Part shown: positions 1-64,000 of the stretch, piece after piece
Position numbering within the stretch: position 1 is the stretch's first letter
Layout: every line of letters starts with the position of its first letter
NCBI GenBank assembly: GCA_026712715.1
Contig: JAPOPW010000012.1
Span: 1-64,000, forward strand
Source of the DNA: Immundisolibacterales bacterium
Lineage (GTDB): Bacteria > Pseudomonadota > Gammaproteobacteria > HK1
DNA length: 64,000 nucleotides
Direction of reading: 5' to 3'
Made by a program: the position numbers and the translations under genes
The notes under the pieces: generated by a model
Told to the model about the DNA's origin: nothing
The model's input: only the letters and a program-made list of their open reading frames with translations
The model's database searches: none

Positions 1-1
1 C

Positions 2-1399
2 CGTGCCCGTCTCGACGCCGTGGTGGCCGTTGGCCCGCCCGTCGGCGGTTGCTTCCCCGCGGTGGTCACCCGGATCGGGGCGAAGGAGGCGGCGGTCCAT
101 GTCCGAGGCGAAGGCGAGGTCGTCCTGCCCTTCGAAGGAATGGAATGGGCACGCCCCTACGTGAACGTCGACCGCCGGGGACCGGCCCCCGAGAAGGCGT
201 CCGACGTGCTCGCCCCGGGAGATCTCATCCGGGTGCACCGGGCCGGGGAGGGCTGGGAGCTCGCACAGGTTCCGACGGTGCAAGGGGCCCTCGTCGCCAT
301 GAACCCCGAGGACGGAGCCATTCTCGCAATGGCCGGTGGATTCGACTTTCTCCGCAGCAAGTTCAACCGCGGGACCCAGGCCCGACGGCAGCCCGGATCC
401 AGCTTCAAGCCGTTCATCTACGCATCGGCCCTGTCGCGGGGCTTCACCGCCGCGAGCCTCATCAACGACGCCCCCGTGGTATTCGACGATCCTTCGCTGG
501 AAGCCGAGTGGAGGCCCGAGAACTACAGCGGGAAGTTCTTCGGACCGACCCGGCTGCGCGAGGCGCTCGTGAAGTCCCGGAACCTGGTCTCCATCCGGCT
601 GTTGCGCGAGATCGGGATCGACTATGCCCTCGACTACGTCGAGCGTTTCGGCTTCGATCGCGACCGGCTGCCCCGCAGCCTGACCCTCGCCCTCGGGAGC
701 GGCGAGATAACCCCCCTCGAGTCCGCCACCGCCTACTCGGTGCTCGCCAACGGCGGATTCGGCGTGCATTCCTGGTTCGTCGAGCGTATCGAGAATCGCC
801 ACCGGGAGACGCTCCTCGTGGGGGCGCCCGCGCGCGTTTGCCGGGATTGCCCCGACGGCGCCGCGGAGATGGACGGGGCGACCGTCGCCCCGCGCGTCCT
901 GCCGGCCGGGGACACCTGGATCCTGCACTCCATTCTCCGCGACGTGGTCCGTCGCGGCACGGGAAGAAAGGCCCTGGTGCTCGGACGCGACGATCTGGCG
1001 GGGAAGACCGGGACCACCAACAACCAGCACGACGCGTGGTTCTGCGGATTCGTGCCCGGTCTCGTCGCGGTCGCCTGGGTCGGTTTCGACGACCACGAGA
1101 CCCTCGGGCGCAACGAGGTGGGCGGCCGGGCCGCGCTCCCGATGTGGATCAAGTTCATGGGTACCGCGCTGGAGGGAGTCGCGGAACGGATACCCCCACC
1201 GCCCGAGGGGCTGGTCAAGGTGCGGATCAATCCCGAGACCGGGCGGCTCGCCGATGCTTCGGACCCGGATGCGCTGTTCGAGACGTTCCGGTCGACCCAG
1301 CTCTCGAGCATCGCCGCAAGCGGCGCGTCCGGCACGGGAAGGCGCGCCTCGTCGCCGGACAGCGACCGTGCGACGGGCACGACCCAGCGGCTCTTCTGA
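2..1399 (+). CDS. mrcA: Penicillin-binding protein 1A, C-terminal part (5' end outside window)
   Basis: Class A penicillin-binding protein, a bifunctional murein polymerase/cross-linker anchored in the inner membrane; only the transpeptidase half lies in the window. The reading frame is open from the first bases, so the gene begins upstream. Visible are a beta-rich OB-like insertion (about residues 20-85), then the transpeptidase motifs in order: SSFK (SxxK, catalytic Ser), SRN (SxN) and KTGTTNNQHDAW (KTG box). The phrase GALVAMNPEDGAILAMAGG is typical of the PBP1A entry to the transpeptidase domain. The C-terminal tail is short and Ser/Thr-rich. It ends 6 bp before priA. Family assignment is firm; the symbol is given because of the OB-like domain seen in PBP1A rather than PBP1B. 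Confidence 0.93.
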   Translation, partial: RARLDAVVAVGPPVGGCFPAVVTRIGAKEAAVHVRGEGEVVLPFEGMEWARPYVNVDRRGPAPEKASDVLAPGDLIRVHRAGEGWELAQVPTVQGALVAMNPEDGAILAMAGGFDFLRSKFNRGTQARRQPGSSFKPFIYASALSRGFTAASLINDAPVVFDDPSLEAEWRPENYSGKFFGPTRLREALVKSRNLVSIRLLREIGIDYALDYVERFGFDRDRLPRSLTLALGSGEITPLESATAYSVLANGGFGVHSWFVERIENRHRETLLVGAPARVCRDCPDGAAEMDGATVAPRVLPAGDTWILHSILRDVVRRGTGRKALVLGRDDLAGKTGTTNNQHDAWFCGFVPGLVAVAWVGFDDHETLGRNEVGGRAALPMWIKFMGTALEGVAERIPPPPEGLVKVRINPETGRLADASDPDALFETFRSTQLSSIAASGASGTGRRASSPDSDRATGTTQRLF

Positions 1400-1405
1400 C
1401 GGGAG

Positions 1406-3613
1406 GTGGCGCGCGTAGTCCGGGTTGCGGTGCCGAACCCGCTGCGCCGCTGGTTCGAGTACCTGCCGCCGGCCGGGGACCCGGGAACGTCCCGACTCCG
1501 GCCGGGGATGCGAGTGAAGGTGCCCTTCGGGGGATCGGTGCGGATCGGGGTCGTCCTCGAGACCGGCGCCGAACCCGAGATCGATCCGGGGAAGCTTCGC
1601 CGCGTCGCCGAGTGCCTGGACGAGGAGCCGTCCATCCCGCCGCCGCTCCTTCGCCTGCTGACCTGGGCCGCGAGCTACTACCACCACCCGATCGGCGAGG
1701 TGTTCCGGACCGCACTCCCGGCGGGCCTTCGCCGCGCCCGGCGGGAGGGGCCGGCGGCGCGGGCGTGGCGTCTGACCGAATCCGCGGCCACGAGCGGCTC
1801 CCTCCCGCGCGCCCCCCGCCAGGCGGCGCTGGTCGCGGCCCTCGAGAACGCGGCCCGGGAGGGTGGCGAGCCGTGGCTCGACGAGGCCCGTCTCGCCTCG
1901 ATTCCCAACTGGCGTCCCGCCATGCGGGCTCTCGCGCGCAAGGGCTGGGTGGAACCGCTCGTCGTCGCTCCGGCGCAGGCGGCCGGCGGCGCCGCGCAGC
2001 TCGCCGCTCCAAACGAATCCCAGGCACAGGCGATCGAGGCCATCGCCTCCGCGGCCGGCACGTTCCAGGCCTTCCTCCTGGACGGAGTCACCGGAAGCGG
2101 CAAGACCGAGGTCTACCTCACCGCGATCGACCGCCTCGTGCGCGACGAGGGTGGACAGGCGCTCGTCCTCGTGCCCGAGATCGGCCTCACCCCGCAGCTC
2201 GTCGCACGGTTCCGGGAAGCCCTTCCGTTCCCGGTTTCCGTCATGCATTCCGGGATGGCGGCCGGTGAGCGGCTGCGAAGCTGGGAGGCGGCGCGCACCG
2301 GCGCGAGCCGCGTCGTCATCGGCACCCGTTCGGCCATGTTCGCGCCGCTCGCCCGCCCGGCCCTGATCGTCGTCGACGAGGAGCATGACTCGTCGTACAA
2401 GCAGCAGGAGGGCTTTCGGTACTCGGCACGCGACCTCGCCCTGATGCGGGGCTCCATCGAGCGTGTCCCGGTGGTTCTCGGTTCCGCGACCCCCTCGCTC
2501 GAATCGATCCACCTCGTGGCGGCCGGGCGGTGCCGGCGGCTGCGGCTCGCCGAGCGGGCCCGCGGTGCGCGAATGCCGCGGATCCTGCTCCACGACGTGC
2601 GGGGGCAACCCCTCGCGGCCGGACTCTCGGAACGGCTGCTCGAGGCGATCGACGAACGCCTGCAGCGCCGGGAGCAGGCGCTCCTGTTCGTCAACCGCCG
2701 CGGATTCGCCCCGGTGGTTCTTTGCCACGACTGCGGCGAGGCGATCGAGTGCCGCGACTGCGACTCGCGTCTCGTCCTGCACCGCGCAGATCGCCGGCTG
2801 CGGTGCCATCACTGCGGGGCCGAGCGGGGCATTCCGGTCGGCTGCGCCGCGTGCGGCTCATCCGAGCTCGTCTCCGTCGGGAGCGGCACGCAACGGCTCG
2901 CCGAAGGACTGGCGGAGCGCTTTCCCTCCGCCCGCCTGTTGCGCGTGGACCGGGATTCCACGCGGCGGCGGGGCTCGCTCGACCGCATCGTGCGCGCGGC
3001 CCGCGAAGGGTCGGCGGACATCCTCGTCGGGACCCAGATGCTGGCGAAGGGGCACGATTTTCCGCGGGTCACCCTGGTCGGGATCGTCGATGCCGACGCC
3101 GGCCTGCTCAGCCCCGACTTCCGCGCCCCCGAACGGGTCGCCCAGCTCGTTACCCAGGTCGCGGGCCGCGCCGGCCGGGGGACGCTCGCCGGCGAGGTGA
3201 TCGTCCAGACCCGTCGCCCCCGCCATCCCCTGCTGATCGCCCTCGCCAGCGACGGCTACCCCGCGTTCGCCGCCGAGGCGCTGGCGGAGCGCGAGGAGGT
3301 CCGGCTGCCGCCCTTTGCCCGCCTCGTCCTGTTGCGCGCGGAGGCGCCGGCACGGGCGACGAGCGCCGGATTCCTCGCGACCGCGCGGGAGATTGCGGTC
3401 GAGCTGCCGCGGCCCGGGGTGGAGGTGATGGGTCCCGTGCCCTCACCGATGGAACGCCAGGGCGGGCGCTACCGGGCCCAGCTCCTGCTGCGTTCGGCCT
3501 CACGCTCGCAACTGCACGCGTTCCTGCGGCCGTGGGTGGAACGGATCGCCGCCGTCCGGACTCCGGCCGGGCTTCGCTGGTCGCTCGACGTCGACCCCAT
3601 CGAGCTCGGATGA
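1406..3613 (+). CDS. priA: Primosomal protein N' (replication restart helicase PriA)
   Basis: 3'-5' superfamily 2 DNA helicase that reloads the replisome at stalled or repaired forks. The 735-residue length matches the family. An N-terminal 3'BD-like domain (RRWFEYLPP) is followed by Walker [12 protein letters not shown] (about 228-238), Walker B DEEH (about 322), then a helicase-embedded zinc-binding region with CxxC pairs (CHDC, CRDC, CHHC, CAAC, about 441-485) and a helicase C-terminal part ending in [12 protein letters not shown] and QVAGRAGRG. The GTG start is preceded by gggaggt overlapping the spacer after the PBP gene. Its stop overlaps an in-frame ATG of the argS frame. PriA acts after RecBCD-mediated recombination, which is also encoded in this window. 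Confidence 0.97.
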
Positions 3614-3696
3614 GAGCGGCGGACGCGAGCTCCGATACGGTCCGAGGGCAAAGATGCGAGAATGAGAGCCGGGCCGTCCATTGCCGGAAGAAGTCC

Positions 3697-5460
3697 TTGA
3701 AACGCGGACTCGAGACGCTCGTCGCGAGTGCTGTCAGCACGCTTCACGCCCGCGGAGAGCTCGATATCGAGACGGCGCCGCCGCTCGTGATCGAACGCAC
3801 GCGCGATCCGCGCCACGGCGATTTCGCTTGCCCGGTCGCGCTCGGTCTGGCCCGCGCCGCGCGCTGCAATCCGCGTGAGCTCGCGGCGCGCATCGTCGCC
3901 GCGCTTCCGGAGGCGGGCGACGTCGAGTCGACTTCCGTGGCCGGCCCGGGCTTCATCAACTTCAAGATGGCGAACGGGGCCTTTCAGCGGATCGCGGGGG
4001 AGATCGTCGGCTCCGAGTCTCCCTGGGGCCGGTCGCGTCGCCATGCGGGCAAGCGGGTCCAGGTGGAGTTCGTGTCCGTCAACCCGACCGGCCCGCTGCA
4101 CGTCGGCCACGGTCGCGGCGCGGCCTGCGGCGCGGCGCTCGCCAACCTCCTCGAAGCGGTGGGCTGGGAGGTCGAGCGCGAGTATTACGTGAACGACGCC
4201 GGACGCCAGATGGACATCCTCGCCCTCAGCGTGTGGCTGCGCTATCTCGAGGTCATCGACTGGCCGGAACGTCCGGCATTCCCCGAAGGCGGCTACCGGG
4301 GCGAGTACATTCGCGACGTCGCCACCGAGCTCGCCCGGGAGCATGACACCCGGCTCGGACGGGACCTTGTCGAAGGTCCGCCCGGCGGCGACGAGGATGC
4401 GCGTCTCGACGCGCTGATCGCGGGCGCCCGGGCGGCTCTTGGAGAGGACGGTTTCGCCGTCGTGGCCGACGCCGTGCTCGAGGAGATCCTGGCCGGGATC
4501 CGCGAAGACCTCGCCGGTTTCGGGGTCGTGTTCGACCGGTGGTTCTCCGAGCGCTCGCTCGTCGACACCGGGGCGCTCGCGCGCGTGCTCGATATCCTGC
4601 GCGAGCGCGGGGAAGCCTACGAGCGCGACGGCGCGCTCTGGTTCAGCGCCACCGCGCACGGGGACGAGAAGGACCGCGTGCTGGTGCGGGCCAACGGTCA
4701 GAGCACCTACTTCGCCTCGGATGTCGCCTATCACCTCGACAAGTTCGAGCGCGGATTCGATCGCGTCATCGACGTCTGGGGGGCGGACCACCACGGGTAC
4801 ATCGCGCGGGTGAAGGGCGCGATCCGGGCCCTCGGGAGGAACGCGGACGCTTTCGAGGTGGTGATCGTGCAGCTCGCGAGCCTCTGGCGCGGGCAGGACC
4901 GGGTCGCCATGTCGACCCGGTCCGGCGAGTTCGTGACGTTGCGCGATCTCGTCGACGAAGTGGGGGCGGATGCCGCGCGCTTCTTCTACGTCCTGCGCAA
5001 GAGCGACCAGCACCTCGACTTCGATCTGGAGCTCGCGAAGTCCCGCTCCACCGAGAACCCCGTGTACTACGTGCAGTATGCGCACGCGCGCATCGCGAGC
5101 GTCCTGCGACGCGCCGGGGAAGAAGGAGGGAACGGGAACGCGAATGCCGGCGCGGGCGCGGAGCGCTCCGGGCTCGGGCACCTGAGCCGGCTGACCGAGG
5201 ACCACGAGCTCGGGCTGCTGAAGACCCTGTCCCGCTACCCGGAGGTCGTCGAAGCGGCGGCCGAGGCCTGCGAGCCCCACCAGATCGCCCACTACCTTCG
5301 CGACCTCGCGAACGCGTTCCACAGCTTCTACAACTCGCACACGATTCTCGCCGGCGAGGCGGACCTGAGGAGTGCCCGCCTGACCCTGGTCGAGGCGACC
5401 CGCCGGGTCATCGCGGACGGGCTCGGACTCATCGGCGTGAGCGCGCCGTCGACCATGTAG
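3697..5460 (+). CDS. argS: Arginyl-tRNA synthetase
   Basis: Class I aminoacyl-tRNA synthetase charging tRNA-Arg in the cytoplasm. The ORF-track entry begins far upstream inside priA; the real protein starts close to the TTG encoding LKRGLETLV, giving 587 residues, the usual ArgS length. An ATG at 3610 overlapping the priA stop would add 29 residues that do not look like ArgS. Visible features are the N-terminal additional domain ([14 protein letters not shown]), the HIGH-type motif HVGHGRGAA (about 134-142), the degenerate KMSKS counterpart [10 protein letters not shown] (about 403), as is common in ArgS, and the C-terminal DALR anticodon-binding domain ([17 protein letters not shown] onward). 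The start codon choice is the main uncertainty. Confidence 0.94.
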
Positions 5461-5471
5461 GGCGGACGAAA

Positions 5472-6059
5472 GTGGCGAAGAGAAGCCGGCCAATCCGTGC
5501 CACGCGCCGAAACGGGGGGTTCCTTCGAGGCCTCGCCCTCGGCCTTGCGGTTGCCACCGTCGTCCAGCTCCACCATGCCGGGCTCCCGGACTGGCTCGGC
5601 GGCGGCCCGGAAGACGTCGCGGAGCCGCGCAGTCCGATCGAGCCGTCGAACACGAACTTCGACTTCTACCGCCTTCTTCCCAAGACGGAGGTCCAGGTCG
5701 ACGAGTCGGACCTGCCCGGCACGGCGCCGGCGCCTGCACAGGCGCCCCCCCCGGCGCAGCGGACGGTGAACCGGCCGGCGGCGGGGAGCGGGCGGGAAAC
5801 GATAGCGTCCGCTCCTGCGCGCGGCGGCTTTCGGGTTCAGGTCGGTTCGTTCCGCTCCCGGAACGAGGCGGATCGGCTGCGTGCGTCGCTCGCCCTCAAC
5901 GGCTTCGAGTCACGCATCCTGACGCGGGACACCGCGGACGGAACCTGGCACCGGGTGATGCTCGGCCCGTTCAGCGGCCGGGCGGCCGCCGAGGAAGCGA
6001 AGGCGCGGGTATCCGCCTCGCGAGGAATCGACGCGCGTATCGTTCCGGAAGAGAGCTGA
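5472..6059 (+). CDS. SPOR-domain inner-membrane protein (FtsN-like)
   Basis: Small bitopic membrane protein of 195 residues. A basic N-terminus (KRSRPIRATRR) precedes one transmembrane segment (FLRGLALGLAVATVVQ), a Pro/Ala-rich periplasmic linker and a C-terminal SPOR domain (GGFRVQVGSFRSRNEADRL ... HRVMLGPFSGRAAAEEAKARV) of about 75 residues. SPOR domains bind denuded glycan strands at division septa, so a cell-division or septal role is likely. The position directly after argS, 11 bp away, matches the argS-SPOR/ftsN-like arrangement common in proteobacteria. The GTG start is chosen because the upstream ORF extension is a shadow of argS. It might be FtsN or another SPOR protein; the short, poorly conserved linker does not allow a decision. 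Confidence 0.88.
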   Translation: MAKRSRPIRATRRNGGFLRGLALGLAVATVVQLHHAGLPDWLGGGPEDVAEPRSPIEPSNTNFDFYRLLPKTEVQVDESDLPGTAPAPAQAPPPAQRTVNRPAAGSGRETIASAPARGGFRVQVGSFRSRNEADRLRASLALNGFESRILTRDTADGTWHRVMLGPFSGRAAAEEAKARVSASRGIDARIVPEES

Positions 6060-6061
6060 CG

Positions 6062-6135
6062 TGGAGCGGGTGAAGGGAATCGAACCCTCGTATTCAGCTT
6101 GGGAAGCTGATGTTCTACCATTGAACTACACCCGC
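6062..6135 (-). tRNA. glyU: tRNA-Gly, anticodon CCC
   Basis: Reading the minus strand gives a full cloverleaf: acceptor GCGGGTG/CACCCGC, D arm with TTCAATGGTAGAA, anticodon stem TCAGC/GCTGA with loop TTCCCAA (anticodon CCC), and T arm GAGGGTTCGATTCCCTT. The 3' CCA is encoded (tgg on the plus strand at 6062-6064). The sequence is close to the E. coli glyU type as I remember it. It lies convergent to the SPOR gene. Confidence 0.97.
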
Positions 6136-6145
6136 TTAAGCTTCC

Positions 6146-6173
6146 ATTCTACCCCGCGTTTCGACGAATGAAA
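6146..6173 (-). promoter_or_regulatory. Putative sigma-70 promoter for tRNA-Gly
   Basis: On the minus strand TTTCAT and TAGAAT are separated by 16 bases in an AT-richer stretch, placing a transcription start a few bases before the tRNA 5' end. The -10 matches the consensus well and the -35 weakly. Inference from sequence only. Confidence 0.45.
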
Positions 6174-6238
6174 GCACGTCTTCGCAGGTGCTTGCGGGCA
6201 CCGCGGGCCGCAGCCGCGAAACCTCGGACAGGAACAAG

Positions 6239-6448
6239 GTGAGCACCGTGCAGATCGTTCTCAACGGGCAACCCCGTGGGCTCGAGCCCGGCACGACCCT
6301 CGCCGGGCTGGTCGCATCCCTCGACCTCGGCGCAAGGCGCATGGCGGTCGAGATCAACGAGGAAGTGATCCCGCGCAGCGAGTACCCCGTGCACGTGCTG
6401 GGAGACGGCGACCGGGTGGAAATCGTCCATGCCGTGGGGGGCGGCTGA
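6239..6448 (+). CDS. thiS: Sulfur carrier protein ThiS
   Basis: Ubiquitin-fold sulfur carrier for thiamine thiazole synthesis. The 69-residue protein starts MSTVQIVLNGQPRGL and ends in VGGG, supplying the C-terminal Gly-Gly that becomes the thiocarboxylate. The GTG start at 6239 has aggaaca at a fitting distance and gives the usual family length; the ATG at 6188 in the ORF track adds an unsupported 17 residues. It lies 36 bp before thiG. No thiF or thiO is in the window, so the activating enzyme must be encoded elsewhere. I saw no TPP riboswitch signature in the short upstream gap. Confidence 0.93.
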   Translation: MSTVQIVLNGQPRGLEPGTTLAGLVASLDLGARRMAVEINEEVIPRSEYPVHVLGDGDRVEIVHAVGGG

Positions 6449-6484
6449 CGAACCGCGCCTGGAAGATAGCAAGAGAACCGCACC

Positions 6485-7294
6485 ATGAACCCAGCCGATC
6501 CCAAGTCCGCCTCGGGGGAAGACCCGTTCATCGTCGCCGGACGGCATTTCAAGTCCCGTTTGCTCGTCGGCACTGGAAAGTACGAGAGCCTCGAGCAGAC
6601 CCGGGACGCCATCGAGACGAGCGGAGCGGAAGTCGTCACCGTCGCGATCCGCCGCACCAACATCGGTCAGGAGCCCGGCGAGCCGAACCTTCTCGACTTT
6701 CTTCCCCGCGATCGGTTCACCATCCTGCCCAACACGGCAGGTTGCCATGACGCGGTGACGGCGGTTCGCACCTGCCGGCTGTCCCGTGAGCTCCTCGACG
6801 GCGCCAACCTCGTGAAGCTCGAGGTGCTGGCGGAAGACAAGACCCTGCTTCCGAACGTAACCGAGACCCTGGTCGCGGCCGAACGGCTCGTGGCGGACGG
6901 CTTCGACGTCATGGTGTACACGAACGACGATCCGGTCATGGCAAGGCGGTTGGAGGAGATCGGGTGCGTGAGCGTGATGCCGCTCGCGGCGCCCATCGGC
7001 TCCGGCCTCGGCATCTGCAACCCCTGGAACATTCTCACCATCCTGGAGGAGGCGAAGGTACCCATCGTGGTCGACGCGGGGGTGGGGACCGCTTCCGATG
7101 CCGCGGTGGCAATGGAACTCGGGTGCGACGGAGTGCTGATGAACACCGCGATTGCGGCCGCCCGCAACCCCGTGCTCATGGCGTCGGCCATGAAGCACGC
7201 GATCGTCGCCGGCCGCGAGGCCTTTCGGGCCGGCCGGATGCCGCGCCGCCGCTTCGCCAGCGCTTCCTCGCCGGTGGAGGGAGCGATCGCCTGA
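6485..7294 (+). CDS. thiG: Thiazole synthase ThiG
   Basis: Forms the thiazole phosphate moiety of thiamine from 1-deoxy-D-xylulose 5-phosphate, dehydroglycine and ThiS thiocarboxylate. The 269-residue TIM barrel shows [21 protein letters not shown] at the start, the Schiff-base lysine region [17 protein letters not shown] and the phosphate-binding stretch [21 protein letters not shown]. It directly follows thiS. Its stop codon overlaps the likely start of trmB. Confidence 0.97.
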
Positions 7295-8007
7295 ACACCC
7301 GGGACGGCATCCGTTCCTGGGTGCTGCGCGCGGGTCGGATCACGCCCGGACAGAAGCGGGCCATCGAACGCCACTGGCCACGCTACGGACTCGGCCCGCC
7401 GCCGGATTCTCAGGTGCCCCGGGGCGAGTTTCGGGTCATCGAACCGGTCGTGGAGTTCGGTCGCCGGGCGCCCCTGGTCGTCGAGATCGGTTTCGGAAGG
7501 GGGGATGCTCTTCTCGACGCGGCAGCCGAATTCTCCGACCGGGACTTCATCGGAATCGAGGTCCACGCCCCCGGAATCGGGTACCTTCTGGCCCGGGTTC
7601 ACGATCGCGGCATCGAGAATGTCCGGGTCCTCTTCGGAGATGCCCGCGAGGCCCTCGGTCAGCGCTTCCGCGCGGGTTCTCTGGAGGAGGTCCGGATCTT
7701 CTTTCCGGACCCCTGGCCGAAGGCGAGGCACTTCAAGCGGCGACTGGTGCAGCCGGGGTTCGCGGCGCTCGCCGCATCGAGGCTGCGGCCGGGGGGCCGC
7801 ATCCTCGCCGCCACCGACGACGAGGGCTACGCGATGCAGATGCTGTCCGTGTTCGAGGCCGTCGATTCGCTTGCGAACGTCGCAGGCAGCGGCGCGTTCT
7901 GGCCCGGCCCGAGCGGTCGGAGCCACACCCGTTTCGAGGAGCGCGGCCACCGGCTGGGGTCCACGATTCGGGACCTTCGGTTCGAGCGGCCGCGAGCAAC
8001 CGAGTGA
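7291..8007 (+). CDS. trmB: tRNA (guanine-N7-)-methyltransferase TrmB
   Basis: SAM-dependent enzyme making m7G46 in tRNA. Visible are the SAM-binding VEIGFGRGD (about 64-72), IGIEVHAPG, the diagnostic FPDPWPK (about 138) and the C-terminal [12 protein letters not shown]. The conserved N-terminal block [17 protein letters not shown] starts upstream of the first GTG (7321). I therefore favour a CTG initiation at 7291 that overlaps the thiG stop and has ggaggg about 9 bases upstream. GTG 7321 would remove part of the conserved block. The next gene, cysQ, overlaps its stop by 4 bp, so thiS-thiG-trmB-cysQ look co-transcribed. Confidence 0.92.
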
Positions 8008-8825
8008 CCACGCCGCTCGATGGGTCGCTGCTCGATGCGGTGCGCGACCTCGCGGTGTTGGCGGCCGGTCGCGTCCTCGACGTCTACCGCTCTCCCTTCG
8101 AGGTCGTGCGCAAGGCGGATGCATCGCCGCTCACGGAAGCGGATCTTGACTCCCATCGGACCATCCTCGAAGGTCTCGCAGACCTCGCGCCCGACATCCC
8201 GGTACTCTCCGAGGAATCGGCCGAGATCGACTTCGCCACGCGTTCGGCCTGGAGCCGCTACTGGCTGGTGGACCCGCTGGACGGAACGAAGGACTTCGTG
8301 AGCGGAAACGGCGAGTTCACCGTCAATATCGCGCTCATCGAGGAGCACGCGCCGGTGCTGGGGGTGGTGGCGGTGCCGGTGACGGGGGTCGCCTACGCCG
8401 CCGCGCGGGGCTTCGGCGCGCGCCGCCACGACGCGCAAGGCGACCGTGCGCTCGGCGTTCGCCGGACGGCGACGCACCCGATCCGGGTGGCGGCAAGCCG
8501 CTCCCACCGCGACCGCGAGACGAACGCATTCATCCACGCGCTCGGCCCCTGCGAGGACGTTTCGGTCGGGAGCTCCCTCAAGTTCTGCCTACTCGCCGAG
8601 GGGGCGGTCGACATCTACCCGCGTTTCGGACCGACCTGCGAATGGGACACGGCCGCCGCGCAGGTCGTGGTGGAGCAGGCCGGGGGACGGGTGACCGACG
8701 TCGATCTCGAGCCGCTTCGCTACAACACCAAGGACTCGCTGCTGAACCCGCACTTCCTCGCGTTCGGCGACCGCAACGTCGACTGGCGCGAATTCATGCC
8801 CCGCGAACCCGCGCCAGGCCACTAG
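8004..8825 (+). CDS. cysQ: 3'(2'),5'-bisphosphate nucleotidase CysQ
   Basis: Inositol-monophosphatase-fold, Mg-dependent phosphatase that hydrolyses 3'-phosphoadenosine 5'-phosphate from sulfate assimilation to AMP. The metal-binding motifs are LSEESAEID (about 69), WLVDPLDGTKDF (about 86-97) and the C-terminal CEWDTAAAQVVVEQAGG. The sequence FVSGNGEFTVNIALIE is CysQ-like rather than SuhB-like. The GTG start overlaps the trmB stop. It is the last gene of the run. Confidence 0.93.
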   Translation: MTTPLDGSLLDAVRDLAVLAAGRVLDVYRSPFEVVRKADASPLTEADLDSHRTILEGLADLAPDIPVLSEESAEIDFATRSAWSRYWLVDPLDGTKDFVSGNGEFTVNIALIEEHAPVLGVVAVPVTGVAYAAARGFGARRHDAQGDRALGVRRTATHPIRVAASRSHRDRETNAFIHALGPCEDVSVGSSLKFCLLAEGAVDIYPRFGPTCEWDTAAAQVVVEQAGGRVTDVDLEPLRYNTKDSLLNPHFLAFGDRNVDWREFMPREPAPGH

Positions 8826-8972
8826 CCCGTCCGTGCGACCGGGGGTTGCCGATGGACTTGAACCGAGAAAGGCGCCCCGTCAGCGATCCCCTGTCGGAGC
8901 AGGCACGCGGACCGCGCAGGCAATTCACGAGGATGGCCCGCCGTCCGACTGGTGTCCCTTGTCGGCGGGCGC

Positions 8973-9482
8973 TCAGCCTACGCCGCAGGCCTTGGAGATT
9001 GCCTTGTAGGCGGCGGTGAATCCGCGTAGCGAGTACGTGTCGACGGTCCTGGTGCCCCGCCGCGAGCGGCCGGTCGCCACCATTTCGAGCCCGCTCTGCA
9101 TCGCCTTCACGAGCCGGCGGTTGACCTCCTTCGAAACGCCCCAGGCCTGTTCTCCTTCGGTGGTCACGTGAATCGGAGCGCTCCCGTCGACCACGACCGC
9201 GAGCTTCTTCCCGGAAGCGAACGGATAGCCCATCTCGAACGAGACGATTCCGACCCGCTTGTCGGCCGGACGATGGGTGACGAGGGCGAAGATCTCGCCA
9301 CGGCGCGAGTACTTGCCTTCCGCCTTCTTCGGCTGGGTCCACATCGAGCAGACCCGATTTCCGTCCTCCTCGGTGAAGTAGTGGGCGCCCCAGTCGTGGA
9401 ATCTGCCGAGATCCTGCGCCGCAGACGGGATTGCCCAGGCGGCGGTCGCGGCGATGGACAGAACGAGAACCAGTCGCTTCAT
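8973..9482 (-). CDS. IalB-family (invasion-associated locus B) secreted protein
   Basis: 169-residue exported protein. The N-terminal MKRLVLVLSIAATAAWAIPSAAQ is a clear signal peptide with an SAA/Q-type cleavage region. The mature part (RRGEIFALVTHRPADKRVG, FEMGYPFASGKKLAVVVDG, WGVSKEVNRRLVKAMQSG) has the pattern of the IalB family, whose molecular role is poorly defined. ATG at 9482 is chosen because it begins the signal peptide and overlaps the stop of the upstream gene (ATGA). It is the last of a three-gene minus-strand operon after ycgN and an uncharacterised gene. The family is better known from alphaproteobacteria. Periplasmic location is inferred. Confidence 0.83.
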   Translation of the reverse strand: MKRLVLVLSIAATAAWAIPSAAQDLGRFHDWGAHYFTEEDGNRVCSMWTQPKKAEGKYSRRGEIFALVTHRPADKRVGIVSFEMGYPFASGKKLAVVVDGSAPIHVTTEGEQAWGVSKEVNRRLVKAMQSGLEMVATGRSRRGTRTVDTYSLRGFTAAYKAISKACGVG

Positions 9483-10588
9483 TTCGATACCCGGTAGAGC
9501 GGAACGCCTGCTATGCGAGCTTCGATCTCCTCCAGCACCCGTTGATACGCTTCCGCACCCGGCTCTCCGAACCGTCGCTTCAGCACCTCCTCGGGAAGAT
9601 TGTCGGGAAGGTCGCCGACGACGGGCATGATATCGACATCCGATTCGGCCTGCTCCATCCACTCCTGCACCCGCCGGGCAGACCCCGGGGACGCGGTCGC
9701 AAGGTCCCCGAACTGCGCACCGGCCAGGTTCGCGGCAAGGTCGGAGAAGCTGAAGCCGCTGATTGCCCGCGAGTCGCTGTATTCCTTGTCCAGCCCGACC
9801 GAGTCGGAAAACCCCCGGTGGAGCAGCACGGCAAGCGCCGCGGACCCGACGAAGTGGCGGCCAAGGTCGTCGCGGCGGTGCAGCGACGGCTTCGTCCATC
9901 GCACCGGCTGCCCGTCCTCGACCGGAGTGCATCCGAACGCCTGGGCGGCGGCCACGATGATCGCGGCGCGGTTCTCGACCACCGGGTCCGCCCCGGCCTC
10001 CGTCCGCGCGGCCGCTTCACCGAACAGCGCTCGCAGCAGCTCCCGGATCGGTGCCCGCGGTCCGGTTCGGGCGGCGGCCCACTCCGCGACGAGCTTGCCG
10101 TAGGTCGCGGACCGGTTGCGATCGCCGGTCGCGGCGGAACGAATCCGCAGATGCTCGACGGGCGAACCGGGCCAGACGCACGCGAGCTCGAGCCGGGCCG
10201 GATAGGACTCGAGCACGCGAACCGCGGCGAGCTCCACGTGCTCGTCTGCGAGCTCCGGCCAGTGGCCCGCCGCCCAGTGCATCGCCTCCTTCGCGAGCCA
10301 TCCGGGAACGTCGAGTTCCCCGATGCCCACCCTCCGGATCACCGCGCCGTTCTCCGCCGAGCGCTCGACGTCCATGTCGACGTTGACATACCGGCGCGGA
10401 TACTCGGGCGGGAGCTCGATCGTGGCGTGGAGACTAACCGCCCCGCGATCCGCGCCGGCCTCCGCGAATGCACCGTCGAGCGGATCCGTGAACGAACGGG
10501 CCCGCGGCGCATCGTCGAGTGCCATGACGATGGCGACGACGGCGAGCGCCGGCACGACCAGCAGGGCGGCGAAGATCAGCTTGAGCAA
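9479..10588 (-). CDS. Uncharacterised exported or membrane-anchored protein
   Basis: 369 residues, function not recognised. The N-terminal MLKLIFAALLVVPALAVVAIVMAL is a signal anchor or uncleaved signal. The rest is soluble, mixed alpha/beta, and contains the conserved-looking phrases HRRDDLGRHFVGSAALAVLL and YSDSRAISGFSFSDLAANLAG, which suggest a helical C-terminal domain with conserved Asp/Arg/Ser residues. It sits between ycgN (33 bp upstream) and the ialB-like gene (4-bp overlap), so the three are probably co-expressed. I know no biochemical function for this family. Confidence 0.75.
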   Translation of the reverse strand: MLKLIFAALLVVPALAVVAIVMALDDAPRARSFTDPLDGAFAEAGADRGAVSLHATIELPPEYPRRYVNVDMDVERSAENGAVIRRVGIGELDVPGWLAKEAMHWAAGHWPELADEHVELAAVRVLESYPARLELACVWPGSPVEHLRIRSAATGDRNRSATYGKLVAEWAAARTGPRAPIRELLRALFGEAAARTEAGADPVVENRAAIIVAAAQAFGCTPVEDGQPVRWTKPSLHRRDDLGRHFVGSAALAVLLHRGFSDSVGLDKEYSDSRAISGFSFSDLAANLAGAQFGDLATASPGSARRVQEWMEQAESDVDIMPVVGDLPDNLPEEVLKRRFGEPGAEAYQRVLEEIEARIAGVPLYRVSK

Positions 10589-10621
10589 GCCGGAGCAACC
10601 TCCGCGAACCGGTGGAACCGA

Positions 10622-11068
10622 TCAGTCGAACCAGTCCACGATGTGGTGTTCCAGCTCATCGGGATGCACCCATTCCTCGTTGATGACCTTTCCCTGAACG
10701 GATATGCCCGCCTCGTGAACGCTCTCCGGGCGCCCCGACACCAGCGGGTGCCACTCGGCGAGCGGCCGGCCCTCGGCGAGCCGGCGATAGGCGCAGCTCT
10801 CGGGCAGCAGCCCGTGCTCCAGGACGTTGTCGAGCGAGATCACGACGCACTCGGGAACCCGGACCGCGCGGTTCTCGTAGTCGCGGCACCGGGATGACTT
10901 GCAATCGAGAAGGCGGCACGCGACCGCCGTGAACTGCACCCCCCGAGTCTCGGGGTCCCACAGCTTGTTCAGGCAGCAGCGCCCGCACCCGTCGCACAGC
11001 GACTCCCACTCCTCGGGCGACATCGCTTCGAGCGGCTTGCGTGTCCAGAATGGATCGGGCGTGGTCAT
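10622..11068 (-). CDS. ycgN: YcgN/UPF0260 family cysteine-cluster protein
   Basis: 148-residue cytoplasmic protein of the UPF0260 family. The N-terminal CDGCGRCC is the CxxCxxCC metal or Fe-S ligand cluster; further Cys residues occur in [14 protein letters not shown]. The C-terminal half, [23 protein letters not shown], is diagnostic of YcgN. The biochemical function is unknown. It is the first gene of the minus-strand run leading to the ialB-like gene. Confidence 0.93.
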
Positions 11069-11313
11069 CTCGCCGCGACTCTAACTTATCGGACCGTCCC
11101 GGCTCCATTGCTCCCGGCGCGATCCGGGACGATCGCTTGCTCGATTCGACCGGGTTTCCCACGAAACACGAGACCGGAGCCTACGCGCTGCCGTGGCTTC
11201 CCCGTTCCCCGGTGCATAGCCTAGGCGCGGCGTCCATCGACGGACGCAGGGAGCGGGAGGGCCGCCGGTTGCGGAGCCTCGGCCGGCGGGCGACGAGTCC
11301 CCGAGCGCCGCGC

Positions 11314-11685
<372 letters not shown>

Positions 11686-11870
11686 CCGGTTCTTTCCCGG
11701 TCCGAACCGGCCGGCCGGCCGGCCGTGCGGCGGGGCAGGGCTGCGGGCAGGACGGACTGGCGACGGATGGTCTCTTGTCGCCCCTGCGCCGCCGGTCTCG
11801 GCTGCGCAGGAGTCGGGTCACGCGCTCGGCCGGCCCGTGCACGGTCGCAGACGCAAAGGGAGCCGAGATG

Positions 11871-12533
11871 CTACCCGGCCGGTCGTTCGCGGGCCGCCTC
11901 GAGCTGAGCAGGGGTGCCGATGTTGTCGCAGGCTCCGCGATACACCTCGCCCGTCGCCGTTCCGCGTTCGCACGCGCGGTCGAGATAGGGGGCGAGGGCG
12001 GTGGCGCCGGCGATCTCCGGCCGAAACGCGGCGGGCGAAAAGACGCCGATGCCGGAATAGGTAAGACGGTTCGGGCCGGAACGAAGGAGCGCTCCGTCGT
12101 CGAGGACGAAGTCGCCGTCCGGGTTGTGTTCCGGGTTCGCGACGAGAACGAGGTGAAGGTCCCCGACCGCAACGTTCCGCAGTCGTTCGTAGGGATAGTC
12201 GGTCCGCAGATCGGCGCTCGTCACGAGGAAGGGTCCGCGGCCGAGGAGCGGCAGCGCCCTGACGATGCCCGCGCCGGTGCCGATCGGCCGGTCGCCTTCG
12301 TCGGAGTACGCGACCGAGATTCCCCACCGCGACCCGTCGTCCAGGCAATCCCGGATCTGCCGGCCCAGATGGCCGAGGTTCACGACCAGCTCCGTGAATC
12401 CGGCCGCCGCCAGCCCTTCGACCGCATGCACGAGCAGCGGCCGGCCGGCCACCCGGAGAAGCGGTTTGGGAACCGCATCGGAGAGCGGGCGCATGCGCTC
12501 GCCCCGCCCGGCCGCGAGGATCATTGCCCGCAC
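11871..12533 (-). CDS. murU: N-acetylmuramate-1-phosphate uridylyltransferase (MurU)
   Basis: Nucleotidyltransferase that converts MurNAc-1-P plus UTP to UDP-MurNAc in the MurU/AmgK cell-wall recycling route, which bypasses fosfomycin-sensitive de novo synthesis. Visible are the Rossmann-like signature MILAAGRGERMRPLSDAVPK, the sugar/metal-binding LVTSADLRTDYP and the C-terminal CDNIGTPAQLEAA. GTG at 12533 (MRAMILAAG) is chosen because orthologues begin MKAMILAAG; it overlaps the amgK 3' end by 13 bp. Length is 220 residues, as usual for the family. The amgK-murU pairing supports the specific function over a generic glucose-1-phosphate thymidylyltransferase. Confidence 0.9.
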   Translation of the reverse strand: MRAMILAAGRGERMRPLSDAVPKPLLRVAGRPLLVHAVEGLAAAGFTELVVNLGHLGRQIRDCLDDGSRWGISVAYSDEGDRPIGTGAGIVRALPLLGRGPFLVTSADLRTDYPYERLRNVAVGDLHLVLVANPEHNPDGDFVLDDGALLRSGPNRLTYSGIGVFSPAAFRPEIAGATALAPYLDRACERGTATGEVYRGACDNIGTPAQLEAARERPAG

Positions 12534-13540
12534 GGCAACGCTTTCGCATGGTTCGCGAGTCCGCGCTCGCCGAACAGGCGCGCGAGCGGCTCGAGCGCCG
12601 GATACCTCGTGACGACGTCGAGGAGGTAGCGAAGGACGAGGGGGATGTCGCCGAGATAGGCGTCCTTGCCGTCGCGATGCCACAGCCGGGCGAAGATGCC
12701 GACGACCTTGATGTGCCGATGGATGCCGATGAGGTCGAAGTCCCGCCGCGCGCGCGCGCGCAGCTCTTCTTCGGAGCGGTTCGCGGGCAACACCCCCGCT
12801 TTCGTCGCAAGCGCGACGTAGTCGTCCAGCCATGCGTACACCCGCGAAGCCGGCCACGAGACGTAGGCGTCGCGAAGCAGGCTGACCGGGTCGTACATGA
12901 GGGGGCCGAGCACTGCATCCTGGAAGTCCAGCACCCCGGGGTTGCGGCGATGCACCATGAGGTTGCGGGAGTGATAGTCGCGGTGGACGAACACCCGCGG
13001 CTGGGAGAGCGCCGCTTCGACGAGGTGGGTGAACGCCTCGTCGAGCACCCGCCGCTCCGACCGGGACGGCGGCCGGTCGAGGTGGACCCCGAGGAACCAC
13101 TCCGGAAAGAGCTCGAGCTCGGCGGAGAGCTTCGCTTCATCGTAGACGGGCAGCGTGTCCGCGGGTATCTCTCGCTGCATCCGCACGAGAGTCGCAAACG
13201 CGTCCCGATAAAGGGCGGGCGCGCTCGTCGGGTCGAGCCGGTCCAGATAGGATACGGATCCGAGATCGCCGAGCAGCAAGAAACCCAGATCGAGGTCCAT
13301 CGCGCAGATCGCGGGTGCGTTGACACCGGCTGCCCGAAGCAATCCCGCGACATGGACGAACGGTCGCGAGTCCTCCCGGTCGGGAGGGGCATCCATCACC
13401 ACGAGGGTCTCGCGTTCCGTCCTCAGCCGAAGATAGCGGCGAAAGCTCGCGTCGCCGGCGAGAGGCTCGAGGCGCCAACCGCCGGCGCCCGCTACCGTGC
13501 CGAGCCAGGCGCGAAGCGCGTCGTCCCGGCCCGGATTCAT
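12521..13540 (-). CDS. amgK: Anomeric MurNAc/GlcNAc kinase (AmgK)
   Basis: Aminoglycoside-phosphotransferase-fold sugar kinase that phosphorylates MurNAc and GlcNAc at C1 for MurU. 339 residues. Visible are DASFRRYLRL in the N-lobe, the catalytic loop VHRDYHSRNLMVH (HxDxxxxN) and the metal-binding VLDFQDAVLGPLMYD. It is coupled to murU by overlap. A 26-bp perfect palindrome lies five bases before its ATG and contains its likely SD. It is divergent from kdsD. Confidence 0.9.
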   Translation of the reverse strand: MNPGRDDALRAWLGTVAGAGGWRLEPLAGDASFRRYLRLRTERETLVVMDAPPDREDSRPFVHVAGLLRAAGVNAPAICAMDLDLGFLLLGDLGSVSYLDRLDPTSAPALYRDAFATLVRMQREIPADTLPVYDEAKLSAELELFPEWFLGVHLDRPPSRSERRVLDEAFTHLVEAALSQPRVFVHRDYHSRNLMVHRRNPGVLDFQDAVLGPLMYDPVSLLRDAYVSWPASRVYAWLDDYVALATKAGVLPANRSEEELRARARRDFDLIGIHRHIKVVGIFARLWHRDGKDAYLGDIPLVLRYLLDVVTRYPALEPLARLFGERGLANHAKALPCGQ

Positions 13541-13544
13541 CGAC

Positions 13545-13570
13545 GGCCCCGCCGGCCGGCCGGCGGGGCC
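13545..13570. repeat. 26-bp perfect palindrome upstream of amgK
   Basis: The sequence ggccccgccggcc/ggccggcggggcc is a perfect GC-only palindrome. On the amgK transcript it ends five bases before the start codon, so the G-rich right arm that would serve as SD can be locked in a 13-bp stem. It may also be an operator in the 98-bp amgK/kdsD divergent region, whose remaining part (13575-13635) is AT-richer and probably holds the promoters, though I could not assign clear -10/-35 boxes. Confidence 0.6.
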
Positions 13571-13638
13571 ATTGCGCCGGCGCGGTCAATGATTTCCAAT
13601 ATGGAGTAGTGTTTTCCCCCTTGATTCCAACTGACCGC

Positions 13639-14610
13639 ATGAGCAACCGCGCCCTTCTCAGACTCGGGGCCGACGTCATTCGAACGGAGATCGACGCGCT
13701 TCGCGGGCTGCTGCCCCGGATCGACGACGAATTCGCGCGCGCCTGCACGATCATTCTCGAGCGGCCCGGGCGAGTGATCGTGACGGGCATGGGCAAGTCG
13801 GGGCACGTGGGCCACAAGGTTGCGTCGACCCTGGCGAGCGCGGGAACGCCCTCGTTCTTCGTTCACCCCGGAGAGGCGAGCCACGGTGACCTCGGCATGA
13901 TCACGCGCGAGGACACCGTCATGGCGTTCTCGAATTCCGGGGAAACCGCCGAGATCCTGACCATCGTTCCCCTTATCAAGCGGATCGGGGTGCCCCTTCT
14001 CGCGCTCACCGGAAATCCCTCCTCGCGCCTGGCGAGCGAGGCGGACGTGAACATCGACGTGAGCGTCGCGAAGGAGGCCTGCCCGCTCGGACTCGCTCCC
14101 ACCGCGAGCACCACCGCGGCGCTCGCCATGGGCGACGCGATCGCGATCGCGCTCCTCGAGGCCCGGGACTTCGGGGCCGAGGACTTCGCCCGCTCGCATC
14201 CGGGCGGTCATCTCGGCCGGCGGCTGCTGCTCCGGGTGAAGGACCTCATGCACACCGGCCGCCGCATGCCGACGGTCGGTCCGGACACGCTGACGAGCGA
14301 CGCGCTGCTGGAGATGACGGCCAAGAGCCTGGGGATGACTTCGGTCGTGGACGGTGACGGCCTGCTCCTCGGGGTATTCACGGATGGGGATCTTCGCCGG
14401 GCGCTCGACGATGGAATCGCGCTTCGCGACACTCCGATTCGGCAGGTGATGACCCCGAGCGGAGTGACCGTGTCGCCGGATACCCTCGCGGCGGAGTGTC
14501 TCAACATTCTGGAGCAACGCAAGATCACCGCGCTGGTGGTCGTCGACGAATCGTACCGGCAAATCGGGGTCCTGCATCTGCACGATCTCCTGCGGGCCGG
14601 GGTAATTTAA
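13639..14610 (+). CDS. kdsD: Arabinose-5-phosphate isomerase (KdsD/KpsF family)
   Basis: Converts D-ribulose 5-phosphate to D-arabinose 5-phosphate, the first step of Kdo synthesis for LPS. An SIS domain (VTGMGKSGHVGHKVASTLAS, HPGEASHGDLGMI, FSNSGETAEI) is followed by two CBS domains in the C-terminal third (VKDLMHTGRRMP ... IRQVMTPSGVTV). ATG 13639 (MSNRALL) is preferred over the GTG at 13609 in the ORF track; both lack a strong SD. 323 residues is the usual length. It heads the LPS-export operon, but kdsC, which normally follows, is replaced by an unrelated gene. Confidence 0.94.
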   Translation: MSNRALLRLGADVIRTEIDALRGLLPRIDDEFARACTIILERPGRVIVTGMGKSGHVGHKVASTLASAGTPSFFVHPGEASHGDLGMITREDTVMAFSNSGETAEILTIVPLIKRIGVPLLALTGNPSSRLASEADVNIDVSVAKEACPLGLAPTASTTAALAMGDAIAIALLEARDFGAEDFARSHPGGHLGRRLLLRVKDLMHTGRRMPTVGPDTLTSDALLEMTAKSLGMTSVVDGDGLLLGVFTDGDLRRALDDGIALRDTPIRQVMTPSGVTVSPDTLAAECLNILEQRKITALVVVDESYRQIGVLHLHDLLRAGVI

Positions 14611-14675
14611 ACTCGATCGAAGCTGAATCGACACGGGCGGCCCGTGCGCCGTACCGGGTACGCACGGAGAATCAC

Positions 14676-15734
14676 ATGGCCGACATCATGATCATGGGCG
14701 CCTCCTACGGCGCGCTGCTCGGAATCAAGCTCTGCGCCGCGGGTCACTCGACGACCCTCGTGTGCCTGCCCGATGAAGCGGACCTCATCAACCGGGAGGG
14801 CCAGCGGGTGCGAATGCCCGTGAAGGGACGGGACGAGCTGGTGGAGGTCGATTCGCGGAGATTGCCGGGCCGTCTTTCCGCGGCCACCACCGGGGCGATC
14901 GACCCTTCGGACTTCGATCTGGTCGGCCTCGCCATGCAAGAGCCCCAGTACGGCGCAACGGGGGTTCGCGAGCTCCTGGGCGCGGTGGCGCGAAGCGGCG
15001 TCCCGTGCATGTCCATCATGAACATGCCCCCGCTCCCCTATCTGAAACGGATTCCCGGACTCGACGTCGAGCCCCTGCGGTCCTGTTATACCGACCCCTC
15101 CGTGTGGGATGCGTTCGACCCCGCGCGAATGACCCTCTGCAGCCCGGACGCCCAGGCGTTTCGGCCCCCCGAAGAGAAGACCAACGTGCTGCAGGTCAGC
15201 CTCCCGACCAACTTTCGGGCCGCGCGATTCGAATCGGAAGGCGGCACCTCCCTGCTGCGCGCCCTGCAGGCGGACATCGAGGCGATCCGATACGACGACG
15301 GCACCGGGCCGGTCGAACTGCCGGTCAAGCTCAAGGTGCACGATTCGGTATTCGTGCCGCTGGCGAAGTGGAGCATGCTGCTCGCAGGGAACTATCGCTG
15401 CGTGCAGGAGAAGGACATGCGCGCAATCCGGGACGCGGTCCACGGGGACCTCGAGCTCGCGCGCTCCGTCTACGATTGGGTGAACTCGGTCTGCCGCGCG
15501 ATCGGGGCTTCCGAGGGAGACCAGATCCCCTTCGAGAAGTATGCGAACGCGGCACGGGGCCTCACCAAGCCGTCGTCCGCCGCCCGCGCCCTGCTCGCCG
15601 GCGCCCCCCGAATCGAGCGCGCCGACCACCTGGTGCAGTCGATTGCCTCGCAAAGGGGCATGCGCTCCGAGGTCGTGGACGAGAGCGTGCAGCTCGTCGA
15701 CGGTTGGTTGTCCGCCAATCGCCGGGAAGGCTGA
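14676..15734 (+). CDS. Ketopantoate reductase-like (ApbA/PanE superfamily) protein
   Basis: 352 residues. The N-terminus (MADIMIMGASYGALLGIKLCAAGHSTTLVC) is a Rossmann nucleotide-binding fold with a GxSxG-type loop rather than the standard GxGxxG. The C-terminal part is helical (PVKLKVHDSVFVPLAKWSML), resembling PanE/ApbA C-terminal domains where a Lys acts in catalysis. Substrate is unknown. It lies 65 bp after kdsD and 3 bp before lptC, the slot of kdsC (Kdo-8-phosphate phosphatase) in other gammaproteobacteria, but shows no HAD motifs and cannot be KdsC. Pantothenate synthesis is possible but not supported by neighbours. Confidence 0.75.
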   Translation: MADIMIMGASYGALLGIKLCAAGHSTTLVCLPDEADLINREGQRVRMPVKGRDELVEVDSRRLPGRLSAATTGAIDPSDFDLVGLAMQEPQYGATGVRELLGAVARSGVPCMSIMNMPPLPYLKRIPGLDVEPLRSCYTDPSVWDAFDPARMTLCSPDAQAFRPPEEKTNVLQVSLPTNFRAARFESEGGTSLLRALQADIEAIRYDDGTGPVELPVKLKVHDSVFVPLAKWSMLLAGNYRCVQEKDMRAIRDAVHGDLELARSVYDWVNSVCRAIGASEGDQIPFEKYANAARGLTKPSSAARALLAGAPRIERADHLVQSIASQRGMRSEVVDESVQLVDGWLSANRREG

Positions 15735-15737
15735 CCT

Positions 15738-16346
15738 TTGCCGGACACGCCGGCGGAGTCGAGCGGGAACGCCGCTGCACCGGAGTCGCGTCCTCCGATC
15801 CGCGCAACGATCGTCGCGGCCCTCGTCGGGGCCGCGTGCGGGATCGCCTGGTACCTTCTTCCGCTTCCTCCCCCGACCCCCGCAGACTCCGCACGATTCC
15901 CCGGCTTGCTTTCGCATCTGCACATCGAAGACGTCGACGTGGCGACCACCGACTCTTCGGGACGCATGCATCGGCGGTTGCAGGCGAAGGAGCTGCGGCG
16001 CGACGTTCCCGGCGGCAAGTCCTTTCTCGTTCAACCCCGGCTGACGGTGTTCTCGGAAGGTGAAGCGCTCTGGCACTTCGCGTCCGAGCGCGGCGAGGTT
16101 TCTCCCGACGGCGAAAACATTTATCTTCCGGGACCGGTGCGGGGACGGCGCGGCCCGGTTCAGCCCATCGAGATCGAAAGCGCCGACGTCCGGATCATGG
16201 CCGCGGAGAGCTACGGCGAGTCCGACCAGCCCTCCACGATTCGGGGGAGGGCGTTCCAGGCGCGCGGCGACGGTCTGAAGATCTGGCTGGACGAAGGGAA
16301 GGTCGAGCTGGTGAACGACGCCCGCGGAACACTGCAGAAAAGGTAG
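15738..16346 (+). CDS. lptC: LPS export ABC transporter periplasmic protein LptC
   Basis: Bitopic inner-membrane protein that hands LPS from LptB2FG to LptA. One N-terminal transmembrane helix (IRATIVAALVGAACGIAWYLLPLP) is followed by a beta-jellyroll domain (LHIEDVDVATTDSSGRMHRR, LQAKELRRDVPGG, LPGPVRGRRG). 202 residues, as expected. The TTG start follows the preceding stop by 3 bp. The N-terminal cytoplasmic stretch is Pro/Ala-rich. Assignment rests on the fold and position before lptA and lptB. Confidence 0.9.
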   Translation: MPDTPAESSGNAAAPESRPPIRATIVAALVGAACGIAWYLLPLPPPTPADSARFPGLLSHLHIEDVDVATTDSSGRMHRRLQAKELRRDVPGGKSFLVQPRLTVFSEGEALWHFASERGEVSPDGENIYLPGPVRGRRGPVQPIEIESADVRIMAAESYGESDQPSTIRGRAFQARGDGLKIWLDEGKVELVNDARGTLQKR

Positions 16347-16355
16347 CCTGCCATC

Positions 16356-16856
16356 ATGCAACTGCGTCTCGTGCTGCTTCTCCTGTCCCTGTCCACGTTC
16401 GCGACCGGGGCCGCCGCGCTTACGACCGACCGGGTGAAACCGGTTCGAATCGATGCCGACTGGGCGCAGTTCGACGACCGCCAGCGGATCGCCACGTACA
16501 AGGGCAACGTGACCATCAACCAGGGGAGCCTGCGCGTCTCCGGCGAGCTGGTCGTGATGCACTTCGACGAGAGCTACGACCTCGCCGGGCTCGTCGCGGA
16601 AGGGAGCCCGGCCCGCTTCGAGCAGCGCCTCGACCGCGGGCCGCTGCAGCAGGGCCAGGCCGCGCGCATCGAGTATTCCGCGGCCGACGGGGCCATGCGC
16701 TTTGACGGCGACGCGCGGATTGCGCAGGGTCAGTTCGAAATGGAGGCGAGTCGCATCGACTACGATTCCCTCACCGGCAGCATCGAGGGCGTGGCCTCGG
16801 AATCCGAGGAAGGAAAGCAACGGGTCACAATCCTGCTCCAGGGCAAGCAGGAGTGA
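16356..16856 (+). CDS. lptA: LPS transport periplasmic protein LptA
   Basis: Periplasmic bridge protein that carries LPS between LptC and LptD. A signal peptide (MQLRLVLLLLSLSTFATGAAA) precedes an OstA-like jellyroll domain: IDADWAQFDDRQRIATYKGNVTINQGSLRVSGELV, QGQAARIEYSAADGAMRFDGDARIAQG. 166 residues. Its stop overlaps the GTG start of lptB, consistent with translational coupling. Confidence 0.94.
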   Translation: MQLRLVLLLLSLSTFATGAAALTTDRVKPVRIDADWAQFDDRQRIATYKGNVTINQGSLRVSGELVVMHFDESYDLAGLVAEGSPARFEQRLDRGPLQQGQAARIEYSAADGAMRFDGDARIAQGQFEMEASRIDYDSLTGSIEGVASESEEGKQRVTILLQGKQE

Positions 16857-17578
16857 CGTGCCTTTCCGCCGAAGGGCTCGCGAAGCGCTTCGGCTCCCGC
16901 ACGGTGGTCGACGACGTGAGTCTCGCGGTCAATAGCGGCGAGGTGGTGGGTTTTCTCGGCCCGAACGGTGCCGGCAAGTCCACGAGCTTCCACATGATCG
17001 TGGGACTCATCCCGGCCGACGGAGGTACCGTTCACCTCGACGGAGTCGATCTGACGAACCGTCCGATGCACGCGCGCGCGCGCCTCGGGCTGGGTTATCT
17101 CCCGCAGGAGCCTTCGGTCTTCCGCAAGCTTTCGGTGGAACAGAACCTCCTCGCGATTCTCGAGCTCAGCCGCGACCTCGATGCGGAGACGCGCGCCCTG
17201 TGGGCGGTACGGCTCATGCAGGCGTTCGGGGTCGAACACTTGCGCCGGGAGCGCGGTGAGAACCTCTCGGGCGGCGAACGGCGCCGGGTCGAGCTCGCCC
17301 GGGCGCTCGCCGCCAGGCCACGCTACATGCTGCTGGACGAACCCTTCGCCGGGGTGGATCCCATCACGATATCCGAGATTCACGGACTCATTCGCCAGTT
17401 GCGCGAACGCGGCATAGGCGTGCTCGTGACCGACCACAACGTGCGCGAGACGCTCGGGATCTGCGACCGCGGGTACATCGTCAACGAGGGCCGAATCATC
17501 TGCCACGGCCGGCCGGACACCATCGCGGACGATCCGATGGTGCGCGATGTCTATCTCGGGCAGGACTTCGTCCTCTGA
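16853..17578 (+). CDS. lptB: LPS export ABC transporter ATP-binding protein LptB
   Basis: ATPase powering LPS extraction by LptB2FG. 241 residues with Walker A GPNGAGKST (about 37-45), Q-loop LPQEPSVFRKLSVEQN, signature LSGGERRRVELARAL (about 138), Walker B MLLDEPFAGVDP (about 159) and switch His in VTDHNVRETL. The C-terminal CHGRPDTIADDPMVRDVYLGQDF matches LptB. lptF and lptG are not in the window. A 72-bp gap separates it from rpoN. Confidence 0.97.
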   Translation: MTCLSAEGLAKRFGSRTVVDDVSLAVNSGEVVGFLGPNGAGKSTSFHMIVGLIPADGGTVHLDGVDLTNRPMHARARLGLGYLPQEPSVFRKLSVEQNLLAILELSRDLDAETRALWAVRLMQAFGVEHLRRERGENLSGGERRRVELARALAARPRYMLLDEPFAGVDPITISEIHGLIRQLRERGIGVLVTDHNVRETLGICDRGYIVNEGRIICHGRPDTIADDPMVRDVYLGQDFVL

Positions 17579-17650
17579 CTCCTCGTTTCGCATACCCCTG
17601 CCCGCGCATCCGCAACCGCCACGACCCCGCCCCCGACGACGACCGCCGCA

Positions 17651-18997
17651 ATGAAGCAGACCCTGGAGCTCAGGCTCGGACAGCATCTCGCGATGACCCC
17701 GCAGATGCGCCAGGCGATTCGCTTCCTGCAGCTTTCCTCCATCGAGTTGCGGGCCGAGCTGCGGGAGATCGCCGAATCGAACTTCATGCTCGAGCTCGAG
17801 GACGAGCCGCCGTACGACGAATGGGGCGCAGATCCGGGCCCGGAACGCGGGGGGAGGGCGATGGAAGACCTCCCCGAGCCCGAGGCGTCGCTGCGCGATC
17901 GGCTTTTCTGGCAGCTCGACAATGCACGTCTTTCCGAACGGGAACACGTCATCGGCGCCGTTGTCGTGGATTCCATCGACGCGCGCGGGTACCTCGACGC
18001 CTCGGTGGATGAGCTGGTCGAGACGCTGGAAGACCTGGGTCTCGGGGCAGGACCGGAGGAGGTCGAGGCGATCCTGCGCCGCGTGCAACGATTCGAGCCC
18101 ACCGGGGTCGGCGCTCGAACGCTCTCGGAGTGCCTGCAGCGGCAGCTCGAGGAGCTTGCCACGGACACCCCGTACCGCGAGCCGGCCCTGGTGGTCGCCC
18201 GATTCCATCTCGAAATGGTGGCCCGGCACGATCTCGTCGGATTGAGGCGAGAGCTCGGGACGTCCCGCGAGGAGCTGGACGGGGCGCTCGCCCTGTTGCG
18301 GAGATTGAACCCGCGCCCGGGCGCAGGCTACGCGGGAGCGCCGACCGAGTACATCACCCCGGATCTCAGGGTGCTCAGGGAGGGGACGAAGTGGAAGGTC
18401 GAGCTGAACCCGGGAACAATTCCGAGGTTGCGAATCAACCCGTTGTATGCAGGGTTCGTCCGCCGCGGAAGCCATGGGACCGAGAATCAGTCCCTCAAGC
18501 GGCACCTTGCCGAAGCGAGATCGCTCCTGAAGAGCCTCGGGAACCGAACCGAGACGATGCTCCGCGTGGCGAGGGCGATCGTTCGGCGCCAGCGGGAGTT
18601 TCTCGAGCGCGGGGACGAGGGAATGCGGCCGCTGGTGCTTCGCGAGATCGCATCCGAGCTCGGTCTGCACGAGTCGACCGTGTCCCGGGTCACCAGCGGC
18701 AAGCACGTCCAGACTCCCCGCGGGGTGTTCGAGCTCAAGCACTTCTTCTCCAACCAGATTTCTTCCCCGAACGGAGGAGCGGCGTCTGCTGTGGCGGTCC
18801 GGGCGCACCTTCGGAGGATCATCGAGGGCGAGGAGCCGGGGCGGCCCTGGAGCGACCAGCGCCTCGCGTCGAATCTCGAGCAAGCCGGCTTCCCGGTCGC
18901 CCGCAGGACCGTCGCCAAGTACCGGGAATCGATGGGAATCCCCACCTCGAACGAACGGCGCCGTGCGGGTGCCGCCAACCTGAACGCCAGCGCGTGA
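17651..18997 (+). CDS. rpoN: RNA polymerase sigma-54 factor RpoN
   Basis: Sigma-54, which needs an enhancer-binding ATPase to open promoters. 448 residues. The N-terminal region I (LELRLGQHLAMTPQMRQAIRFLQLSSIEL) is Gln/Leu-rich and interacts with activators. The acidic region II is short. The core-binding domain includes VQRFEPTGVGARTLSECLQRQL. The HTH (SELGLHESTVSRVTSGKHVQTPRGVFELKHFFS) and the RpoN box ARRTVAKYRE (about 417-426), which recognises the -24 element, are intact. It sits in the usual lptB-rpoN-hpf order. Confidence 0.97.
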   Translation: MKQTLELRLGQHLAMTPQMRQAIRFLQLSSIELRAELREIAESNFMLELEDEPPYDEWGADPGPERGGRAMEDLPEPEASLRDRLFWQLDNARLSEREHVIGAVVVDSIDARGYLDASVDELVETLEDLGLGAGPEEVEAILRRVQRFEPTGVGARTLSECLQRQLEELATDTPYREPALVVARFHLEMVARHDLVGLRRELGTSREELDGALALLRRLNPRPGAGYAGAPTEYITPDLRVLREGTKWKVELNPGTIPRLRINPLYAGFVRRGSHGTENQSLKRHLAEARSLLKSLGNRTETMLRVARAIVRRQREFLERGDEGMRPLVLREIASELGLHESTVSRVTSGKHVQTPRGVFELKHFFSNQISSPNGGAASAVAVRAHLRRIIEGEEPGRPWSDQRLASNLEQAGFPVARRTVAKYRESMGIPTSNERRRAGAANLNASA

Positions 18998-19024
18998 CCG
19001 CGCACCGTCTGGGAGGACACGAAG

Positions 19025-19357
19025 ATGCATTTGAACATCACCGGTCGCCGCCTGGAGGTCACCGAAGCCCTCGAGTCGTACACGAGAACCAAGCTCCAGA
19101 GACTGGAACGTCACTTCGATCACGTCACCAACGTCCACGTCATATTGTCGGTTGAACGCGAGAGGCACCGGGCGGAGGCGACCGTGCATGTGACGGGACG
19201 GGAGCTATTTGCCGACTCGGTGGAAGGGGAGATGTACGCGGCCATCGACGCGCTCGCCGACAAGCTGGACCGGCAAATCAAGCGCTACAAGGAAAAGACG
19301 ACCGACCACCACCGCGCGTCGGGAGGTCTCAAGTCCAATCCCCCCTCCGGTCCGTAG
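19025..19357 (+). CDS. hpf: Ribosome hibernation promoting factor HPF (short form)
   Basis: 110-residue S30AE/YfiA-fold protein that binds the decoding centre and drives ribosome dimerisation in stationary phase. MHLNITGRRLEVTEALESYTRTKLQRLERHF and the basic HVTGRELFADSVEGEMYAAIDALADKLDRQIKRYKEK are diagnostic. The short form lacks the long C-terminal dimerisation extension. ATG has a gggagg SD. It follows rpoN by 27 bp; a strong hairpin follows. Confidence 0.95.
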   Translation: MHLNITGRRLEVTEALESYTRTKLQRLERHFDHVTNVHVILSVERERHRAEATVHVTGRELFADSVEGEMYAAIDALADKLDRQIKRYKEKTTDHHRASGGLKSNPPSGP

Positions 19358-19380
19358 CGGCCGGGAAGCTCCTCGGCGCA

Positions 19381-19417
19381 CCGGTCCCGCGGAGGCCGGC
19401 CGGCCGCCTCCGACCGG
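19381..19417. terminator. Strong hairpin between convergent hpf and cpoB
   Basis: ccggt...cggaggc-cggccggc-gcctccg-accgg forms a nested stem with outer arms CCGGT/ACCGG and inner arms CGGAGGC/GCCTCCG. It sits between the two convergent stops, as a bidirectional terminator would, but there is no U-tract on either side, so it may instead stabilise 3' ends. Confidence 0.45.
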
Positions 19418-19439
19418 ACGTTCCGCAGGTTGCCGGGGC

Positions 19440-20396
19440 CTACTCGAGTCGTTCGAGTCGGTCGCGGGCGAGCTTCGCCTCGGACGAGTCCGGAGCCGTG
19501 TTCGCGAGGTCCCGGAGCACTTCCGCCGCTTCCGCGGCCCGGCCAAGCTCGTGGAGGATGAACCCGATCTTGAGCTTCGCGCCGGGAATCCTCGAGCTCT
19601 CGGGGTGTGTTTCCGCCAGCGATCTGAACTCGACGAGGGCTGGTTCGAACCGCCTCAGGGCGTAGAGGCATTCGCCCTTCCAGAACATCGCATCGTCGCG
19701 GTAGCGGCTCTCCGGAAAGGCGGCGAGGAACTCCGTGAACGCGGCTGCCGCGCGCTCGAACCTGCCCTCGGAGAGCAGGTCGAAGGCTCGCTGGTAGCGC
19801 GCCTGTTCCTCCACCGGATCGTATGCAGGCGGGCTGCTGTCGCGGTCCGGAGCCGTCGCGGTGCCGGTGCCCGCTCCGAGGTCCCCGGCCCCGCTCGAAA
19901 CCTGCGGGATCCGTGACGGCGCGGCGTCGCCGTCGGACCCGGGTTCGGTCGCGGTCGCCTGACCTGCCCCTTCCGAGTCGCCCTGGGAGGGGTCGGGACC
20001 CTGCGGTGAAGCCGCCGGCACGAGCCGGCGGGCCAGCCGGTCGAGCTCGGCGTATAGGTCTCGCTGGCGTCCCTGAAGGTCGTCGATCGCGCGCGACTGG
20101 AGCTCGTCGCGGTCGCGAAGCTGCCGGATCTCCTTCCCGAGCCGATCGAGCCGAGACACGAGCTCCAGGAGGGCGCTTGCGCTCAGCCGCCGTTCGAGAT
20201 TCTCCACCCGCTCCATCAGCTCGCGAAGGATCGACGCGGTGGCGGGTGCAGGCTCGGTCCCGGCCACGGGAGGCGTTCCCGTCTGGGCGATGGCGGAGCC
20301 GGAGACGAGCAGCACAAGCAGCGGACCGGTCGCGAACGCGAACGCGCGAACCGGCGACGACCGAGCGCGCTCGTCCGGGGAAGTCACCGCGTTCAC
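19440..20396 (-). CDS. cpoB: Cell division coordinator CpoB (YbgF), Tol-Pal associated TPR protein
   Basis: Periplasmic protein coordinating PBP1B activity with Tol-Pal constriction. 318 residues: signal peptide (AFAFATGPLLVLLVSGSAIAQ), an N-terminal trimerising coiled coil (ILRELMERVENLERRLSAS ... LDRLGKEIRQLRDRDELQSR), a Pro/Gly/Ser linker, and a C-terminal TPR domain (YQRAFDLLSEGRFERAAAAFTEFLAAFPESRY, AMFWKGECLYALRRFEPALVEF). The exact start is uncertain; the first 15 residues may not be translated. It lies 37 bp downstream of pal, the last gene of the tol-pal operon. Confidence 0.92.
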   Translation of the reverse strand: MNAVTSPDERARSSPVRAFAFATGPLLVLLVSGSAIAQTGTPPVAGTEPAPATASILRELMERVENLERRLSASALLELVSRLDRLGKEIRQLRDRDELQSRAIDDLQGRQRDLYAELDRLARRLVPAASPQGPDPSQGDSEGAGQATATEPGSDGDAAPSRIPQVSSGAGDLGAGTGTATAPDRDSSPPAYDPVEEQARYQRAFDLLSEGRFERAAAAFTEFLAAFPESRYRDDAMFWKGECLYALRRFEPALVEFRSLAETHPESSRIPGAKLKIGFILHELGRAAEAAEVLRDLANTAPDSSEAKLARDRLERLE

Positions 20397-20433
20397 CCTC
20401 GGGGTGCCCGTTTCCGGCGGACGCGGGACGGCG

Positions 20434-21009
20434 TCAGCGTGCGACGTAGGCGAACTCTACGCGCCGGTTGCGTGACCACGATTCTTCCTCGTGCCCGATT
20501 GTCGCCGGGCGTTCCTCACCGTAGCTCACGGTGCGGATCTGCCCGTCTCCGACTCCGAGCAGCCGGAGCATGTCGCGCACGCCGTTGGCCCGGCGTTCGC
20601 CGAGCGCAACGTTGTACTCGCGCGAGCCGCGCTCGTCGGCATGACCCTCGAGCACGACCTCCGAGCTTGGGTCTCGAGCCAGGATCTGAGCGTGCGCTTC
20701 CACCACGATCCGGTCGTCCGGATGGACTTCGCTCGAATCGAAGTCGAAATAGATGACCATCGTGAGCTCCTGCCCGTCGGCATCCATCAGCGCGTCGCCG
20801 TCGAGACCCGCGGCATCCGCGAGCGTTCCGGTGGTGCCGGAGGAAGCGGGATCCTCCGAACCGGCGCCTTGCGTCGAATCGGCTACCGGAGCCGGACGAT
20901 CCTCCACAGCGGGCGGAGCTTCCGTCTGCTCGGGTGCTCCGGGCGAGCACCCGACCAACCATGCGAGCGCCGTTGCGCCGAAGACAGCCTTGCATCTTTG
21001 CATCTTCAT
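20434..21009 (-). CDS. pal: Peptidoglycan-associated lipoprotein Pal
   Basis: Outer-membrane lipoprotein that binds peptidoglycan and TolB. Start ATG at 21009 (MKMQRCKAV) is chosen because it begins a lipoprotein signal with lipobox LVGC; the ORF-track start adds 44 residues of no signal character. A disordered acidic linker (TEAPPAVEDRPAPVADS) precedes the OmpA-like domain: IYFDFDSSEVHPDD, VLEGHADERGSREYNVALGERRANGV, SYGEERPA, the mDAP-binding Asp/Arg residues being present. 191 residues. Confidence 0.95.
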   Translation of the reverse strand: MKMQRCKAVFGATALAWLVGCSPGAPEQTEAPPAVEDRPAPVADSTQGAGSEDPASSGTTGTLADAAGLDGDALMDADGQELTMVIYFDFDSSEVHPDDRIVVEAHAQILARDPSSEVVLEGHADERGSREYNVALGERRANGVRDMLRLLGVGDGQIRTVSYGEERPATIGHEEESWSRNRRVEFAYVAR

Positions 21010-21055
21010 TTCCGATTTCTGTTGATTGAAGGTTTCCGACCGCCGTTGCACCGGA

Positions 21056-22384
21056 TTATCGCCGGGCCAGCCGAGGTGACCAGGCCGGATCGCGAACTCC
21101 GGCCTCGTCGATCGACAGCCGCTGGCGGAACTGGCCGTCAATCGAAACCGCGGCGAGTGCCGACCGGTCCCGGTCGGTTGCCGCGTACAGGATCATCCGC
21201 CCGTTCGGAGCGAACGTCGGCGACTCGTCGAGGATTCCGTTGGTGAGCACGTCGACCTTCTCGCTGCCGACCTCCATGATCGCGATTCGATAGCCGGCCG
21301 CCGACTCGGATTCGTGGACGAACGCGATTCGCGACCCGTCCGGAGAGAATGCCGCGCGGGCGTTGTACCGCCCGGAGAAGGTCAGACGACGAGGCTTGTC
21401 CCCACCCGCCGCGGAGACTCGGAAAAGGTGCGGCCGCCCCCCGCTTCGATCGGACGTGAACACCAGGGTCCGTCCGTCCGGCGCCCACGCCGGCTCGGTG
21501 TCGATGTCGGGGCTGGTGGTCAGGCGCAGCAGCTCGCCCGATGCGAGGTCGAGCACGTAGATGTCCGGGCTTCCGTCCCGCGACAGGGTGAGCGCGAGCC
21601 GCCGCCCCTCCGGAGAGAACGCCGGGGCGCCGTTGATCCCGGGAAATGCCGAGACCTCCTGGCGCCTGCCGGTCGCAAGCTCCTGCATCATGATCCGGGA
21701 TCTGCCTCCTTCGAACGACACGTATGCGAGCCAGCTTCCGTTCGGGGACCAGGATGGCGACATGATGGGATCGGGCGAGGTGCGCAGCACGACGGGATTT
21801 CCTCCGTCGCTGTCCGCCACGTTCAGCGCGAAGACGACCTCGCCCTCCTGCCCGGCGGTCTCGGTCACATAGGCGATCCGGGTCGCGAACGCCCCCTTTT
21901 CTCCGGTGAGCGCGTAGTAGATGTCGTCGCTGATCTGATGGCCGGCCCATCGTAGCTGGTCCGGACGGATGCCGGTATAGCGCTGGCCCGCGAGCTGGCC
22001 GGCCGTGAAGGTGTCGAAGAGCCGGAACGCCACCTGATATTCGCGCGCGCCGCCTCGCACCGTCTCCTCGATCGAGCCGATGACGAGGCTGCCGACCCGC
22101 AGGCGCCGCCAGTCCGGCCATCGGATGTCCTCCTTGCGCACCGGATGCTGGGGCAGGTCCCGAAGCGGGGCGAAGCGTCCGCTCCGGGCGAGGTTCGCGG
22201 CGACGATGGCCGAAATCGATTCCGGTGGCGCCGGACCCGAACCCGCGTGTCCGAATCGCGCCACCGCGATCGGCGTGGCGCTCTCGAGACCCTGGGTGAT
22301 CTCGATTTCCAGTGCCGCCCGTGCCGGGGCGGACGCTCCGGCGAGGAATGCGACGATGAAAAGCCAGTTCCGGAATGTTCGCAA
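21056..22384 (-). CDS. tolB: Tol-Pal system translocation protein TolB
   Basis: Periplasmic beta-propeller protein that bridges TolA and Pal during outer-membrane constriction. 442 residues: signal peptide (NWLFIVAFLAGASAPARA), N-terminal domain (GTGQ..-like VRGGAREYQVAFRLFDTFTAGQL, HQISDDIYYALTGEKGAFATRIAYV), then a six-bladed WD40-like propeller with repeated motifs such as SPSWSPNGSWLAYVSFEGG, APAFSPEGRRLALTLSRDG and EPAWAPDGRTLVFTSDRSG. It lies 3 bp after tolA and 46 bp before pal. Confidence 0.97.
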   Translation of the reverse strand: MRTFRNWLFIVAFLAGASAPARAALEIEITQGLESATPIAVARFGHAGSGPAPPESISAIVAANLARSGRFAPLRDLPQHPVRKEDIRWPDWRRLRVGSLVIGSIEETVRGGAREYQVAFRLFDTFTAGQLAGQRYTGIRPDQLRWAGHQISDDIYYALTGEKGAFATRIAYVTETAGQEGEVVFALNVADSDGGNPVVLRTSPDPIMSPSWSPNGSWLAYVSFEGGRSRIMMQELATGRRQEVSAFPGINGAPAFSPEGRRLALTLSRDGSPDIYVLDLASGELLRLTTSPDIDTEPAWAPDGRTLVFTSDRSGGRPHLFRVSAAGGDKPRRLTFSGRYNARAAFSPDGSRIAFVHESESAAGYRIAIMEVGSEKVDVLTNGILDESPTFAPNGRMILYAATDRDRSALAAVSIDGQFRQRLSIDEAGVRDPAWSPRLARR

Positions 22385-22387
22385 GGG

Positions 22388-23503
22388 TCAGCTCCTGGGG
22401 TTGAACAGGAAGACGATCTCGCGGTCGAACAGGGCCCGCTGCCTCGGCGGCGGCAGGGGCGAAGCGGACAGGACCGCCTGCTCGACGGAGCGATCGAATG
22501 CCACGTTCCCGCTGCTTTGGGTGATCTCCACGCGGAGAACCTTTCCGTTGTTGGCCTGCACCACGGATACCGTGCACTTGAGTCCGGCCGGAACCCCGGT
22601 GGGGCGGCGCCAGCTTCGGGTCACGCTCGACTGGATGGCGCCAATATACTCCTCGAGCGCTTTCGCGAAAATGGCCTTGCGCTCCTGGTCCAGACGCTGC
22701 TGCTCACGGGCGAGGAGCTCCCGGCGCGCCCGCTCTTCTTCCTGCCGCCGGCGATCGGCTTCCGCCTGACTCGCGCGCCGCTCCTCCTCGGCCCGCCGCC
22801 GAACCATTTCTATCTCCTTGCGCCGGCGCGCCTTCTCGACCTCCAGGCGCTGGCGCTCTTCGGCCCGGCGGGCCGCGGATTCGGCTTCTACCCGGCGCTT
22901 TTCCTCCGCCTGCCGCGCCGTTTCCGCCTCGCGCTGGCGGCGTTCTTCGGTCACCCGAGCCACCTCCGCCTCCTGCCGGCGCCGTTCCTCGTCCACGCGG
23001 GCGGTCTCCGCCTCCTGCCGGCGTCGTTCCTCGGCGTGGCGGGCGGTCTCGGCCTCCTGTCGGCGCTGCTCCTCCGCAATCCGGGCCGCGTTGGCGTTCT
23101 GGCGCTCCTGTTCGGCCCGGTTTCGCTCCTCGATCAGGCGTTCGCGCTCGGTACGAAGACGATCGGCTTCGCGCCGGCTCTCCTCCTTCTCCTGCTGGCG
23201 CCGGTCGCGCATCTCGGCGAGCCGGCGCTCCTCGTGTTCGCGCTGCGCCCGAGCCGCCTCCGCCCGCTCCTCCTCTTCGCGCCTCTTCGCCGTCTCCCGA
23301 TCACGGATGCGCCGCAGCTCGAGCTGCACCCGTTCCTCGTCGACGACCGTGGCCTGGACCGACTCCACGGGCGCGGGCACCGATTTCCGGAACCCCGGCC
23401 ACTCGACAGCGAGCACGAGCACCCCGGCGGCGGCGGCGTGGACGAGAATCGCAAGTACGTAGGGTCCTATCTGGTCGAGAAATTCGCGCATGGCGGCTCT
23501 CAA
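22388..23503 (-). CDS. tolA: Tol-Pal system protein TolA
   Basis: Inner-membrane protein coupling the proton-motive TolQR motor to TolB/Pal. 371 residues: transmembrane helix near the N-terminus (PYVLAILVHAAAAGVLVLAV), a charged helical domain II of roughly residues 55-285 rich in Glu/Arg/Ala, and a C-terminal TolA domain III (YIGAIQSSVTRSWRRPTG, CTVSVVQANNGKVLRVEITQSSGN). Domain II contains six tandem 14-residue units. The start overlaps the tolR stop by 4 bp. Confidence 0.94.
   Translation of the reverse strand: MRAAMREFLDQIGPYVLAILVHAAAAGVLVLAVEWPGFRKSVPAPVESVQATVVDEERVQLELRRIRDRETAKRREEEERAEAARAQREHEERRLAEMRDRRQQEKEESRREADRLRTERERLIEERNRAEQERQNANAARIAEEQRRQEAETARHAEERRRQEAETARVDEERRRQEAEVARVTEERRQREAETARQAEEKRRVEAESAARRAEERQRLEVEKARRRKEIEMVRRRAEEERRASQAEADRRRQEEERARRELLAREQQRLDQERKAIFAKALEEYIGAIQSSVTRSWRRPTGVPAGLKCTVSVVQANNGKVLRVEITQSSGNVAFDRSVEQAVLSASPLPPPRQRALFDREIVFLFNPRS
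22826..23080 (-). repeat. Tandem 14-residue (42-bp) coding repeats in tolA
   Basis: Residues about 142-226 of TolA consist of six units of the type xAEERRRQEAETAR: IAEEQRRQEAETAR, HAEERRRQEAETAR, VDEERRRQEAEVAR, VTEERRQREAETAR, then two more divergent ones. The central copies are nearly identical at the DNA level, so copy number could vary between strains and alter the reach of the periplasmic helix. Confidence 0.85.
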
Positions 23504-23928
23504 CCGGGGGATTCGGGCTGCTCCGTCAACAGGCCCACCGATGGAGCCCCCGCCTCCTTGAGGATTGCCATGGCAATGACCACGGCGCCGTATGCGACCG
23601 ACTCGTCACCCTTGACCAGCACCTGGATGTCCGGCCGGTGGCGAAGCAGGGCGGCGGCGCGATTGAGCAGGGTCGCCTCGTCGACCGGCTCGGTCTCGTC
23701 TCCCCCGAAATTGATGAAATAGCGTCCCTGCGAGTCCACGCTGACGATGAGCGGTTCGGAATCCGTCGCCTCGACAACGGCCGCGGGCGCGTTCGGCAAA
23801 TCGATCTTGACGCCCTGGGTGAGGAGGGGGGCGGTGATCATGAAGATCACGAGCAGCACGAGCATCACGTCGATATAAGGCACGACGTTGATCTCCGACA
23901 TCGGGCGTTTGCGCGAATTCGAAGCCAT
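23500..23928 (-). CDS. tolR: Tol-Pal system protein TolR
   Basis: Bitopic ExbD/TolR protein of the proton channel. 142 residues with a single N-terminal transmembrane helix containing the proton-path Asp (INVVPYIDVMLVLLVIFMITAPLL) and a periplasmic domain (FINFGGDETEPVDEATLL, LRHRPDIQVLVKGDESVAYGAVVIAMAILKEAG). It overlaps tolA by 4 bp and lies 24 bp after tolQ. Confidence 0.96.
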   Translation of the reverse strand: MASNSRKRPMSEINVVPYIDVMLVLLVIFMITAPLLTQGVKIDLPNAPAAVVEATDSEPLIVSVDSQGRYFINFGGDETEPVDEATLLNRAAALLRHRPDIQVLVKGDESVAYGAVVIAMAILKEAGAPSVGLLTEQPESPG

Positions 23929-23952
23929 TGCCTCTACTCCCGCCGCCGCGCC

Positions 23953-24624
23953 TCAGCCGACCCGCTGGCGCTGGAGGATGGTCGAGAACTCCTCCACGAA
24001 CGTGCTGAAGCGATTGGACAGCCATTCCACGTCGCTCAGGTACCGATTGTAGGCAATGACGGCGGGAATTGCCGCGAAGAGTCCCATGGCGGTTGCGATC
24101 AGTGCTTCCGCAATTCCCGGCGCGACCATCGCGAGAGTCGCCTGCCCCACGTTTCCGAGGGCCGTGAACGAGTTCATGATTCCCCACACCGTCCCGAACA
24201 GCCCGACGTAGGGACTCGTGGAACCGACGGTCGCGAGAAAGGACAGATGGCTCTCGAGATCGTCGACCTCGTGCCGCATGGCGACCCGCATCGCCCGTTC
24301 CGAGCCGTAGATCACGTCGCGCTGGTCGATCCCGGTTCGCCGCAGGCGCGCATACTCGCGGAATCCGGCGCGAAAGATGCTTCCCATCCCGCCGGGGTCG
24401 CTCTCCGCGTTGTTGATGCTGTTGTACATCGAAACGAGGTCCGTTCCGGACCAGAACCGGCTCTCGAAGTCGGCCGTCTCACGCCGTGCATGGGCAAGCA
24501 CGCCGCGCTTGCGGAAAATCAACGCCCACGAGACGACGGAAGTGACGAGCAGGACGAGCATGACGAGCTGAACGACGATGCTCGCGCCGAGCACGAGTCT
24601 CACGATGGAGAGATCGACCGCCAT
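23953..24624 (-). CDS. tolQ: Tol-Pal system protein TolQ
   Basis: Polytopic MotA/TolQ/ExbB proton-channel protein. 223 residues, three transmembrane helices: SIVVQLVMLVLLVTSVVSWALIF near the N-terminus, VGSTSPYVGLFGTVWGIMNSFTAL, and APGIAEALIATAMGLFAAIPAVIAYN. The conserved Thr/Pro residues of the channel are visible in the last two. It is first in the tol cluster, 12 bp after the truncated ybgC. Confidence 0.97.
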   Translation of the reverse strand: MAVDLSIVRLVLGASIVVQLVMLVLLVTSVVSWALIFRKRGVLAHARRETADFESRFWSGTDLVSMYNSINNAESDPGGMGSIFRAGFREYARLRRTGIDQRDVIYGSERAMRVAMRHEVDDLESHLSFLATVGSTSPYVGLFGTVWGIMNSFTALGNVGQATLAMVAPGIAEALIATAMGLFAAIPAVIAYNRYLSDVEWLSNRFSTFVEEFSTILQRQRVG

Positions 24625-24636
24625 TGCGAATACCCG

Positions 24637-24837
24637 CTACCGTGCCGTGCCGCCCGCCGTCGGCGGACCTCCGCAATCGGGGAACATGCTGCGGAAGAGG
24701 GACTCGGGGCGTCCGCGTGTTCGCTTCCCGGCGACATGGACGCGAGCCATATGCACGACTGCTTCAATCACGAGCCCGTCCGTCACCCTCGTGATCGATT
24801 GTTCCAGCACCAGACTTGCCCTGCGCAACTGCGCCAT
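24637..24837 (-). pseudogene. ybgC: Truncated YbgC-like hotdog thioesterase (C-terminal remnant)
   Basis: The stretch LRRASLVLEQSITRVTDGLVIEAVVHMARVHVAGKRTRGRPESLFRSMF aligns by eye with the last 50 residues of YbgC, the acyl-CoA thioesterase usually preceding tolQ (E. coli ending ...GTSLVFTQRIV...PRALPKSI). The N-terminal half with the catalytic Asp-containing YYEDTDAGGVVYH region is absent from all frames of the 270 bp up to ruvB. The open frame continues to 24936 but as non-conserved sequence. An internal ATG at 24837 gives a 66-residue ORF that could be translated, but it would not be an active enzyme by itself. It seems to be a remnant after an internal deletion. Confidence 0.7.
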
Positions 24838-24844
24838 TGTAGCA
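24836..24844 (-). promoter_or_regulatory. Putative extended -10 promoter for tolQRAB
   Basis: On the minus strand TGCTACAAT forms an extended -10 element (TGnTACAAT) directly at the start of the ybgC remnant. A -35 is weak (ttgctg at a 15-base spacer). If used, transcription starts inside the remnant, about 205 bases before tolQ. The rest of the 24845-25110 gap shows no gene. Confidence 0.38.
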
Positions 24845-25110
24845 CCCGCGCCGGTGCAGCAATCGGTTCGGCCGGGTTCGGGGATGCCGCGCGCGCCCTT
24901 CGCAGGGCATGCGCAGGGCCCGCGGCGCATCCCCATCGCGCGCCGGACACCGGAGCCGGAGGGCGCCGCGGATCGGCGTCCTCGCGACGAGGATCGGTGA
25001 AAGGGGCGGGCCGGTGCGCCGCCGGAAAATGAAGGGGGGTCAGGGAAGCGGAAGGGGACGCCGCGGCCGGCTTCCGCCGGTGGCAGCCTCGTTTCCGCGG
25101 AGCGGGTGCA

Positions 25111-26163
25111 TCATCCGCGCGGCGGCTCGCTCACCGGCTCGCGCTCCGTGCCGAAGAGGTCGGCCACGACCGGGGCCGCCAGTCCGAAGTGCCGCCATGC
25201 GGCACCGGTCGCGACCCTGCCGCGGGGGGTGCGCATGAGGAAGCCCTGCTGGATGAGATAGGGCTCGACCACTTCCTCGACCGTACCCCGCTCTTCGCTG
25301 AGGGCCGCCGCCAGGCTCTCGACCCCGACCGGCCCCCCGTCGAACTTCTCGATGAGGAGCCTCAGCAGCTTGCGGTCCATCGTGTCGAGCCCGTTCGCGT
25401 CGACCTCGAGCATGTCGAGCGCCCGGGACGCCACTTCGGCGACGATGCGACCGTCGGACCGCACCTCGGCGTAGTCCCGCACGCGCCGCAGCAGCCGATT
25501 CGCGACGCGCGGCGTGCCGCGCGAACGCCGCGCGAGTTCCTCGGCCCCCCCTCCGTCGATCGACAGGCCCAGGATCTCGGCGGAACGCGCGACGATGGTC
25601 GCGAGCTCTTCGGGACTGTAGAACTCGAGACGATGGACGATTCCGAAACGATCGCGCAGCGGCGAGGTCAGGAGCCCTGCCCGGGTCGTCGCCCCGACCA
25701 GGGTGAACGGCGGAAGGTCCAGCTTCAGGGAACGCGCGGACGGGCCCTCCCCGATCATGATGTCGATCTGACAGTCCTCCATCGCCGGATAGAGGATCTC
25801 CTCGACGGCGGGATTCAGGCGATGGATCTCGTCGATGAAGAGCACGTCGCGCGCTTCGAGGTTCGTCAGCAGGGCGGCGAGGTCGCCGCCCCGCTCGATG
25901 ACCGGACCCGAGGTCTGGCGAAGGCTCGCCCCCATCTCGTGGGCGATGACGTGGGCGAGGGTGGTCTTGCCGAGTCCCGGGGGTCCGAAGATGAGGACGT
26001 GGTCGAGCGCGTCGCCGCGCGCGCGCGCCGCCTCGATGAAGAGGCCGAGCTGCTCGCGGACCGGCGGCTGGCCGATGTACTCGTCGAGGCGCCGCGGACG
26101 GATGCCCCGTTCGTGCATCTCCTCGCCGGATTCCGCCGCCGGCGCGATGAGGCGATCGTTCAA
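25111..26163 (-). CDS. ruvB: Holliday junction branch migration ATPase RuvB
   Basis: AAA+ motor that drives branch migration with RuvA. The TTG at 26163 ([12 protein letters not shown]) is chosen because ggaagga lies about six bases upstream and the length, 350 residues, fits; the 389-residue ORF adds unsupported sequence. Visible are [18 protein letters not shown], Walker [10 protein letters not shown], Walker [12 protein letters not shown], sensor [18 protein letters not shown] and the winged-helix C-terminus ending [16 protein letters not shown]. It follows ruvA after about 124 bp. Confidence 0.95.
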
Positions 26164-26287
26164 TGCGGATCCTTCCGCCGAGCCGCGGCTCGTACCGCTG
26201 GTCGTGCGTGCCTCATGCGCCGCGGCGAAGCGATCCCACGCCTCCCTGAGCCGGAAACCGGAGGGGCGGCACGACGGCACCGGCGCA

Positions 26288-26863
26288 CTAGGACACCACC
26301 GCCTTGAGGGCCGCGCGGACGATCCCTTCGCTGTCGAGGTCCGCCGAATCGACCGAGGCCACCCGGCGCTGCGCCTCGTTCGGCGAGAAGCCGAGGGCGG
26401 CGAGCGCCGCGACCGCTTCGGCGAGAGGCTCCACGGGCACGTCCACCGCCGCGCCGCCCGCGTCCGGGAGCCGATCCTTCAGCTCGAAGAGAAGCCGCGC
26501 CGCCGTCTTCTTCCCGATGCCCGGGATCCGCGCGAGTCCGGCCGAATCGCCCGCCCGCACGCAGCGCGCGAGGGCGTCGGCATCGAGACCGGAGAGGAGG
26601 GCGAGCGCGACCTTCCCGCCGACGCCGCTCACCCTGAGCAGCCGGCGAAACGTGTCCCGTTCCACCTCGCGGACGAATCCGTAGAGGCACGGGGCGTCGT
26701 CGCGCACCGCCTGGTGAGTGTGCAGAACGACCGGCTCGCCGACCGGCGGCAGCGAATAGAACGTGGTCATCGGTGCCTCGAGCTCGTAGCCGACCCCGCC
26801 CACGTCTACGAGCAGCCGCGGCGGCCGGCGCTCCCGAAGCACGCCCTCCAGGCGAGCGATCAC
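26288..26863 (-). CDS. ruvA: Holliday junction branch migration protein RuvA
   Basis: Tetrameric junction-binding protein. 191 residues: N-terminal OB fold ([31 protein letters not shown]), tandem HhH motifs ([42 protein letters not shown]) and a C-terminal RuvB-binding helix domain ([20 protein letters not shown]). The start overlaps the ruvC stop by 4 bp. Confidence 0.97.
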
Positions 26864-27360
26864 GGGGTCCGGTCCGGGCGCATCCGCGCGAGCATGTCGC
26901 GGCTGTGGGCATGGCAGAGAGCCACCGCGAGCGCGTCCGCCTCGTCGGCCTGCGGCGCCTCGGGCAACCCGAGGAGCAGGCGGACCATGTGCTGCACCTG
27001 GCTCTTGGACGCCTTTCCGCTTCCCGTCGTCGCCTGCTTGACCCGTGTCGCGGCATACTCGAACACCGGAATGCCGGGGAGGGCCACCAGGGCGGCGCCG
27101 CGTGCCTGCCCGAGCTTGAGGGCCGACTCCACGTTGCGATTGACGAACACCCGCTCGATGGCGACTTCCGCCGGAGCATGGCGTTCCGCGACTTCCCGCA
27201 ACCCTTCGACAATCGCGTGAAGGCGCCCTGCCATGTCGTCGCCGGCGACCCGGATGCAGCCGCTCGCGACGTGCCGGTTACCGGCCGGCATGGCCTCGAT
27301 CACCCCGTAGCCGGTGATTCGCGAGCCCGGATCGATGCCGATGATCCGCGCGCCGCTCAA
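26860..27360 (-). CDS. ruvC: Crossover junction endodeoxyribonuclease RuvC
   Basis: Holliday junction resolvase. 166 residues with catalytic acidic residues in IIGIDPGSRITGYGV (Asp), VAIERVFVNRN (Glu) and QADEADALAVALCHAHS (Asp pair). The basic DNA-binding segment KQATTGSGKASKSQVQHMVRLLLGL is intact. It lies 51 bp after yebC and is coupled to ruvA. Confidence 0.97.
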   Translation of the reverse strand: MSGARIIGIDPGSRITGYGVIEAMPAGNRHVASGCIRVAGDDMAGRLHAIVEGLREVAERHAPAEVAIERVFVNRNVESALKLGQARGAALVALPGIPVFEYAATRVKQATTGSGKASKSQVQHMVRLLLGLPEAPQADEADALAVALCHAHSRDMLARMRPDRTP

Positions 27361-27411
27361 CCGCGCGGCCCGCGAACCGGACGTGGCGGCCCGGCTTGCG
27401 CCCGGCGCGGT

Positions 27412-28170
27412 TCAAGTCCCGGCCCGATCGAGCCGGTCGAGCGTTTCAAGCGAGATGGCGGCATTCGAATAGACCTGCTGAACGTCGTCCAGATCCTCGA
27501 GAACCTCGATGAGCCGCACCATGCGGGCGGATGCGTCGAGGTCGAGCGTGACGTTGGAGACTGCCCGAAGGGTCACTCCCGCATCCTCGGGCTCGAGCCC
27601 GGCGGCGCGCAGCGCATCGCGTACCGCCTCGTAGTCCTCCGGCGACGACACGACGTCGTGGGAGCCGTCTTCGTTGACGACCACGTCTTCGGCGCCGGAC
27701 TCGATGGCGGCTTCCATCAGGAGGTCCTCGTCCACCCCGGCGGGGTAGCTCAACTGCCCCACGCGGTTGAAGAGGTATCCGACCGAGCCGTCGGAGCCGA
27801 GATTTCCGCCGCACTTCGTGAATGCGTGCCGGACCTCGGCCACCGTCCGGTTGCGGTTGTCCGTCACGCAGTCGGCGATGACCGCCACCCCGCCCGGGCC
27901 GTAACCCTCGTAGCGGATCTCCTCCAGGTTGCCGAGATTCGCGTCTCCACTCGCCCGCCGCACGGCGCGCTCGATGGTGTCCTTGGGAACGTTGCCCGCG
28001 AGCGCCTTGTCGATGGCCTGGCGAAGGCGCGAGTTGCCGTCAGGGCTCGGCCCGCCGAGCCGGGCCGCGATCGAGACTTCCCGGATGAGGCGCGAGAACA
28101 GCTTGCCCCGCCTGGCGTCCTGTGCGCCCTTGCGGTGCTGGATGTTGGCCCACTTGCTGTGTCCCGCCAT
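27412..28170 (-). CDS. yebC: YebC/TACO1 family protein
   Basis: 252-residue member of the YebC family, with roles described as transcriptional regulation and as relief of ribosome stalling at proline-rich sequences. It starts MAGHSKWANIQHRKGAQDARRGKLFSRL, the hallmark N-terminus, with VRYEGYGPGGVAVIADCVTDNRNRTVAEVRHAF-type middle and a C-terminal ferredoxin-like domain. The start is fixed by MAGHSKWANI. It is the first gene of the yebC-ruvC-ruvA-ruvB run. Confidence 0.96.
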   Translation of the reverse strand: MAGHSKWANIQHRKGAQDARRGKLFSRLIREVSIAARLGGPSPDGNSRLRQAIDKALAGNVPKDTIERAVRRASGDANLGNLEEIRYEGYGPGGVAVIADCVTDNRNRTVAEVRHAFTKCGGNLGSDGSVGYLFNRVGQLSYPAGVDEDLLMEAAIESGAEDVVVNEDGSHDVVSSPEDYEAVRDALRAAGLEPEDAGVTLRAVSNVTLDLDASARMVRLIEVLEDLDDVQQVYSNAAISLETLDRLDRAGT

Positions 28171-28402
28171 GGTGATCGAATCGAGTCTGCGGGCGGACGC
28201 TCGGCACGCTGTGCGTTCCCGATAGCTCGCGTCGCCGGGGTCGGAGGAGGCAGAATACCATCGCTCGGTGGAACCGAGTACCCCTTGGGGGGGCGCGCTC
28301 CCGGCCCGCCTGGTCCCCGCGCGAAGCGTCCTCCGGCACCGGCCGGCCATCGTGCCCCCGGGCAGATGGGACGGCCGGACGGCAACCCGGCGAGGAGAAG
28401 AG

Positions 28403-29224
28403 ATGAACGATACGTCCCCGGAGCTCATCGAGACCTCCCGCGATGGGGTGACCACCCTCACCCTCAACCGTCCGGGCCGCCTCAATCCGCTCTCGGAGTC
28501 GATGATCGCGGCGCTGCAGGACGCGCTGGACCGGATCGCGGCGGACCCCTCGGTCCGCGTCGTCGTGCTGACCGGAGCGGGGCGGGCGTTCTGTGCGGGG
28601 CACGACCTCAAGGAGATGCATGCCCATCGGGACCGGGAATTCCCCGAAGCGCTGTTCGAGCGCTGCAGCCGGATGATGCTGAGCATGGTCGGGCTGCCGC
28701 AACCCGTCGTCGCGCGGGTGAACGGCCTCGCCACCGCGGCGGGCTGCCAGCTCCTGGCGACCTGCGACCTCGCGGTGGCGAGCACCGAGGCCCGGATCGC
28801 CGTCAACGGCATCGACCACGGCCTCTTCTGCTCCACCCCGAGCGTGCCGCTCAGCCGCAACGTGCCTCGCAAGCAGGCGTTCGAGATGCTCTTCACCGGT
28901 GAGTTCATCGACGCCGAGACGGCGCGCGCGCGTGGCCTCGTCAACCGGGTGGCGCGGCCCGAGACGCTCGACACGGCCGTCGCCGAGCTATGCGACGCGA
29001 TCCGCGCGAAGCCGGCCGCCACCGTGGCGACCGGCAAGCGCATGTTCTACCGGCAGGTCGAACGGGGTCTGACCGAGGCGCTCCGCTACGCGGGCGGGGT
29101 CATGGCGTGCGACATGATGGGCGACGACGCGCAGGAAGGGGTCGGCGCGTTCCTCGAGAAGCGACCCCCGCGGTGGGCGGCCGGTTCCACGGCTCCGGTA
29201 CCGGCGGAGGACGCGGACGGCTGA
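28403..29224 (+). CDS. Enoyl-CoA hydratase/isomerase family protein (ECHDC3-like)
   Basis: Crotonase-fold enzyme of 273 residues. It contains the oxyanion-hole segments GRAFCAGHDLKEM and GLATAAGCQLLATCDLAVAS, then the C-terminal helix used in trimer formation (YRQVERGLTEALRYAGGVMACDMM, EGVGAFLEKRPPRW). The DLKEM and CQLLATCDLAVAS pattern resembles ECHDC3-type hydratases, for which the physiological substrate is not well known. ATG has gaggagaaga as SD. It is divergent from yebC across 232 bp that hold no gene. Confidence 0.88.
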   Translation: MNDTSPELIETSRDGVTTLTLNRPGRLNPLSESMIAALQDALDRIAADPSVRVVVLTGAGRAFCAGHDLKEMHAHRDREFPEALFERCSRMMLSMVGLPQPVVARVNGLATAAGCQLLATCDLAVASTEARIAVNGIDHGLFCSTPSVPLSRNVPRKQAFEMLFTGEFIDAETARARGLVNRVARPETLDTAVAELCDAIRAKPAATVATGKRMFYRQVERGLTEALRYAGGVMACDMMGDDAQEGVGAFLEKRPPRWAAGSTAPVPAEDADG

Positions 29225-29322
29225 ACACGGAACGCACTCCTCCACGGTCCGGGAGCGCGGGCAGGCGGGCGCGAAAGGGCTCTTCGAAGGCGGTCGAGAC
29301 CCCGCTTCGCGAGCCCCGTCGG

Positions 29323-30129
29323 GTGACCGCCGACCGCACCGACTTCGCGGGCCGGGTGCATCCGCGGGCCGGTTCCGAGCCCCGCATCGTATCCCTCGTC
29401 CCGAGCATCACCGAGCTGCTCTTCGATCTCGGGCTCGGTCCCTTCGTGGTCGGGCGCACCACCTTCTGCGTGCATCCGCGGGCCGCCGTCCGGTCCGTGC
29501 CCCGGGTCGGCGGCACGAAGACGGTCCGTCTCGACCGCCTGCGCGAGGTCGGTCCGACCCACGTCATCGTCAACGTGGACGAGAACCGCCGCAGCGACGT
29601 GGACGCGATCGAGTCCTTCGCCCCCCACGTCGTCGTCACCCACCCTCTCGTTCCGGGAGACAACCCCGGGCTCTACCGGCTTCTCGGCGCCATCTTCGGC
29701 CGCGAGGCGGCGGCGGACGCGCTCGCGCGCGACTTCGCGAGCGAGCTCGACGCCTTGCGGGCGGCGGCCGGCCGGCTTCCGTCCCGCCGGGTGCTCTACC
29801 TCATCTGGAAGGAGCCGTGGATGACCGTCTCGCGCGACACCTACATCTCGCGGACCCTCGCCCTCGTCAACTGGGAGACGGCCGGTCACGACCCCGGCGT
29901 CCGCTACCCCGAGGTGGAGCTCGGCGAAGCGCTCTTCGCCGGCATCGACCTGGTTCTCCTTTCGAGCGAGCCGTACCCGTTCAAGCCGGAGCACGCCACG
30001 CTCGTCCGTGCCGCTCCGGGCGGCCGCCGGGTTCCGATCGCCCTCATCGACGCGGAGATGGTGTCCTGGTACGGCAGTCGCGCGATCCGGGGGCTGCGGT
30101 ACCTCGCCGACTTCGCGGCCCGGGGTTGA
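29323..30129 (+). CDS. BtuF-like helical-backbone metal receptor (ABC substrate-binding protein fold)
   Basis: 268 residues from GTG 29323. It shows the cluster A-2 binding-protein pattern: RIVSLVPSITELLFDLGLGPFVVGRTTFCVHP, VGGTKTVRLDRL, LREVGPTHVIVNVDENRR, then a helical backbone and IDLVLLSSEPYPFK. This is the fold of BtuF (cobalamin) and related iron-chelate proteins. No signal peptide precedes it in frame, so it may be cytoplasmic, as in related stand-alone proteins, or its start is mis-set. No permease or ATPase partner adjoins. The stop lies just before the livK promoter. Confidence 0.78.
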   Translation: MTADRTDFAGRVHPRAGSEPRIVSLVPSITELLFDLGLGPFVVGRTTFCVHPRAAVRSVPRVGGTKTVRLDRLREVGPTHVIVNVDENRRSDVDAIESFAPHVVVTHPLVPGDNPGLYRLLGAIFGREAAADALARDFASELDALRAAAGRLPSRRVLYLIWKEPWMTVSRDTYISRTLALVNWETAGHDPGVRYPEVELGEALFAGIDLVLLSSEPYPFKPEHATLVRAAPGGRRVPIALIDAEMVSWYGSRAIRGLRYLADFAARG

Positions 30130-30155
30130 GACCGCCGCGACCCGCTTTCGATTAT
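30126..30155 (+). promoter_or_regulatory. Putative sigma-70 promoter for the liv-type operon
   Basis: TTGAGA and GATTAT are separated by 18 bases in front of the binding-protein gene, giving a leader of about 60 bases. The -35 overlaps the preceding stop codon. Prediction only. Confidence 0.42.
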
Positions 30156-30220
30156 CATCGCCACACCCGGAAATCAATGCGGCGGCGCCGGACGCCCGGC
30201 GCCCCAAGGAGGCCAATGAC

Positions 30221-31417
30221 ATGCGCATCAAGCTACCGATCGCCCTCGGGCTCGCTACCTGCCTGGTCGTGGCGGCCTTCGGCCCCGCCCAGGGTGCCGA
30301 CAAGGTCAAGATCGGCTTCGTGACGACCCTCACCACCGGAGCTGGCGTGATCGGACGCGACATGAAGGACGCGGTCGACCTCGCCGTCGAGCACATCGGG
30401 GGAAAGATGGCCGGAATCGACGTCGAAGTCCGCTACGAGGACGACGGCTTCAAGCCCGAGACCGGCAAGCAGAAGGCGGACAAGCTGGTCAAGGCGGACG
30501 ACGTCGACTTCGTGGCCGGGTTCATCTGGTCGCACGTCCTCCTCGCATCCCGCAAGTCCGTGCTGGACGCGGGAAAATTCCTCATCAGCTCGAACGCCGG
30601 TCCCTCCCAGCTCGCCGGAAAGCTCTGTCACGAGAACTTCTTCTCCACCTCCTGGCAGAACGACCAGACGCCGATGGCGATGGGCGAGGTCCTCAACCGC
30701 AAGGGGGTGAAGAAGCTATACGTCATGGCCCCGAACTACGCGGCCGGAAAGAACATGGTGGCCGGGGTCGAGCGCACCTTCACCGGAGAGGTCGTCGGCA
30801 AGGACATGACGAAGTGGGGCAAGGATGCACAGCTCGACTTCTCGGCCGAGCTCGCCAAGGCCCGCGCGTCGGGGGCGGACGGGATCTTCGTCTTCTATCC
30901 CGGACGCGCCGGTCCCGCCTTCATCAAGCAGTACGAGCAGGCGGGTCTGGTGAACGAGATCCCGCTCTACACCGTGTTCACGGTGGATTCCATCTCCCTG
31001 CCGCTCCTGCAGAAGGCGGGGCTCAAGGGCGTGCTCGGCTCGCTCATGACCCAGTTCTGGGTCCCCGACCTCGACGTTCCGCAGAACCACGAGTTCGTGT
31101 CCGCGTTCCGCGAGAAGCACGGCCGCTACCCGTCGTTCTACGCGGCGCAGTCCTACGACACGATCTTCTTCATCAAGAGCGCGGTCGAGGCGGTGAACGG
31201 CGACCTCGAGGACATGGACGGCCTGCGGGCGGCGATGGCCGCGGCGGACTACCCCTCCGTCCGTGGCCCGTACACCTACGGGAACAATCACTTCCCGATC
31301 CAGAACTTCTACCTCCGCGAGGTGGTCGAGGACGCGGACGGGAACTGGACCACCCGGACGGTCGAAACGGTGTACACCGCGCACCAGGACAGCTACGCGA
31401 GCGAGTGCAAGATGTAG
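30221..31417 (+). CDS. Branched-chain amino acid-type ABC transporter substrate-binding protein (LivK-like)
   Basis: Periplasmic type I binding protein of 398 residues. The signal peptide MRIKLPIALGLATCLVVAAFGPAQG precedes the mature start ADKVKIGFVTTLTTGAGVIGRD. Other signatures are VRYEDDGFKPETGKQKADKLV, FISSNAGPS-like LISSNAGPSQLAG and ARASGADGIFVFYPGRAGPAFIKQYEQAG. The ATG has aaggagg eight bases upstream. The true substrate (Leu/Ile/Val, amides, aromatic acids, urea) cannot be told from sequence; the enoyl-CoA hydratase and CoA transferase nearby would fit carboxylic or aromatic acids. It begins the livKHM-[cyclase]-livGF cluster. Confidence 0.9.
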   Translation: MRIKLPIALGLATCLVVAAFGPAQGADKVKIGFVTTLTTGAGVIGRDMKDAVDLAVEHIGGKMAGIDVEVRYEDDGFKPETGKQKADKLVKADDVDFVAGFIWSHVLLASRKSVLDAGKFLISSNAGPSQLAGKLCHENFFSTSWQNDQTPMAMGEVLNRKGVKKLYVMAPNYAAGKNMVAGVERTFTGEVVGKDMTKWGKDAQLDFSAELAKARASGADGIFVFYPGRAGPAFIKQYEQAGLVNEIPLYTVFTVDSISLPLLQKAGLKGVLGSLMTQFWVPDLDVPQNHEFVSAFREKHGRYPSFYAAQSYDTIFFIKSAVEAVNGDLEDMDGLRAAMAAADYPSVRGPYTYGNNHFPIQNFYLREVVEDADGNWTTRTVETVYTAHQDSYASECKM

Positions 31418-31441
31418 GGGCTCGTCCGTCCCGAACCCGAA

Positions 31442-31475
31442 CCGGCGGGGGAAGCCACTCGTGCTCCCCGGCCGG
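31442..31475 (+). other. Stem-loop between binding-protein gene and livH
   Basis: ccggc-ggggaagc-cactcgt-gctcccc-gccgg folds into a stem of about 12 bp. Placed 25 bases after the binding-protein stop, it may protect the upstream mRNA or attenuate readthrough so that more binding protein than permease is made. There is no U-tract. Confidence 0.5.
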
Positions 31476-31549
31476 CCGCCGCAACCGCCGGATCCGGCCG
31501 CGGCGCCGGGCCGAGAGACCTCCGCCCGCCCCGGCCGTCCCCTGATCGG

Positions 31550-32473
31550 ATGGATGCAACCCTCGTCCTCACGCAGCTCCTGAACGGGCTCCAGCTCGGA
31601 GTGCTGCTCTTCCTGCTGGCCGCGGGCCTCACCCTGGTCTTCGGGATCATGGACTGCGTGAACCTCGCGCACGGTTCGCTCTACATGGCGGGCGCGTTCG
31701 TGTGCGCCACCGTGACCCTGGCCACCGGCTCGTTCCTGCTCGGAATCCTGGCCGCTCTCCCCGCCGCGTTCGCGATTGGAGTGGTGGTGGAGGTTCTCGT
31801 CATCCGCCACCTCTACCAGCGCGACCACCTCGACCAGGTGCTTGCGACGTTCGGCCTCATCCTGGTATTCGACACCCTGGTTCACCTGATCTGGGGACCG
31901 GAGGGTCTGAGCTTCCCGCTGCCGCCGATCCTGAACGGCCAGGTGACGCTCCCTGGAGGTGTCGTCTTCCCCATCTATCGCCTGCTCATCATCGCGGCCG
32001 GCCTTTCCGTCGCCCTTGCCATGTGGGTCGTGATCGCGCGCACCCGGACCGGCATGCTGGTCCGCGCGGGCGCCTCGAATCCGCGCCTCGTGAATGCGCT
32101 CGGCGTCAACATCCAGGCCCTGTTCACCCTCGTCTTCGGCACAGGCGCCGCGCTTGCGGGTCTCGCGGGTCTGCTCATCGCCCCGATTACCGAGGCGAGC
32201 ATCGGCATGGGCAACGAGATTCTCATCGTCGCCTTCGTGGTGATCATCATCGGGGGGATCGGATCGGTTCGAGGAGCCTTCGTCGCCGCTCTCATCGTGG
32301 GGCTCATCGATACGCTGGGGCGATCGTTCCTGGATGGGGCGATGAAGCTGGTGCTCTCCAACCAGGCGGCGGAGACCGCGGCGCCCGCGGTTTCCGCCAT
32401 GCTCATCTACATTCTGATGGCCGCCATCCTCTATTTCCGGCCGCAGGGACTGTTCCCGCCCCGGGTGCGCTGA
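31550..32473 (+). CDS. livH: Branched-chain amino acid-type ABC transporter permease LivH
   Basis: Inner-membrane permease of 307 residues with eight predicted transmembrane segments. LNGLQLGVLLFLLAAGLTLVFGIMDCVNLAHGSLYMAGAF and the EAA-like VIIIGGIGSVRGAFVAALIVGLIDTLG are diagnostic of LivH. Its stop overlaps the livM ATG by one base. The name denotes family only; the substrate is unknown. Confidence 0.92.
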   Translation: MDATLVLTQLLNGLQLGVLLFLLAAGLTLVFGIMDCVNLAHGSLYMAGAFVCATVTLATGSFLLGILAALPAAFAIGVVVEVLVIRHLYQRDHLDQVLATFGLILVFDTLVHLIWGPEGLSFPLPPILNGQVTLPGGVVFPIYRLLIIAAGLSVALAMWVVIARTRTGMLVRAGASNPRLVNALGVNIQALFTLVFGTGAALAGLAGLLIAPITEASIGMGNEILIVAFVVIIIGGIGSVRGAFVAALIVGLIDTLGRSFLDGAMKLVLSNQAAETAAPAVSAMLIYILMAAILYFRPQGLFPPRVR

Positions 32474-33528
32474 TGGCACCCCCCGGCGTCGCCTCCGCGC
32501 TCGCGCGGCTCCGCCGCGGGAGCCGGGACCGGCGCTCGCTCGCCGGCGCACTCGCCTTCGCGCTCCTCGCCGCGGCGCCGCTGCTCACCGCCTGGCTCGA
32601 CCAGCCCTTCTACCTCGATCTCGCGACCCGCATCCTCATCCTCGCCACCGCCGCCGCAAGCCTCAACCTCATCCTCGGCTACGGGGGGATGATCAGCTTC
32701 GGGCACTCGGCCTATCTCGGTATCGGCGCCTACGCGGTCGGGATTCCCGCCTACTACGGCGAGTACTCCGCCTGGCTCCAGCTTCCCCTCGCCCTCGGCG
32801 CAAGCGCCCTCTTCGCCTTCGTCACCGGCCTCGTGAGCCTTCGCACCCGCGGGGTGTACTTCATCATGATCACCCTCGCGTTCGCGCAGATGGTCTACTT
32901 CGCGTTCGTCAGCATCGAGGAGTACGGCGGCGACGACGGGCTGGTCATCGATCTCCGGAGCGAGACGGGCGGGCTCGTCGATCTCGAGAGCAACCCGCAG
33001 CTCTACTACGTATCGCTGGCGGTCCTCGCCCTCGTGACGTACGTCGTTCGCCGGATCGTGCGATCGCGCTTCGGGCTCGTCGTGCGGGGCTCGCGCGACA
33101 ACGACGCCCGCATGCAGTCTCTTGGCTACAACACGTTCCGGTACCGCCTCGCGTGCTATGTCCTCGCGGGCACCATTGCAGGGTTCGCGGGCTTCCTCCT
33201 CGGGAACTTCACGAGCTTCATCAGCCCGGAGATGATGGACTGGACCCGCTCCGGCGAACTCATCTTCATGGTCGTGCTCGGCGGGGCGGGGAGCGCCCTC
33301 GGCCCGCTGTTCGGCGCAGCCGCGTTCATCCTGCTCGAGGAGTTCCTGTCCGGATTCAGCATCTACTGGCCGCTCGCGTTCGGCCTCATCCTCATCCTCG
33401 TCGTCCTGTTCTATCGCGGGGGACTCGATGGCCTGCTCGACCGGGGCGCGAGGACGACGAGGTCCACCGGTTCGTCGAACCCTTCGAGCCGGGAGCCTGA
33501 ACGGTGCTCGACCGACCCTGCCTCGTAG
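32473..33528 (+). CDS. livM: Branched-chain amino acid-type ABC transporter permease LivM
   Basis: Second permease, 351 residues, multiple transmembrane segments. Signatures are ASLNLILGYGGMISFGHSAYLGIGAYAVG, GSRDNDARMQSLGYN and VVLGGAGSALGPLFGAAAFILLEEFL. The conserved part ends at FYRGGLDGLLDRG. The last 30 residues (RTTRSTGSSNPSSREP...) are low in hydrophobicity and run antisense through the 3' end of the cyclase gene, 118 bp of convergent overlap. Either they are translated or an earlier stop was lost. Confidence 0.91.
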   Translation: MAPPGVASALARLRRGSRDRRSLAGALAFALLAAAPLLTAWLDQPFYLDLATRILILATAAASLNLILGYGGMISFGHSAYLGIGAYAVGIPAYYGEYSAWLQLPLALGASALFAFVTGLVSLRTRGVYFIMITLAFAQMVYFAFVSIEEYGGDDGLVIDLRSETGGLVDLESNPQLYYVSLAVLALVTYVVRRIVRSRFGLVVRGSRDNDARMQSLGYNTFRYRLACYVLAGTIAGFAGFLLGNFTSFISPEMMDWTRSGELIFMVVLGGAGSALGPLFGAAAFILLEEFLSGFSIYWPLAFGLILILVVLFYRGGLDGLLDRGARTTRSTGSSNPSSREPERCSTDPAS

Positions 33529-34799
33529 CCCTGGCGGACCGCCGCCTCGAACGTGGCCCGGTCCGTCAGAGCGTCCACCGCCTGCGTCCGGTTGGCCTTC
33601 TCGAGCTTGGCGGCCTGGTTGACCGGATCACCGATGACGGTGTACTCGAGCCGGTCTCCGTCACCCACCGCACCGAACACGATGGGTCCGAACGCGGCCG
33701 CCGCGTTCACCCGATGCACGGGCCGGCCTTCGGCGGCGCGGCGGCGAGTCCACCCGGCGGCCGCCTCCATCACCGCGTCGACCGCGCGCAGCGCGTCCGC
33801 GGCCGCCGACCCCGAAGGCCGAACGGCGCCAAACGTCGCCATGATCCCGTCGCCCATGAACTTGTCGATGGTTCCGCCGTGGGCCTGGATGGCCGGAACG
33901 AGGGCATGTTGATAGTCGGTCAGCATCGCGATCACCTCGCCGGGCGTTACCGTGTGCGAGAACCGGGTGAATCCGCGGATGTCGCAGAACACGACCGCGG
34001 CGTCGCACGCCATCGCGGTTCCGGCTTCGATCCTCTGCTGCGAGGCGGTGATCCGGCGGGCGACCTCGGGCGAGAAGAAGCGGGCGAGGTCACGCGCCGC
34101 CGCGCTCTCGGTGGCGGAGCGCACGACGAGGCGCCGGGCCTGGTTCATCGCCGCCGCGAGAACCACGGTCACCACGAGAATGGCGATGATCTTGTCCGTT
34201 TCGGCCCCGACGAGAATCGAGTTGGAGGTCATGTACTCGACGTAGTCCCGGGTAATCATCTCGTGGCCGTCGGCCGCGTAGACGGCGTACGCGGTGAGCG
34301 CCGCCCACCCCGCGGCGGCCGTGATCCCGGCCGCCACCACGTAGCGGGCCCGAAAGCTCAGCACCCGAAGTCCGATGAATATGAAGACGTAGATCATCGT
34401 GGGGGCCTTGAGGTAGAACGACGGCGGCTGCCCGTACTCGATGTGGAAGGACCAGATGAGGGCGAGCAGGAGCGCCATGTCGACGACGATGGACAGGTAC
34501 AGCACGAACGGGCCGAGGCGCTCCCGCCACGAGAGGTACAGCCGCACGAGGGTGAACAGCGCGTACCCGCCGAGCACGATCGGTACGGGATCGACGATGT
34601 CGGGATCGCGTACGGCGGCCGGCTGGTCGGGCTGAATGGCGGCGAGGAGCATGAAGAACACGACCACGCCGAGCTGAAGCACACTGATGAGCCGCTGGCT
34701 CTCGATCTCCTGGCGTCGGATTGCCGCCTGCACGCGTTCCGGCAGCTTGTCCTCCGCTTCCCGGTCGCTCCGGCGCCGCCGGACCCAGCTCGAGATCAT
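33411..34799 (-). CDS. Membrane class III adenylate/guanylate cyclase
   Basis: 462-residue protein. The N-terminal half has six predicted transmembrane helices (LGVVVFFMLLAAI, PIVLGGYALFTLVRLYL, LYLSIVVDMALLLALIWSF, IYVFIFIGLRVLSF, YVVAAGITAAAGWAALTAYAVY, IIAILVVTVVLAAAM), then a linker (ARDLARFFSPEVARRI) and a class III cyclase domain. Catalytic residues are visible: metal Asp in VVFCDIRGFTRFSH, Lys and second metal Asp in IDKFMGDGIMATFG, and IGDPVNQAAKLEKANR. The usual transition-state Arg after the Asn is Lys here, which occurs in some bacterial cyclases. It produces cAMP or cGMP. It is antisense inside the liv operon, between livM and livG. Confidence 0.93.
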   Translation of the reverse strand: MISSWVRRRRSDREAEDKLPERVQAAIRRQEIESQRLISVLQLGVVVFFMLLAAIQPDQPAAVRDPDIVDPVPIVLGGYALFTLVRLYLSWRERLGPFVLYLSIVVDMALLLALIWSFHIEYGQPPSFYLKAPTMIYVFIFIGLRVLSFRARYVVAAGITAAAGWAALTAYAVYAADGHEMITRDYVEYMTSNSILVGAETDKIIAILVVTVVLAAAMNQARRLVVRSATESAAARDLARFFSPEVARRITASQQRIEAGTAMACDAAVVFCDIRGFTRFSHTVTPGEVIAMLTDYQHALVPAIQAHGGTIDKFMGDGIMATFGAVRPSGSAAADALRAVDAVMEAAAGWTRRRAAEGRPVHRVNAAAAFGPIVFGAVGDGDRLEYTVIGDPVNQAAKLEKANRTQAVDALTDRATFEAAVRQGYEAGSVEHRSGSRLEGFDEPVDLVVLAPRSSRPSSPPR

Positions 34800-34843
34800 C
34801 GTCCGCCCTCCCGTTTCGACCCGCTCCGGGCGGGACCCGGAGC

Positions 34844-35650
34844 ATGAAGGATCCGCTCCTTCGCGTTCGGGGCCTCACCCGCCGGTTCGGCGGGGTGGTC
34901 GCGTCCGACGGCATCGACCTCGACGTGTTCGAGCACGAGGCCCACGCCATCATCGGCCCCAATGGAGCGGGGAAGACGACCTTCATTGCCCAGGTTGCGG
35001 GCTTCACCCTCCCCGACGCCGGATCGATCGAGCTCGCGGGTCGGGAGATCACCCGCCTTCCCGCTCACCGCCGGGCCCGGCTCGGTCTCGCCCGATCGTT
35101 TCAGATAACGAGCATCTTCGCCACGCTCACCGTCCTCGAGAACGCGGCGCTCGCGGTGCAGGCCGCGGCCGGGCACGCGTATCGGATGTGGGGTGAAGCC
35201 CTGGGCGACCGGGAGCTTCGGAGCACGGCCCTCGAATGCCTCGCACGGGTGGGCCTCGGCGACCGCGCGAAGGACACGGCCGGAGACCTCTCGCACGGCG
35301 AACACCGCCAGCTCGAGATCGCGATGGCGCTCGCGACCCGGCCGCGCCTGCTGCTGCTCGACGAGCCGATGGCGGGAATGGGGCCGGAGGAGTCGGTCCG
35401 GATGGTGTCGATCCTGCGGGATCTGCGGCGCGAGCGGACCCTGCTGCTCGTCGAGCACGACATGGATGCGGTGTTCGCGATTGCGGACCGAATCACGGTC
35501 CTCGTCGGCGGAAGGGTCGTGGCCTCCGGCGGGCCGGAGGAGGTCCGGAGCGATCCGGAGGTACGACGGGCCTATCTCGGCGAGGACTTCCCGGATTCCG
35601 GGAACGGCGACGGAAACGAGGACGGGCACGGGAGCTCGAGCGGGCCGTGA
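34844..35650 (+). CDS. livG: Branched-chain amino acid-type ABC transporter ATP-binding protein LivG
   Basis: ATPase subunit of 268 residues. Walker A GPNGAGKTT, Q-loop region ARSFQITSIFATLTVLEN, signature LSHGEHRQLEIAMAL (an SHGE variant common in this family), Walker B LLLLDEPMAGMGPEES and switch His in LLVEHDMDAVFAIAD. A polar tail (SGNGDGNEDGHGSSSGP) is unusual. Its start is 44 bp from the start of the divergent cyclase gene, so the two share a short upstream region and livG may have a promoter of its own. Confidence 0.93.
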   Translation: MKDPLLRVRGLTRRFGGVVASDGIDLDVFEHEAHAIIGPNGAGKTTFIAQVAGFTLPDAGSIELAGREITRLPAHRRARLGLARSFQITSIFATLTVLENAALAVQAAAGHAYRMWGEALGDRELRSTALECLARVGLGDRAKDTAGDLSHGEHRQLEIAMALATRPRLLLLDEPMAGMGPEESVRMVSILRDLRRERTLLLVEHDMDAVFAIADRITVLVGGRVVASGGPEEVRSDPEVRRAYLGEDFPDSGNGDGNEDGHGSSSGP

Positions 35651-35671
35651 ATCCTTCCGGGCGCAATCGCG

Positions 35672-36400
35672 ATGGGTGACTCCCGGGCGTCCTCGTCCCT
35701 TCTCGAGGTCCGTGGACTCGCCGCCGCCTATGGGCGAAGCCAGGTGCTCTTCGGGGTCGATCTCGAGGTCGGCGCCGGCGAGATGACCTCCCTTCTCGGC
35801 CGCAACGGAATGGGCAAGACCACGACCGTGTACGCGATCATGGGCCTCGTTCCCCCGCTCGACGGCTCGATCCGCATGGCGGGCCGCGAGCTCTCCGGCG
35901 AGCCGCCGTGGCGGATCGGGCAGGCGGGCATCGGCCTCGTTCCCGAAGCTCGCCAGGTGTTTCCCAACCTGAGCACCCACGAGAACCTGATCGCGACCGC
36001 GCGCATGCGTCGCGTGGGTGCCGGAGGATGGAACACCGAGGGGGTCTACGATCTGTTCCCCCCCCTCGCGGCGCGCCGCAACGTGCCCGGAGCGTTGCTG
36101 TCGGGAGGCGAGCAGCAGATGCTGTCCATCGGACGCGCCCTCATGACCAATCCCGATCTGCTCATACTCGACGAGGCGACGGAGGGCCTGGCGCCTCTCG
36201 TGCGTCGCGAGATCTGGGCCTGCCTTGCCCGTCTCAAGGCGGCCGGCCAGTCGATCCTCATCATCGACAAGAACATCGACGACCTCACCCGCATTGCGGA
36301 TCGGCACTTCATACTCGAGAAGGGCCGCATCGTGTGGAGCGGGACGAGCCGGGAGCTTCGCGCCAGCCCGGATGCGATCACGCGGCACATCGGGATATGA
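35672..36400 (+). CDS. livF: Branched-chain amino acid-type ABC transporter ATP-binding protein LivF
   Basis: Second ATPase subunit, 242 residues. Walker A GRNGMGKTT, LVPEARQVFPNLSTHENL Q-loop region, signature LSGGEQQMLSIGRAL, Walker B LLILDEATEGLAPLVRREIW and IIDKNIDDLTRIAD in the switch position (Asp-Lys-Asn rather than the usual His-containing sequence). It follows livG by 21 bp and closes the transporter operon. Confidence 0.93.
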   Translation: MGDSRASSSLLEVRGLAAAYGRSQVLFGVDLEVGAGEMTSLLGRNGMGKTTTVYAIMGLVPPLDGSIRMAGRELSGEPPWRIGQAGIGLVPEARQVFPNLSTHENLIATARMRRVGAGGWNTEGVYDLFPPLAARRNVPGALLSGGEQQMLSIGRALMTNPDLLILDEATEGLAPLVRREIWACLARLKAAGQSILIIDKNIDDLTRIADRHFILEKGRIVWSGTSRELRASPDAITRHIGI

Positions 36401-36490
36401 CCGGCCGGGCCCGGCACCGTCCCGCCGACTTGAAAGGCCGCCCCGGCGGTCCAAAATGAAGAGCGGGCGCCCCCGCCAGGAGAATTCGAG

Positions 36491-37867
36491 ATGACCGTTT
36501 CGCACCGTGCAGGTTTCCGGACGCTGCTGTTCCTGGCGTCCTTCGCCGTCGCGGCCGCGGCCTTTGCACAGTGGCCCTATCCCACTGGAAGCGACGGCAA
36601 GCCGACTCTCGCGCCGATGCTCAAGCAGGTGACTCCGGCCGTCGTCAACATCGCGGTCATCACGCGAAAACAGGCGCCACGGCATCCGATGCTGGACGAT
36701 CCCTTCTTCCGGCGGTTCTTCAACCTGCCGGGGCCGCAGCGCGGACAGCCCCGCCAGAGCGTGGGATCGGGGGTGATCGTGGACGCGGAACAGGGGTACG
36801 TGATGACCAACCATCACGTCGTCAGCGACGCCGACAAGCTGGTCGTCACCCTCGCGGATCGGCGCAGCTTCGAGGCCGACGTCCTCGGAAGCGACGAAGG
36901 GACGGACATCGCCCTGTTGCGAATCGAGGCGGACGATCTCAAAGCCATCTCCTTCGGCGACTCGGACGAGCTCGAAGTCGGCGACTTCGTGCTCGCGATC
37001 GGAAACCCGTTCGGCATCGGCCAGACGGTGACTTCCGGGATCGTGAGCGCGCTCGGCCGGACCGGCCTCAACGTCGGCGGCTACGAGGACTTCATCCAGA
37101 CCGACGCCTCCATCAACCCCGGAAACTCGGGCGGCGCGCTGGTCGATCTGGACGGCAAGCTGATCGGGGTGAACAGCGCCATCATGACCATGGCCGGAGG
37201 CAACGTGGGCATCGGCTTCGCGGTCCCGGCCGCGATGGCCCGGGAGATCATGGATCAACTCATCGAGTACGGCGAGGTCCGCCGCGGACAACTCGGAATC
37301 CATATCCAGGACGTGACCCCGAGCATCGCGGAGGCGTTGAACCTCGATACGGCCGTCGGCGCGCTCGTCTCCCAGGTGCTGCCCGGATCGGCGGCCGAGG
37401 AGGCGGGGCTCCAGGCGGGGGACGTCATCGTAGCCATCGACGGGCGGCCCGTCGAAAACAGCACCGGGCTTCGAAACATGATCGGACTGATGCGTCTCGG
37501 CACCGACATGGAGATCACGTACATCCGCGATGGCGAGCTGAACACGATGACGGCCCGCACGGGACGCTCCTCGAGTCAGGTCCTGGCCGAGAGCGAGGCG
37601 GTCGACAAGTTCCGGGGCGCCGAGTTCCGCGACATCGATCCGAGCCATCCACGCTACGCGACCGTTGAAGGGGTGCTCGTCGCCGACGTGGAGGAGGGAA
37701 GCCACGCGGAGCGCAACGGACTGCGGGAGGGCGACATCGTGACCGCCGTGAATCGGGTGAAGGTTCGCTCGGTGGCGGAATTCTCGGAGGTGGCCGCGGC
37801 CGCGGGCGGCGCCATCGCGCTCAACATCCTGCGGGGCAGCGCGCGCGTGTTCCTCGTCATTCCCTGA
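36491..37867 (+). CDS. degQ: Periplasmic serine protease of the DegP/DegQ (HtrA) family
   Basis: Envelope quality-control protease/chaperone of 458 residues. Signal peptide (TLLFLASFAVAAAAFAQ), trypsin-like domain with catalytic His in MTNHHVV (about 108), Asp in GTDIALLRIE (about 138) and Ser in NPGNSGGALVD (about 213), then two PDZ domains (QLGIHIQDVTPSIAEAL... and GVLVADVEEGSHAERNGLREGD). The LA loop segment HPMLDDPFFRRFFN is short, favouring DegQ over DegP. It lies 90 bp after livF and is convergent with the CaiB gene (11 bp). Confidence 0.93.
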   Translation: MTVSHRAGFRTLLFLASFAVAAAAFAQWPYPTGSDGKPTLAPMLKQVTPAVVNIAVITRKQAPRHPMLDDPFFRRFFNLPGPQRGQPRQSVGSGVIVDAEQGYVMTNHHVVSDADKLVVTLADRRSFEADVLGSDEGTDIALLRIEADDLKAISFGDSDELEVGDFVLAIGNPFGIGQTVTSGIVSALGRTGLNVGGYEDFIQTDASINPGNSGGALVDLDGKLIGVNSAIMTMAGGNVGIGFAVPAAMAREIMDQLIEYGEVRRGQLGIHIQDVTPSIAEALNLDTAVGALVSQVLPGSAAEEAGLQAGDVIVAIDGRPVENSTGLRNMIGLMRLGTDMEITYIRDGELNTMTARTGRSSSQVLAESEAVDKFRGAEFRDIDPSHPRYATVEGVLVADVEEGSHAERNGLREGDIVTAVNRVKVRSVAEFSEVAAAAGGAIALNILRGSARVFLVIP

Positions 37868-37878
37868 GGGGAGGCGGA

Positions 37879-39075
37879 TCAGGACTGGACCGCATCGCCT
37901 TCGTCGAGCAGGTCGCCGATCTCGGTGTCGTCGAGCCCCGCCTCGCGCAGCACCTGGACGGTGTGCTCTCCGAGCCGGGGCGCGGGGCGGCGCACCTCGG
38001 CCGGCGAACGGGAGAAACGGGCCGTCGGGCCGATCTGCAGGATGTCGTCCTCGCTCGGATGGTCGATCCGCCGAAAGAGCTCCTGGCCGGCGAGATGGGG
38101 ATCGGCCAGCAGGTCCTCGAGCGCGTTGACGGGGCCGGCCGGGATCTCCGCATCCTCTAGCTCCGCCAGCCATTCGGCGGTGGTCCTCTCGCCGAGCAGC
38201 TCTTCGGCCTTGGCGTAGAGCTCGGCCACGTTCTCGGTGCGGGCGGAGATGTGCGCAAAGCGCGGATCGGCGCTCAGCTCGGGACACCCGGCGAGGGAGA
38301 AGAACGACTTCCAATGGCGGTCCGTGTACGCCAGCATGCACAGGTAGCCATCGCGGGTGCGGAAGGGCCGGCGGTTCGGAGCGAGCATCCGCACGTAGCC
38401 GAGCGTGCCGTCGTCGGGGCGCAGGGTCCGTTCCCAGAGGTGCTCGACCATGACGTAGGACACCATGGTCTCGAACATCGGCACCTCGATCTCCTGCCCC
38501 TCTCCGGTGCGCTCGCGGTGGAGCAGGGCCGCGAGGACCGCGTTGGCGGCAAAGAGACCCACCGTCTTGTCGGCGACGATGGTCGGTGCGTAGCGGGGCG
38601 GTCCGCCGGTCACCCGGCCCATCAGGTCGGCGATCCCGCACATTCCCTGGATGAGGTCGTCGTAGGCGGGCCGCCCGGCGTAGGGTCCCCCGGACCCGAA
38701 GCCGCAGGCGCCGCAGTACACGATGTCGGGGCGCGCGGCGCGAACGTCGTCGTAGGCGAGGCCGAGGCGCGCGATCGCGCCGGGGCGCATGCTGTGCACG
38801 AGGGCGTCCGCCCCGGCCACGAGCCGCATCAGCGCGGCGCGCGCGGGGGGTCGCTTGAGATCGAGGACCACGCTTCGCTTGCTGCTCCCGAGGGCGAGGT
38901 GGATGGGCGCCATGCCGGGGCTCCTGCGCGGACCGATCTCGCGCAGCATGTCGCCTTCGGGGGGCTCCACCTTGACGACCTCCGCCCCCAGGTCGCCGAG
39001 TATCCGGGTGGCGTACGGGCCGAGCACGACCGTCGTGAGGTCGACGATGCGGTAGCCGGAGAGTGGTCCGTTCAT
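37879..39075 (-). CDS. CaiB/BaiF family CoA transferase
   Basis: Family III CoA transferase, moving CoA between carboxylic acids through a covalent acyl/CoA-Asp intermediate. 398 residues from ATG 39075. Start: MNGPLSGYRIVDLTTVVLGPYATRILGDLGAEVVKVEPPEGD; the catalytic Asp is in GRPAYDDLIQGMCGI; further conserved segments are VPMFETMVSYVMVEHL and TAEWLAELEDAEIPAGPV. Substrate unknown. The long ORF-track extension upstream lacks family similarity. It neighbours a cupin gene (divergent) and is close to the enoyl-CoA hydratase/transporter region, suggesting acid catabolism. Confidence 0.92.
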   Translation of the reverse strand: MNGPLSGYRIVDLTTVVLGPYATRILGDLGAEVVKVEPPEGDMLREIGPRRSPGMAPIHLALGSSKRSVVLDLKRPPARAALMRLVAGADALVHSMRPGAIARLGLAYDDVRAARPDIVYCGACGFGSGGPYAGRPAYDDLIQGMCGIADLMGRVTGGPPRYAPTIVADKTVGLFAANAVLAALLHRERTGEGQEIEVPMFETMVSYVMVEHLWERTLRPDDGTLGYVRMLAPNRRPFRTRDGYLCMLAYTDRHWKSFFSLAGCPELSADPRFAHISARTENVAELYAKAEELLGERTTAEWLAELEDAEIPAGPVNALEDLLADPHLAGQELFRRIDHPSEDDILQIGPTARFSRSPAEVRRPAPRLGEHTVQVLREAGLDDTEIGDLLDEGDAVQS

Positions 39076-39278
39076 GTCGTGCGGCTCCTGCCCGATGCCA
39101 GCTCGTCGGGGCGCGCGGGAGTGTAAACCGCGGGCGGCGCGCGAGGGCGGGACCCGCTCCGTTCCGACGTCTCGTGCGATGCGCGGCCCGAAGCGCGAGG
39201 ATTCGAGGAACGGCTGGCGGGCGCACGGCCGCTCGTGCATGATGAAGGGGAACCCTTCGCGTCCGGAGGATCGGGACC

Positions 39279-39860
39279 ATGAAGCTCTCCGTCGACTCCC
39301 TCCTCGGTGACCTCCACGCCGCCAATGCGGAAAGCTCGCCGCGCCATGCGGTGCGCGAGGTCGTGGCCCGGGCCGTTTCGGACCCCGAGGCGGTGGCGCG
39401 GGCGTTCGGGCCGCTCACCCGCGGTCACTCCACCGTGCTCTTCCGTTCGGCAGACCTTCTCGTGCTCCATATCGTGTGGCCGCCCGAGATAACCGTCGAT
39501 CCGCACGAGCACAATCTCTGGGCGGTGATGGGAATCTACCGGGGGGTCGAAGACAACACGTTCTTCGGGCGGACGGACGATGGGGCCATCGAGCGGCAGG
39601 GAACGGTACGGCTGGAAGCTCGGGACACGCGGATCATGGGAGAGGACGCCATCCACGCGGTCGAAATCCCCACTCTCGCGCCGACCGGCGCGATCCACGT
39701 CTACGGCGGCGATCTCATCACCGTCGAGCGAAGCGAGTTCGATTCGGCGACCGGCGCGGAACAGCCGTTCGACTGGAAGAAGTCGGAGCGGGAGTTCGAG
39801 GAGATGAACGCCCGCTGGCAGGCGCGGATGGCTTCCGCCGAAGCTTCGGCCGGTTCCTAG
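39279..39860 (+). CDS. Cupin-fold predicted metal-dependent protein (cysteine-dioxygenase-like)
   Basis: 193 residues. The motif DPHEHNLWAVMGIYRGVEDNTFF carries the His/Glu/His metal ligands of a double-stranded beta-helix (cupin) protein, and EDAIHAVEIPTLAPTGAIHVYGGDL supplies the second cupin motif with a further His. This pattern fits the COG5553-type proteins related to cysteine dioxygenase. Activity and substrate are unknown. It is divergent from the CaiB gene across 203 bp and is followed by a low-GC spacer. Confidence 0.78.
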   Translation: MKLSVDSLLGDLHAANAESSPRHAVREVVARAVSDPEAVARAFGPLTRGHSTVLFRSADLLVLHIVWPPEITVDPHEHNLWAVMGIYRGVEDNTFFGRTDDGAIERQGTVRLEARDTRIMGEDAIHAVEIPTLAPTGAIHVYGGDLITVERSEFDSATGAEQPFDWKKSEREFEEMNARWQARMASAEASAGS

Positions 39861-39890
39861 GCGTGCGCGCCGCAGAAGAGCTCCCCGAGA

Positions 39891-39930
39891 AGAGTCCCCA
39901 CTGGGGCCTCTGAACTGCCAATATTTTTTT
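39891..39930 (+). terminator. Possible intrinsic terminator after the cupin gene
   Basis: agagtcccca-c-tggggcctct forms a 10-bp stem with one mismatch, followed by aatattttttt about 11 bases later. Spacing to the T-run is longer than canonical, so the call is tentative. Confidence 0.4.
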
Positions 39931-40030
39931 CCATTCTAGGAATTCAACATCCAAACGAGCGTATTTCGGCCAAGAATCTGTCGTCGAGTCCCCACCTCGC
40001 GCTTGCGGGAGCGTCCTGCGACGCACACTC

Positions 40031-40142
40031 CCAGTACCTCTGCACAGAGGTCTTGACCGTTTGAGACGGTGTGAATGAGGCCATACCGGCACGTACCGGC
40101 TTGATGTTCAATCGATCAAGACCACTCTGCAGAGGTACTAGG
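40031..40142. repeat. About 110-bp inverted-repeat element (MITE-like or structured RNA)
   Basis: The left arm agtacctctgcacagaggt (40033-40056 with its tail) and the right arm 40116-40139 are 24-bp inverted repeats differing at four central positions, enclosing about 60 bp. The left arm is itself palindromic (CCTCTG-CA-CAGAGG) and the interior holds accgt-ttgag-acggt and two ataccggc/gtaccggc copies. GC content is lower than the surroundings. The TAG stop of the YhaN-like ATPase lies in the right end. No transposase, target duplication or second copy is visible here. Confidence 0.65.
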
Positions 40143-43100
40143 CCGCGTCACGGCGGGAGGGAAGGCCGGCCGCCATGCGCCGCGCGAGCTTTGCGGCTTC
40201 GTCGAGCGCGAACTCGTCCGGGGCGCCATGGGCCGAGAACGCGGCGGCAACCCGCCGTTCGATAGCCGACGGGTCGAGCGCGGGAACGTCCTCGAGGTAG
40301 CCGTTCTCGCGAAACCACTCCTCGAGCCGCCCCCGGTTCCGGTCCCAGAAACGCGGCACCGCCCCCGTGTCCACTGCGTGCAGCAGACGGCGGGCGTCGC
40401 CGCCGGCTTCGTCGGCGAGCGCGGCCATCCTGTCGATGAAGACCGGGGATACCGCTCCGGATGCAGCGAGCACGTTGCGGTCCACCGGCCGGCCGCGTCC
40501 CACCCTCCACGCCTCGACCCACTCTTCCGCGCCGGCGGCGCGCAGCCGCAGGAGACGCTGCCCGTCCTCCGGGACGAGCAGGGACGCTTCGCCGGAGGCG
40601 AGCAGGGACGCGAGCGGACCGAGGCGGTCGATCCCGGCTCGAAGGAGCCGCCAGAGCAGTCCGAGATCGTCCCGGAGGAGATGGAACAGGTGCAATGCCG
40701 AAGCCGGATCCCAGGGATCGACCGGAGCCGCCCCGATCCGGACCGCGTACTCCTCCGCCGCGACTCCATCGGGCCGCGGGGGCTCCGCCGCGGCGGGAGG
40801 CAGCTCGACCTCGGCCGGCCGGGCGACCGTGCGACCGGCCCGACGGCATTCTGCGAGGTCGATGACGTCCGGCGCCGCCTCCGCCCAGTAACGGAGCTCG
40901 TCCGGTTGCGCAGTGAGATAGAAGATCTGGCGACCTTCTTCGTCCGCGAGCCGCCGCAGGCTGTCGGCGGCGGCCTGGAAGCGTTCCGGATCGGCGGTCG
41001 TCAGCGCTTCGTCCAGGAAGAACGGAAGCGGAGTCCGTCCCCGCTCGGCCTCGATGGCGAAGGCGATGCGTATCGCGAGGAGGAGCTGCATGCGGGTGCC
41101 GCTCGACAGCTCGGACAGCGACCGCCGCCTTCCGTCCGCGGTGCCGATCTCTCTTGCGCCCACTCCTTCTTCGCCCACCTCGAGCCGGAACTGATGCCGC
41201 GTGAAGCGAGCGAACCATTCCTCGGCCCGGCGCAGGACCGCGGGGCGGCTCGTGCGTACATGCTCGGACTCGACCTGCTCCAACAGGAATGCCCCCGCGT
41301 CGGCCCGCATCGCTTCGTCGTAGCGCCCGCGGAGCGCGTCCTCGGCCTGCTGGCGCCGCGTCCGCGCGTCTTCGAGGACGCGCTCCTGCATCGTCCGATC
41401 GACGAGGTTCCGGATCCGCGCGATCTCGTCCGCGAGATCCGTCGCGCGAGCCGCCCTCTCGCCCAGGTTCCCGTGGCGGCGGTCCAGCTCGGCTTCGTCG
41501 TCCTCCTCGACTGCGGAGAGGAGGTCGAGGCGGGGTCCGAGCCCGTTTCGCAGCAGGTCCTCTTCCACGCGCGCCCTGGAGAGCTGCTGATCGAGCGACC
41601 GCCACTCCTCCAGATGCGCGAGCCGGCGGCGGAGCTCGGCCTCGTCGCCGGCCTCGAGCCCGATATCCCGGTAGAGCGTCTCGATCGCGGCGTCTCGGCC
41701 CCGGATCTCCGCAGCGAACCGATCCCGGCTTTCTCGTGCCGCGCCGATGTCGCGCTGCGCTTCGTCGCGCCGCCGCCCGCGATCCGACACGCGGTCCAGA
41801 CGCTGAACGAGGAAGGCGGACTCCGATGCAGACGGGCCGGCCCCGGGCTCGCCGGCTTCGGAACCGTTGCCGTCGAGTCCCTCGCCGTGCTCGGCCAGGA
41901 AGGAAACGACGCCGGCGCGAACCTCGCGTGCCTCGACGTGAAGGGCCTCGAGGCGGGACCGGCTCTCTTCGAGCGCGTTGCCGGAGAGATCGTACTGCTC
42001 GGTGAGCCGAAGCCATCGATGGAACGGGGCGTCCAGCACCAGGGGATCGAAGTTCACCCTTCGGGCGATGGCGGCGAGCCGCGAACGCTCCTCTTCGAGG
42101 TCGGATGCGAGCGTCTCCCGCCTCTTCTCGACTTCCCTTCGCCGCCGGGTCTCCTCGACCCGGCGGCGCGCGTCGACGAGCTCCCCGTCGAGCTCGAAGA
42201 GACGGGCCTCGACCCGGCTGATCTCCCAGTTGTCCGGTCGGTCGAGACCCAGGGTTCGGTAGCGTCGTTCCGCCTCGCGCCGCTGGTTGATGCCGGCGTC
42301 GCGCCGCAACAGGAGCCACAGGGCGGCGGCCCCGGCCGGCACCAGCAGGGCCAGTCCTCCCGGATGAACGAGCTGTCCGAGGGCTATTGCGCCGGCGGCC
42401 GCCACCACGATGAGCACGAGAAGGGCCGCCAGTCTCAGGGTCCCGAACGCGGGCGGGACCGACGCGGACAGCCAGCGCAGGAGCTCATGCCGGGCGTCGC
42501 GAAGGCGTTCCGGATTACCGGCGGGATTCGTCCAGGTTCCCGTCGTCTCCGGATCGGGAAGCCCGGAGAGCTCCGCTTCGGTTCCCCGGAGCTCGGCGGC
42601 CAGCCGACGGCTCTCCTCGAGTCCCCTCTCCACGACTCGAATGGTCTCCGGTTCGACGTGCACTCGTTCCTCGGGCTCGCCGCCGAGCTCTTCAACGGCC
42701 CGTTTGCGGGCCCCGACCGACTCCGCTTCCGCCGATCGCTCGCGGCGGAGGTCGCCTTCGATCTCGCGGAGCCGGTCGAGGCGCAGGCGCACCTCCGCGA
42801 TCGAAGCCTCGACCGGCCCACCGCCGGCGAGGCCGGTCTCATCGAGGGAGCGCTCCGCGCGCCGGAGCTCGGCGTCGGCACGGGCAAGGCTTCCGACGGT
42901 CTCTTGCCTCGCCGCGCGAAGACCCTCGAGCCTCTCGACTTCGTCGCCGACGAGCCGGTGCATGTCCGGCGGCAGCGCGTCGCGTCGCCGTTCGAGACCG
43001 ATTCGTTCCCGGCGCTTCTCGAGCAGCCGCCGTGCCTGGTCCACGAGCGCCGCTTCGCGGCCGGCGTTCTCCGCTTCGCGCCGTCTGCGTTCGATCGTCG

Positions 43101-43656
43101 CGAGGCCGTCCTCCTCGCGGCGCAGCTCCTGCTGGCGCTGCTGGACCTTTCGCAGCGCGGATTCGGCGCGTTCGAGCTCGCGCACCTCCGTGCGCCCGAT
43201 CTGGGGCGGCACGACGAATCCGCAGTCCCGGCGGGCCGTCTCGAGGTCGTAGCCGCCCGCGAGCTCCCGCAGGATATGGCGGGCGATCTCGGCGTCGGTA
43301 TCGGCCTCGATCGAGAGCAGGTCCTCGATATGCAGCGTGTAGCAGGGGAGGAAGCGGTGCTCCGGGAGTGGCGGGGCCTCGATCCGCTGGCCGTCCCGGG
43401 TCCAGGTAACGTTCGAGCCCGTGCGGGCGGCTTCGATTTCCTCCTCGTCTTCGACGGCGAAGACGGCTTCGACGTGGACGATCTCCCTGGCGAGCTCGGA
43501 GCCGTACAGCACGGACCGCACCGCGCGCGGGATGCTCGTCTTGCCGGACGCGTTCGGCCCGTGGACGACGTTGATCCCGTCCCCGAGGCGATCGATCTCG
43601 AATCCGGGTCCGGGGATTCCGGGCAGACGGCGAATCGCCAGGCGGCGGAGCTTCAT
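40138..43656 (-). CDS. YhaN-like SMC-type ATPase with internal membrane hairpin
   Basis: 1172 residues from ATG 43656, overlapping the nuclease stop by 4 bp. The N-terminus carries Walker A in INVVHGPNASGKTSIPRAV (about 37-45). Two long coiled-coil arms flank a pair of hydrophobic segments (LRLAALLVLIVVAAAGAIALG and GLALLVPAGAAALWLLL, about 400-450) in the position of the zinc hook of SbcC/Rad50. The C-terminal head has signature LSSGTRMQLLLAIRIAF and Walker B PFFLDEALTTADP. A further 220-residue helical extension follows (DPWDPASALHLFHLLRDDLG..., FWDRNRGRLEEWFRENGY). This matches the YhaN/AAA_27 family, probably working with the nuclease on DNA ends at the membrane. The extension is unrecognised. 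Confidence 0.87.
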   Translation of the reverse strand: MKLRRLAIRRLPGIPGPGFEIDRLGDGINVVHGPNASGKTSIPRAVRSVLYGSELAREIVHVEAVFAVEDEEEIEAARTGSNVTWTRDGQRIEAPPLPEHRFLPCYTLHIEDLLSIEADTDAEIARHILRELAGGYDLETARRDCGFVVPPQIGRTEVRELERAESALRKVQQRQQELRREEDGLATIERRRREAENAGREAALVDQARRLLEKRRERIGLERRRDALPPDMHRLVGDEVERLEGLRAARQETVGSLARADAELRRAERSLDETGLAGGGPVEASIAEVRLRLDRLREIEGDLRRERSAEAESVGARKRAVEELGGEPEERVHVEPETIRVVERGLEESRRLAAELRGTEAELSGLPDPETTGTWTNPAGNPERLRDARHELLRWLSASVPPAFGTLRLAALLVLIVVAAAGAIALGQLVHPGGLALLVPAGAAALWLLLRRDAGINQRREAERRYRTLGLDRPDNWEISRVEARLFELDGELVDARRRVEETRRRREVEKRRETLASDLEEERSRLAAIARRVNFDPLVLDAPFHRWLRLTEQYDLSGNALEESRSRLEALHVEAREVRAGVVSFLAEHGEGLDGNGSEAGEPGAGPSASESAFLVQRLDRVSDRGRRRDEAQRDIGAARESRDRFAAEIRGRDAAIETLYRDIGLEAGDEAELRRRLAHLEEWRSLDQQLSRARVEEDLLRNGLGPRLDLLSAVEEDDEAELDRRHGNLGERAARATDLADEIARIRNLVDRTMQERVLEDARTRRQQAEDALRGRYDEAMRADAGAFLLEQVESEHVRTSRPAVLRRAEEWFARFTRHQFRLEVGEEGVGAREIGTADGRRRSLSELSSGTRMQLLLAIRIAFAIEAERGRTPLPFFLDEALTTADPERFQAAADSLRRLADEEGRQIFYLTAQPDELRYWAEAAPDVIDLAECRRAGRTVARPAEVELPPAAAEPPRPDGVAAEEYAVRIGAAPVDPWDPASALHLFHLLRDDLGLLWRLLRAGIDRLGPLASLLASGEASLLVPEDGQRLLRLRAAGAEEWVEAWRVGRGRPVDRNVLAASGAVSPVFIDRMAALADEAGGDARRLLHAVDTGAVPRFWDRNRGRLEEWFRENGYLEDVPALDPSAIERRVAAAFSAHGAPDEFALDEAAKLARRMAAGLPSRRDAA

Positions 43657-44942
43657 GCCGGATCGCGGCGCTGGGCCATCAGCTCGTCGAGGACGCCGAG
43701 CGCGGCGCGCTCCAGCAGCTCCGAGAGCTCGGCGTCGGGCGGAGGCGCAAGTCCGTGCGCCGCGAAGCTGCGCCGTCCGCTCAGGGCCTCGAGACGCTGC
43801 CGGGCACCCGCGAGAAGCGAGCTGCGTTCGGGGTCCCCGGCCGGCCGGCGAAGCAGAAGGACCTTGCGCGCGATGAGGGCCGGCGGATCGGCTCCCCGGG
43901 CCAGCTCGTCCAGGTCCAGAGCGGGCCGCGCGGCCATCCGCCAGTCGTGCACGAAGTACACGATTCCCTCCCGCGCATGGACGACGCGAAGCGGGTCGCC
44001 GGCCGCCAGGGAGCGCTCGACCTCCTTGCGGTGCGGGGTTCGGCCGGTGAACCGGAGCCGGCATCCGACCGCGCGCGGATGGAAACGACCCGCGGATATC
44101 CGCTCGTGGAGCGCTTCCAGGGCGGCGACCGCGAGACCGTGCACGTCCTCACCCGCCTCGAGCTCGTCGAGCGGGACGTCCAGCTCCTCCCAGCGAAGCG
44201 GCGCGAGCGGCAGGTGCTGCAGGGAAAGCTCCGTGCCGTCGCTCTCGAGCAGCCACGGGCCGCGCGGGCCGGCCTCTCCGGGACCCAGGCCGGTGAGGGA
44301 CCCGAGATAGCCGATGGGACGCGGGGGGGCGAGGGCATCGGGCTTGTGGATGTGGCCGAGGAGCCAGGCATCGACCGGGGTGCTCTCGAGCTCGGAGGCG
44401 CGAACCGGGGCATAGGGACTGCCGGTCGCATCGCGGTCGCAATGGAGCAGGCCGATCACCGGGCCGATACCCGAATCCAGCGCCGGCAGCTCGTGCGCAG
44501 CGAGCGGGCTCGTCAAGACCCGGCGCTCGGGGAAGGACCAGCCGAGGACACGGACCCGCCGTCCGTCGCGCCCGGAGACCTCTTCGACCTCCCACTCCCC
44601 CCCGCGTCCGAGGAGGCGAAAGCCGGGTACCGCATCCGCGAGGCGCGGGAGAACCTGCACGTCGTGGTTGCCGCTCACCGCGAGCACCGGCACCCCGGCC
44701 GCCGCGAGGCGATCGACCCCGCGTCGAAGATCGCCGTAGGCTTCGTAGAAGTCGTCCTCCTGCTCGACGACATCTCCCGCGAGCAGCACCGCGTCGGCCT
44801 CGGCGTCGAGGGCGAAGTCGACGGCGCGGGTCCACGCCGCGGCCGGCCCGAGATCACCGGCCCGGATCTCGTCCAGAACTCCCTCCGGCAGGCGCGAAGG
44901 CTGCCGGCCGAGATGGATGTCACCGACGCATAGAAGCTTCAT
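43653..44942 (-). CDS. SbcD/YhaO-like metallophosphoesterase (DNA repair exonuclease)
   Basis: 429 residues. Calcineurin-like phosphoesterase motifs occur in order: GDIHLG (Asp, His), LLAGDVVEQEDD (GDxV), SGNHDVQ (GNHD), LLHCDRDATG, and LLGHIHKP (GHxH). A C-terminal capping domain follows. Partner genes of this kind encode Mre11/SbcD-type nucleases that pair with SbcC or YhaN ATPases. The ATG overlaps nothing upstream; a promoter-like sequence lies about 35 bp before it. Named family-level only since E. coli SbcD and B. subtilis YhaO are both plausible relatives. Confidence 0.92.
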   Translation of the reverse strand: MKLLCVGDIHLGRQPSRLPEGVLDEIRAGDLGPAAAWTRAVDFALDAEADAVLLAGDVVEQEDDFYEAYGDLRRGVDRLAAAGVPVLAVSGNHDVQVLPRLADAVPGFRLLGRGGEWEVEEVSGRDGRRVRVLGWSFPERRVLTSPLAAHELPALDSGIGPVIGLLHCDRDATGSPYAPVRASELESTPVDAWLLGHIHKPDALAPPRPIGYLGSLTGLGPGEAGPRGPWLLESDGTELSLQHLPLAPLRWEELDVPLDELEAGEDVHGLAVAALEALHERISAGRFHPRAVGCRLRFTGRTPHRKEVERSLAAGDPLRVVHAREGIVYFVHDWRMAARPALDLDELARGADPPALIARKVLLLRRPAGDPERSSLLAGARQRLEALSGRRSFAAHGLAPPPDAELSELLERAALGVLDELMAQRRDPA

Positions 44943-44975
44943 TGCCTCTCGTGGTCATGCGCGGAACGAGGGCCT

Positions 44976-45005
44976 AGTATGGCCCCGTTCCGCCGCCCAC
45001 GCTAA
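44976..45005 (-). promoter_or_regulatory. Putative promoter for the nuclease/ATPase pair
   Basis: On the minus strand TTAGCG and CATACT are separated by 18 bases, upstream of gagagg and the nuclease ATG at 44942. The remaining 290-bp gap (44943-45232) holds no ORF that I can support. Confidence 0.4.
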
Positions 45006-45232
45006 CCGGACCCCGGATGTTCCGGACTCCCCGCGACCGGCGCCGGCCACGGATGCGGTCGAGTCCACATCGGGCCGCAGCGGCGCCGGCACCGGACTCC
45101 GGGACGGCTCCCGCCGGCACCGCAGGTCAAGTCGGACGGTCGCAGATTTCAGGCCCGGACGCTCCAATTGTGCCGGATTTCCGATTTGTATCCCGGCCCG
45201 AAGGATACCCGCATCGGGCGGCCGGCCGCGAA

Positions 45233-45742
45233 CTACGCGGCCCGGGCGGCGACCTTCTCGATGTATACCGCGTCGGTCATCCAGCAGCCCACGAAGGGTG
45301 CGTCCGATTGCCGGGAGAGATGGAACCAGTACGATATTCGAGCGCGGGCGCCGGTCAGGGTCACGCGCTGGCGGGCGCGCTCCGCGCGTACCTCCACCGC
45401 GCCGAAGATCGCCTCTCGATACTCGAGCATCAGCGCGTAGGGACCTTCCTCGATCATCCGGACGAAGCGGGGCAGGGGGCCGGTGCTCGCACGGTTGGCG
45501 GGAGAGGCGAAGCGGAACGCGACCTCGATCCCGCGGTTCCGTTCGTCGTTGTTCCGAAGCGCCTCGAGCTGGATCCGGATCACCTCTGCCGGTGAAAGCT
45601 CGGGGCGCGGTCCCAGGTCATCGCTCAGGGGGTCCTCGGTCTCCGGCCCCGAACCGGCGCCATATGCGGGTCCGAAACAGAGAACCAAGACCACGGCAAG
45701 CGCCGCGACCGCTTGTCCGGATCGAACGGAACGATGCACCAT
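45233..45742 (-). CDS. DUF4864-like exported protein
   Basis: 169 residues with signal peptide (AVAALAVVLVLCFGPAYGAG). The mature part has IRIQLEALRNNDERNRGIEVAFRFASPANR and FVRMIEEGPYALMLEYREAIFG, patterns of the DUF4864 family of small secreted proteins with unknown function. ATG at 45742 is chosen to begin the signal; the ORF-track start adds 46 residues that lack it. It lies between recD (135 bp upstream) and the nuclease gene, same strand, possibly transcribed independently. Confidence 0.77.
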   Translation of the reverse strand: MVHRSVRSGQAVAALAVVLVLCFGPAYGAGSGPETEDPLSDDLGPRPELSPAEVIRIQLEALRNNDERNRGIEVAFRFASPANRASTGPLPRFVRMIEEGPYALMLEYREAIFGAVEVRAERARQRVTLTGARARISYWFHLSRQSDAPFVGCWMTDAVYIEKVAARAA

Positions 45743-45876
45743 CGTCTTCCCCCTCCCTTCGGCGCGCCGCCAATCGAAACCGGCTGCCAGGGTCGAGGAT
45801 AGGTCAAGTCGTTGCTCCAGGGGAAAGGGCGTGAATCGGCTCAAACGGTGTGGGGATGACGTGGAGGAGGCGCTCC

Positions 45877-47661
45877 TCAAGCGGGGGTGAGGGCATCGTG
45901 GAGACCGGAGGAACGCTCGGTCACGCGGGCGACGGCGGCGGCGACGCTATCCTCGGAGCCGTGGAGGCTGACTTTTCCCCGTGCCCGGGTGACGGCGGTA
46001 TAGAGAAGCTCGCGGGTCGCGACCCGGGACTCGGGCGTCCCGAGCACGACCGCCACCTCGTCGTACTCGGAGCCCTGCGCCCGGTGCACGGTGAGGGCGA
46101 AGAAGGTCGCGTGGGGCGGGAGACGGGCCGGCGATACGAGAAACGGGCCACCGTCGGATGCCTTGAGCTCGGGGAACCAGACCCGGCCGCGCCCCTCGGG
46201 TCCGCAAAGCACCACGCCGGTGTCGCCGTTCGAGAGACCGGTTCGCGGATCGTTGCGGGTCACGAGGACGGGCCGGCCGGGATAGAAGTCGTCACTCGCC
46301 GAGACGAGACCGTGCCGGCGCAGCCGCTGCTCCACGAGCCGATTGAATCGTTCGGCCCCGAACGGACCCACCCGGTGTGCGCAGAGCACCCGAAAGGCTT
46401 GCACCGGGCTTGCATCGTCGCCCGGCGGCCCGGTCCACCGGCGCGCGGCCCGGACCTGCGGCGCGAACCGCTCGTCCGCGAGGCGGAACGCGAGACGCTC
46501 GAACGCGGCAGGGTCCGGAAGGGGGTGAAGCTCGGGGGCGTGTTCCGCGTCGCGGGATGGATCGCGCAGTGCGGTGAGGACGGCGTCCGCATCGCCGCGC
46601 CGAATCGCCCCGGCGATGCGGCCGGTCCCGCCCGCTTCACTGAAGCGCCAGTTGTGCACGAGCTCGATCACGCATGAAGCGAGCGGTCCGCTCCCCCGCC
46701 CGGCCCGGCAGAGGTCGCCGAACACCGAGCCCGGCTGGACGGAGGCAAGCTGCGAGGCGTCCCCGAGGAGGACGAGGCGGGCACGTTCCGGGAGGGCCGC
46801 CAACACCCGCGCCATGAGCCCGAGATCCACCATGGACGCTTCGTCGAGAACGAGAGCGTCCACCGGGAGCGCCCCCCGCCTCGCGCGGGAGAGAAGCCGG
46901 TGAACGGTGCTCGCCTCGGCCGGGAAGGCTCTAGCGCCCGGTACCACGGTCGCCAGCGCCGCGCGTCCCCCACGTTCCATCAGCATCTCCCTTTGCACCG
47001 CCTCCTGAAGCCGGGCGGCCGCCTTGCCGGTAGGTGCGGCGAGCACGATCCGGGTGGGAGCCGCTACTCCGAGCTCGATGAGAAGGGCGACGATCGCGGC
47101 GACCGTCGTGGTCTTGCCGGTGCCGGGACCTCCCGTCACGACGCAGAGCCGACGGCGAAGGGCGGCACGGGCGGCCGAACGCGGCCGTTCGTCCGGGAAG
47201 GCGAACTTCGGAAAGAGCCGATCGAGAGCCGCTTCGAGGCCGTCCGGCTCCGGCGAGGACGGGGACGGGGACGGGGACGCGAGCCGGAGGATGCCGGTAG
47301 CGGTGTCATGCTCCGCGGTCCAGTAGCGCTCGAGGTAGAGCCGTCCCTGCCCGTCGAGAACGAGAGGGCGACGTTCTCGCGCGCCCGGCCGGGCCACGGC
47401 CGGACTCGTCGCGAGCGCTTCGACCCAGGGGGCGAACGCGGGAAGGGCCGCGGCGCCGGCATCCGGCCAGGAGCGCCCCGCGACGTCCGGCAAGGTGAGG
47501 CAGGCGTGTCCGGAGCGCGCCGAGTGGCTGGCGAGGGCCGCCGCGAGCGCCACCTCCGGCCCGTCGCGGCCGTCGATCCCCCCCGCGAACGCGCCGAAGT
47601 GCCGATCGATGTCCTCGATGTGCCCCGCGTGGAGAAACCCGTCCAGAAGGGGAACGGTCAC
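45877..47661 (-). CDS. recD: Exodeoxyribonuclease V alpha subunit RecD
   Basis: 5'-3' fast motor helicase of RecBCD. From the GTG at 47661 the protein is 594 residues (the ORF-track version adds a recB shadow). N-terminal HFGAFAGG.., Walker A TGGPGTGKTTTVAAIVALL, APTGKAAARLQEAV, Walker B LVLDEASMVDLGLMARVLAALP, LLGDASQLASVQPGSVFGDLC and C-terminal FFALTVHRAQGSEYDEVAVVL with TAVTRARGKVSLHG. The GTGA overlap with recB indicates coupling. Confidence 0.95.
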   Translation of the reverse strand: MTVPLLDGFLHAGHIEDIDRHFGAFAGGIDGRDGPEVALAAALASHSARSGHACLTLPDVAGRSWPDAGAAALPAFAPWVEALATSPAVARPGARERRPLVLDGQGRLYLERYWTAEHDTATGILRLASPSPSPSSPEPDGLEAALDRLFPKFAFPDERPRSAARAALRRRLCVVTGGPGTGKTTTVAAIVALLIELGVAAPTRIVLAAPTGKAAARLQEAVQREMLMERGGRAALATVVPGARAFPAEASTVHRLLSRARRGALPVDALVLDEASMVDLGLMARVLAALPERARLVLLGDASQLASVQPGSVFGDLCRAGRGSGPLASCVIELVHNWRFSEAGGTGRIAGAIRRGDADAVLTALRDPSRDAEHAPELHPLPDPAAFERLAFRLADERFAPQVRAARRWTGPPGDDASPVQAFRVLCAHRVGPFGAERFNRLVEQRLRRHGLVSASDDFYPGRPVLVTRNDPRTGLSNGDTGVVLCGPEGRGRVWFPELKASDGGPFLVSPARLPPHATFFALTVHRAQGSEYDEVAVVLGTPESRVATRELLYTAVTRARGKVSLHGSEDSVAAAVARVTERSSGLHDALTPA

Positions 47662-50600
47662 GTTTCGTCTCCCCGGAAGAGACGGTCGAGTCGATGCACG
47701 AGAGATGCCGCGGGCCGGTCGAACCAGACGCCGCGGTCCATTCCGGCCACGGGGTCCATGCCCCGCACGAAGAGATAGAACGTGCCGCCGATGTGCCGTT
47801 CGTAGTCGTAGTTCGGAACCCGAAGGCCGAGGTAGCGATGCAGGGCCACGATGTACAGGAGGTACTGCAGGGAGTAAACGCTCGCGCCCATCGAGGCGGA
47901 GACCGCCGCGGACGAGTAGTCCTCGGGCGCGGGACCGAGCCAGTTCGACTTGTAGTCGACGATGTACCAGCGCCCGGCGTGCACCACCACGGCGTCGATG
48001 AATCCCCGGAGGTAACCGTCGATCGGCGACGGAGACGGCACGTCCGGGCGGCGGCCCGACGAGGACGGGAACGGGTCGGGATATCCCCCGTCCCGGAGGA
48101 CGGCAGCGAGGCGGTCGCGATCGAGTCCGGCGACGGGAAAGGCGAACTCGAGCTCGACGAGCCGGGGAATCGGGTCGGCGAGGCGGAACCCGTTCGCGCC
48201 TTCGGGCCCGTCCGCCGGAGACGGCGCGCGCTCCGTCAGCCTCACTGCCCGCACGCGCTCCACCAGCGAACGCGCCACGTCGCGCCATTGCGCCGCGAAC
48301 CCGAACGCGGAGAGCGCCTCCCGGCAGATCCCGTCGAGGTCGGCCCGCGGTTCGTCCGACCGGTCAAGCTCTTCGAACATGCGGTGCAGGCAGCTCCCGG
48401 CCGTGGGGCCGCGCGGAAAAGTGAAGGCGGTCCGGCCTTCGTCCGTTTCGCCCGGAAGAGCCCCGTCGTCCTCGATCCTCGACGTCTCGTGCTGATCGTG
48501 GTCCGGGCCGTCGACATCGGTCGGAGCAATCGGCGCCGCGGTCGGATCGTCCGTGGCGGTCAGGGCGGAGAAGCTCGTCAATCGTCGAGTATGCGGGAGG
48601 GGGCGATCGAGCCGGCGCGCGGCGAGCGGAATGGGCGGCGGGGCGGGAAGTACGGTGGGGCGGGCGGACTCGTCGAGGGTCAGCACGCGCACCGAGACCT
48701 GGTCCACTCGAGGCGCCGCGAACGCTTCGACCTCCTCGTGCAGCTTCGAGGCATCGAGGCCGAGAAATCGGGCCTCGGCGGCATCGAGCCCCGCACCCGG
48801 GGAAATCCCGTCCGTCGTTCCCGCCCCGGGTCCCGGATCACCGGCGGGGGAAGAGGCGGATGCGGGACCCGTTTCTCCCCGGTGGAGAAGCCAGGCGAGG
48901 GGAGCGCGCGAGGCGCCGTTCACCCGTCCCCAGGTGACCTCGCACCGGTACTTCGCCCGGGTTAGCCCGACGTAGAGGAGCCGGATCTCTTCGGAGAGCT
49001 CCTCGCGCCGGGCGGCGGCCCGGGCCGTCTCGTCCGGCTCGAGATCGAGAACCTCCGGATAGCCCTCCGAGGCGCTGCCGTGGTAGGCGGCGTGGTCCGT
49101 TCGTACGCGGGAGGGGTCACGCGCGTCCCACGCGAACGGCAGGAATACGATGGGAAACTCGAGCCCCTTCGCGCCGTGCACGGTCAGGATCCGCACGAGC
49201 TGCTCGTCGCTCTCGATCCGGAGCTCGGTATCCTCGTCCCGGGACCGGGCTTCCGCGCGCCGCCGGCTGAACCAGACCGCGAGTGCGGCGGGCGCCATCC
49301 GCTGCTCGGACTCGGCCGACTGGAGGAGCTCGGTCAGGTGGCGGACGTTCGTGAGCCGCCGCGCGCCGTCCCGGTAGCGAAGCAGGCGCGCGGCTCCGCC
49401 CTCGGATTCGACGAGACGCCGGAGGAGGGAGCCGATTCCGCCCGAATGCCAGGCGGACCGCCACTCGCGCACCCGGCCCGACCACTCGTTCCATGCTTCC
49501 TCGTTCTCCTCGAGCTCGAGAAGGCGGGGCGAATCGAGACCGAACGGATCTCCAGCGAGCGCTCCCCGCACCCGCGCCTCGCGACCGGGCTCCACGAGCC
49601 CCCAGAGCAGGCGCTCCATCTGCTCCGCTTCGCGGGAGTCGAACACGCTCTCGTCGCCGACCTCGACGCTCGCGACGCCCCGCTCGCCGAGGGCGTCCGC
49701 GACCAGACGGCCCTGCGCGCGAGTGCGCACGAGCACCGCGATGTCGGCGCCCGTCAGCCCTCCCTCGCGGCCGGCGCAGGGCGGGTCACCGTCGTCGCCG
49801 GACTTCTCATCCCCGGCCCGAAGGAGGATCCGGGCGATTGCCTCCGCCGCCGCGTCCGCCGCGAACCGGGACGCGCCGCGCTTCGGCCATGGCTTCCCGT
49901 CCGGCCTTTCGGGGAGGAGCCGGAATCGGAGCGGACCCTCTCCGTCCGCCGAGGCGAAGCGCGCCGGTGCGCCGTGTTCGCGGCCGGGCGCCACCGGCGG
50001 GTACGCAATCTCGGGCACGACGAATGGGTCGGGCCTTGCGAAGACCGCGTTCACCGCCCCGACGAGGGCGGGCGAGGAACGCCAGTTGCGGTCCAGGGAA
50101 TGGTGCGTGTCCGCCGCGTCGCTTGCCCGGAGATAGGCGTAGACGTCCGCCCCCCGAAACCGGTAGATGGACTGCTTGGGGTCGCCGACGACCAGGAGCC
50201 CACCCGGGCCGGGGTGGTCGTGCCCGCGTTCGGAGGCGGGACGCCTCTCGTTCCCTTCGTCCGGACGACGCCCCCCCGGAACGTCGCGATCGAAGGCGGT
50301 TCGAGCCGGCGCCGCGCCCCGGGAGGCGTCGCAGACCACCGCGCCGGGCGCATCCACCCCACCCTTCCGAGGGGCGTCGCCCCGCGTTCCGTAGATGCGC
50401 ATGAACACGTCGGCCTGGACCGGATCGGTGTCCTGGAACTCGTCGATGAGGGCGCACGGGTACGCGCGCCGGATGCGCTCCGAGAGGCGCTTTCCACTCT
50501 CGCCCCGGAGGCGATCGTGCAACTCGAGCAGGAGGTCGTCATAGGCGAGGCGCCGGTCCTCGCGGACCCGCCGGCGGATGGACTCGCGCGCCTCGACGAG

Positions 50601-51620
50601 AATCTCGCGACGTGCCGAACGAAGCCAGGCTTCGAGGCCCTCGCGAAGCTCGCCGGCCGCCTCCTCCAGGCGGTCGAGCGCCTCGAACACCGGAATGTCC
50701 GGCAGCTCGCGGCCCTTCTTGCAGGCGGCCTCGAGCGCCTCCGCGCCATACCGCCCGACCAGCCCGGGCGGGGGCAGGAGCGGTTCGGGAGCTGCGAACA
50801 GAGCGTCGATCGCAGCAAGTTCGTTGCCCGTCCGCGGGGCACGGTACCTGCCGCGGTTGAGCCAGCTCCCGCGCAGCACTTCCTCCAGGAACGCGTCCCG
50901 GTGGCGCTCCCAGCTCACCCGGGCCTCTTCGAGCCCGCCCTGCCACGCCGTCTCCAGAGATTCGACCGGAGCGGCGAGGGGCTTTCCCCCTTCGATCCGA
51001 AGGTCCGGCTTTGCCCGCCACTGCCGGACCCAGGCGGCAAGGTCGGCGGGCCGGAACCCTCTCTCCACGGCGTAGCCCGTGAGGGTCTTCGAAGCGGGGT
51101 ACATGCGCCGGCGCCAGAAGTCGTGCGCCGCGCCCTCGACCAGCCCGGGGTCGTCTCCGCTCATCTCGAACTCGAAGGGGAAGCCGCCGTCGAAGGCGAG
51201 ATCGGAAAGCACCCGCTGGCAGAATCCGTGGATGGTGAACACGTTGGCGCGGTCGATGTCCTGAAGCGCGGTATCGAGGCGCCGGGCCGCGGCAGCGGAA
51301 TCGAACGCGGGGTCCTCCAGCCAGTCGGCGAGGAGCTCGAATGCCTGAGAGCCTTCCTCCGCCTCCCCCGTCGTGACCGCCCTCCCGGCGGATCGGAGCG
51401 TCTCCCGGATGCGATCGCGGAGCTCGGCGGTCGCCGCCCGGGTGAACGTGACCACCAGGACCTCGTCGAGCCGCAGGCTTCCCTGCACCACGATCCCGGC
51501 GACGATCCCGGTGAGCCTGCGGGTCTTGCCGGTGCCGGCGCTCGCCTCGACGAGGTTCATGCCCGAGCCACGGGCGAAGAGGCCATCCGGGTCGCTCCGG
51601 GGTGTGCCGGAGGCGCTCAC
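47658..51620 (-). CDS. recB: Exodeoxyribonuclease V beta subunit RecB
   Basis: 3'-5' helicase plus nuclease subunit of RecBCD. 1320 residues from GTG 51620, overlapping the recC stop. Walker A VEASAGTGKTRRLTGIV, VVTFTRAATAELRDRIR, Walker B ALIDEFQDTDPVQADVFMRIY, LLVVGDPKQSIYRFRGADVYAYL and VHGAKGLEFPIVFLPFAWD are present. The C-terminal nuclease domain has its His/Asp/Asp-Lys set in CLHRMFEEL, GFIDAVVVHAG and YIVDYKSNWLG. Two poorly conserved stretches stand out: about 64 residues (409-472) between motifs II and III and a long acidic linker before the nuclease domain. Confidence 0.95.
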   Translation of the reverse strand: MSASGTPRSDPDGLFARGSGMNLVEASAGTGKTRRLTGIVAGIVVQGSLRLDEVLVVTFTRAATAELRDRIRETLRSAGRAVTTGEAEEGSQAFELLADWLEDPAFDSAAAARRLDTALQDIDRANVFTIHGFCQRVLSDLAFDGGFPFEFEMSGDDPGLVEGAAHDFWRRRMYPASKTLTGYAVERGFRPADLAAWVRQWRAKPDLRIEGGKPLAAPVESLETAWQGGLEEARVSWERHRDAFLEEVLRGSWLNRGRYRAPRTGNELAAIDALFAAPEPLLPPPGLVGRYGAEALEAACKKGRELPDIPVFEALDRLEEAAGELREGLEAWLRSARREILVEARESIRRRVREDRRLAYDDLLLELHDRLRGESGKRLSERIRRAYPCALIDEFQDTDPVQADVFMRIYGTRGDAPRKGGVDAPGAVVCDASRGAAPARTAFDRDVPGGRRPDEGNERRPASERGHDHPGPGGLLVVGDPKQSIYRFRGADVYAYLRASDAADTHHSLDRNWRSSPALVGAVNAVFARPDPFVVPEIAYPPVAPGREHGAPARFASADGEGPLRFRLLPERPDGKPWPKRGASRFAADAAAEAIARILLRAGDEKSGDDGDPPCAGREGGLTGADIAVLVRTRAQGRLVADALGERGVASVEVGDESVFDSREAEQMERLLWGLVEPGREARVRGALAGDPFGLDSPRLLELEENEEAWNEWSGRVREWRSAWHSGGIGSLLRRLVESEGGAARLLRYRDGARRLTNVRHLTELLQSAESEQRMAPAALAVWFSRRRAEARSRDEDTELRIESDEQLVRILTVHGAKGLEFPIVFLPFAWDARDPSRVRTDHAAYHGSASEGYPEVLDLEPDETARAAARREELSEEIRLLYVGLTRAKYRCEVTWGRVNGASRAPLAWLLHRGETGPASASSPAGDPGPGAGTTDGISPGAGLDAAEARFLGLDASKLHEEVEAFAAPRVDQVSVRVLTLDESARPTVLPAPPPIPLAARRLDRPLPHTRRLTSFSALTATDDPTAAPIAPTDVDGPDHDQHETSRIEDDGALPGETDEGRTAFTFPRGPTAGSCLHRMFEELDRSDEPRADLDGICREALSAFGFAAQWRDVARSLVERVRAVRLTERAPSPADGPEGANGFRLADPIPRLVELEFAFPVAGLDRDRLAAVLRDGGYPDPFPSSSGRRPDVPSPSPIDGYLRGFIDAVVVHAGRWYIVDYKSNWLGPAPEDYSSAAVSASMGASVYSLQYLLYIVALHRYLGLRVPNYDYERHIGGTFYLFVRGMDPVAGMDRGVWFDRPAASLVHRLDRLFRGDET

Positions 51621-54600
51621 TGCATCGCCTCCACCAGGGGCACGAGGAGCCGGTCCGCGAGCGCCTCGAACGGCTCGGCGAAGGGATCGCGCCCATCGTA
51701 GACGAGGCGGAGGTAGGGGTCGCGCTCCAACTCGCCGTCGCGGCTGAAGGAACCGGGGCTCGGCGACCAGGTCTCGCGCGCCTTCTCCCGGGCGACGGCT
51801 TCGTCCACGCCGCGCGCCGCTTGGCCGGCGTAGGCGAGCGATGTCTCGGGAAAGAAGCGAAGCGGGGAGGAGCGTCCCTCGCGCCACACGTCGAGCCACG
51901 CGAGCAGCCGCTCGCACGCGTCGTGCGGGACGGCGAACGAAGTCGCGCTTGCCGCCCCCTTCTCGATGAAGAGCGCCACGGCATTCGTCGTGCGGTGTCC
52001 GGATGCCGCGAGAGCGAGCAGCCGGAGCCACGTGTCGATTCGATCACGGGCCCGGAGAGTTCCCGGCCGCCACCACACCAGCCCTCCGGGTCCGGCGTTC
52101 TCGACGGCTCCGGTCACCCTGAAGCCGCCAATCTCGAAGTCGATCTCGACCGGAGGAGCCCCGAGCGCGTCGCGATGGCGGTCCAGCGACCGGTGGAGCC
52201 CCTCCATTTCTCCCCAGATCCGTTCATGGACGATTCCGCCGAGCGCCGCCTGGGGCAATCGCCCGGTTCCTCGCTGCACGGACTCGTCACGGCCGCGCGA
52301 CACCCCCGCTTCCATCCGCTCCAGGATGTCGGACCGGAGTCGGTGGCGATCGAGGAGGTCGACATCGAACGGCTCCTCGTCGTCGAGGGTGGTGTCGTCG
52401 AGCTCGAGCCGCACGCCGAGCCTTGCCCGCAGGAACCATCGCGTCGGGTTGGCGAAGAAGCCCAGGAGCTCGGGGAGCGAGACCCGGAGCGGGAGGTCTT
52501 CGAGCTCCGAACCGTCTTCCGGGAGCGCCGCGTCGAATCGCGACGCCGACGCGGGCTCCCGGGTTCCGGAAACGAGGGTGCGAGCCGCTTCGCACATGCC
52601 CGTCGAATAGCTGAACAGCTCCTCGTCGCCCGCATGCGCCGCGACGCTCCCCGGCCCCGGTGCTGCCGTCGAGCCGTCCACGGTTTCCCGCGTGCTCGAG
52701 AAGTATCGGGGGCTGAATGGCTGCAACGGATGCTCCACTACGAACGATTCGCCCGGAAAGCGTCGTTCGAGGTAGTCCCGGAGCTCATCCACCACCGTTG
52801 CGGGGGGGATCGGCGCGTCGTCGCGCGGCCCCCGCCCCGTATAGCTCACGTGGAAGGCGCGGCGGGACGCGAGGAGCGCTTCGAGGAAGACGAACCGGTC
52901 CTCGTGACGCACGTCCCGGTCTCCGCGCCGCGCCGGGGATGCCGCCACGAGGTCGAACGAGGGGAACGACGGCGCGCGCGGAAACGCGCCGTCGTTGAGT
53001 CCGATCACGCAAACGACCCGGGCGGGGAACACCTGGCCCGGGGTGAGGCTGGCGACGGTCACCGCATCGGCGAGCCGGACGGGTTCGCCGGGCGGTGCGT
53101 CGGCAAGCTCGCGAAGCACGTGGCGCACGACGTCGAACCCGACTGGAGACTCGGACCGGGCGGCCTCCCGCTCGAAGCTCTCCACGAGCTGGAGCAGCTT
53201 CCGCGCCTCATCCTCGAACGATGCGGCGGCCGAAGACCGCGGCGCCGCCGTCGCGGGGCCGGGGTCCGCCCCGGCCCCCGCGAAGAAGCGACCGATCTCC
53301 TCGCGGAGCGCCCCGACCCATTCGCGCGGGTGCCGCTCGCCCGCGAGGCGCTCGCGCAGCTCGAACACCTGCTCGCAATAGGTCACGAGCCGCCCGAGGA
53401 GGGCCGCCCCATCCATGCCGGACTCGAACCCGCCCACCCGGGGCGGACAGGGAACCAGCCCGGCCACCAGCTCGCCCGGATCGGGGAGGGCGTAGCCGAG
53501 CAGCAGACGCCTCAGCCCCTGCCGCCACGAATGCTCGCCGGTCGCGGGGAGGCCTTCCGCCTCGCGGTGCGCCGCATCGGCCCCCCATCGGATGCCGGCT
53601 TCGCGGACCCAGCCGCGAATGGAGGGAAGGTCCGACTCGGCGATCCCGAAACGGGTCCGCACCGCCTCGGCCTCGAGGGGAGCGAGCACCGCTTCCGCTC
53701 CCAGTCGCGAGCGCGGCATCGAGAGGAGCTCGAAGAACGCGCGTACCGCCGGCGATGCGATGAACCGGCGGCGGGCCGCCCGGAACGGAATGCGTGCCGC
53801 CGCCGCGAACACCGCCTCCACGGCGGGACCGTAGCGGTCGAGCTCCGGGGTGAGCACCAGGACATCGGCCGGCGCGAGGCCGGGGTGCGCATCGAAGAGC
53901 CCGAGGAGGCGGTCGTGCAGGACTTCGGCCTCGCGCACCGGCGAATGACAGATGTGGATCCGGATCGAGTCGTCCCGTTCCGGAGCCCCCTCCCCTTGCG
54001 CCCCGTTCTCCGCCGATCGGCCCTCCGAGGCAAGGCGAAGCGCGAGCACATCGCGCTGGACCGCGGCGAGCCGCCCGGACCCCTCCGGCGTGACGAAGCG
54101 TTCGTCCTCCGCGACGCTCGCAATGTCCACGAGGGAATCGAAGGTGTCGCGGCCGGCCCTCCCCCACGCGGCGAGGAGCTCGTTCCCTTCCGTGAGATAC
54201 CGTTCGGCGGGGTCCGCGCCCTGCGTCCGTCGACCGATTTCGCGCCGCGAGTAGATGTCCCCCCAGTACTCGCGACACGGATTGAGCACGAAGAGGTCGA
54301 GGTCGATGACCTCGCCGATCCCGCGCAGCACTTCGAGATACGAAGGCGAGAGGGAGGGGACCGCGAAGAAGCTCGCCCGCCGGGGCCACCCTTCCGGACC
54401 CGCGCCGCTCTCGAGCGCGGCACGAAACGCATCGATCGCCGCCACCCAGTGGGTAGCCGGGCGCTCCGCCCCCACCACCCGTTGCCAGAGCCGCGCCGGC
54501 CAGCTCGAAGCGTCGCCGCCGTCCCATGCGCGGACCCAGTCCGGCCGATACACCACGCATCGATCGAACACCCGGGCGAGGCGATCCGCGAGCTCGAAGC

Positions 54601-54970
54601 GCTTGCGCGGATCGCCGTCCGCGAGGTACCGCCGGACCGCCGTGCCCGCCCGGCCGTCCGCCGCGAAGGCGGGCAGCAGGTCGTGAATCCGCCAGCGGAT
54701 CTGAGCCGGCGAGAACCCGTGTTCGCGCGGCAGGTTCGCAACCGCGCCCCGCATGAGGGACCAGGCGAACCCGGCGGGGAGCTCGAAGCGAAGATTGGCG
54801 GCGATACCGAGCTCGCGCGCGAGCTCGAACGAGAGCCACCGGCCGATGGTCCGGTGCGGGACGACGATGTGCTCGGGATCGATCGGGTCGCCCGGGTCCG
54901 CGCGCAGGATTTCGGCGAATGCCGACGCGAGTGCCTCCAACCGGTTGGAATGGTGAAGGCGAAGGGCCAC
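51617..54970 (-). CDS. recC: Exodeoxyribonuclease V gamma subunit RecC
   Basis: Chi-recognition and scaffold subunit, 1117 residues from GTG 54970, which directly follows the 5'-nucleotidase stop. The start MALRLHHSNRLEALASAFAEILR and the helicase-like relic segments (VVPHRTIGRWLSFELARELG, LTPELDRYGPAVEAVF, RVVCVIGLNDGAFPRA, HVSYTGRGPRDDAPIPPATVVDEL) are typical. Two Ser/Gly/Pro-rich stretches are less conserved. It begins the recC-recB-recD run. Confidence 0.95.
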   Translation of the reverse strand: MALRLHHSNRLEALASAFAEILRADPGDPIDPEHIVVPHRTIGRWLSFELARELGIAANLRFELPAGFAWSLMRGAVANLPREHGFSPAQIRWRIHDLLPAFAADGRAGTAVRRYLADGDPRKRFELADRLARVFDRCVVYRPDWVRAWDGGDASSWPARLWQRVVGAERPATHWVAAIDAFRAALESGAGPEGWPRRASFFAVPSLSPSYLEVLRGIGEVIDLDLFVLNPCREYWGDIYSRREIGRRTQGADPAERYLTEGNELLAAWGRAGRDTFDSLVDIASVAEDERFVTPEGSGRLAAVQRDVLALRLASEGRSAENGAQGEGAPERDDSIRIHICHSPVREAEVLHDRLLGLFDAHPGLAPADVLVLTPELDRYGPAVEAVFAAAARIPFRAARRRFIASPAVRAFFELLSMPRSRLGAEAVLAPLEAEAVRTRFGIAESDLPSIRGWVREAGIRWGADAAHREAEGLPATGEHSWRQGLRRLLLGYALPDPGELVAGLVPCPPRVGGFESGMDGAALLGRLVTYCEQVFELRERLAGERHPREWVGALREEIGRFFAGAGADPGPATAAPRSSAAASFEDEARKLLQLVESFEREAARSESPVGFDVVRHVLRELADAPPGEPVRLADAVTVASLTPGQVFPARVVCVIGLNDGAFPRAPSFPSFDLVAASPARRGDRDVRHEDRFVFLEALLASRRAFHVSYTGRGPRDDAPIPPATVVDELRDYLERRFPGESFVVEHPLQPFSPRYFSSTRETVDGSTAAPGPGSVAAHAGDEELFSYSTGMCEAARTLVSGTREPASASRFDAALPEDGSELEDLPLRVSLPELLGFFANPTRWFLRARLGVRLELDDTTLDDEEPFDVDLLDRHRLRSDILERMEAGVSRGRDESVQRGTGRLPQAALGGIVHERIWGEMEGLHRSLDRHRDALGAPPVEIDFEIGGFRVTGAVENAGPGGLVWWRPGTLRARDRIDTWLRLLALAASGHRTTNAVALFIEKGAASATSFAVPHDACERLLAWLDVWREGRSSPLRFFPETSLAYAGQAARGVDEAVAREKARETWSPSPGSFSRDGELERDPYLRLVYDGRDPFAEPFEALADRLLVPLVEAMQ

Positions 54971-55960
54971 TCAGCCCTCCTCGTTCGCGACGCCGTTCGG
55001 GACGTGTCCAATGGCGGCTACCCCGCGCGCCGCGTCGCAATGACACCGCTGATCGTCGAAGAAGATGTCCGCCCCGAACGCCCGCAGGAACTCGCGCTTC
55101 TCGCTTCCTCCGAGAAAGAGCGCTTCATCGATGCGAATCCCCCACCCGCGCAGGGTGCGGATCACGCGTTCGTGGGCGGGCGTGGCCCGCGAAGTCACGA
55201 GCGCCGTGCGGATCGGTGCCGATTCGGGCCCGAACTCCGCCTGGAGGCGATGGAGGGCGGAGAGGAACCCCCGGAACGGCCCCCCCGGGAGCGGCATGCG
55301 CGCCGCCGCCTGTTCGCTTCGCTCGAAGGTGTCGAGCCCGTGGGACCGGTACACCCGCTCCGCCTCGTCGGAAAAGAGCACCGCGTCCCCGTCGAACGCG
55401 ATGCGTAGCTCGCGTTCGTGCCCGGCCCGGCCGTCGCCTTCACTGCCGGCTTCCCTCGGAAGCAGCATGGCCGCCGCGTGCCCGGCCCGGATGGCCTTCC
55501 GGACCGCGCCCGCGTCGGCGGAAAGAAAGAGCTCCGCCTCGAAAGCTCCGAGGTAGCGGTATCGTTCGTCGCCCCCCGCGAATACGGCGCGCCGGATATC
55601 GAGCCCGTGCCGGGCGACCGAGTGGAGCACCCGCATTCCCGCGTTCACGCTGTTGCGCGAGAGGAGGACCACTTCCACCCGGCGCCGGCGCGGCGCGCGC
55701 TCGTTCAGGGCGAGCAGCTTGCGAACCGCGCCGAAGGCGGGACCCTTGCCGAGCGCCTCGTGCTCGCGGGCCGCCTGATAGCGGGCGTATGCCTCGACGC
55801 CGGCGCGGGTGAAGACCCGGTGGCTCTCCTCGAGGTCGAAGAGCGCCCGCGAGGAGATGGCGACGGTGAGGGCGGTAGGCGCCGGATCCACCCGGTCGAC
55901 CAGGATCGGCAGCTCGACTTCGGCATTGCCGACGCCTTCGATTGCGCGCGGCGCCGGCAT
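54971..55960 (-). CDS. Cytosolic 5'-nucleotidase (NT5C1-like family)
   Basis: 329 residues. Sequence VAISSRALFDLEESHRVFTRAGVEAYARYQ and VVLLSRNSVNAGMRVLHSVARHGLDI, ALVTSRATPAHERVIRTLRGWGI and LFLGGSEKREFLRAFGADIFFDDQ identify the bacterial relatives of cytosolic 5'-nucleotidase 1, HAD-like phosphatases acting on nucleoside monophosphates. ATG at 55960 (MPAPRAIEGVG) is chosen since ggag lies seven bases upstream; the GTG at 56038 in the ORF track is an alternative. It abuts recC with no gap, suggesting co-transcription with recCBD. Confidence 0.85.
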   Translation of the reverse strand: MPAPRAIEGVGNAEVELPILVDRVDPAPTALTVAISSRALFDLEESHRVFTRAGVEAYARYQAAREHEALGKGPAFGAVRKLLALNERAPRRRRVEVVLLSRNSVNAGMRVLHSVARHGLDIRRAVFAGGDERYRYLGAFEAELFLSADAGAVRKAIRAGHAAAMLLPREAGSEGDGRAGHERELRIAFDGDAVLFSDEAERVYRSHGLDTFERSEQAAARMPLPGGPFRGFLSALHRLQAEFGPESAPIRTALVTSRATPAHERVIRTLRGWGIRIDEALFLGGSEKREFLRAFGADIFFDDQRCHCDAARGVAAIGHVPNGVANEEG

Positions 55961-56131
55961 TCCGACACTCCGTTTCGGCCCTGGCAACGAAAATGGAAGA
56001 AGGTTCATGGACGCCATTGTCGGCGCCTGGTGGCTCACCAGGCGAGCCTGTTGCGCAATTGCGACGGTATTCTCTCGGAGCCCCGGGGCCGGCCGCGTCC
56101 GCGCCCACCCCTCTTCGCGGTGGCGGCCCGG

Positions 56132-57289
56132 CTACCGGAGCGCCGCGGAAGCGAGCTTCGCCCCCTCGGCGAGAATCGCGAGCTTCGCCCACACCACGTC
56201 CTCGGCCACGAAGCTGTCGCCCGCGAACGTCCCGAACCCGCAGTCCACCCCGGCGACGAGACGTTCCCGGTCCCCGAGCGCGTCCGCCGCCTCGAGGATG
56301 CGCCGCTTGACCACCTCCGGGTGCTCGACGTAGTTGTTCGTCGACTCGATGACCCCCGCGACGACGATCAGATCGTCGGGAATGGCGCCGGTCCCGAGAG
56401 CCTCGACCTCGTGGGAATGCCGCGGATTGGCGAAAGGAAGGCACAGGGCCCCGACTTTCGCTTCCAGAAGGTGGGGAAGCACGTGCTCGAGGGCCACGTC
56501 CTCGGTGTGCGGGCCGTCCCGGTTGCCCCAGCACGAATGCAGCCGGACCCGATCGCGCGCGATGCCCTCCACCGCGACGTTGATCGCCTCGACGTGCAGC
56601 GCCACCCGCTCCTGGAACTCGGGGATCGAGAGATCCTGGAAGAAGCTCGCCCGCTCCATCGCGAGGTCCGGCGCGTCGATCTGGAGGAGGTACCCCCGGT
56701 CCGCGATGTAGCGGTACTCCTTGCCGATCTCGCGGGCGACGGAAAAGAGGTAGTCCTCGTGCGAATCGTAGTGGTGGTTCATCATCGTCGTCGTCACGAT
56801 GCCGGGCGAGGCGGCGGTCATGAAGGTCTCGAGAAACGCGCCGTCCGCCGCATCGAGGCATCGGCGGAACCCGTCGCACTCCGCCTCCACCCCCGAGAAG
56901 TCCTCGTAGCGAACCTCGGCGATCGCGGCCGGCGGGTTGTAGACCCGCGAGCGCGCCGCCCGGCGGGTCTTCAGAAGTTCCGCCCACTTGGGGTAGAGCT
57001 TCGTCTCGAGCGGCATCGGGCGCTTGCCTTCGCCGCCGAACCCGGTCATCCGCGAGGTCACGTAGGTCTGGAAGCTGACCCGTGGCTGCTCGCCGTCGTT
57101 GCCGATGTCCACCCCGCTCGCGAGCTGGCGGTCCACGACGTGCTGCATCGCGGTCGCGATCTCGCGCGCGAGAAGCGCCTCGTCGACCGTCTCCCCGTTG
57201 TCCCGGGCCACCAGCAGGTCCGAGAGCACTTCCCCGCGCGGGAGGCTCCCCATGTGGGTGGTGAGAATGCGGGACTCGCTGGTCTTCAT
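56132..57289 (-). CDS. Cobalamin-independent methionine synthase (MetE C-terminal)-like methyltransferase
   Basis: 385-residue TIM-barrel protein lacking the N-terminal half of true MetE. Start MKTSESRILTTHMGSLPRGEVLSDLLV is typical of the short family that includes epoxyalkane:coenzyme M transferase-like enzymes. Zinc-ligand candidates are His and Cys in RLHSCWGNRDGPH and Cys in VAGVDCGFGTF. ATG 57289 has gagagggat as SD. The acceptor is unknown. It is divergent from the alpha/beta hydrolase over 219 bp without a gene. Methionine synthesis is possible but other thiol methyl or alkyl transfers are equally likely. Confidence 0.85.
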   Translation of the reverse strand: MKTSESRILTTHMGSLPRGEVLSDLLVARDNGETVDEALLAREIATAMQHVVDRQLASGVDIGNDGEQPRVSFQTYVTSRMTGFGGEGKRPMPLETKLYPKWAELLKTRRAARSRVYNPPAAIAEVRYEDFSGVEAECDGFRRCLDAADGAFLETFMTAASPGIVTTTMMNHHYDSHEDYLFSVAREIGKEYRYIADRGYLLQIDAPDLAMERASFFQDLSIPEFQERVALHVEAINVAVEGIARDRVRLHSCWGNRDGPHTEDVALEHVLPHLLEAKVGALCLPFANPRHSHEVEALGTGAIPDDLIVVAGVIESTNNYVEHPEVVKRRILEAADALGDRERLVAGVDCGFGTFAGDSFVAEDVVWAKLAILAEGAKLASAALR

Positions 57290-57508
57290 GATCCCTCTCC
57301 CGGCGGGCGCATACTGCGGCAAGCGTATCATTGCGCCGCGGCCGCAACGTGCGCCGGACGGACTGCCACCGCCCGCGACACTCGCCCGCCGCAACGCGGC
57401 CGGACCCGCCCGTGCAACACGACCCGCCGCGGCGAGCCAGCCCGCCGGCGCGCACGTCCGGGAGCGACCTGCCTGCCGCGACCCGCGAGAACGAAGAGGA
57501 GCACCGGC

Positions 57509-58399
57509 ATGAGCGCAACCCCCGTCACCTTCCATTCCGAGGGATTCAAGCTCGTCGGGGACCTCTACCGGCCGGCCGACCTTCGCCCCGGCGAGGCGCG
57601 GGCCGGCATCGTCCTCTGCCATGGCTATACCGGGGTGAAGGACCTCTACCTTCCCGACAACGCAAGGGTGCTCGCGCAGGCCGGCTACGTCGTCCTCGCC
57701 TTCGACTACAAGGGCTGGGGGGAGAGCGAAGGACCGCGCACCCGCCTCGCCCCCTACAGCCGGGTCGCGGACGTGCAGGCCGCCCTCACCTTCCTCGGCG
57801 CGCAGGGAGAAGTGGACGAGAAGCGGCTCGGCATCTACGGCACGAGCTACGGCGGGGCGACGGTAGTGTGGACCGGCGCGGTCGACCGGCGGGTGCGCTG
57901 CATCGTGAGCGTGGTCGGGATCGGCCACGGCGAACGCTGGATGCGGAGCGTGCGCCGGCCCGACGAGTGGTTCGACCTCCTCGAGCGGTCCGCCGCGGAC
58001 CGGGTCAAGCGGGCGACCGAGGGCGAGTCGGAGCTCGTCGAGCGAAGCGAGGTGCTGCTCCCGGACCGGCAGTCGGCGGAGCTCGCGGCCGCCGCGCGCC
58101 GCAACGTCCCGTCCGCCCTCGACACCCTCCCCCTCGAGTACGTGGACGAGACCCTCGGCTTCCATCCGGAGTGGGTGGTGGACAAGATCGCGCCGCGCCC
58201 GATTCTCTTCATCACCACCGACGACGACCGCCTCGTTCCGCCCGAGGAGTCGCAGGCCCTCCACGACCGGGCGGGGGAGCCCAAGAAGCTGGTGGTGCTC
58301 GAAGGCTACGGGCACTACGAGGTGTACGTGGACCCCGCCTTCACCGAGGTCATGGACGAGACCCGCGCCTGGTTCGAGGAGCACCTCCCGCCCCGTTGA
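57509..58399 (+). CDS. Alpha/beta hydrolase (dienelactone hydrolase/prolyl peptidase-like)
   Basis: 296 residues. HGYTGVKDLYLPDNARVLAQAGYVVLAFDYKGWGES contains the oxyanion-hole HG and YKGWG, IYGTSYGGATVVW the nucleophile elbow GTSYGG (Ser), TTDDDRLVPPEESQAL the acid (Asp) and EGYGHYEVY the catalytic His. These are the four parts of an active alpha/beta hydrolase. No signal peptide, so cytoplasmic. SD agagga is well spaced. The substrate may be an ester or amide; amidases and a peptide transporter follow. Confidence 0.9.
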   Translation: MSATPVTFHSEGFKLVGDLYRPADLRPGEARAGIVLCHGYTGVKDLYLPDNARVLAQAGYVVLAFDYKGWGESEGPRTRLAPYSRVADVQAALTFLGAQGEVDEKRLGIYGTSYGGATVVWTGAVDRRVRCIVSVVGIGHGERWMRSVRRPDEWFDLLERSAADRVKRATEGESELVERSEVLLPDRQSAELAAAARRNVPSALDTLPLEYVDETLGFHPEWVVDKIAPRPILFITTDDDRLVPPEESQALHDRAGEPKKLVVLEGYGHYEVYVDPAFTEVMDETRAWFEEHLPPR

Positions 58400-58509
58400 A
58401 GCGGCCGCCGCGGGGGCCGTTCCCTTCACCTGAACCCCGGCTCTGCGTCCGGCGGCGCGCGGACGTAGCCCCGAGCGACCGGGGCCCGGGGCAGGTCCCG
58501 CACGATTCG

Positions 58510-59910
58510 CTATCGGTCGGGGTGCCGGTGGTGCCAGTCCGTCTCCTGCTGGTACGCGTGGCCCGCCCGCAGAAGGATGTCCTCCCCGAAGTCGCGCCCG
58601 ACGAGCTGGAAGCCGAGCGGCCTCCCCGCCGAGCTGAACCCGCAGGGGAGCGAGAGGGTCGGGCTTCCCGACATGTCGTGGGGCGCCGTGTAGCGGGTGA
58701 GGCGGTGGAGCCCGTCGGGGGAGTCCATCACCGTCATGAAACCGTCGACGGTCGGCGTCAGGTCCGGATACGGCGGCGCAATGAACATGTCGATGCGCTC
58801 GAACAAGCGGGCGAGGGTGCCCCGCCAGTGATTGCGGCAGGCGTTGGCCCGGCCGACGTCCAGGCTGGTCGCGGCCCTCCCGAAGTCGATATGGGCCTTG
58901 AGCTCGCGGCCATACGAGGATCCCTGGGCGGGATAGGTGTCCTCGTGGGCCACCGCGGTCTCCGCGGCGCAGATGACCGCCCAGTGCGCGATGACCTCGC
59001 GGGTGTCGGGGATCGTGACCTCCACGACCTTCGCCCCCGCCCGCTCGAGGTCGCGGAGCGCCGCCTGCAACCCGGATGCCACCTCGGGGTCCACGTCGTG
59101 GGTGCAGTGGTCCTCGTCCCAGCCGATCCGCAACCCTCCGATGCCCTTCTCGAGCTCGGCGAGGTAGTCCGGAACCGGCTCGAGCGATGTGTGGTGGTCG
59201 TGGTCGTCGCGCCCCGCGATGGCGCCGAGGAGAGCGGCGCAGTCCTCGGCGGTGCGGGCCATCGGCCCGAGGTGGTCGAGGGTGTCCGACAGCATGAACA
59301 CCCCGTGGCGGCTCACCCGGCCCCAGGTGGGCTTGAGACCGGTCACTGCGCAGGCGAGCGAGGGGAATCGGATCGACCCCCCGGTGTCGGAGCCGAGCGA
59401 GCCGTAGCAAAGGCCCGTCACGGTCGCGACCCCCGAGCCGCTCGACGAGGCGCCCGGCCAGAAATCGGAGTTCCACGGGTTGACCGGGGCCACCACGTCG
59501 GGGTGATGGCAGGCGAACGCGCCCTCGGTGAGCTCGAGCTTGCCGAGCAGCACCGCCCCCGCCTCACGGAACCGCGCCACCGCGGTGCTGTCGTAGTCCG
59601 GCACGTAGTCGTTCAGCAGGGGCATCCCTGCCCGGGTCCGCACCCCTTTCGTCCGGCAGAGATCCTTCACCGCGACCGGCACCCCGTGGAGCGGCCCCCG
59701 GCTTGTTCCGGCCGCCGTCTCCCGATCCGCCGCCTCCGCCGCTGCCATCGCCACATCGGCCATCACGACCGAGTAGGCGTGCAGGCCGCCGTCGAGGGCG
59801 GCGATGCGGTCCAGCATGGCCCGGGTCACCTCGACCGAAGCCGATTCGCCGCGGCGGATACGGGACGAGACTTCCATGAGGCTCTGGTAGTGAACGGGCC
59901 GTTCGGACAT
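58510..59910 (-). CDS. Amidase-signature enzyme
   Basis: 466 residues of the amidase signature family (GatA, fatty-acid amide hydrolase, 6-aminohexanoate hydrolase relatives). The Ser-cis-Ser-Lys triad is visible: Lys in PVAVKDLCRTKG, cis-Ser in GASSSGSGVATVTGL, nucleophile Ser in LGSDTGGSIRFPSLACAVTGLKP. C-terminal APPYPDLTPTVDGFMT and SLPCGFSSAGRPLGFQLVGRDFGED. Not GatA, since no gatC/gatB neighbours occur. It is divergent from a second amidase. Confidence 0.92.
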   Translation of the reverse strand: MSERPVHYQSLMEVSSRIRRGESASVEVTRAMLDRIAALDGGLHAYSVVMADVAMAAAEAADRETAAGTSRGPLHGVPVAVKDLCRTKGVRTRAGMPLLNDYVPDYDSTAVARFREAGAVLLGKLELTEGAFACHHPDVVAPVNPWNSDFWPGASSSGSGVATVTGLCYGSLGSDTGGSIRFPSLACAVTGLKPTWGRVSRHGVFMLSDTLDHLGPMARTAEDCAALLGAIAGRDDHDHHTSLEPVPDYLAELEKGIGGLRIGWDEDHCTHDVDPEVASGLQAALRDLERAGAKVVEVTIPDTREVIAHWAVICAAETAVAHEDTYPAQGSSYGRELKAHIDFGRAATSLDVGRANACRNHWRGTLARLFERIDMFIAPPYPDLTPTVDGFMTVMDSPDGLHRLTRYTAPHDMSGSPTLSLPCGFSSAGRPLGFQLVGRDFGEDILLRAGHAYQQETDWHHRHPDR

Positions 59911-60032
59911 CGTCTTCTCCCCGGGTCCGGATTCGTGTCCAGGCCCGGGCGCGCATCCATCGCCCCCGCGCCATGAAGTTCGATGGTGCGATGATAGCCT
60001 CCGATCCCAACCCGGACACGAGGGGACCCGGC

Positions 60033-61616
60033 ATGCCGTTTCAACGCCCGCAAAAGGACGACGTCATCGAGCTCGCCAAGGAGCTCGGAATTCATCTCAC
60101 CCGGACCGAAGCCCGCATCTTTCGCAGCCGCATGCTCGAGCACATCGACGCGATGGAGGGGTTTCACGAGCTCCGCATCCGCGAGGACACGTTGCCGCTC
60201 CGGCATGTCCGGCGCGACCCCGGCCGCCGTCCCACTCCCGACGAAGACCCGCTCAACGCGTTCATCCGTCGCTGCCGGGTGGAGGGCGCGGCGCAAGGGC
60301 CCCTGAAGGGCAAGACGGTCGGGCTCAAGGATCACACCGCCGTCGCCGGCGTACCCATGACCCTCGGCTCGTACTTCCTCGACAGCTACATTCCGGAGTT
60401 CGACGCGACCGTCGTGACCCGCCTCCTCGATGCCGGCGCGATCATCACCGGCAAGATGAACATGGAGGATTTCTCATTCGGGGGTCCGGGCTTCGCGGGG
60501 GTGGGCGATTTCGGCCGGCCCCTCAACCCCCACGACCCCTCCTACGTCACGGGCGGCTCCTCCTCCGGTTCCGGCGCCGCCGTCGCCGGGGGCTACGTGG
60601 ACCTCGCGTTCGGCGGGGACCAGGGCGGGTCGGTTCGGATCCCGTCCGCGTGGTGCGGGTGCGTGGGACTGATGGCCACCCACGGCCTCATCCCGCATAC
60701 CGGGGTCTTCGGGCTCGAACCCACCATCGACTACACCGGCCCCATGACCCGGACCGTCGACGACCTCGCGACGGTGCTCGACTGCGTCGCGGGCCGGGAC
60801 GGCTACGATCCGCGGCAAGCCTCCGTGCCCGAGGACCTGCCGAACTACCGCGACGCCCTCGGCAAGGGAGTCGAGGGCCTGCGGATCGGACTTCTCGAGG
60901 AAGGATTCGGGGTCAGGAACGGCGAGCCGGCCGTCGACGACGCCGTCCGCGAGGCGGTCGCGGTACTCGAACAGGCGGGCGCCACGGTGCGAAGCGTCTC
61001 GGTGCCCGATCACTCCACCGCCTCGACCGCGGTCATCCCCATCTACCTCGAAGGGGCGTGGCTCGCCTACGACACGAACCTCGGCGGCGGGCTCTCGAAA
61101 TCGTTCTACCCGGCTTCGCTCATGGCGACCTTCGGGCGGGCGAAGCGAAGCCACAGCCACGAGATGCCGCTCAACTTCAAGGTCATGCTGCTCTCCGCGA
61201 GGTACGCGAGAGAGCGCTACAACGGCCGGCTGTACGCGAAGGCGCAGAACCTGCGCCCGATCATCGTGCGCCAGTACCTCGATGCCTTCGCCGAGGTCGA
61301 CCTCCTCGCGATGCCCACCGTTCCCGCCCGGGCGCATCCCTACTCCGAGCCCGCGGACCACGTCGAAGCCTTCGATCGCACCCTCTTCGGCGGTGAACTG
61401 GGCGACGATCTCGGCCTCATCATCCACAATACGGCCCCTTTCAACTACACCGGATTCCCCAGCATCAGCGTTCCCTGCGCGGGGGTGGCGGGGATGCCGG
61501 TCGGCCTCCAGCTCACTGCCCCCTTCTTCCGGGAGGACGAGCTCATCCGGGCCGCGCACGCCTACCAGGAATCAGTGGACTGGGAGAGCTGCTTTCCGAA
61601 GCGAAGCGACGCCTGA
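60033..61616 (+). CDS. Amidase-signature enzyme (nitrile-hydratase-associated-type)
   Basis: 527 residues from ATG 60033; the ATG at 59973 is an alternative that lacks a good SD. An extra N-terminal helical region (PQKDDVIELAKELGIHLTRTEARIFRSRM) precedes the amidase domain: Lys in KTVGLKDHTAVAG, cis-Ser in TGGSSSGSGAAVAGG, nucleophile in GGDQGGSVRIPSAWCG. The N-terminal extension and MTLGSYFLDSYIPEFDATVV fit the amidases often paired with nitrile hydratases, but no hydratase is here. It diverges from the other amidase across 122 bp. Confidence 0.92.
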   Translation: MPFQRPQKDDVIELAKELGIHLTRTEARIFRSRMLEHIDAMEGFHELRIREDTLPLRHVRRDPGRRPTPDEDPLNAFIRRCRVEGAAQGPLKGKTVGLKDHTAVAGVPMTLGSYFLDSYIPEFDATVVTRLLDAGAIITGKMNMEDFSFGGPGFAGVGDFGRPLNPHDPSYVTGGSSSGSGAAVAGGYVDLAFGGDQGGSVRIPSAWCGCVGLMATHGLIPHTGVFGLEPTIDYTGPMTRTVDDLATVLDCVAGRDGYDPRQASVPEDLPNYRDALGKGVEGLRIGLLEEGFGVRNGEPAVDDAVREAVAVLEQAGATVRSVSVPDHSTASTAVIPIYLEGAWLAYDTNLGGGLSKSFYPASLMATFGRAKRSHSHEMPLNFKVMLLSARYARERYNGRLYAKAQNLRPIIVRQYLDAFAEVDLLAMPTVPARAHPYSEPADHVEAFDRTLFGGELGDDLGLIIHNTAPFNYTGFPSISVPCAGVAGMPVGLQLTAPFFREDELIRAAHAYQESVDWESCFPKRSDA

Positions 61617-61751
61617 CCGGAGCGCGCCGTCCGGTTCGGCCCACCCCGGCGCTCGGTGTCGCCGGCGCCGGAGACCGGGCGTTCCGGGCGGAACCGGACG
61701 ACCCGCGTCCGACTTTTCGCGCAAGCCGGACCGGATGGGTCGGTTCGGACC

Positions 61752-61783
61752 GGGTTGGGCTGGGGTGGGTCGGGTCGAGTGGG
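61752..61783 (+). other. G-quadruplex-forming run
   Basis: gggttgggctggggtgggtcggg has five runs of three or more Gs with loops of one or two bases, plus another ggg after cgagt. It lies in the 238-bp gap (61617-61854) between the convergent amidase and oligopeptide ATPase genes, which otherwise holds no gene or clear terminator. Confidence 0.6.
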
Positions 61784-61854
61784 CGCAACGTCCCGCGACG
61801 CTCCGCAACCGGTGACCGGCCCGGCCGCCGCCGTCGACCGCAACCCGCGGGCAA

Positions 61855-62820
61855 TCAGGCGCCGGCCATCTCCCGGGCCCGGTGGCACGAGACCGCACGC
61901 CCCGCGTCGTGCCGCTCCACTTCGGGGTAACGGTCCTCGCACCGGGACTCGGCCCACGGGCAGCGCCCGTGCAGGTGGCAGCCCCGGGGCAGGTTGATCG
62001 GACTCGGGATCTCCCCTTCCAGGGTGAACCGGGGGAGGTCCACCTCAGGGTCCGGATAGAGGACCGAGGACAGCAGCGCGCGGCTGTAGGGGTGCAGCGG
62101 ACGCTCGAAGATCGCCTCGGTCTCGCCGGTCTCCACGATCTTCCCGAGGTACATGATCGCCACCCGGTCGCAGACGCGCCGCACCGCGGTGAGATCATGG
62201 CTGATGAAGAGGTAGGAGACCCCGAGGTCCGCTCGCAGATCGGAGAGCAGATCGAGGACCTCGGCCCGCACCGAGACGTCGAGGGCCGAGGTCGGCTCGT
62301 CCAGCACCACCAGGTCCGGCCGGGTGGCGAGCGCCCGCGCGATGCCGATCCGCTGCTGCTGTCCGGCGCTGAACTGATGAGGATAGCGGTTCATCGTGCC
62401 CGATCCGAGCCGCACGAGGTCGAGGATTTCGGCGACTCTATCCAGTCGCTCCGCCGGTCCCGCCGATCCGGCGAGCTTCAGGGGTTCTTCCACGATCGCC
62501 CCGATGCGCATCCGCGGGCTCAGCGAGTCGTACGGCTCCTGGAAGACCATCTGGATGCGCGGACGCAGGGCGCGAAACGACCGGGGCTCCATCGCGAGGA
62601 GATCCATGCCGTCGAATCGAATCGCTCCCGCGGTCGGTTGGATGAGGCGAAGGATGCACCGCCCGGTCGTCGTCTTTCCCGAGCCGCTCTCTCCGACGAG
62701 GGCGAGGGCTTCGCCCCCCCCGATCTCGAACGACACGTCGTTGACGGCCTGGACCTTCCGGCGCCGGTCCATCGGGAAGTGCTTGACCAGCCCGTCGACG
62801 GCGAGGAGGGGGCCGGACAT
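61855..62820 (-). CDS. Oligopeptide/dipeptide ABC transporter ATP-binding protein (OppF/DppF type)
   Basis: 321 residues from ATG 62820, overlapping the stop of the upstream ATPase gene. Walker A GESGSGKTTTGRCILRL, Q-loop IQMVFQEPYDSLSPRM, signature FSAGQQQRIGIARAL, Walker B LVVLDEPTSALDVSVRAEVLDLL, switch His in FISHDLTAVRRVCD. The C-terminal oligopeptide domain holds a four-Cys cluster-like region (CHLHGRCPWAESRCEDRYP...CHRAREMAGA). Last gene of the visible dpp/opp operon, convergent with the amidase. Confidence 0.94.
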   Translation of the reverse strand: MSGPLLAVDGLVKHFPMDRRRKVQAVNDVSFEIGGGEALALVGESGSGKTTTGRCILRLIQPTAGAIRFDGMDLLAMEPRSFRALRPRIQMVFQEPYDSLSPRMRIGAIVEEPLKLAGSAGPAERLDRVAEILDLVRLGSGTMNRYPHQFSAGQQQRIGIARALATRPDLVVLDEPTSALDVSVRAEVLDLLSDLRADLGVSYLFISHDLTAVRRVCDRVAIMYLGKIVETGETEAIFERPLHPYSRALLSSVLYPDPEVDLPRFTLEGEIPSPINLPRGCHLHGRCPWAESRCEDRYPEVERHDAGRAVSCHRAREMAGA

Positions 62821-63800
62821 CAGACCGCGACCTCGCCGTGCGCGATGGCCGCCGCCCGGAGGCAGCGAACCCATCGGCCGGCGGCAGGCTCCGCCGGGCC
62901 GGGGATCGACGCTTCGCACGCGGGCTCCGCGAGGGCGCAGCGCGGCGCGTAGGAGCAGCCGTCAAGCGCGGGAGGAAGCAGCGCCGTCGCCTCGGCGCGT
63001 CCGACGGCCCGGTCCCTCGCCGCCGCCGCGGCGCGCAGCAGCCGCGCGCTGTAGGGATGGAGCGGCTGGCGAAAGAACGTCCCCACCTCGGCCTGCTCGA
63101 CGATCCGGCCCGCGTACATCACCGCGACGTCCCGGCAATAGTGGGCAACGACGCCGAGATCGCGCGAAACGATGAGCGCGGCGGCCCCCCGGTCGCGAAC
63201 GAGGCCGCGGATCAGATCGAGGATCTGGCGCGAGATCGTCACGTCGAGGCCGGCCGTCGGCTCGTCGATGAGGAGGATCTTCGAATCGTGGGCGAGCGCC
63301 ATCGCGATGATGATCCGCTGGCACATCCCGCCGCTCATTTCGTGTGGATACCCGGCAAGACGAAGCTCCGGGTCGGGGATCCCGACCATGCCGAGGAGCT
63401 CGACCGCGCGCGCCATCGCCGCCTCCTTGCTCACGTCGGCGTGGGCGCGGATGACCTTGGCGATCTGGTCGCCAATCGTCGTCAGCGGATTGAGGTGCTT
63501 GCGCGGCTCGGGGGTGGTGAGCGCGATGTCCCTGCCCCGAATGCGTTCGAGCTCGGCTTCGCCGTACTCGAGGAGGTTCGCGCCCTCGTACTCGATCCGT
63601 CCGCCGTCAATCGCGAACGGCGCGTCGAGCAGGCCGAGCACCGCACGCACGAGCACGGTCTTGCCCGAGCCGGATTCCCCAACGACCCCGATGGTCTGCC
63701 CCGGCTCCAGATCGAGGGAGATCCCGTGCAGGATTGCCGTCCGGCCGCGGTCCGTTTCGAACGAGACGTGCAGGTCGTCGATGGCGAGGAGAGTCGGCAT
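62820..63800 (-). CDS. Oligopeptide/dipeptide ABC transporter ATP-binding protein (OppD/DppD type)
   Basis: 326 residues. Walker A GESGSGKTVLVRAVLGLL, Q-loop-containing ALTTPEPRKHLNPL (Pro in place of the usual Gln: TPEP rather than FQDP), signature MSGGMCQRIIIAMAL, Walker B ILLIDEPTAGLDVTIS. The His of the switch region normally in VTHD is Arg here (IVSRDLGVVAHYC), so this may be the degenerate ATPase half of the pair. The C-terminal CSYAPRCALAEPAC is the Opp/Dpp Cys cluster. It lies 15 bp from the permease stop. Confidence 0.93.
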   Translation of the reverse strand: MPTLLAIDDLHVSFETDRGRTAILHGISLDLEPGQTIGVVGESGSGKTVLVRAVLGLLDAPFAIDGGRIEYEGANLLEYGEAELERIRGRDIALTTPEPRKHLNPLTTIGDQIAKVIRAHADVSKEAAMARAVELLGMVGIPDPELRLAGYPHEMSGGMCQRIIIAMALAHDSKILLIDEPTAGLDVTISRQILDLIRGLVRDRGAAALIVSRDLGVVAHYCRDVAVMYAGRIVEQAEVGTFFRQPLHPYSARLLRAAAAARDRAVGRAEATALLPPALDGCSYAPRCALAEPACEASIPGPAEPAAGRWVRCLRAAAIAHGEVAV

Positions 63801-63815
63801 CCGCCCCAGTCCGAT

Positions 63816-64000
63816 CTAGACCCGCTTGGTCGGATCGAGGAATTCCTTCAATCCGTCGCCGACGAGGGCGTAGCCGAGAATGGAGATGCCGAGCGCGATG
63901 CCCGGAAAGAGGGCCGTCCACCACTGCCCGGTCATCATGTTGGGGGCGCCGATCGCGATCATCGAGCCCCATTCCGGGGTGGGGACCGGCACCCCGGCGC
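63816..64000 (-). CDS. Oligopeptide/dipeptide ABC transporter permease, C-terminal part (5' end outside window)
   Basis: Partial gene too short for the ORF track. The visible 61 residues include PTPEWGSMIAIGAPNMMTG, WWTALFPGIALGISILGYALVGDGLKEFLDPTKRV, the characteristic C-terminus of DppC/OppC permeases. The start lies beyond the window. Confidence 0.93.
   Translation of the reverse strand, partial: AGVPVPTPEWGSMIAIGAPNMMTGQWWTALFPGIALGISILGYALVGDGLKEFLDPTKRV

Follow-up and report, generated by a model that had tools for sequence, protein, structure and literature searches.

A ketopantoate-reductase-like gene of an unnamed family in the kdsC position of the lpt operon of one gammaproteobacterial genus

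An oxidoreductase gene between kdsD and lptC

In several genera related to that of the Immundisolibacterales bacterium studied here, the gene for KdsC, the Kdo-8-phosphate phosphatase, is flanked by kdsD and lptC. In the 64,000-nucleotide stretch of DNA that we analysed (the window; contig JAPOPW010000012.1 of assembly GCA_026712715.1), the same place is held by a gene, hereafter X, whose product is unrelated to KdsC in fold and chemistry, which raises the question of how it came to be there and whether it has any part in LPS synthesis. Curated models named every neighbour of X and bore out the gene order kdsD-X-lptC-lptA-lptB-rpoN-hpf proposed in the initial annotation:

13609..14610, forward strand: kdsD, arabinose-5-phosphate isomerase (SIS and two CBS domains); TIGR00393, 353.9 bits, over cut-off
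14611..14675, forward strand: non-coding kdsD-X spacer, ending in the ribosome-binding-site-like string GCACGGAGAA (direct reading and comparison with congeners)
14676..15734, forward strand: gene X, oxidoreductase of the ketopantoate reductase (KPR) superfamily, 352 aa, with a GASYG loop at residues 8-12
15738..16346, forward strand: lptC, TTG start, 3 bp past the X stop; TIGR04409, 79.6 bits, over cut-off
16356..16856, forward strand: lptA; TIGR03002, 103.5 bits, over cut-off
16853..17578, forward strand: lptB; TIGR04406, 354.9 bits, over cut-off
17651..18997, forward strand: rpoN (sigma-54); TIGR02395, 409.3 bits, over cut-off
19025..19357, forward strand: hpf, ribosome hibernation-promoting factor; TIGR00741, 103.2 bits, over cut-off

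The order kdsD-X-lptC is the same in both other members of the genus examined. The 3-bp gap between the X stop and the lptC start, already remarked upon in the window, is identical in all three species, as is the presence of the Shine-Dalgarno-like string upstream of the X start, which lends support to this start. The X protein is 86.5% and 84.5% identical to those of the two congeners, its pN/pS against them is far below 1, and its dN/dS among the three species (0.10-0.16) indicates purifying selection; kdsD and lptB have similar values, those of lptC and lptA being far higher (0.33-0.60). Identity of 84-87% combined with such a low dN/dS implies that X is a maintained gene, older than the split of the three species. 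The kdsD-X spacers of the congeners measure 127 and 270 bp, and no kdsC remnant was recognised on reading the spacers of the three species. The lptC promoters of E. coli are located within kdsD (PMC5821084) and, by analogy, promoters inside kdsD would permit insertion in the gap without severing lptC expression. Directly downstream of lptB, the rpoN of one congener (G012; L006:10961-11369) carries an internal deletion with a frameshift, such that residues ~1-58 and 373-448 are left in different frames.

Fold, nucleotide loop, and family of X

X escapes the curated models: it scores 12.7 bits against Pfam ApbA (cut-off 22.2, E=0.1) and 11.8 bits against the best NCBIfam PanE-type models (cut-offs 371 and 223), its whole family falls below every Pfam and NCBIfam cut-off, and, searched as a single sequence, it matches PanE no better than noise. 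A profile built from 30 X relatives matched PDB 3hwr with an E of 7.9e-4, and profile-profile comparison with PanE gave an E of 3.8e-7 across the first 100 columns, corresponding to the N-terminal part; the C-terminal half had no significant match to the PanE profile (E about 0.1, MAFFT and hhalign tried). In a Foldseek search with the AlphaFold model of X (pLDDT 94.6, pTM 0.91), ketopantoate reductases and D-mandelate dehydrogenases made up almost all of the top matches, which extended along the whole chain (best E 2.4e-13, TM about 0.65). On this model, X is predicted to have the two-domain KPR fold, within the 6-phosphogluconate-dehydrogenase-like superfamily. Its first description as ketopantoate-reductase-like thus holds for the fold, whereas its direct sequence match, below the ApbA cut-off, supports it very weakly.

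Despite the full-length fold match and the N-terminal Rossmann homology that it shares with PanE/ApbA (PF02558 plus PF08546, TIGR00745), X differs from these enzymes in being ~50 residues longer, in scoring under their cut-offs, in a C-terminal half that is not significantly alignable, and in having GASYG where they have GxGxxG, with which it aligns with one residue missing. The D-mandelate dehydrogenases among its best fold matches (PDB 5x20, 3wfj, and 8wl1) are 2-hydroxy acid dehydrogenases with a KPR fold, but are only 13-14% identical to X. The non-canonical GASYG loop singled out in the initial annotation is real; being invariant in 30/30 aligned family members, it is a hallmark of the family and not a peculiarity of the window gene. 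This shortening might change or abolish NAD(P) binding. Mean column identity across the 30 members is 74%, and K231, S301, and E314 of X are invariant among them. The catalytic Lys and Glu of PanE are K176 and E256 in E. coli; since the C-terminal halves do not align significantly, the three invariant residues of X are candidate catalytic residues only. We found no biochemistry for any member of the family.

A scan of species genomes yielded at least 193 X relatives, of which 80 loci were kept, two from the congeners and 78 from outside the genus. They belong to Alphaproteobacteria, Betaproteobacteria, Chloroflexota (SAR202 among them) and, in small number, Gammaproteobacteria, besides isolated cases elsewhere. 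The family is compact, widespread, and strongly conserved, although unnamed and missed by current curated models. Afipia sp. 1NLS2 holds at least four copies in differing contexts (L056, L065, L072, and L083).

Loss of kdsC and origin of X

X occurs in 3/17 genomes of the order, all from the genus of the window species (g1), and in 3/369 sampled genomes of the class. In a quick tree, built from genome bins that may be mixed, the X sequences of g1 cluster with one from an alphaproteobacterium (Defluviicoccus; SH-aLRT 95), and lateral acquisition would be the simplest reading of this placement. KdsC, by contrast, is over its cut-off in 307 of the 369 genomes of the class. The proposed search for a kdsC elsewhere in the window genome returned nothing over the TIGR01670 cut-off (best score 14.6 bits against 106.95), and X itself has neither a TIGR01670 match nor HAD motifs. 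Within the order, six of the 17 genomes have a kdsC over cut-off, placed between kdsD and lptC in four of these six (genera g2, g4, and g5); the gene is absent in g1 and in the sister genera g3 and g8, in which kdsD is directly followed by lptC with nothing in the kdsC place. KdsB was found in 17/17 genomes, and the KdsD tree requires two changes of kdsC state.

KdsC is known to be dispensable in E. coli and missing from divergent bacteria, and nonspecific or other phosphatases have been proposed as its stand-ins (PMC5615194, PMC4086706); the window genome carries other HAD-family candidates. Given this dispensability and the existence of sister genera with neither kdsC nor X, the loss of kdsC and the insertion of X need no functional link. 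The suggestion that X is a displaced unrelated gene is supported by its restriction to one genus of the order, its branching with Alphaproteobacteria, and the sister genera devoid of both kdsC and any replacement.

Genomic neighbourhoods of X relatives

We followed up the suggested survey of homologue neighbourhoods and found X in an LPS operon at 0/78 loci outside the genus, so that action on an envelope sugar gains no support; the surroundings point to small-acid metabolism of glyoxylate/oxalate type. At least one gene of this type is present at ~20/80 genome loci (a rough count, for an estimated chance level of a few per cent). They include a BhcA-like glyoxylate aminotransferase (8 loci), a type II haloacid dehalogenase (6 loci plus L009), and malate synthase A (3 loci), and carboxylate transporters recur as neighbours as well. 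At L012, the closest outgroup of the g1 sequences, a D-2-hydroxyacid dehydrogenase gene immediately precedes X. The genes for formyl-CoA transferase (frc) or oxalyl-CoA decarboxylase (oxc) accompany X at 7/84 loci outside the genus, 4/80 in genomes and 3/4 on plasmids, and do not adjoin it in the window genome. L008 and L009 combine a true oxc with frc near X, frc adjoins or lies close to X at L080, L082, and on plasmid L111, and a Paracoccus plasmid (L112) has the arrangement oxc-frc-X. The La 6 plasmid (L113/L140) surrounds X with a near-complete oxalate-serine pathway: oxc, frc, formate-THF ligase, formate dehydrogenase, PEP carboxylase, serine hydroxymethyltransferase, and glycerate dehydrogenase, together with an annotated hydrogenase subunit that resembles BhcA-like aminotransferases. 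No KPR-like gene other than X was found in this cluster. The metabolite common to the recurrent neighbours is glyoxylate, a product or substrate of glycolate oxidase, of haloacid dehalogenase (acting on dihaloacetate), of BhcA and malate synthase, and of oxalyl-CoA reduction.

Possible functions of X

We consider it probable that X came in by lateral transfer and was captured at the kdsD-lptC junction, and that it is an NAD(P)-dependent reductase or dehydrogenase of small 2-oxo or 2-hydroxy acids and not an LPS enzyme, although the diversity of its neighbourhoods weighs against this explanation. kdsC would have been lost from one gammaproteobacterial genus, after which X, a catabolic-type enzyme presumably of lateral origin, would have entered the junction. 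X would use NAD(P) and most likely act on a substrate of the glyoxylate or oxalyl-CoA class; its probable co-transcription with lptC would be due to its landing site and not to any action on Kdo or LPS, and Kdo-8-phosphate would be dephosphorylated by another phosphatase.

That X might instead replace KdsC functionally, or modify Kdo or another envelope sugar, would explain its slot directly, as it separates kdsD from lptC in 3/3 species, is under purifying selection, and comes from the very genomes that lack kdsC. We nevertheless regard this as very improbable: its fold is that of an NAD(P)-type reductase and not of a phosphatase, X is in no LPS operon at the 78 loci outside the genus, and KdsC can be dispensed with in E. 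coli and is absent from divergent bacteria (PMC5615194, PMC4086706). Replacement of KdsC is rejected on this fold and on the g3 and g8 genomes, which do without either gene. Still harder to credit is a catalytically dead X carried as a passive passenger of the operon. The shortened loop and the lack of an adjoining pathway partner would fit such a passenger, but not a dN/dS as low as that of kdsD or lptB and far below those of lptC and lptA, nor a loop common to all 30 aligned members. The KPR fold and the arrangement panB-panE-X at four loci (L036, L037, L046, and L060) would suit a ketopantoate reductase that serves pantothenate or pantoate metabolism, but this is very unlikely too. These loci come from a single betaproteobacterial clade and each has its own canonical panE adjoining panB, the large majority of X loci have no panB, and in the window genome three canonical PanE-family genes score over cut-off, while no gene does so for PanB. 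The pantothenate-like substrate once envisaged for X is therefore not upheld, and pantothenate synthesis was discarded as its general role. The four betaproteobacterial loci consist of an ABC transporter, panB, panE, and X, in some cases with TRAP transporter genes after them, and possibly represent a pantoate-related catabolic cluster. The presence of PanE without PanB in the window genome may reflect a gap in the pantothenate pathway or a divergent PanB.

A narrower possibility, to which we give appreciable but clearly lesser weight, is that X is an oxalyl-CoA reductase (CoA-acylating glyoxylate dehydrogenase) that shares the function of the known ones without being their orthologue. PanE2 of Methylorubrum extorquens is a KPR-family enzyme that reduces oxalyl-CoA to glyoxylate, and ApbA2 of Cupriavidus necator, 51% identical to it, is encoded near frc-oxc (PMC8411744, PMC7486775). 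Like X, both belong to the KPR superfamily; X, for its part, has frc or oxc nearby in several lineages but not beside it in the window genome. The oxc-frc-X order in Paracoccus and the position of X as sole KPR-like gene in the La 6 plasmid cluster fit the same activity. The distribution within the order also agrees: ApbA2-type genes lie near frc in g2 and g4 (NF005089), another is present in g3 (a split TIGR00745 match), and none was seen in g1, which has both X and an frc over cut-off. Against it, this complementary pattern comes from one lineage only and many X loci lack frc and oxc. Moreover, the ApbA2-type genes near frc-oxc in Cupriavidus are, unlike X, canonical members of NF005089/TIGR00745 (510-531 bits on NF005089, versus about 12 for X), and those of two Cupriavidus plasmids have no BLAST similarity to X. 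Orthology of X with PanE2/ApbA2 is excluded on these grounds; X could still be their analogue.

The g1 formyl-CoA transferase (562.6 bits, over cut-off) is encoded at a distance from X, in a cluster of the window genome (L152; G000:C13, 7151-13207) that comprises a GntR regulator, a TPP lyase, the formyl-CoA transferase, a formyltransferase, and a formate-THF ligase. This cluster resembles the block oxc-frc-fmt-fhs on the La 6 plasmid, but its TPP lyase, 2-hydroxyacyl-CoA lyase/Oxc-like, falls short of a true Oxc (213 bits versus a cut-off of 739). We found nothing in the literature on a combined oxc/2-hydroxyacyl-CoA lyase cluster in Gammaproteobacteria.

Significance of the slot and of the family

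The occupancy of the slot is best explained by the loss of kdsC together with the capture of a metabolic gene that arrived by lateral transfer. Read in this way, the kdsC slot can empty and refill without functional replacement, which calls for caution with guilt-by-association annotation even in conserved operons. The interest of the locus lies in an oddly placed gene and an uncharacterised enzyme family, and not in a new step of LPS synthesis; the neighbourhoods of this unnamed but conserved oxidoreductase family suggest a substrate class that can be tested. Tentatively, the GASYG proteins may be oxalyl-CoA/glyoxylate oxidoreductases of a second family, not orthologous to the known one, or else uncharacterised reductases of another small 2-oxoacid with a shortened loop; the family would have spread laterally through Proteobacteria and Chloroflexota (SAR202) and been captured by the essential lpt operon in g1. 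A divergent relative with 36% identity, encoded on a Sulfitobacter plasmid (L114:7980-9077), is surrounded by glycosyl-, acetyl-, and O-acyltransferase genes.

Follow-up and report, generated by a model that had tools for sequence, protein, structure and literature searches.

Beltz, Bassler and Schultz (2016) grouped as cluster 3 a set of 42 class IIIb cyclases with six transmembrane helices (6TM) and no HAMP domain, mainly alphaproteobacterial, none of which had been examined experimentally, and argued that such 6TM anchors are receptors (PMC4821796). Rv1625c/Cya, represented by Protein Data Bank (PDB) entry 7yzk, is a 6TM adenylate cyclase of class IIIa. Operons that enclose an opposite-strand gene have been reviewed as noncontiguous operons, including menE-menC-MW1733-ytkD-MW1731 of S. 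aureus (PMC7154746), and 83 candidates have been reported in Dickeya dadantii (PMC9239193). The locus described here, which resembles each of these systems in part, lies in a window of 64,000 nucleotides (contig JAPOPW010000012.1, positions 1 to 64,000) from the gammaproteobacterium Immundisolibacterales bacterium.

In the window, open reading frames and Pfam matches reveal a livKHM-livGF operon split by an intact gene for a six-helix class III cyclase on the minus strand (Table 1). The coordinates bear out the preliminary description, in which the cyclase gene was placed antisense between livM and livG, with its 3′ end overlapping livM and 44 bp between its start and livG; the overlap measures 118 nt. 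In gene order, and in each of its five component families, the operon corresponds to the LivKHMGF/HAAT-type (liv-type) ABC importers: the Pfam families are the correct ones for a substrate-binding protein, a pair of permeases and a pair of ATPases. The operon differs from these importers in being split by an antisense gene, in a novel, antisense-derived tail of livM, and in its scores, which for the window transporter proteins fall under the cut-off of every NCBIfam LivM, LivG, LivF, LivH and urea-transporter model; by these equivalog and subfamily cut-offs it lies outside the E. coli-type LivKHMGF transporters. The earlier term 'branched-chain-type' therefore holds at the superfamily level, by Pfam, but not for the specific models. 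The window genome carries approximately 20 liv-type ABC transporter operons, and among those inspected only the window operon is interrupted by this cyclase.

Table 1 Features of the interrupted liv locus, in window coordinates.
Feature	Position	Strand	Basis
livK-type substrate-binding protein	about 30221-31417	+	PF13458 (Peripla_BP_6), E=8e-73
livH-type permease	31550-32473	+	PF02653 (BPD_transp_2), E=3e-35
livM-type permease	32473-33528	+	PF02653 (BPD_transp_2), E=1e-39; start overlaps livH stop
Cyclase, 462 aa	33411-34799	-	PF00211 (Guanylate_cyc), E=7e-9
Tail-to-tail overlap of livM and cyclase, 118 nt	33411-33528	both	Coordinates; wobble positions of both frames coincide
44-bp gap between divergent cyclase and livG starts	34800-34843		Three-genome alignment
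livG-type ATPase	34844-35650	+	PF00005 (ABC_tran), PF12399 (BCA_ABC_TP_C)
livF-type ATPase	35672-36400	+	PF00005 (ABC_tran)

The cyclase comprises a membrane domain (residues ~21-220), a coupling helix (197-241) and a catalytic domain (~262-452). Its AlphaFold2 model (mean pLDDT of 85.6) shows six membrane helices, the long helix 197-241 and a catalytic fold. The sole Pfam domain, above the gathering score, is the catalytic Guanylate_cyc domain (residues 267-408), and the six modelled helices, with no HAMP domain in Pfam, give the architecture of the class IIIb 6TM cyclases without HAMP. The metal-binding aspartates D273 and D317, which mark class III, are invariant across 91 homologue sequences, and the substrate residues K313 and T387 are those of class IIIb. 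The transition-state pair of class IIIb, an Asn and an Arg, is only half present: N394 is found, and a Lys (K398) stands in place of the Arg, a substitution typical of the family (80 of the 91 sequences). We use the label 'IIIb-like' because Lys398 occupies the usual Arg position, and from these residues the gene probably encodes a 6TM class IIIb-like adenylate cyclase, a candidate producer of cAMP.

The best PDB fold match of the model (Foldseek) is Rv1625c/Cya, which aligns over both the membrane and catalytic parts, albeit with 18% identity, a whole-chain TM-score of 0.42-0.50 and IIIb rather than IIIa residues in the window cyclase. The cyclase can be likened, by description, to cluster 3, with which it shares a six-helix anchor joined directly to the catalytic domain, a Thr at the Asp position and the lack of HAMP; its family, like cluster 3, is chiefly alphaproteobacterial. 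It departs from cluster 3 in the family's Lys at the transition-state Arg position and in its gammaproteobacterial host.

The two further genomes of the genus show the same nested gene order, and 'genus-wide' refers below to these three species, the window genome included. Identities between the window proteins and those of the two other genomes are 81-94% for the cyclase, LivH, LivM, LivG and LivF. Across the genus genomes the cyclase has a dN/dS of 0.17-0.20, close to the value of livG, and is kept under purifying selection. The layout is common to the three species, and the insertion therefore predates their split. In every close uninterrupted relative operon examined, livM is followed directly by livG; the most similar ones belong to a genome of the same class (G374, livM identity of 61%) and to one of the same family (G009, 50%), and nearly all other paralogous liv operons inspected have livG directly after livM. 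Contiguity of livM and livG is thus the normal state, as previously supposed, and the 'recent insertion' suggested earlier is supported as an insertion, albeit one older than the word 'recent' implies.

The insert is hardly larger than the cyclase open reading frame. The final ~27 codons of livM are read antisense to the 3′ part of the cyclase gene and are missing from the closest livM of an uninterrupted operon (L155). Substitutions in the overlap between the genus genomes lie almost only at the third positions common to both frames; the overlap is tolerated because these positions coincide, so that changes tend to be silent in both frames, which also masks any separate selection on the livM tail. 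Insertion by a mobile element was rejected, as the flanks showed neither conspicuous direct repeats nor element genes, just GC-rich, chance-like repeats.

The usual surroundings of the cyclase were taken from the best 80 of 477 relatives in a genome scan, a set that describes the close family and includes 78 loci outside the genus. Among the 65 informative loci (those of the 78 with at least 3 kb upstream), the gene of an MBL-fold hydrolase (PF12706) is near the cyclase at 44, that of a cNMP-binding protein of 150 residues (CNBD, PF00027) at 19 and that of an ABC exporter-like protein of ~930 residues (PF00664/PF00005) at 19, with at least one of the three at 46. Upstream of the cyclase, many Rhodospirillales loci instead carry genes for a response regulator, the MBL hydrolase and, at some of them, a methyltransferase; downstream, a yej-like peptide ABC transporter operon is convergent with the cyclase 3′ end (L037, L039, L041, L042, L045, L065 and others), in several cases within about 70 bp of it. 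All eight members of the host family that carry the cyclase outside the genus have the exporter, adjoining in seven and, in the eighth (G010), on the cyclase contig at a distance of about 20 kb. One same-family locus was read individually (L173); it gave no MBL match, and an open reading frame at about 4800-5500, between CNBD and cyclase, without a Pfam match, is presumably, from the appearance of its sequence, an HD-type metal-dependent phosphohydrolase. In the exporter-like protein (L073:1626-4427 and L189:9816-12491) the nucleotide-binding domain (NBD) appears by eye to be split and degenerate, with the Walker A Lys missing or replaced, and the protein may therefore not be an ordinary ATP-driven exporter.

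Presence and absence across genomes also couple the cyclase to the exporter. In the host family, 11 of 17 genomes have a close cyclase homologue, and precisely these 11 have the exporter (Fisher p of 8e-5, kinship ignored). Among 385 Alphaproteobacteria, the exporter is present in 62 of the 70 genomes with the cyclase, versus 67 of the 315 without it (odds ratio of 29, kinship ignored), these 67 showing that the exporter also occurs without this cyclase, and 30 of the 35 cyclase-exporter pairs found on one contig lie within 25 kb. Where a cyclase locus lacks the exporter or does not reach it, 27 of 35 such genomes carry the exporter elsewhere; five of the remaining eight are Legionellaceae, and the cyclase can therefore exist without the module. 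No paper on a cyclase/MBL/CNBD/exporter module was found in the open-access library searched, by which measure the module appears to be undescribed.

In the genus, the MBL, ABC and CNBD genes lie side by side without an adjoining copy of the window cyclase, both in the window genome (contig C63, 58.7-63.1 kb, with the CNBD gene at 62.6-63.1 kb) and in the two others (G001 and G002). In G002 they are at 4.93 Mb and the cyclase is at 2.37 Mb, ~2.5 Mb apart. In the window genome another class III cyclase is encoded at a distance of about 1.3 kb from the three module genes (L189, which spans C63:50000-66000; positions 5672-7474, minus strand); it combines a membrane part with a ferredoxin domain of the 2Fe-2S type (PF00111 and PF00211), in the manner of Beltz cluster 1. 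On the most parsimonious account, the window cyclase was separated from the module or acquired separately, landed in the liv operon, and serves the intact module in trans.

We consider it probable that the cyclase of an MBL/CNBD/ABC exporter-like module was inserted into the liv operon before the three species split, has been kept since, and signals to the module left elsewhere. The family would normally form part of a cyclic-nucleotide module whose other members are an MBL-fold hydrolase, a cNMP-binding protein of a single domain and an ABC exporter-like protein. Prior to the divergence of the three species, a segment barely longer than the cyclase open reading frame would have landed antisense between livM and livG, replacing both the end of livM and its stop codon; the cyclase would then have been retained under purifying selection, and the other three genes would have remained grouped elsewhere in these genomes. 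The 6TM domain would sense a membrane or external cue and thereby set the synthesis of a cNMP, probably cAMP; the messenger would bind the small cNMP-binding protein, which would in turn regulate the exporter-like protein, with the MBL protein as a candidate phosphodiesterase. We infer the cyclic product, its binding by the CNBD and the control of the exporter-like protein from the association of the genes; expression of the cyclase and the phosphodiesterase role are likewise proposed. More tentatively, the 6TM cyclase may be the receptor of an undescribed module widespread in Alphaproteobacteria, in which cAMP gates an ABC exporter-like protein whose NBD is degenerate, accompanied by an MBL-fold phosphodiesterase and a stand-alone cNMP-binding protein; in the genus the sensor, uncoupled and set antisense in a transporter operon, may tie the activity of the module to liv expression.

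The source of the genus cyclase is more finely balanced, and the chances fall slightly short of even that it, perhaps together with MBL and CNBD, was gained horizontally from an alphaproteobacterium rather than relocated from the family's own copy. Its nearest homologues outside the genus, among the best 80 of 477 relatives, are alphaproteobacterial (55-59% identity), and in trees it groups with a few alphaproteobacterial sequences (support of 97/99). The catalytic domain is 54-59% identical to alphaproteobacterial homologues versus 31-36% to same-family copies, and against an alphaproteobacterial query the genus CNBD has 55-58% identity and the family CNBDs 39-45%. However, the membrane domain favours neither group, with similar identities to the two (51-58%, with 51-56% for same-family copies), and AU tests do not reject monophyly of the family, whether for the whole cyclase, for its membrane or catalytic domain taken singly, for the exporter or for the CNBD (p of 0.11-0.28). 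Horizontal transfer is thus suggested by identity and bootstrap values, but not by the AU tests. The same-family cyclases (L008-L015) have a Gln in place of the substrate Lys; given their alike membrane domain and diverged catalytic domain, the catalytic domain was exchanged or diverged rapidly in that lineage, and these proteins may represent a natural swap of the catalytic domain beneath a conserved receptor.

Whereas the insertion proposed above would account for the origin of the layout, a separate reading, which we regard as unlikely, would make the layout itself functional: livKHM-livGF would be transcribed as one unit through the cyclase antisense, with mutual regulation by polymerase collision and RNase III. 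One opposite-strand gene inside an operon fits the published definition and matches the S. aureus example (PMC7154746), such units are numerous in D. dadantii (PMC9239193), no terminator-like site was found in 33300-35000, and the layout is kept genus-wide. Co-transcription and reciprocal regulation were shown for the S. aureus operon and are putative for the window locus. The arrangement is restricted to one genus, a neutral insertion that was retained predicts the same sequence pattern, and livGF could have its own promoter within the 5′ coding region of the cyclase.

It is very improbable that the cyclase senses or reports liv transport through a shared promoter or physical coupling, a functional link that the preliminary description had raised. 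Adjacency is conserved in the three species, but the 44-bp gap is poorly conserved among them except for its ribosome-binding-site-like end at livG, and a consensus scan, a weak test in GC-rich DNA, gave no promoter-like match there; the proposed divergent promoter shared by cyclase and livG accordingly finds no support in alignment or scan. Outside the genus, none of the 78 loci from the best 80 of 477 relatives lies in a liv operon, and livM occurs within the flank at only one of the 65 informative loci. At one of the 78, in the alphaproteobacterium L110, liv genes lie some 2.8 kb away from the cyclase, which is treated as a coincidence because each genome has many liv operons. With the liv permease as a control in the Alphaproteobacteria, the raw association with the cyclase (odds ratio of 7, kinship ignored) is not significant among exporter-positive genomes (p of 0.15) and among exporter-negative ones has a p of 0.05 that rests on eight cyclase genomes, while the cyclase-exporter association persists in both liv strata. 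Most of the raw association thus disappears when the exporter is taken into account, and the cyclase and the liv permease are never close together in the 31 genomes in which their positions were compared. As the preliminary description had asked of an incidental arrangement, in the first half of its refuting condition, relatives carry the cyclase elsewhere and an intact liv operon. The genomic and phylogenetic association that is conserved is with the MBL/CNBD/exporter-like module rather than liv; the placement in the liv operon, although kept in the three sampled species of the genus, has the appearance of an insertion specific to that genus and not of a sign of transport sensing.

That the split operon arose in assembly or binning can be dismissed almost with certainty, for although the window assembly is fragmented (82 contigs, 4.96% estimated contamination), identical junctions recur in the two other genomes with diverged sequence, one of them (G002) a single 5.09-Mb contig.

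Taken alone, the split operon is a peculiarity of one genus and a natural candidate for a noncontiguous operon; the module is the more interesting result. It provides a testable context, in the form of a co-occurring and often linked hydrolase, CNBD and exporter-like protein, for membrane cyclases that in 2016 were called never studied experimentally. Cultured organisms such as Kiloniella or Nitratireductor could serve to test the module, whose partners suggest what the cyclase signal may control.
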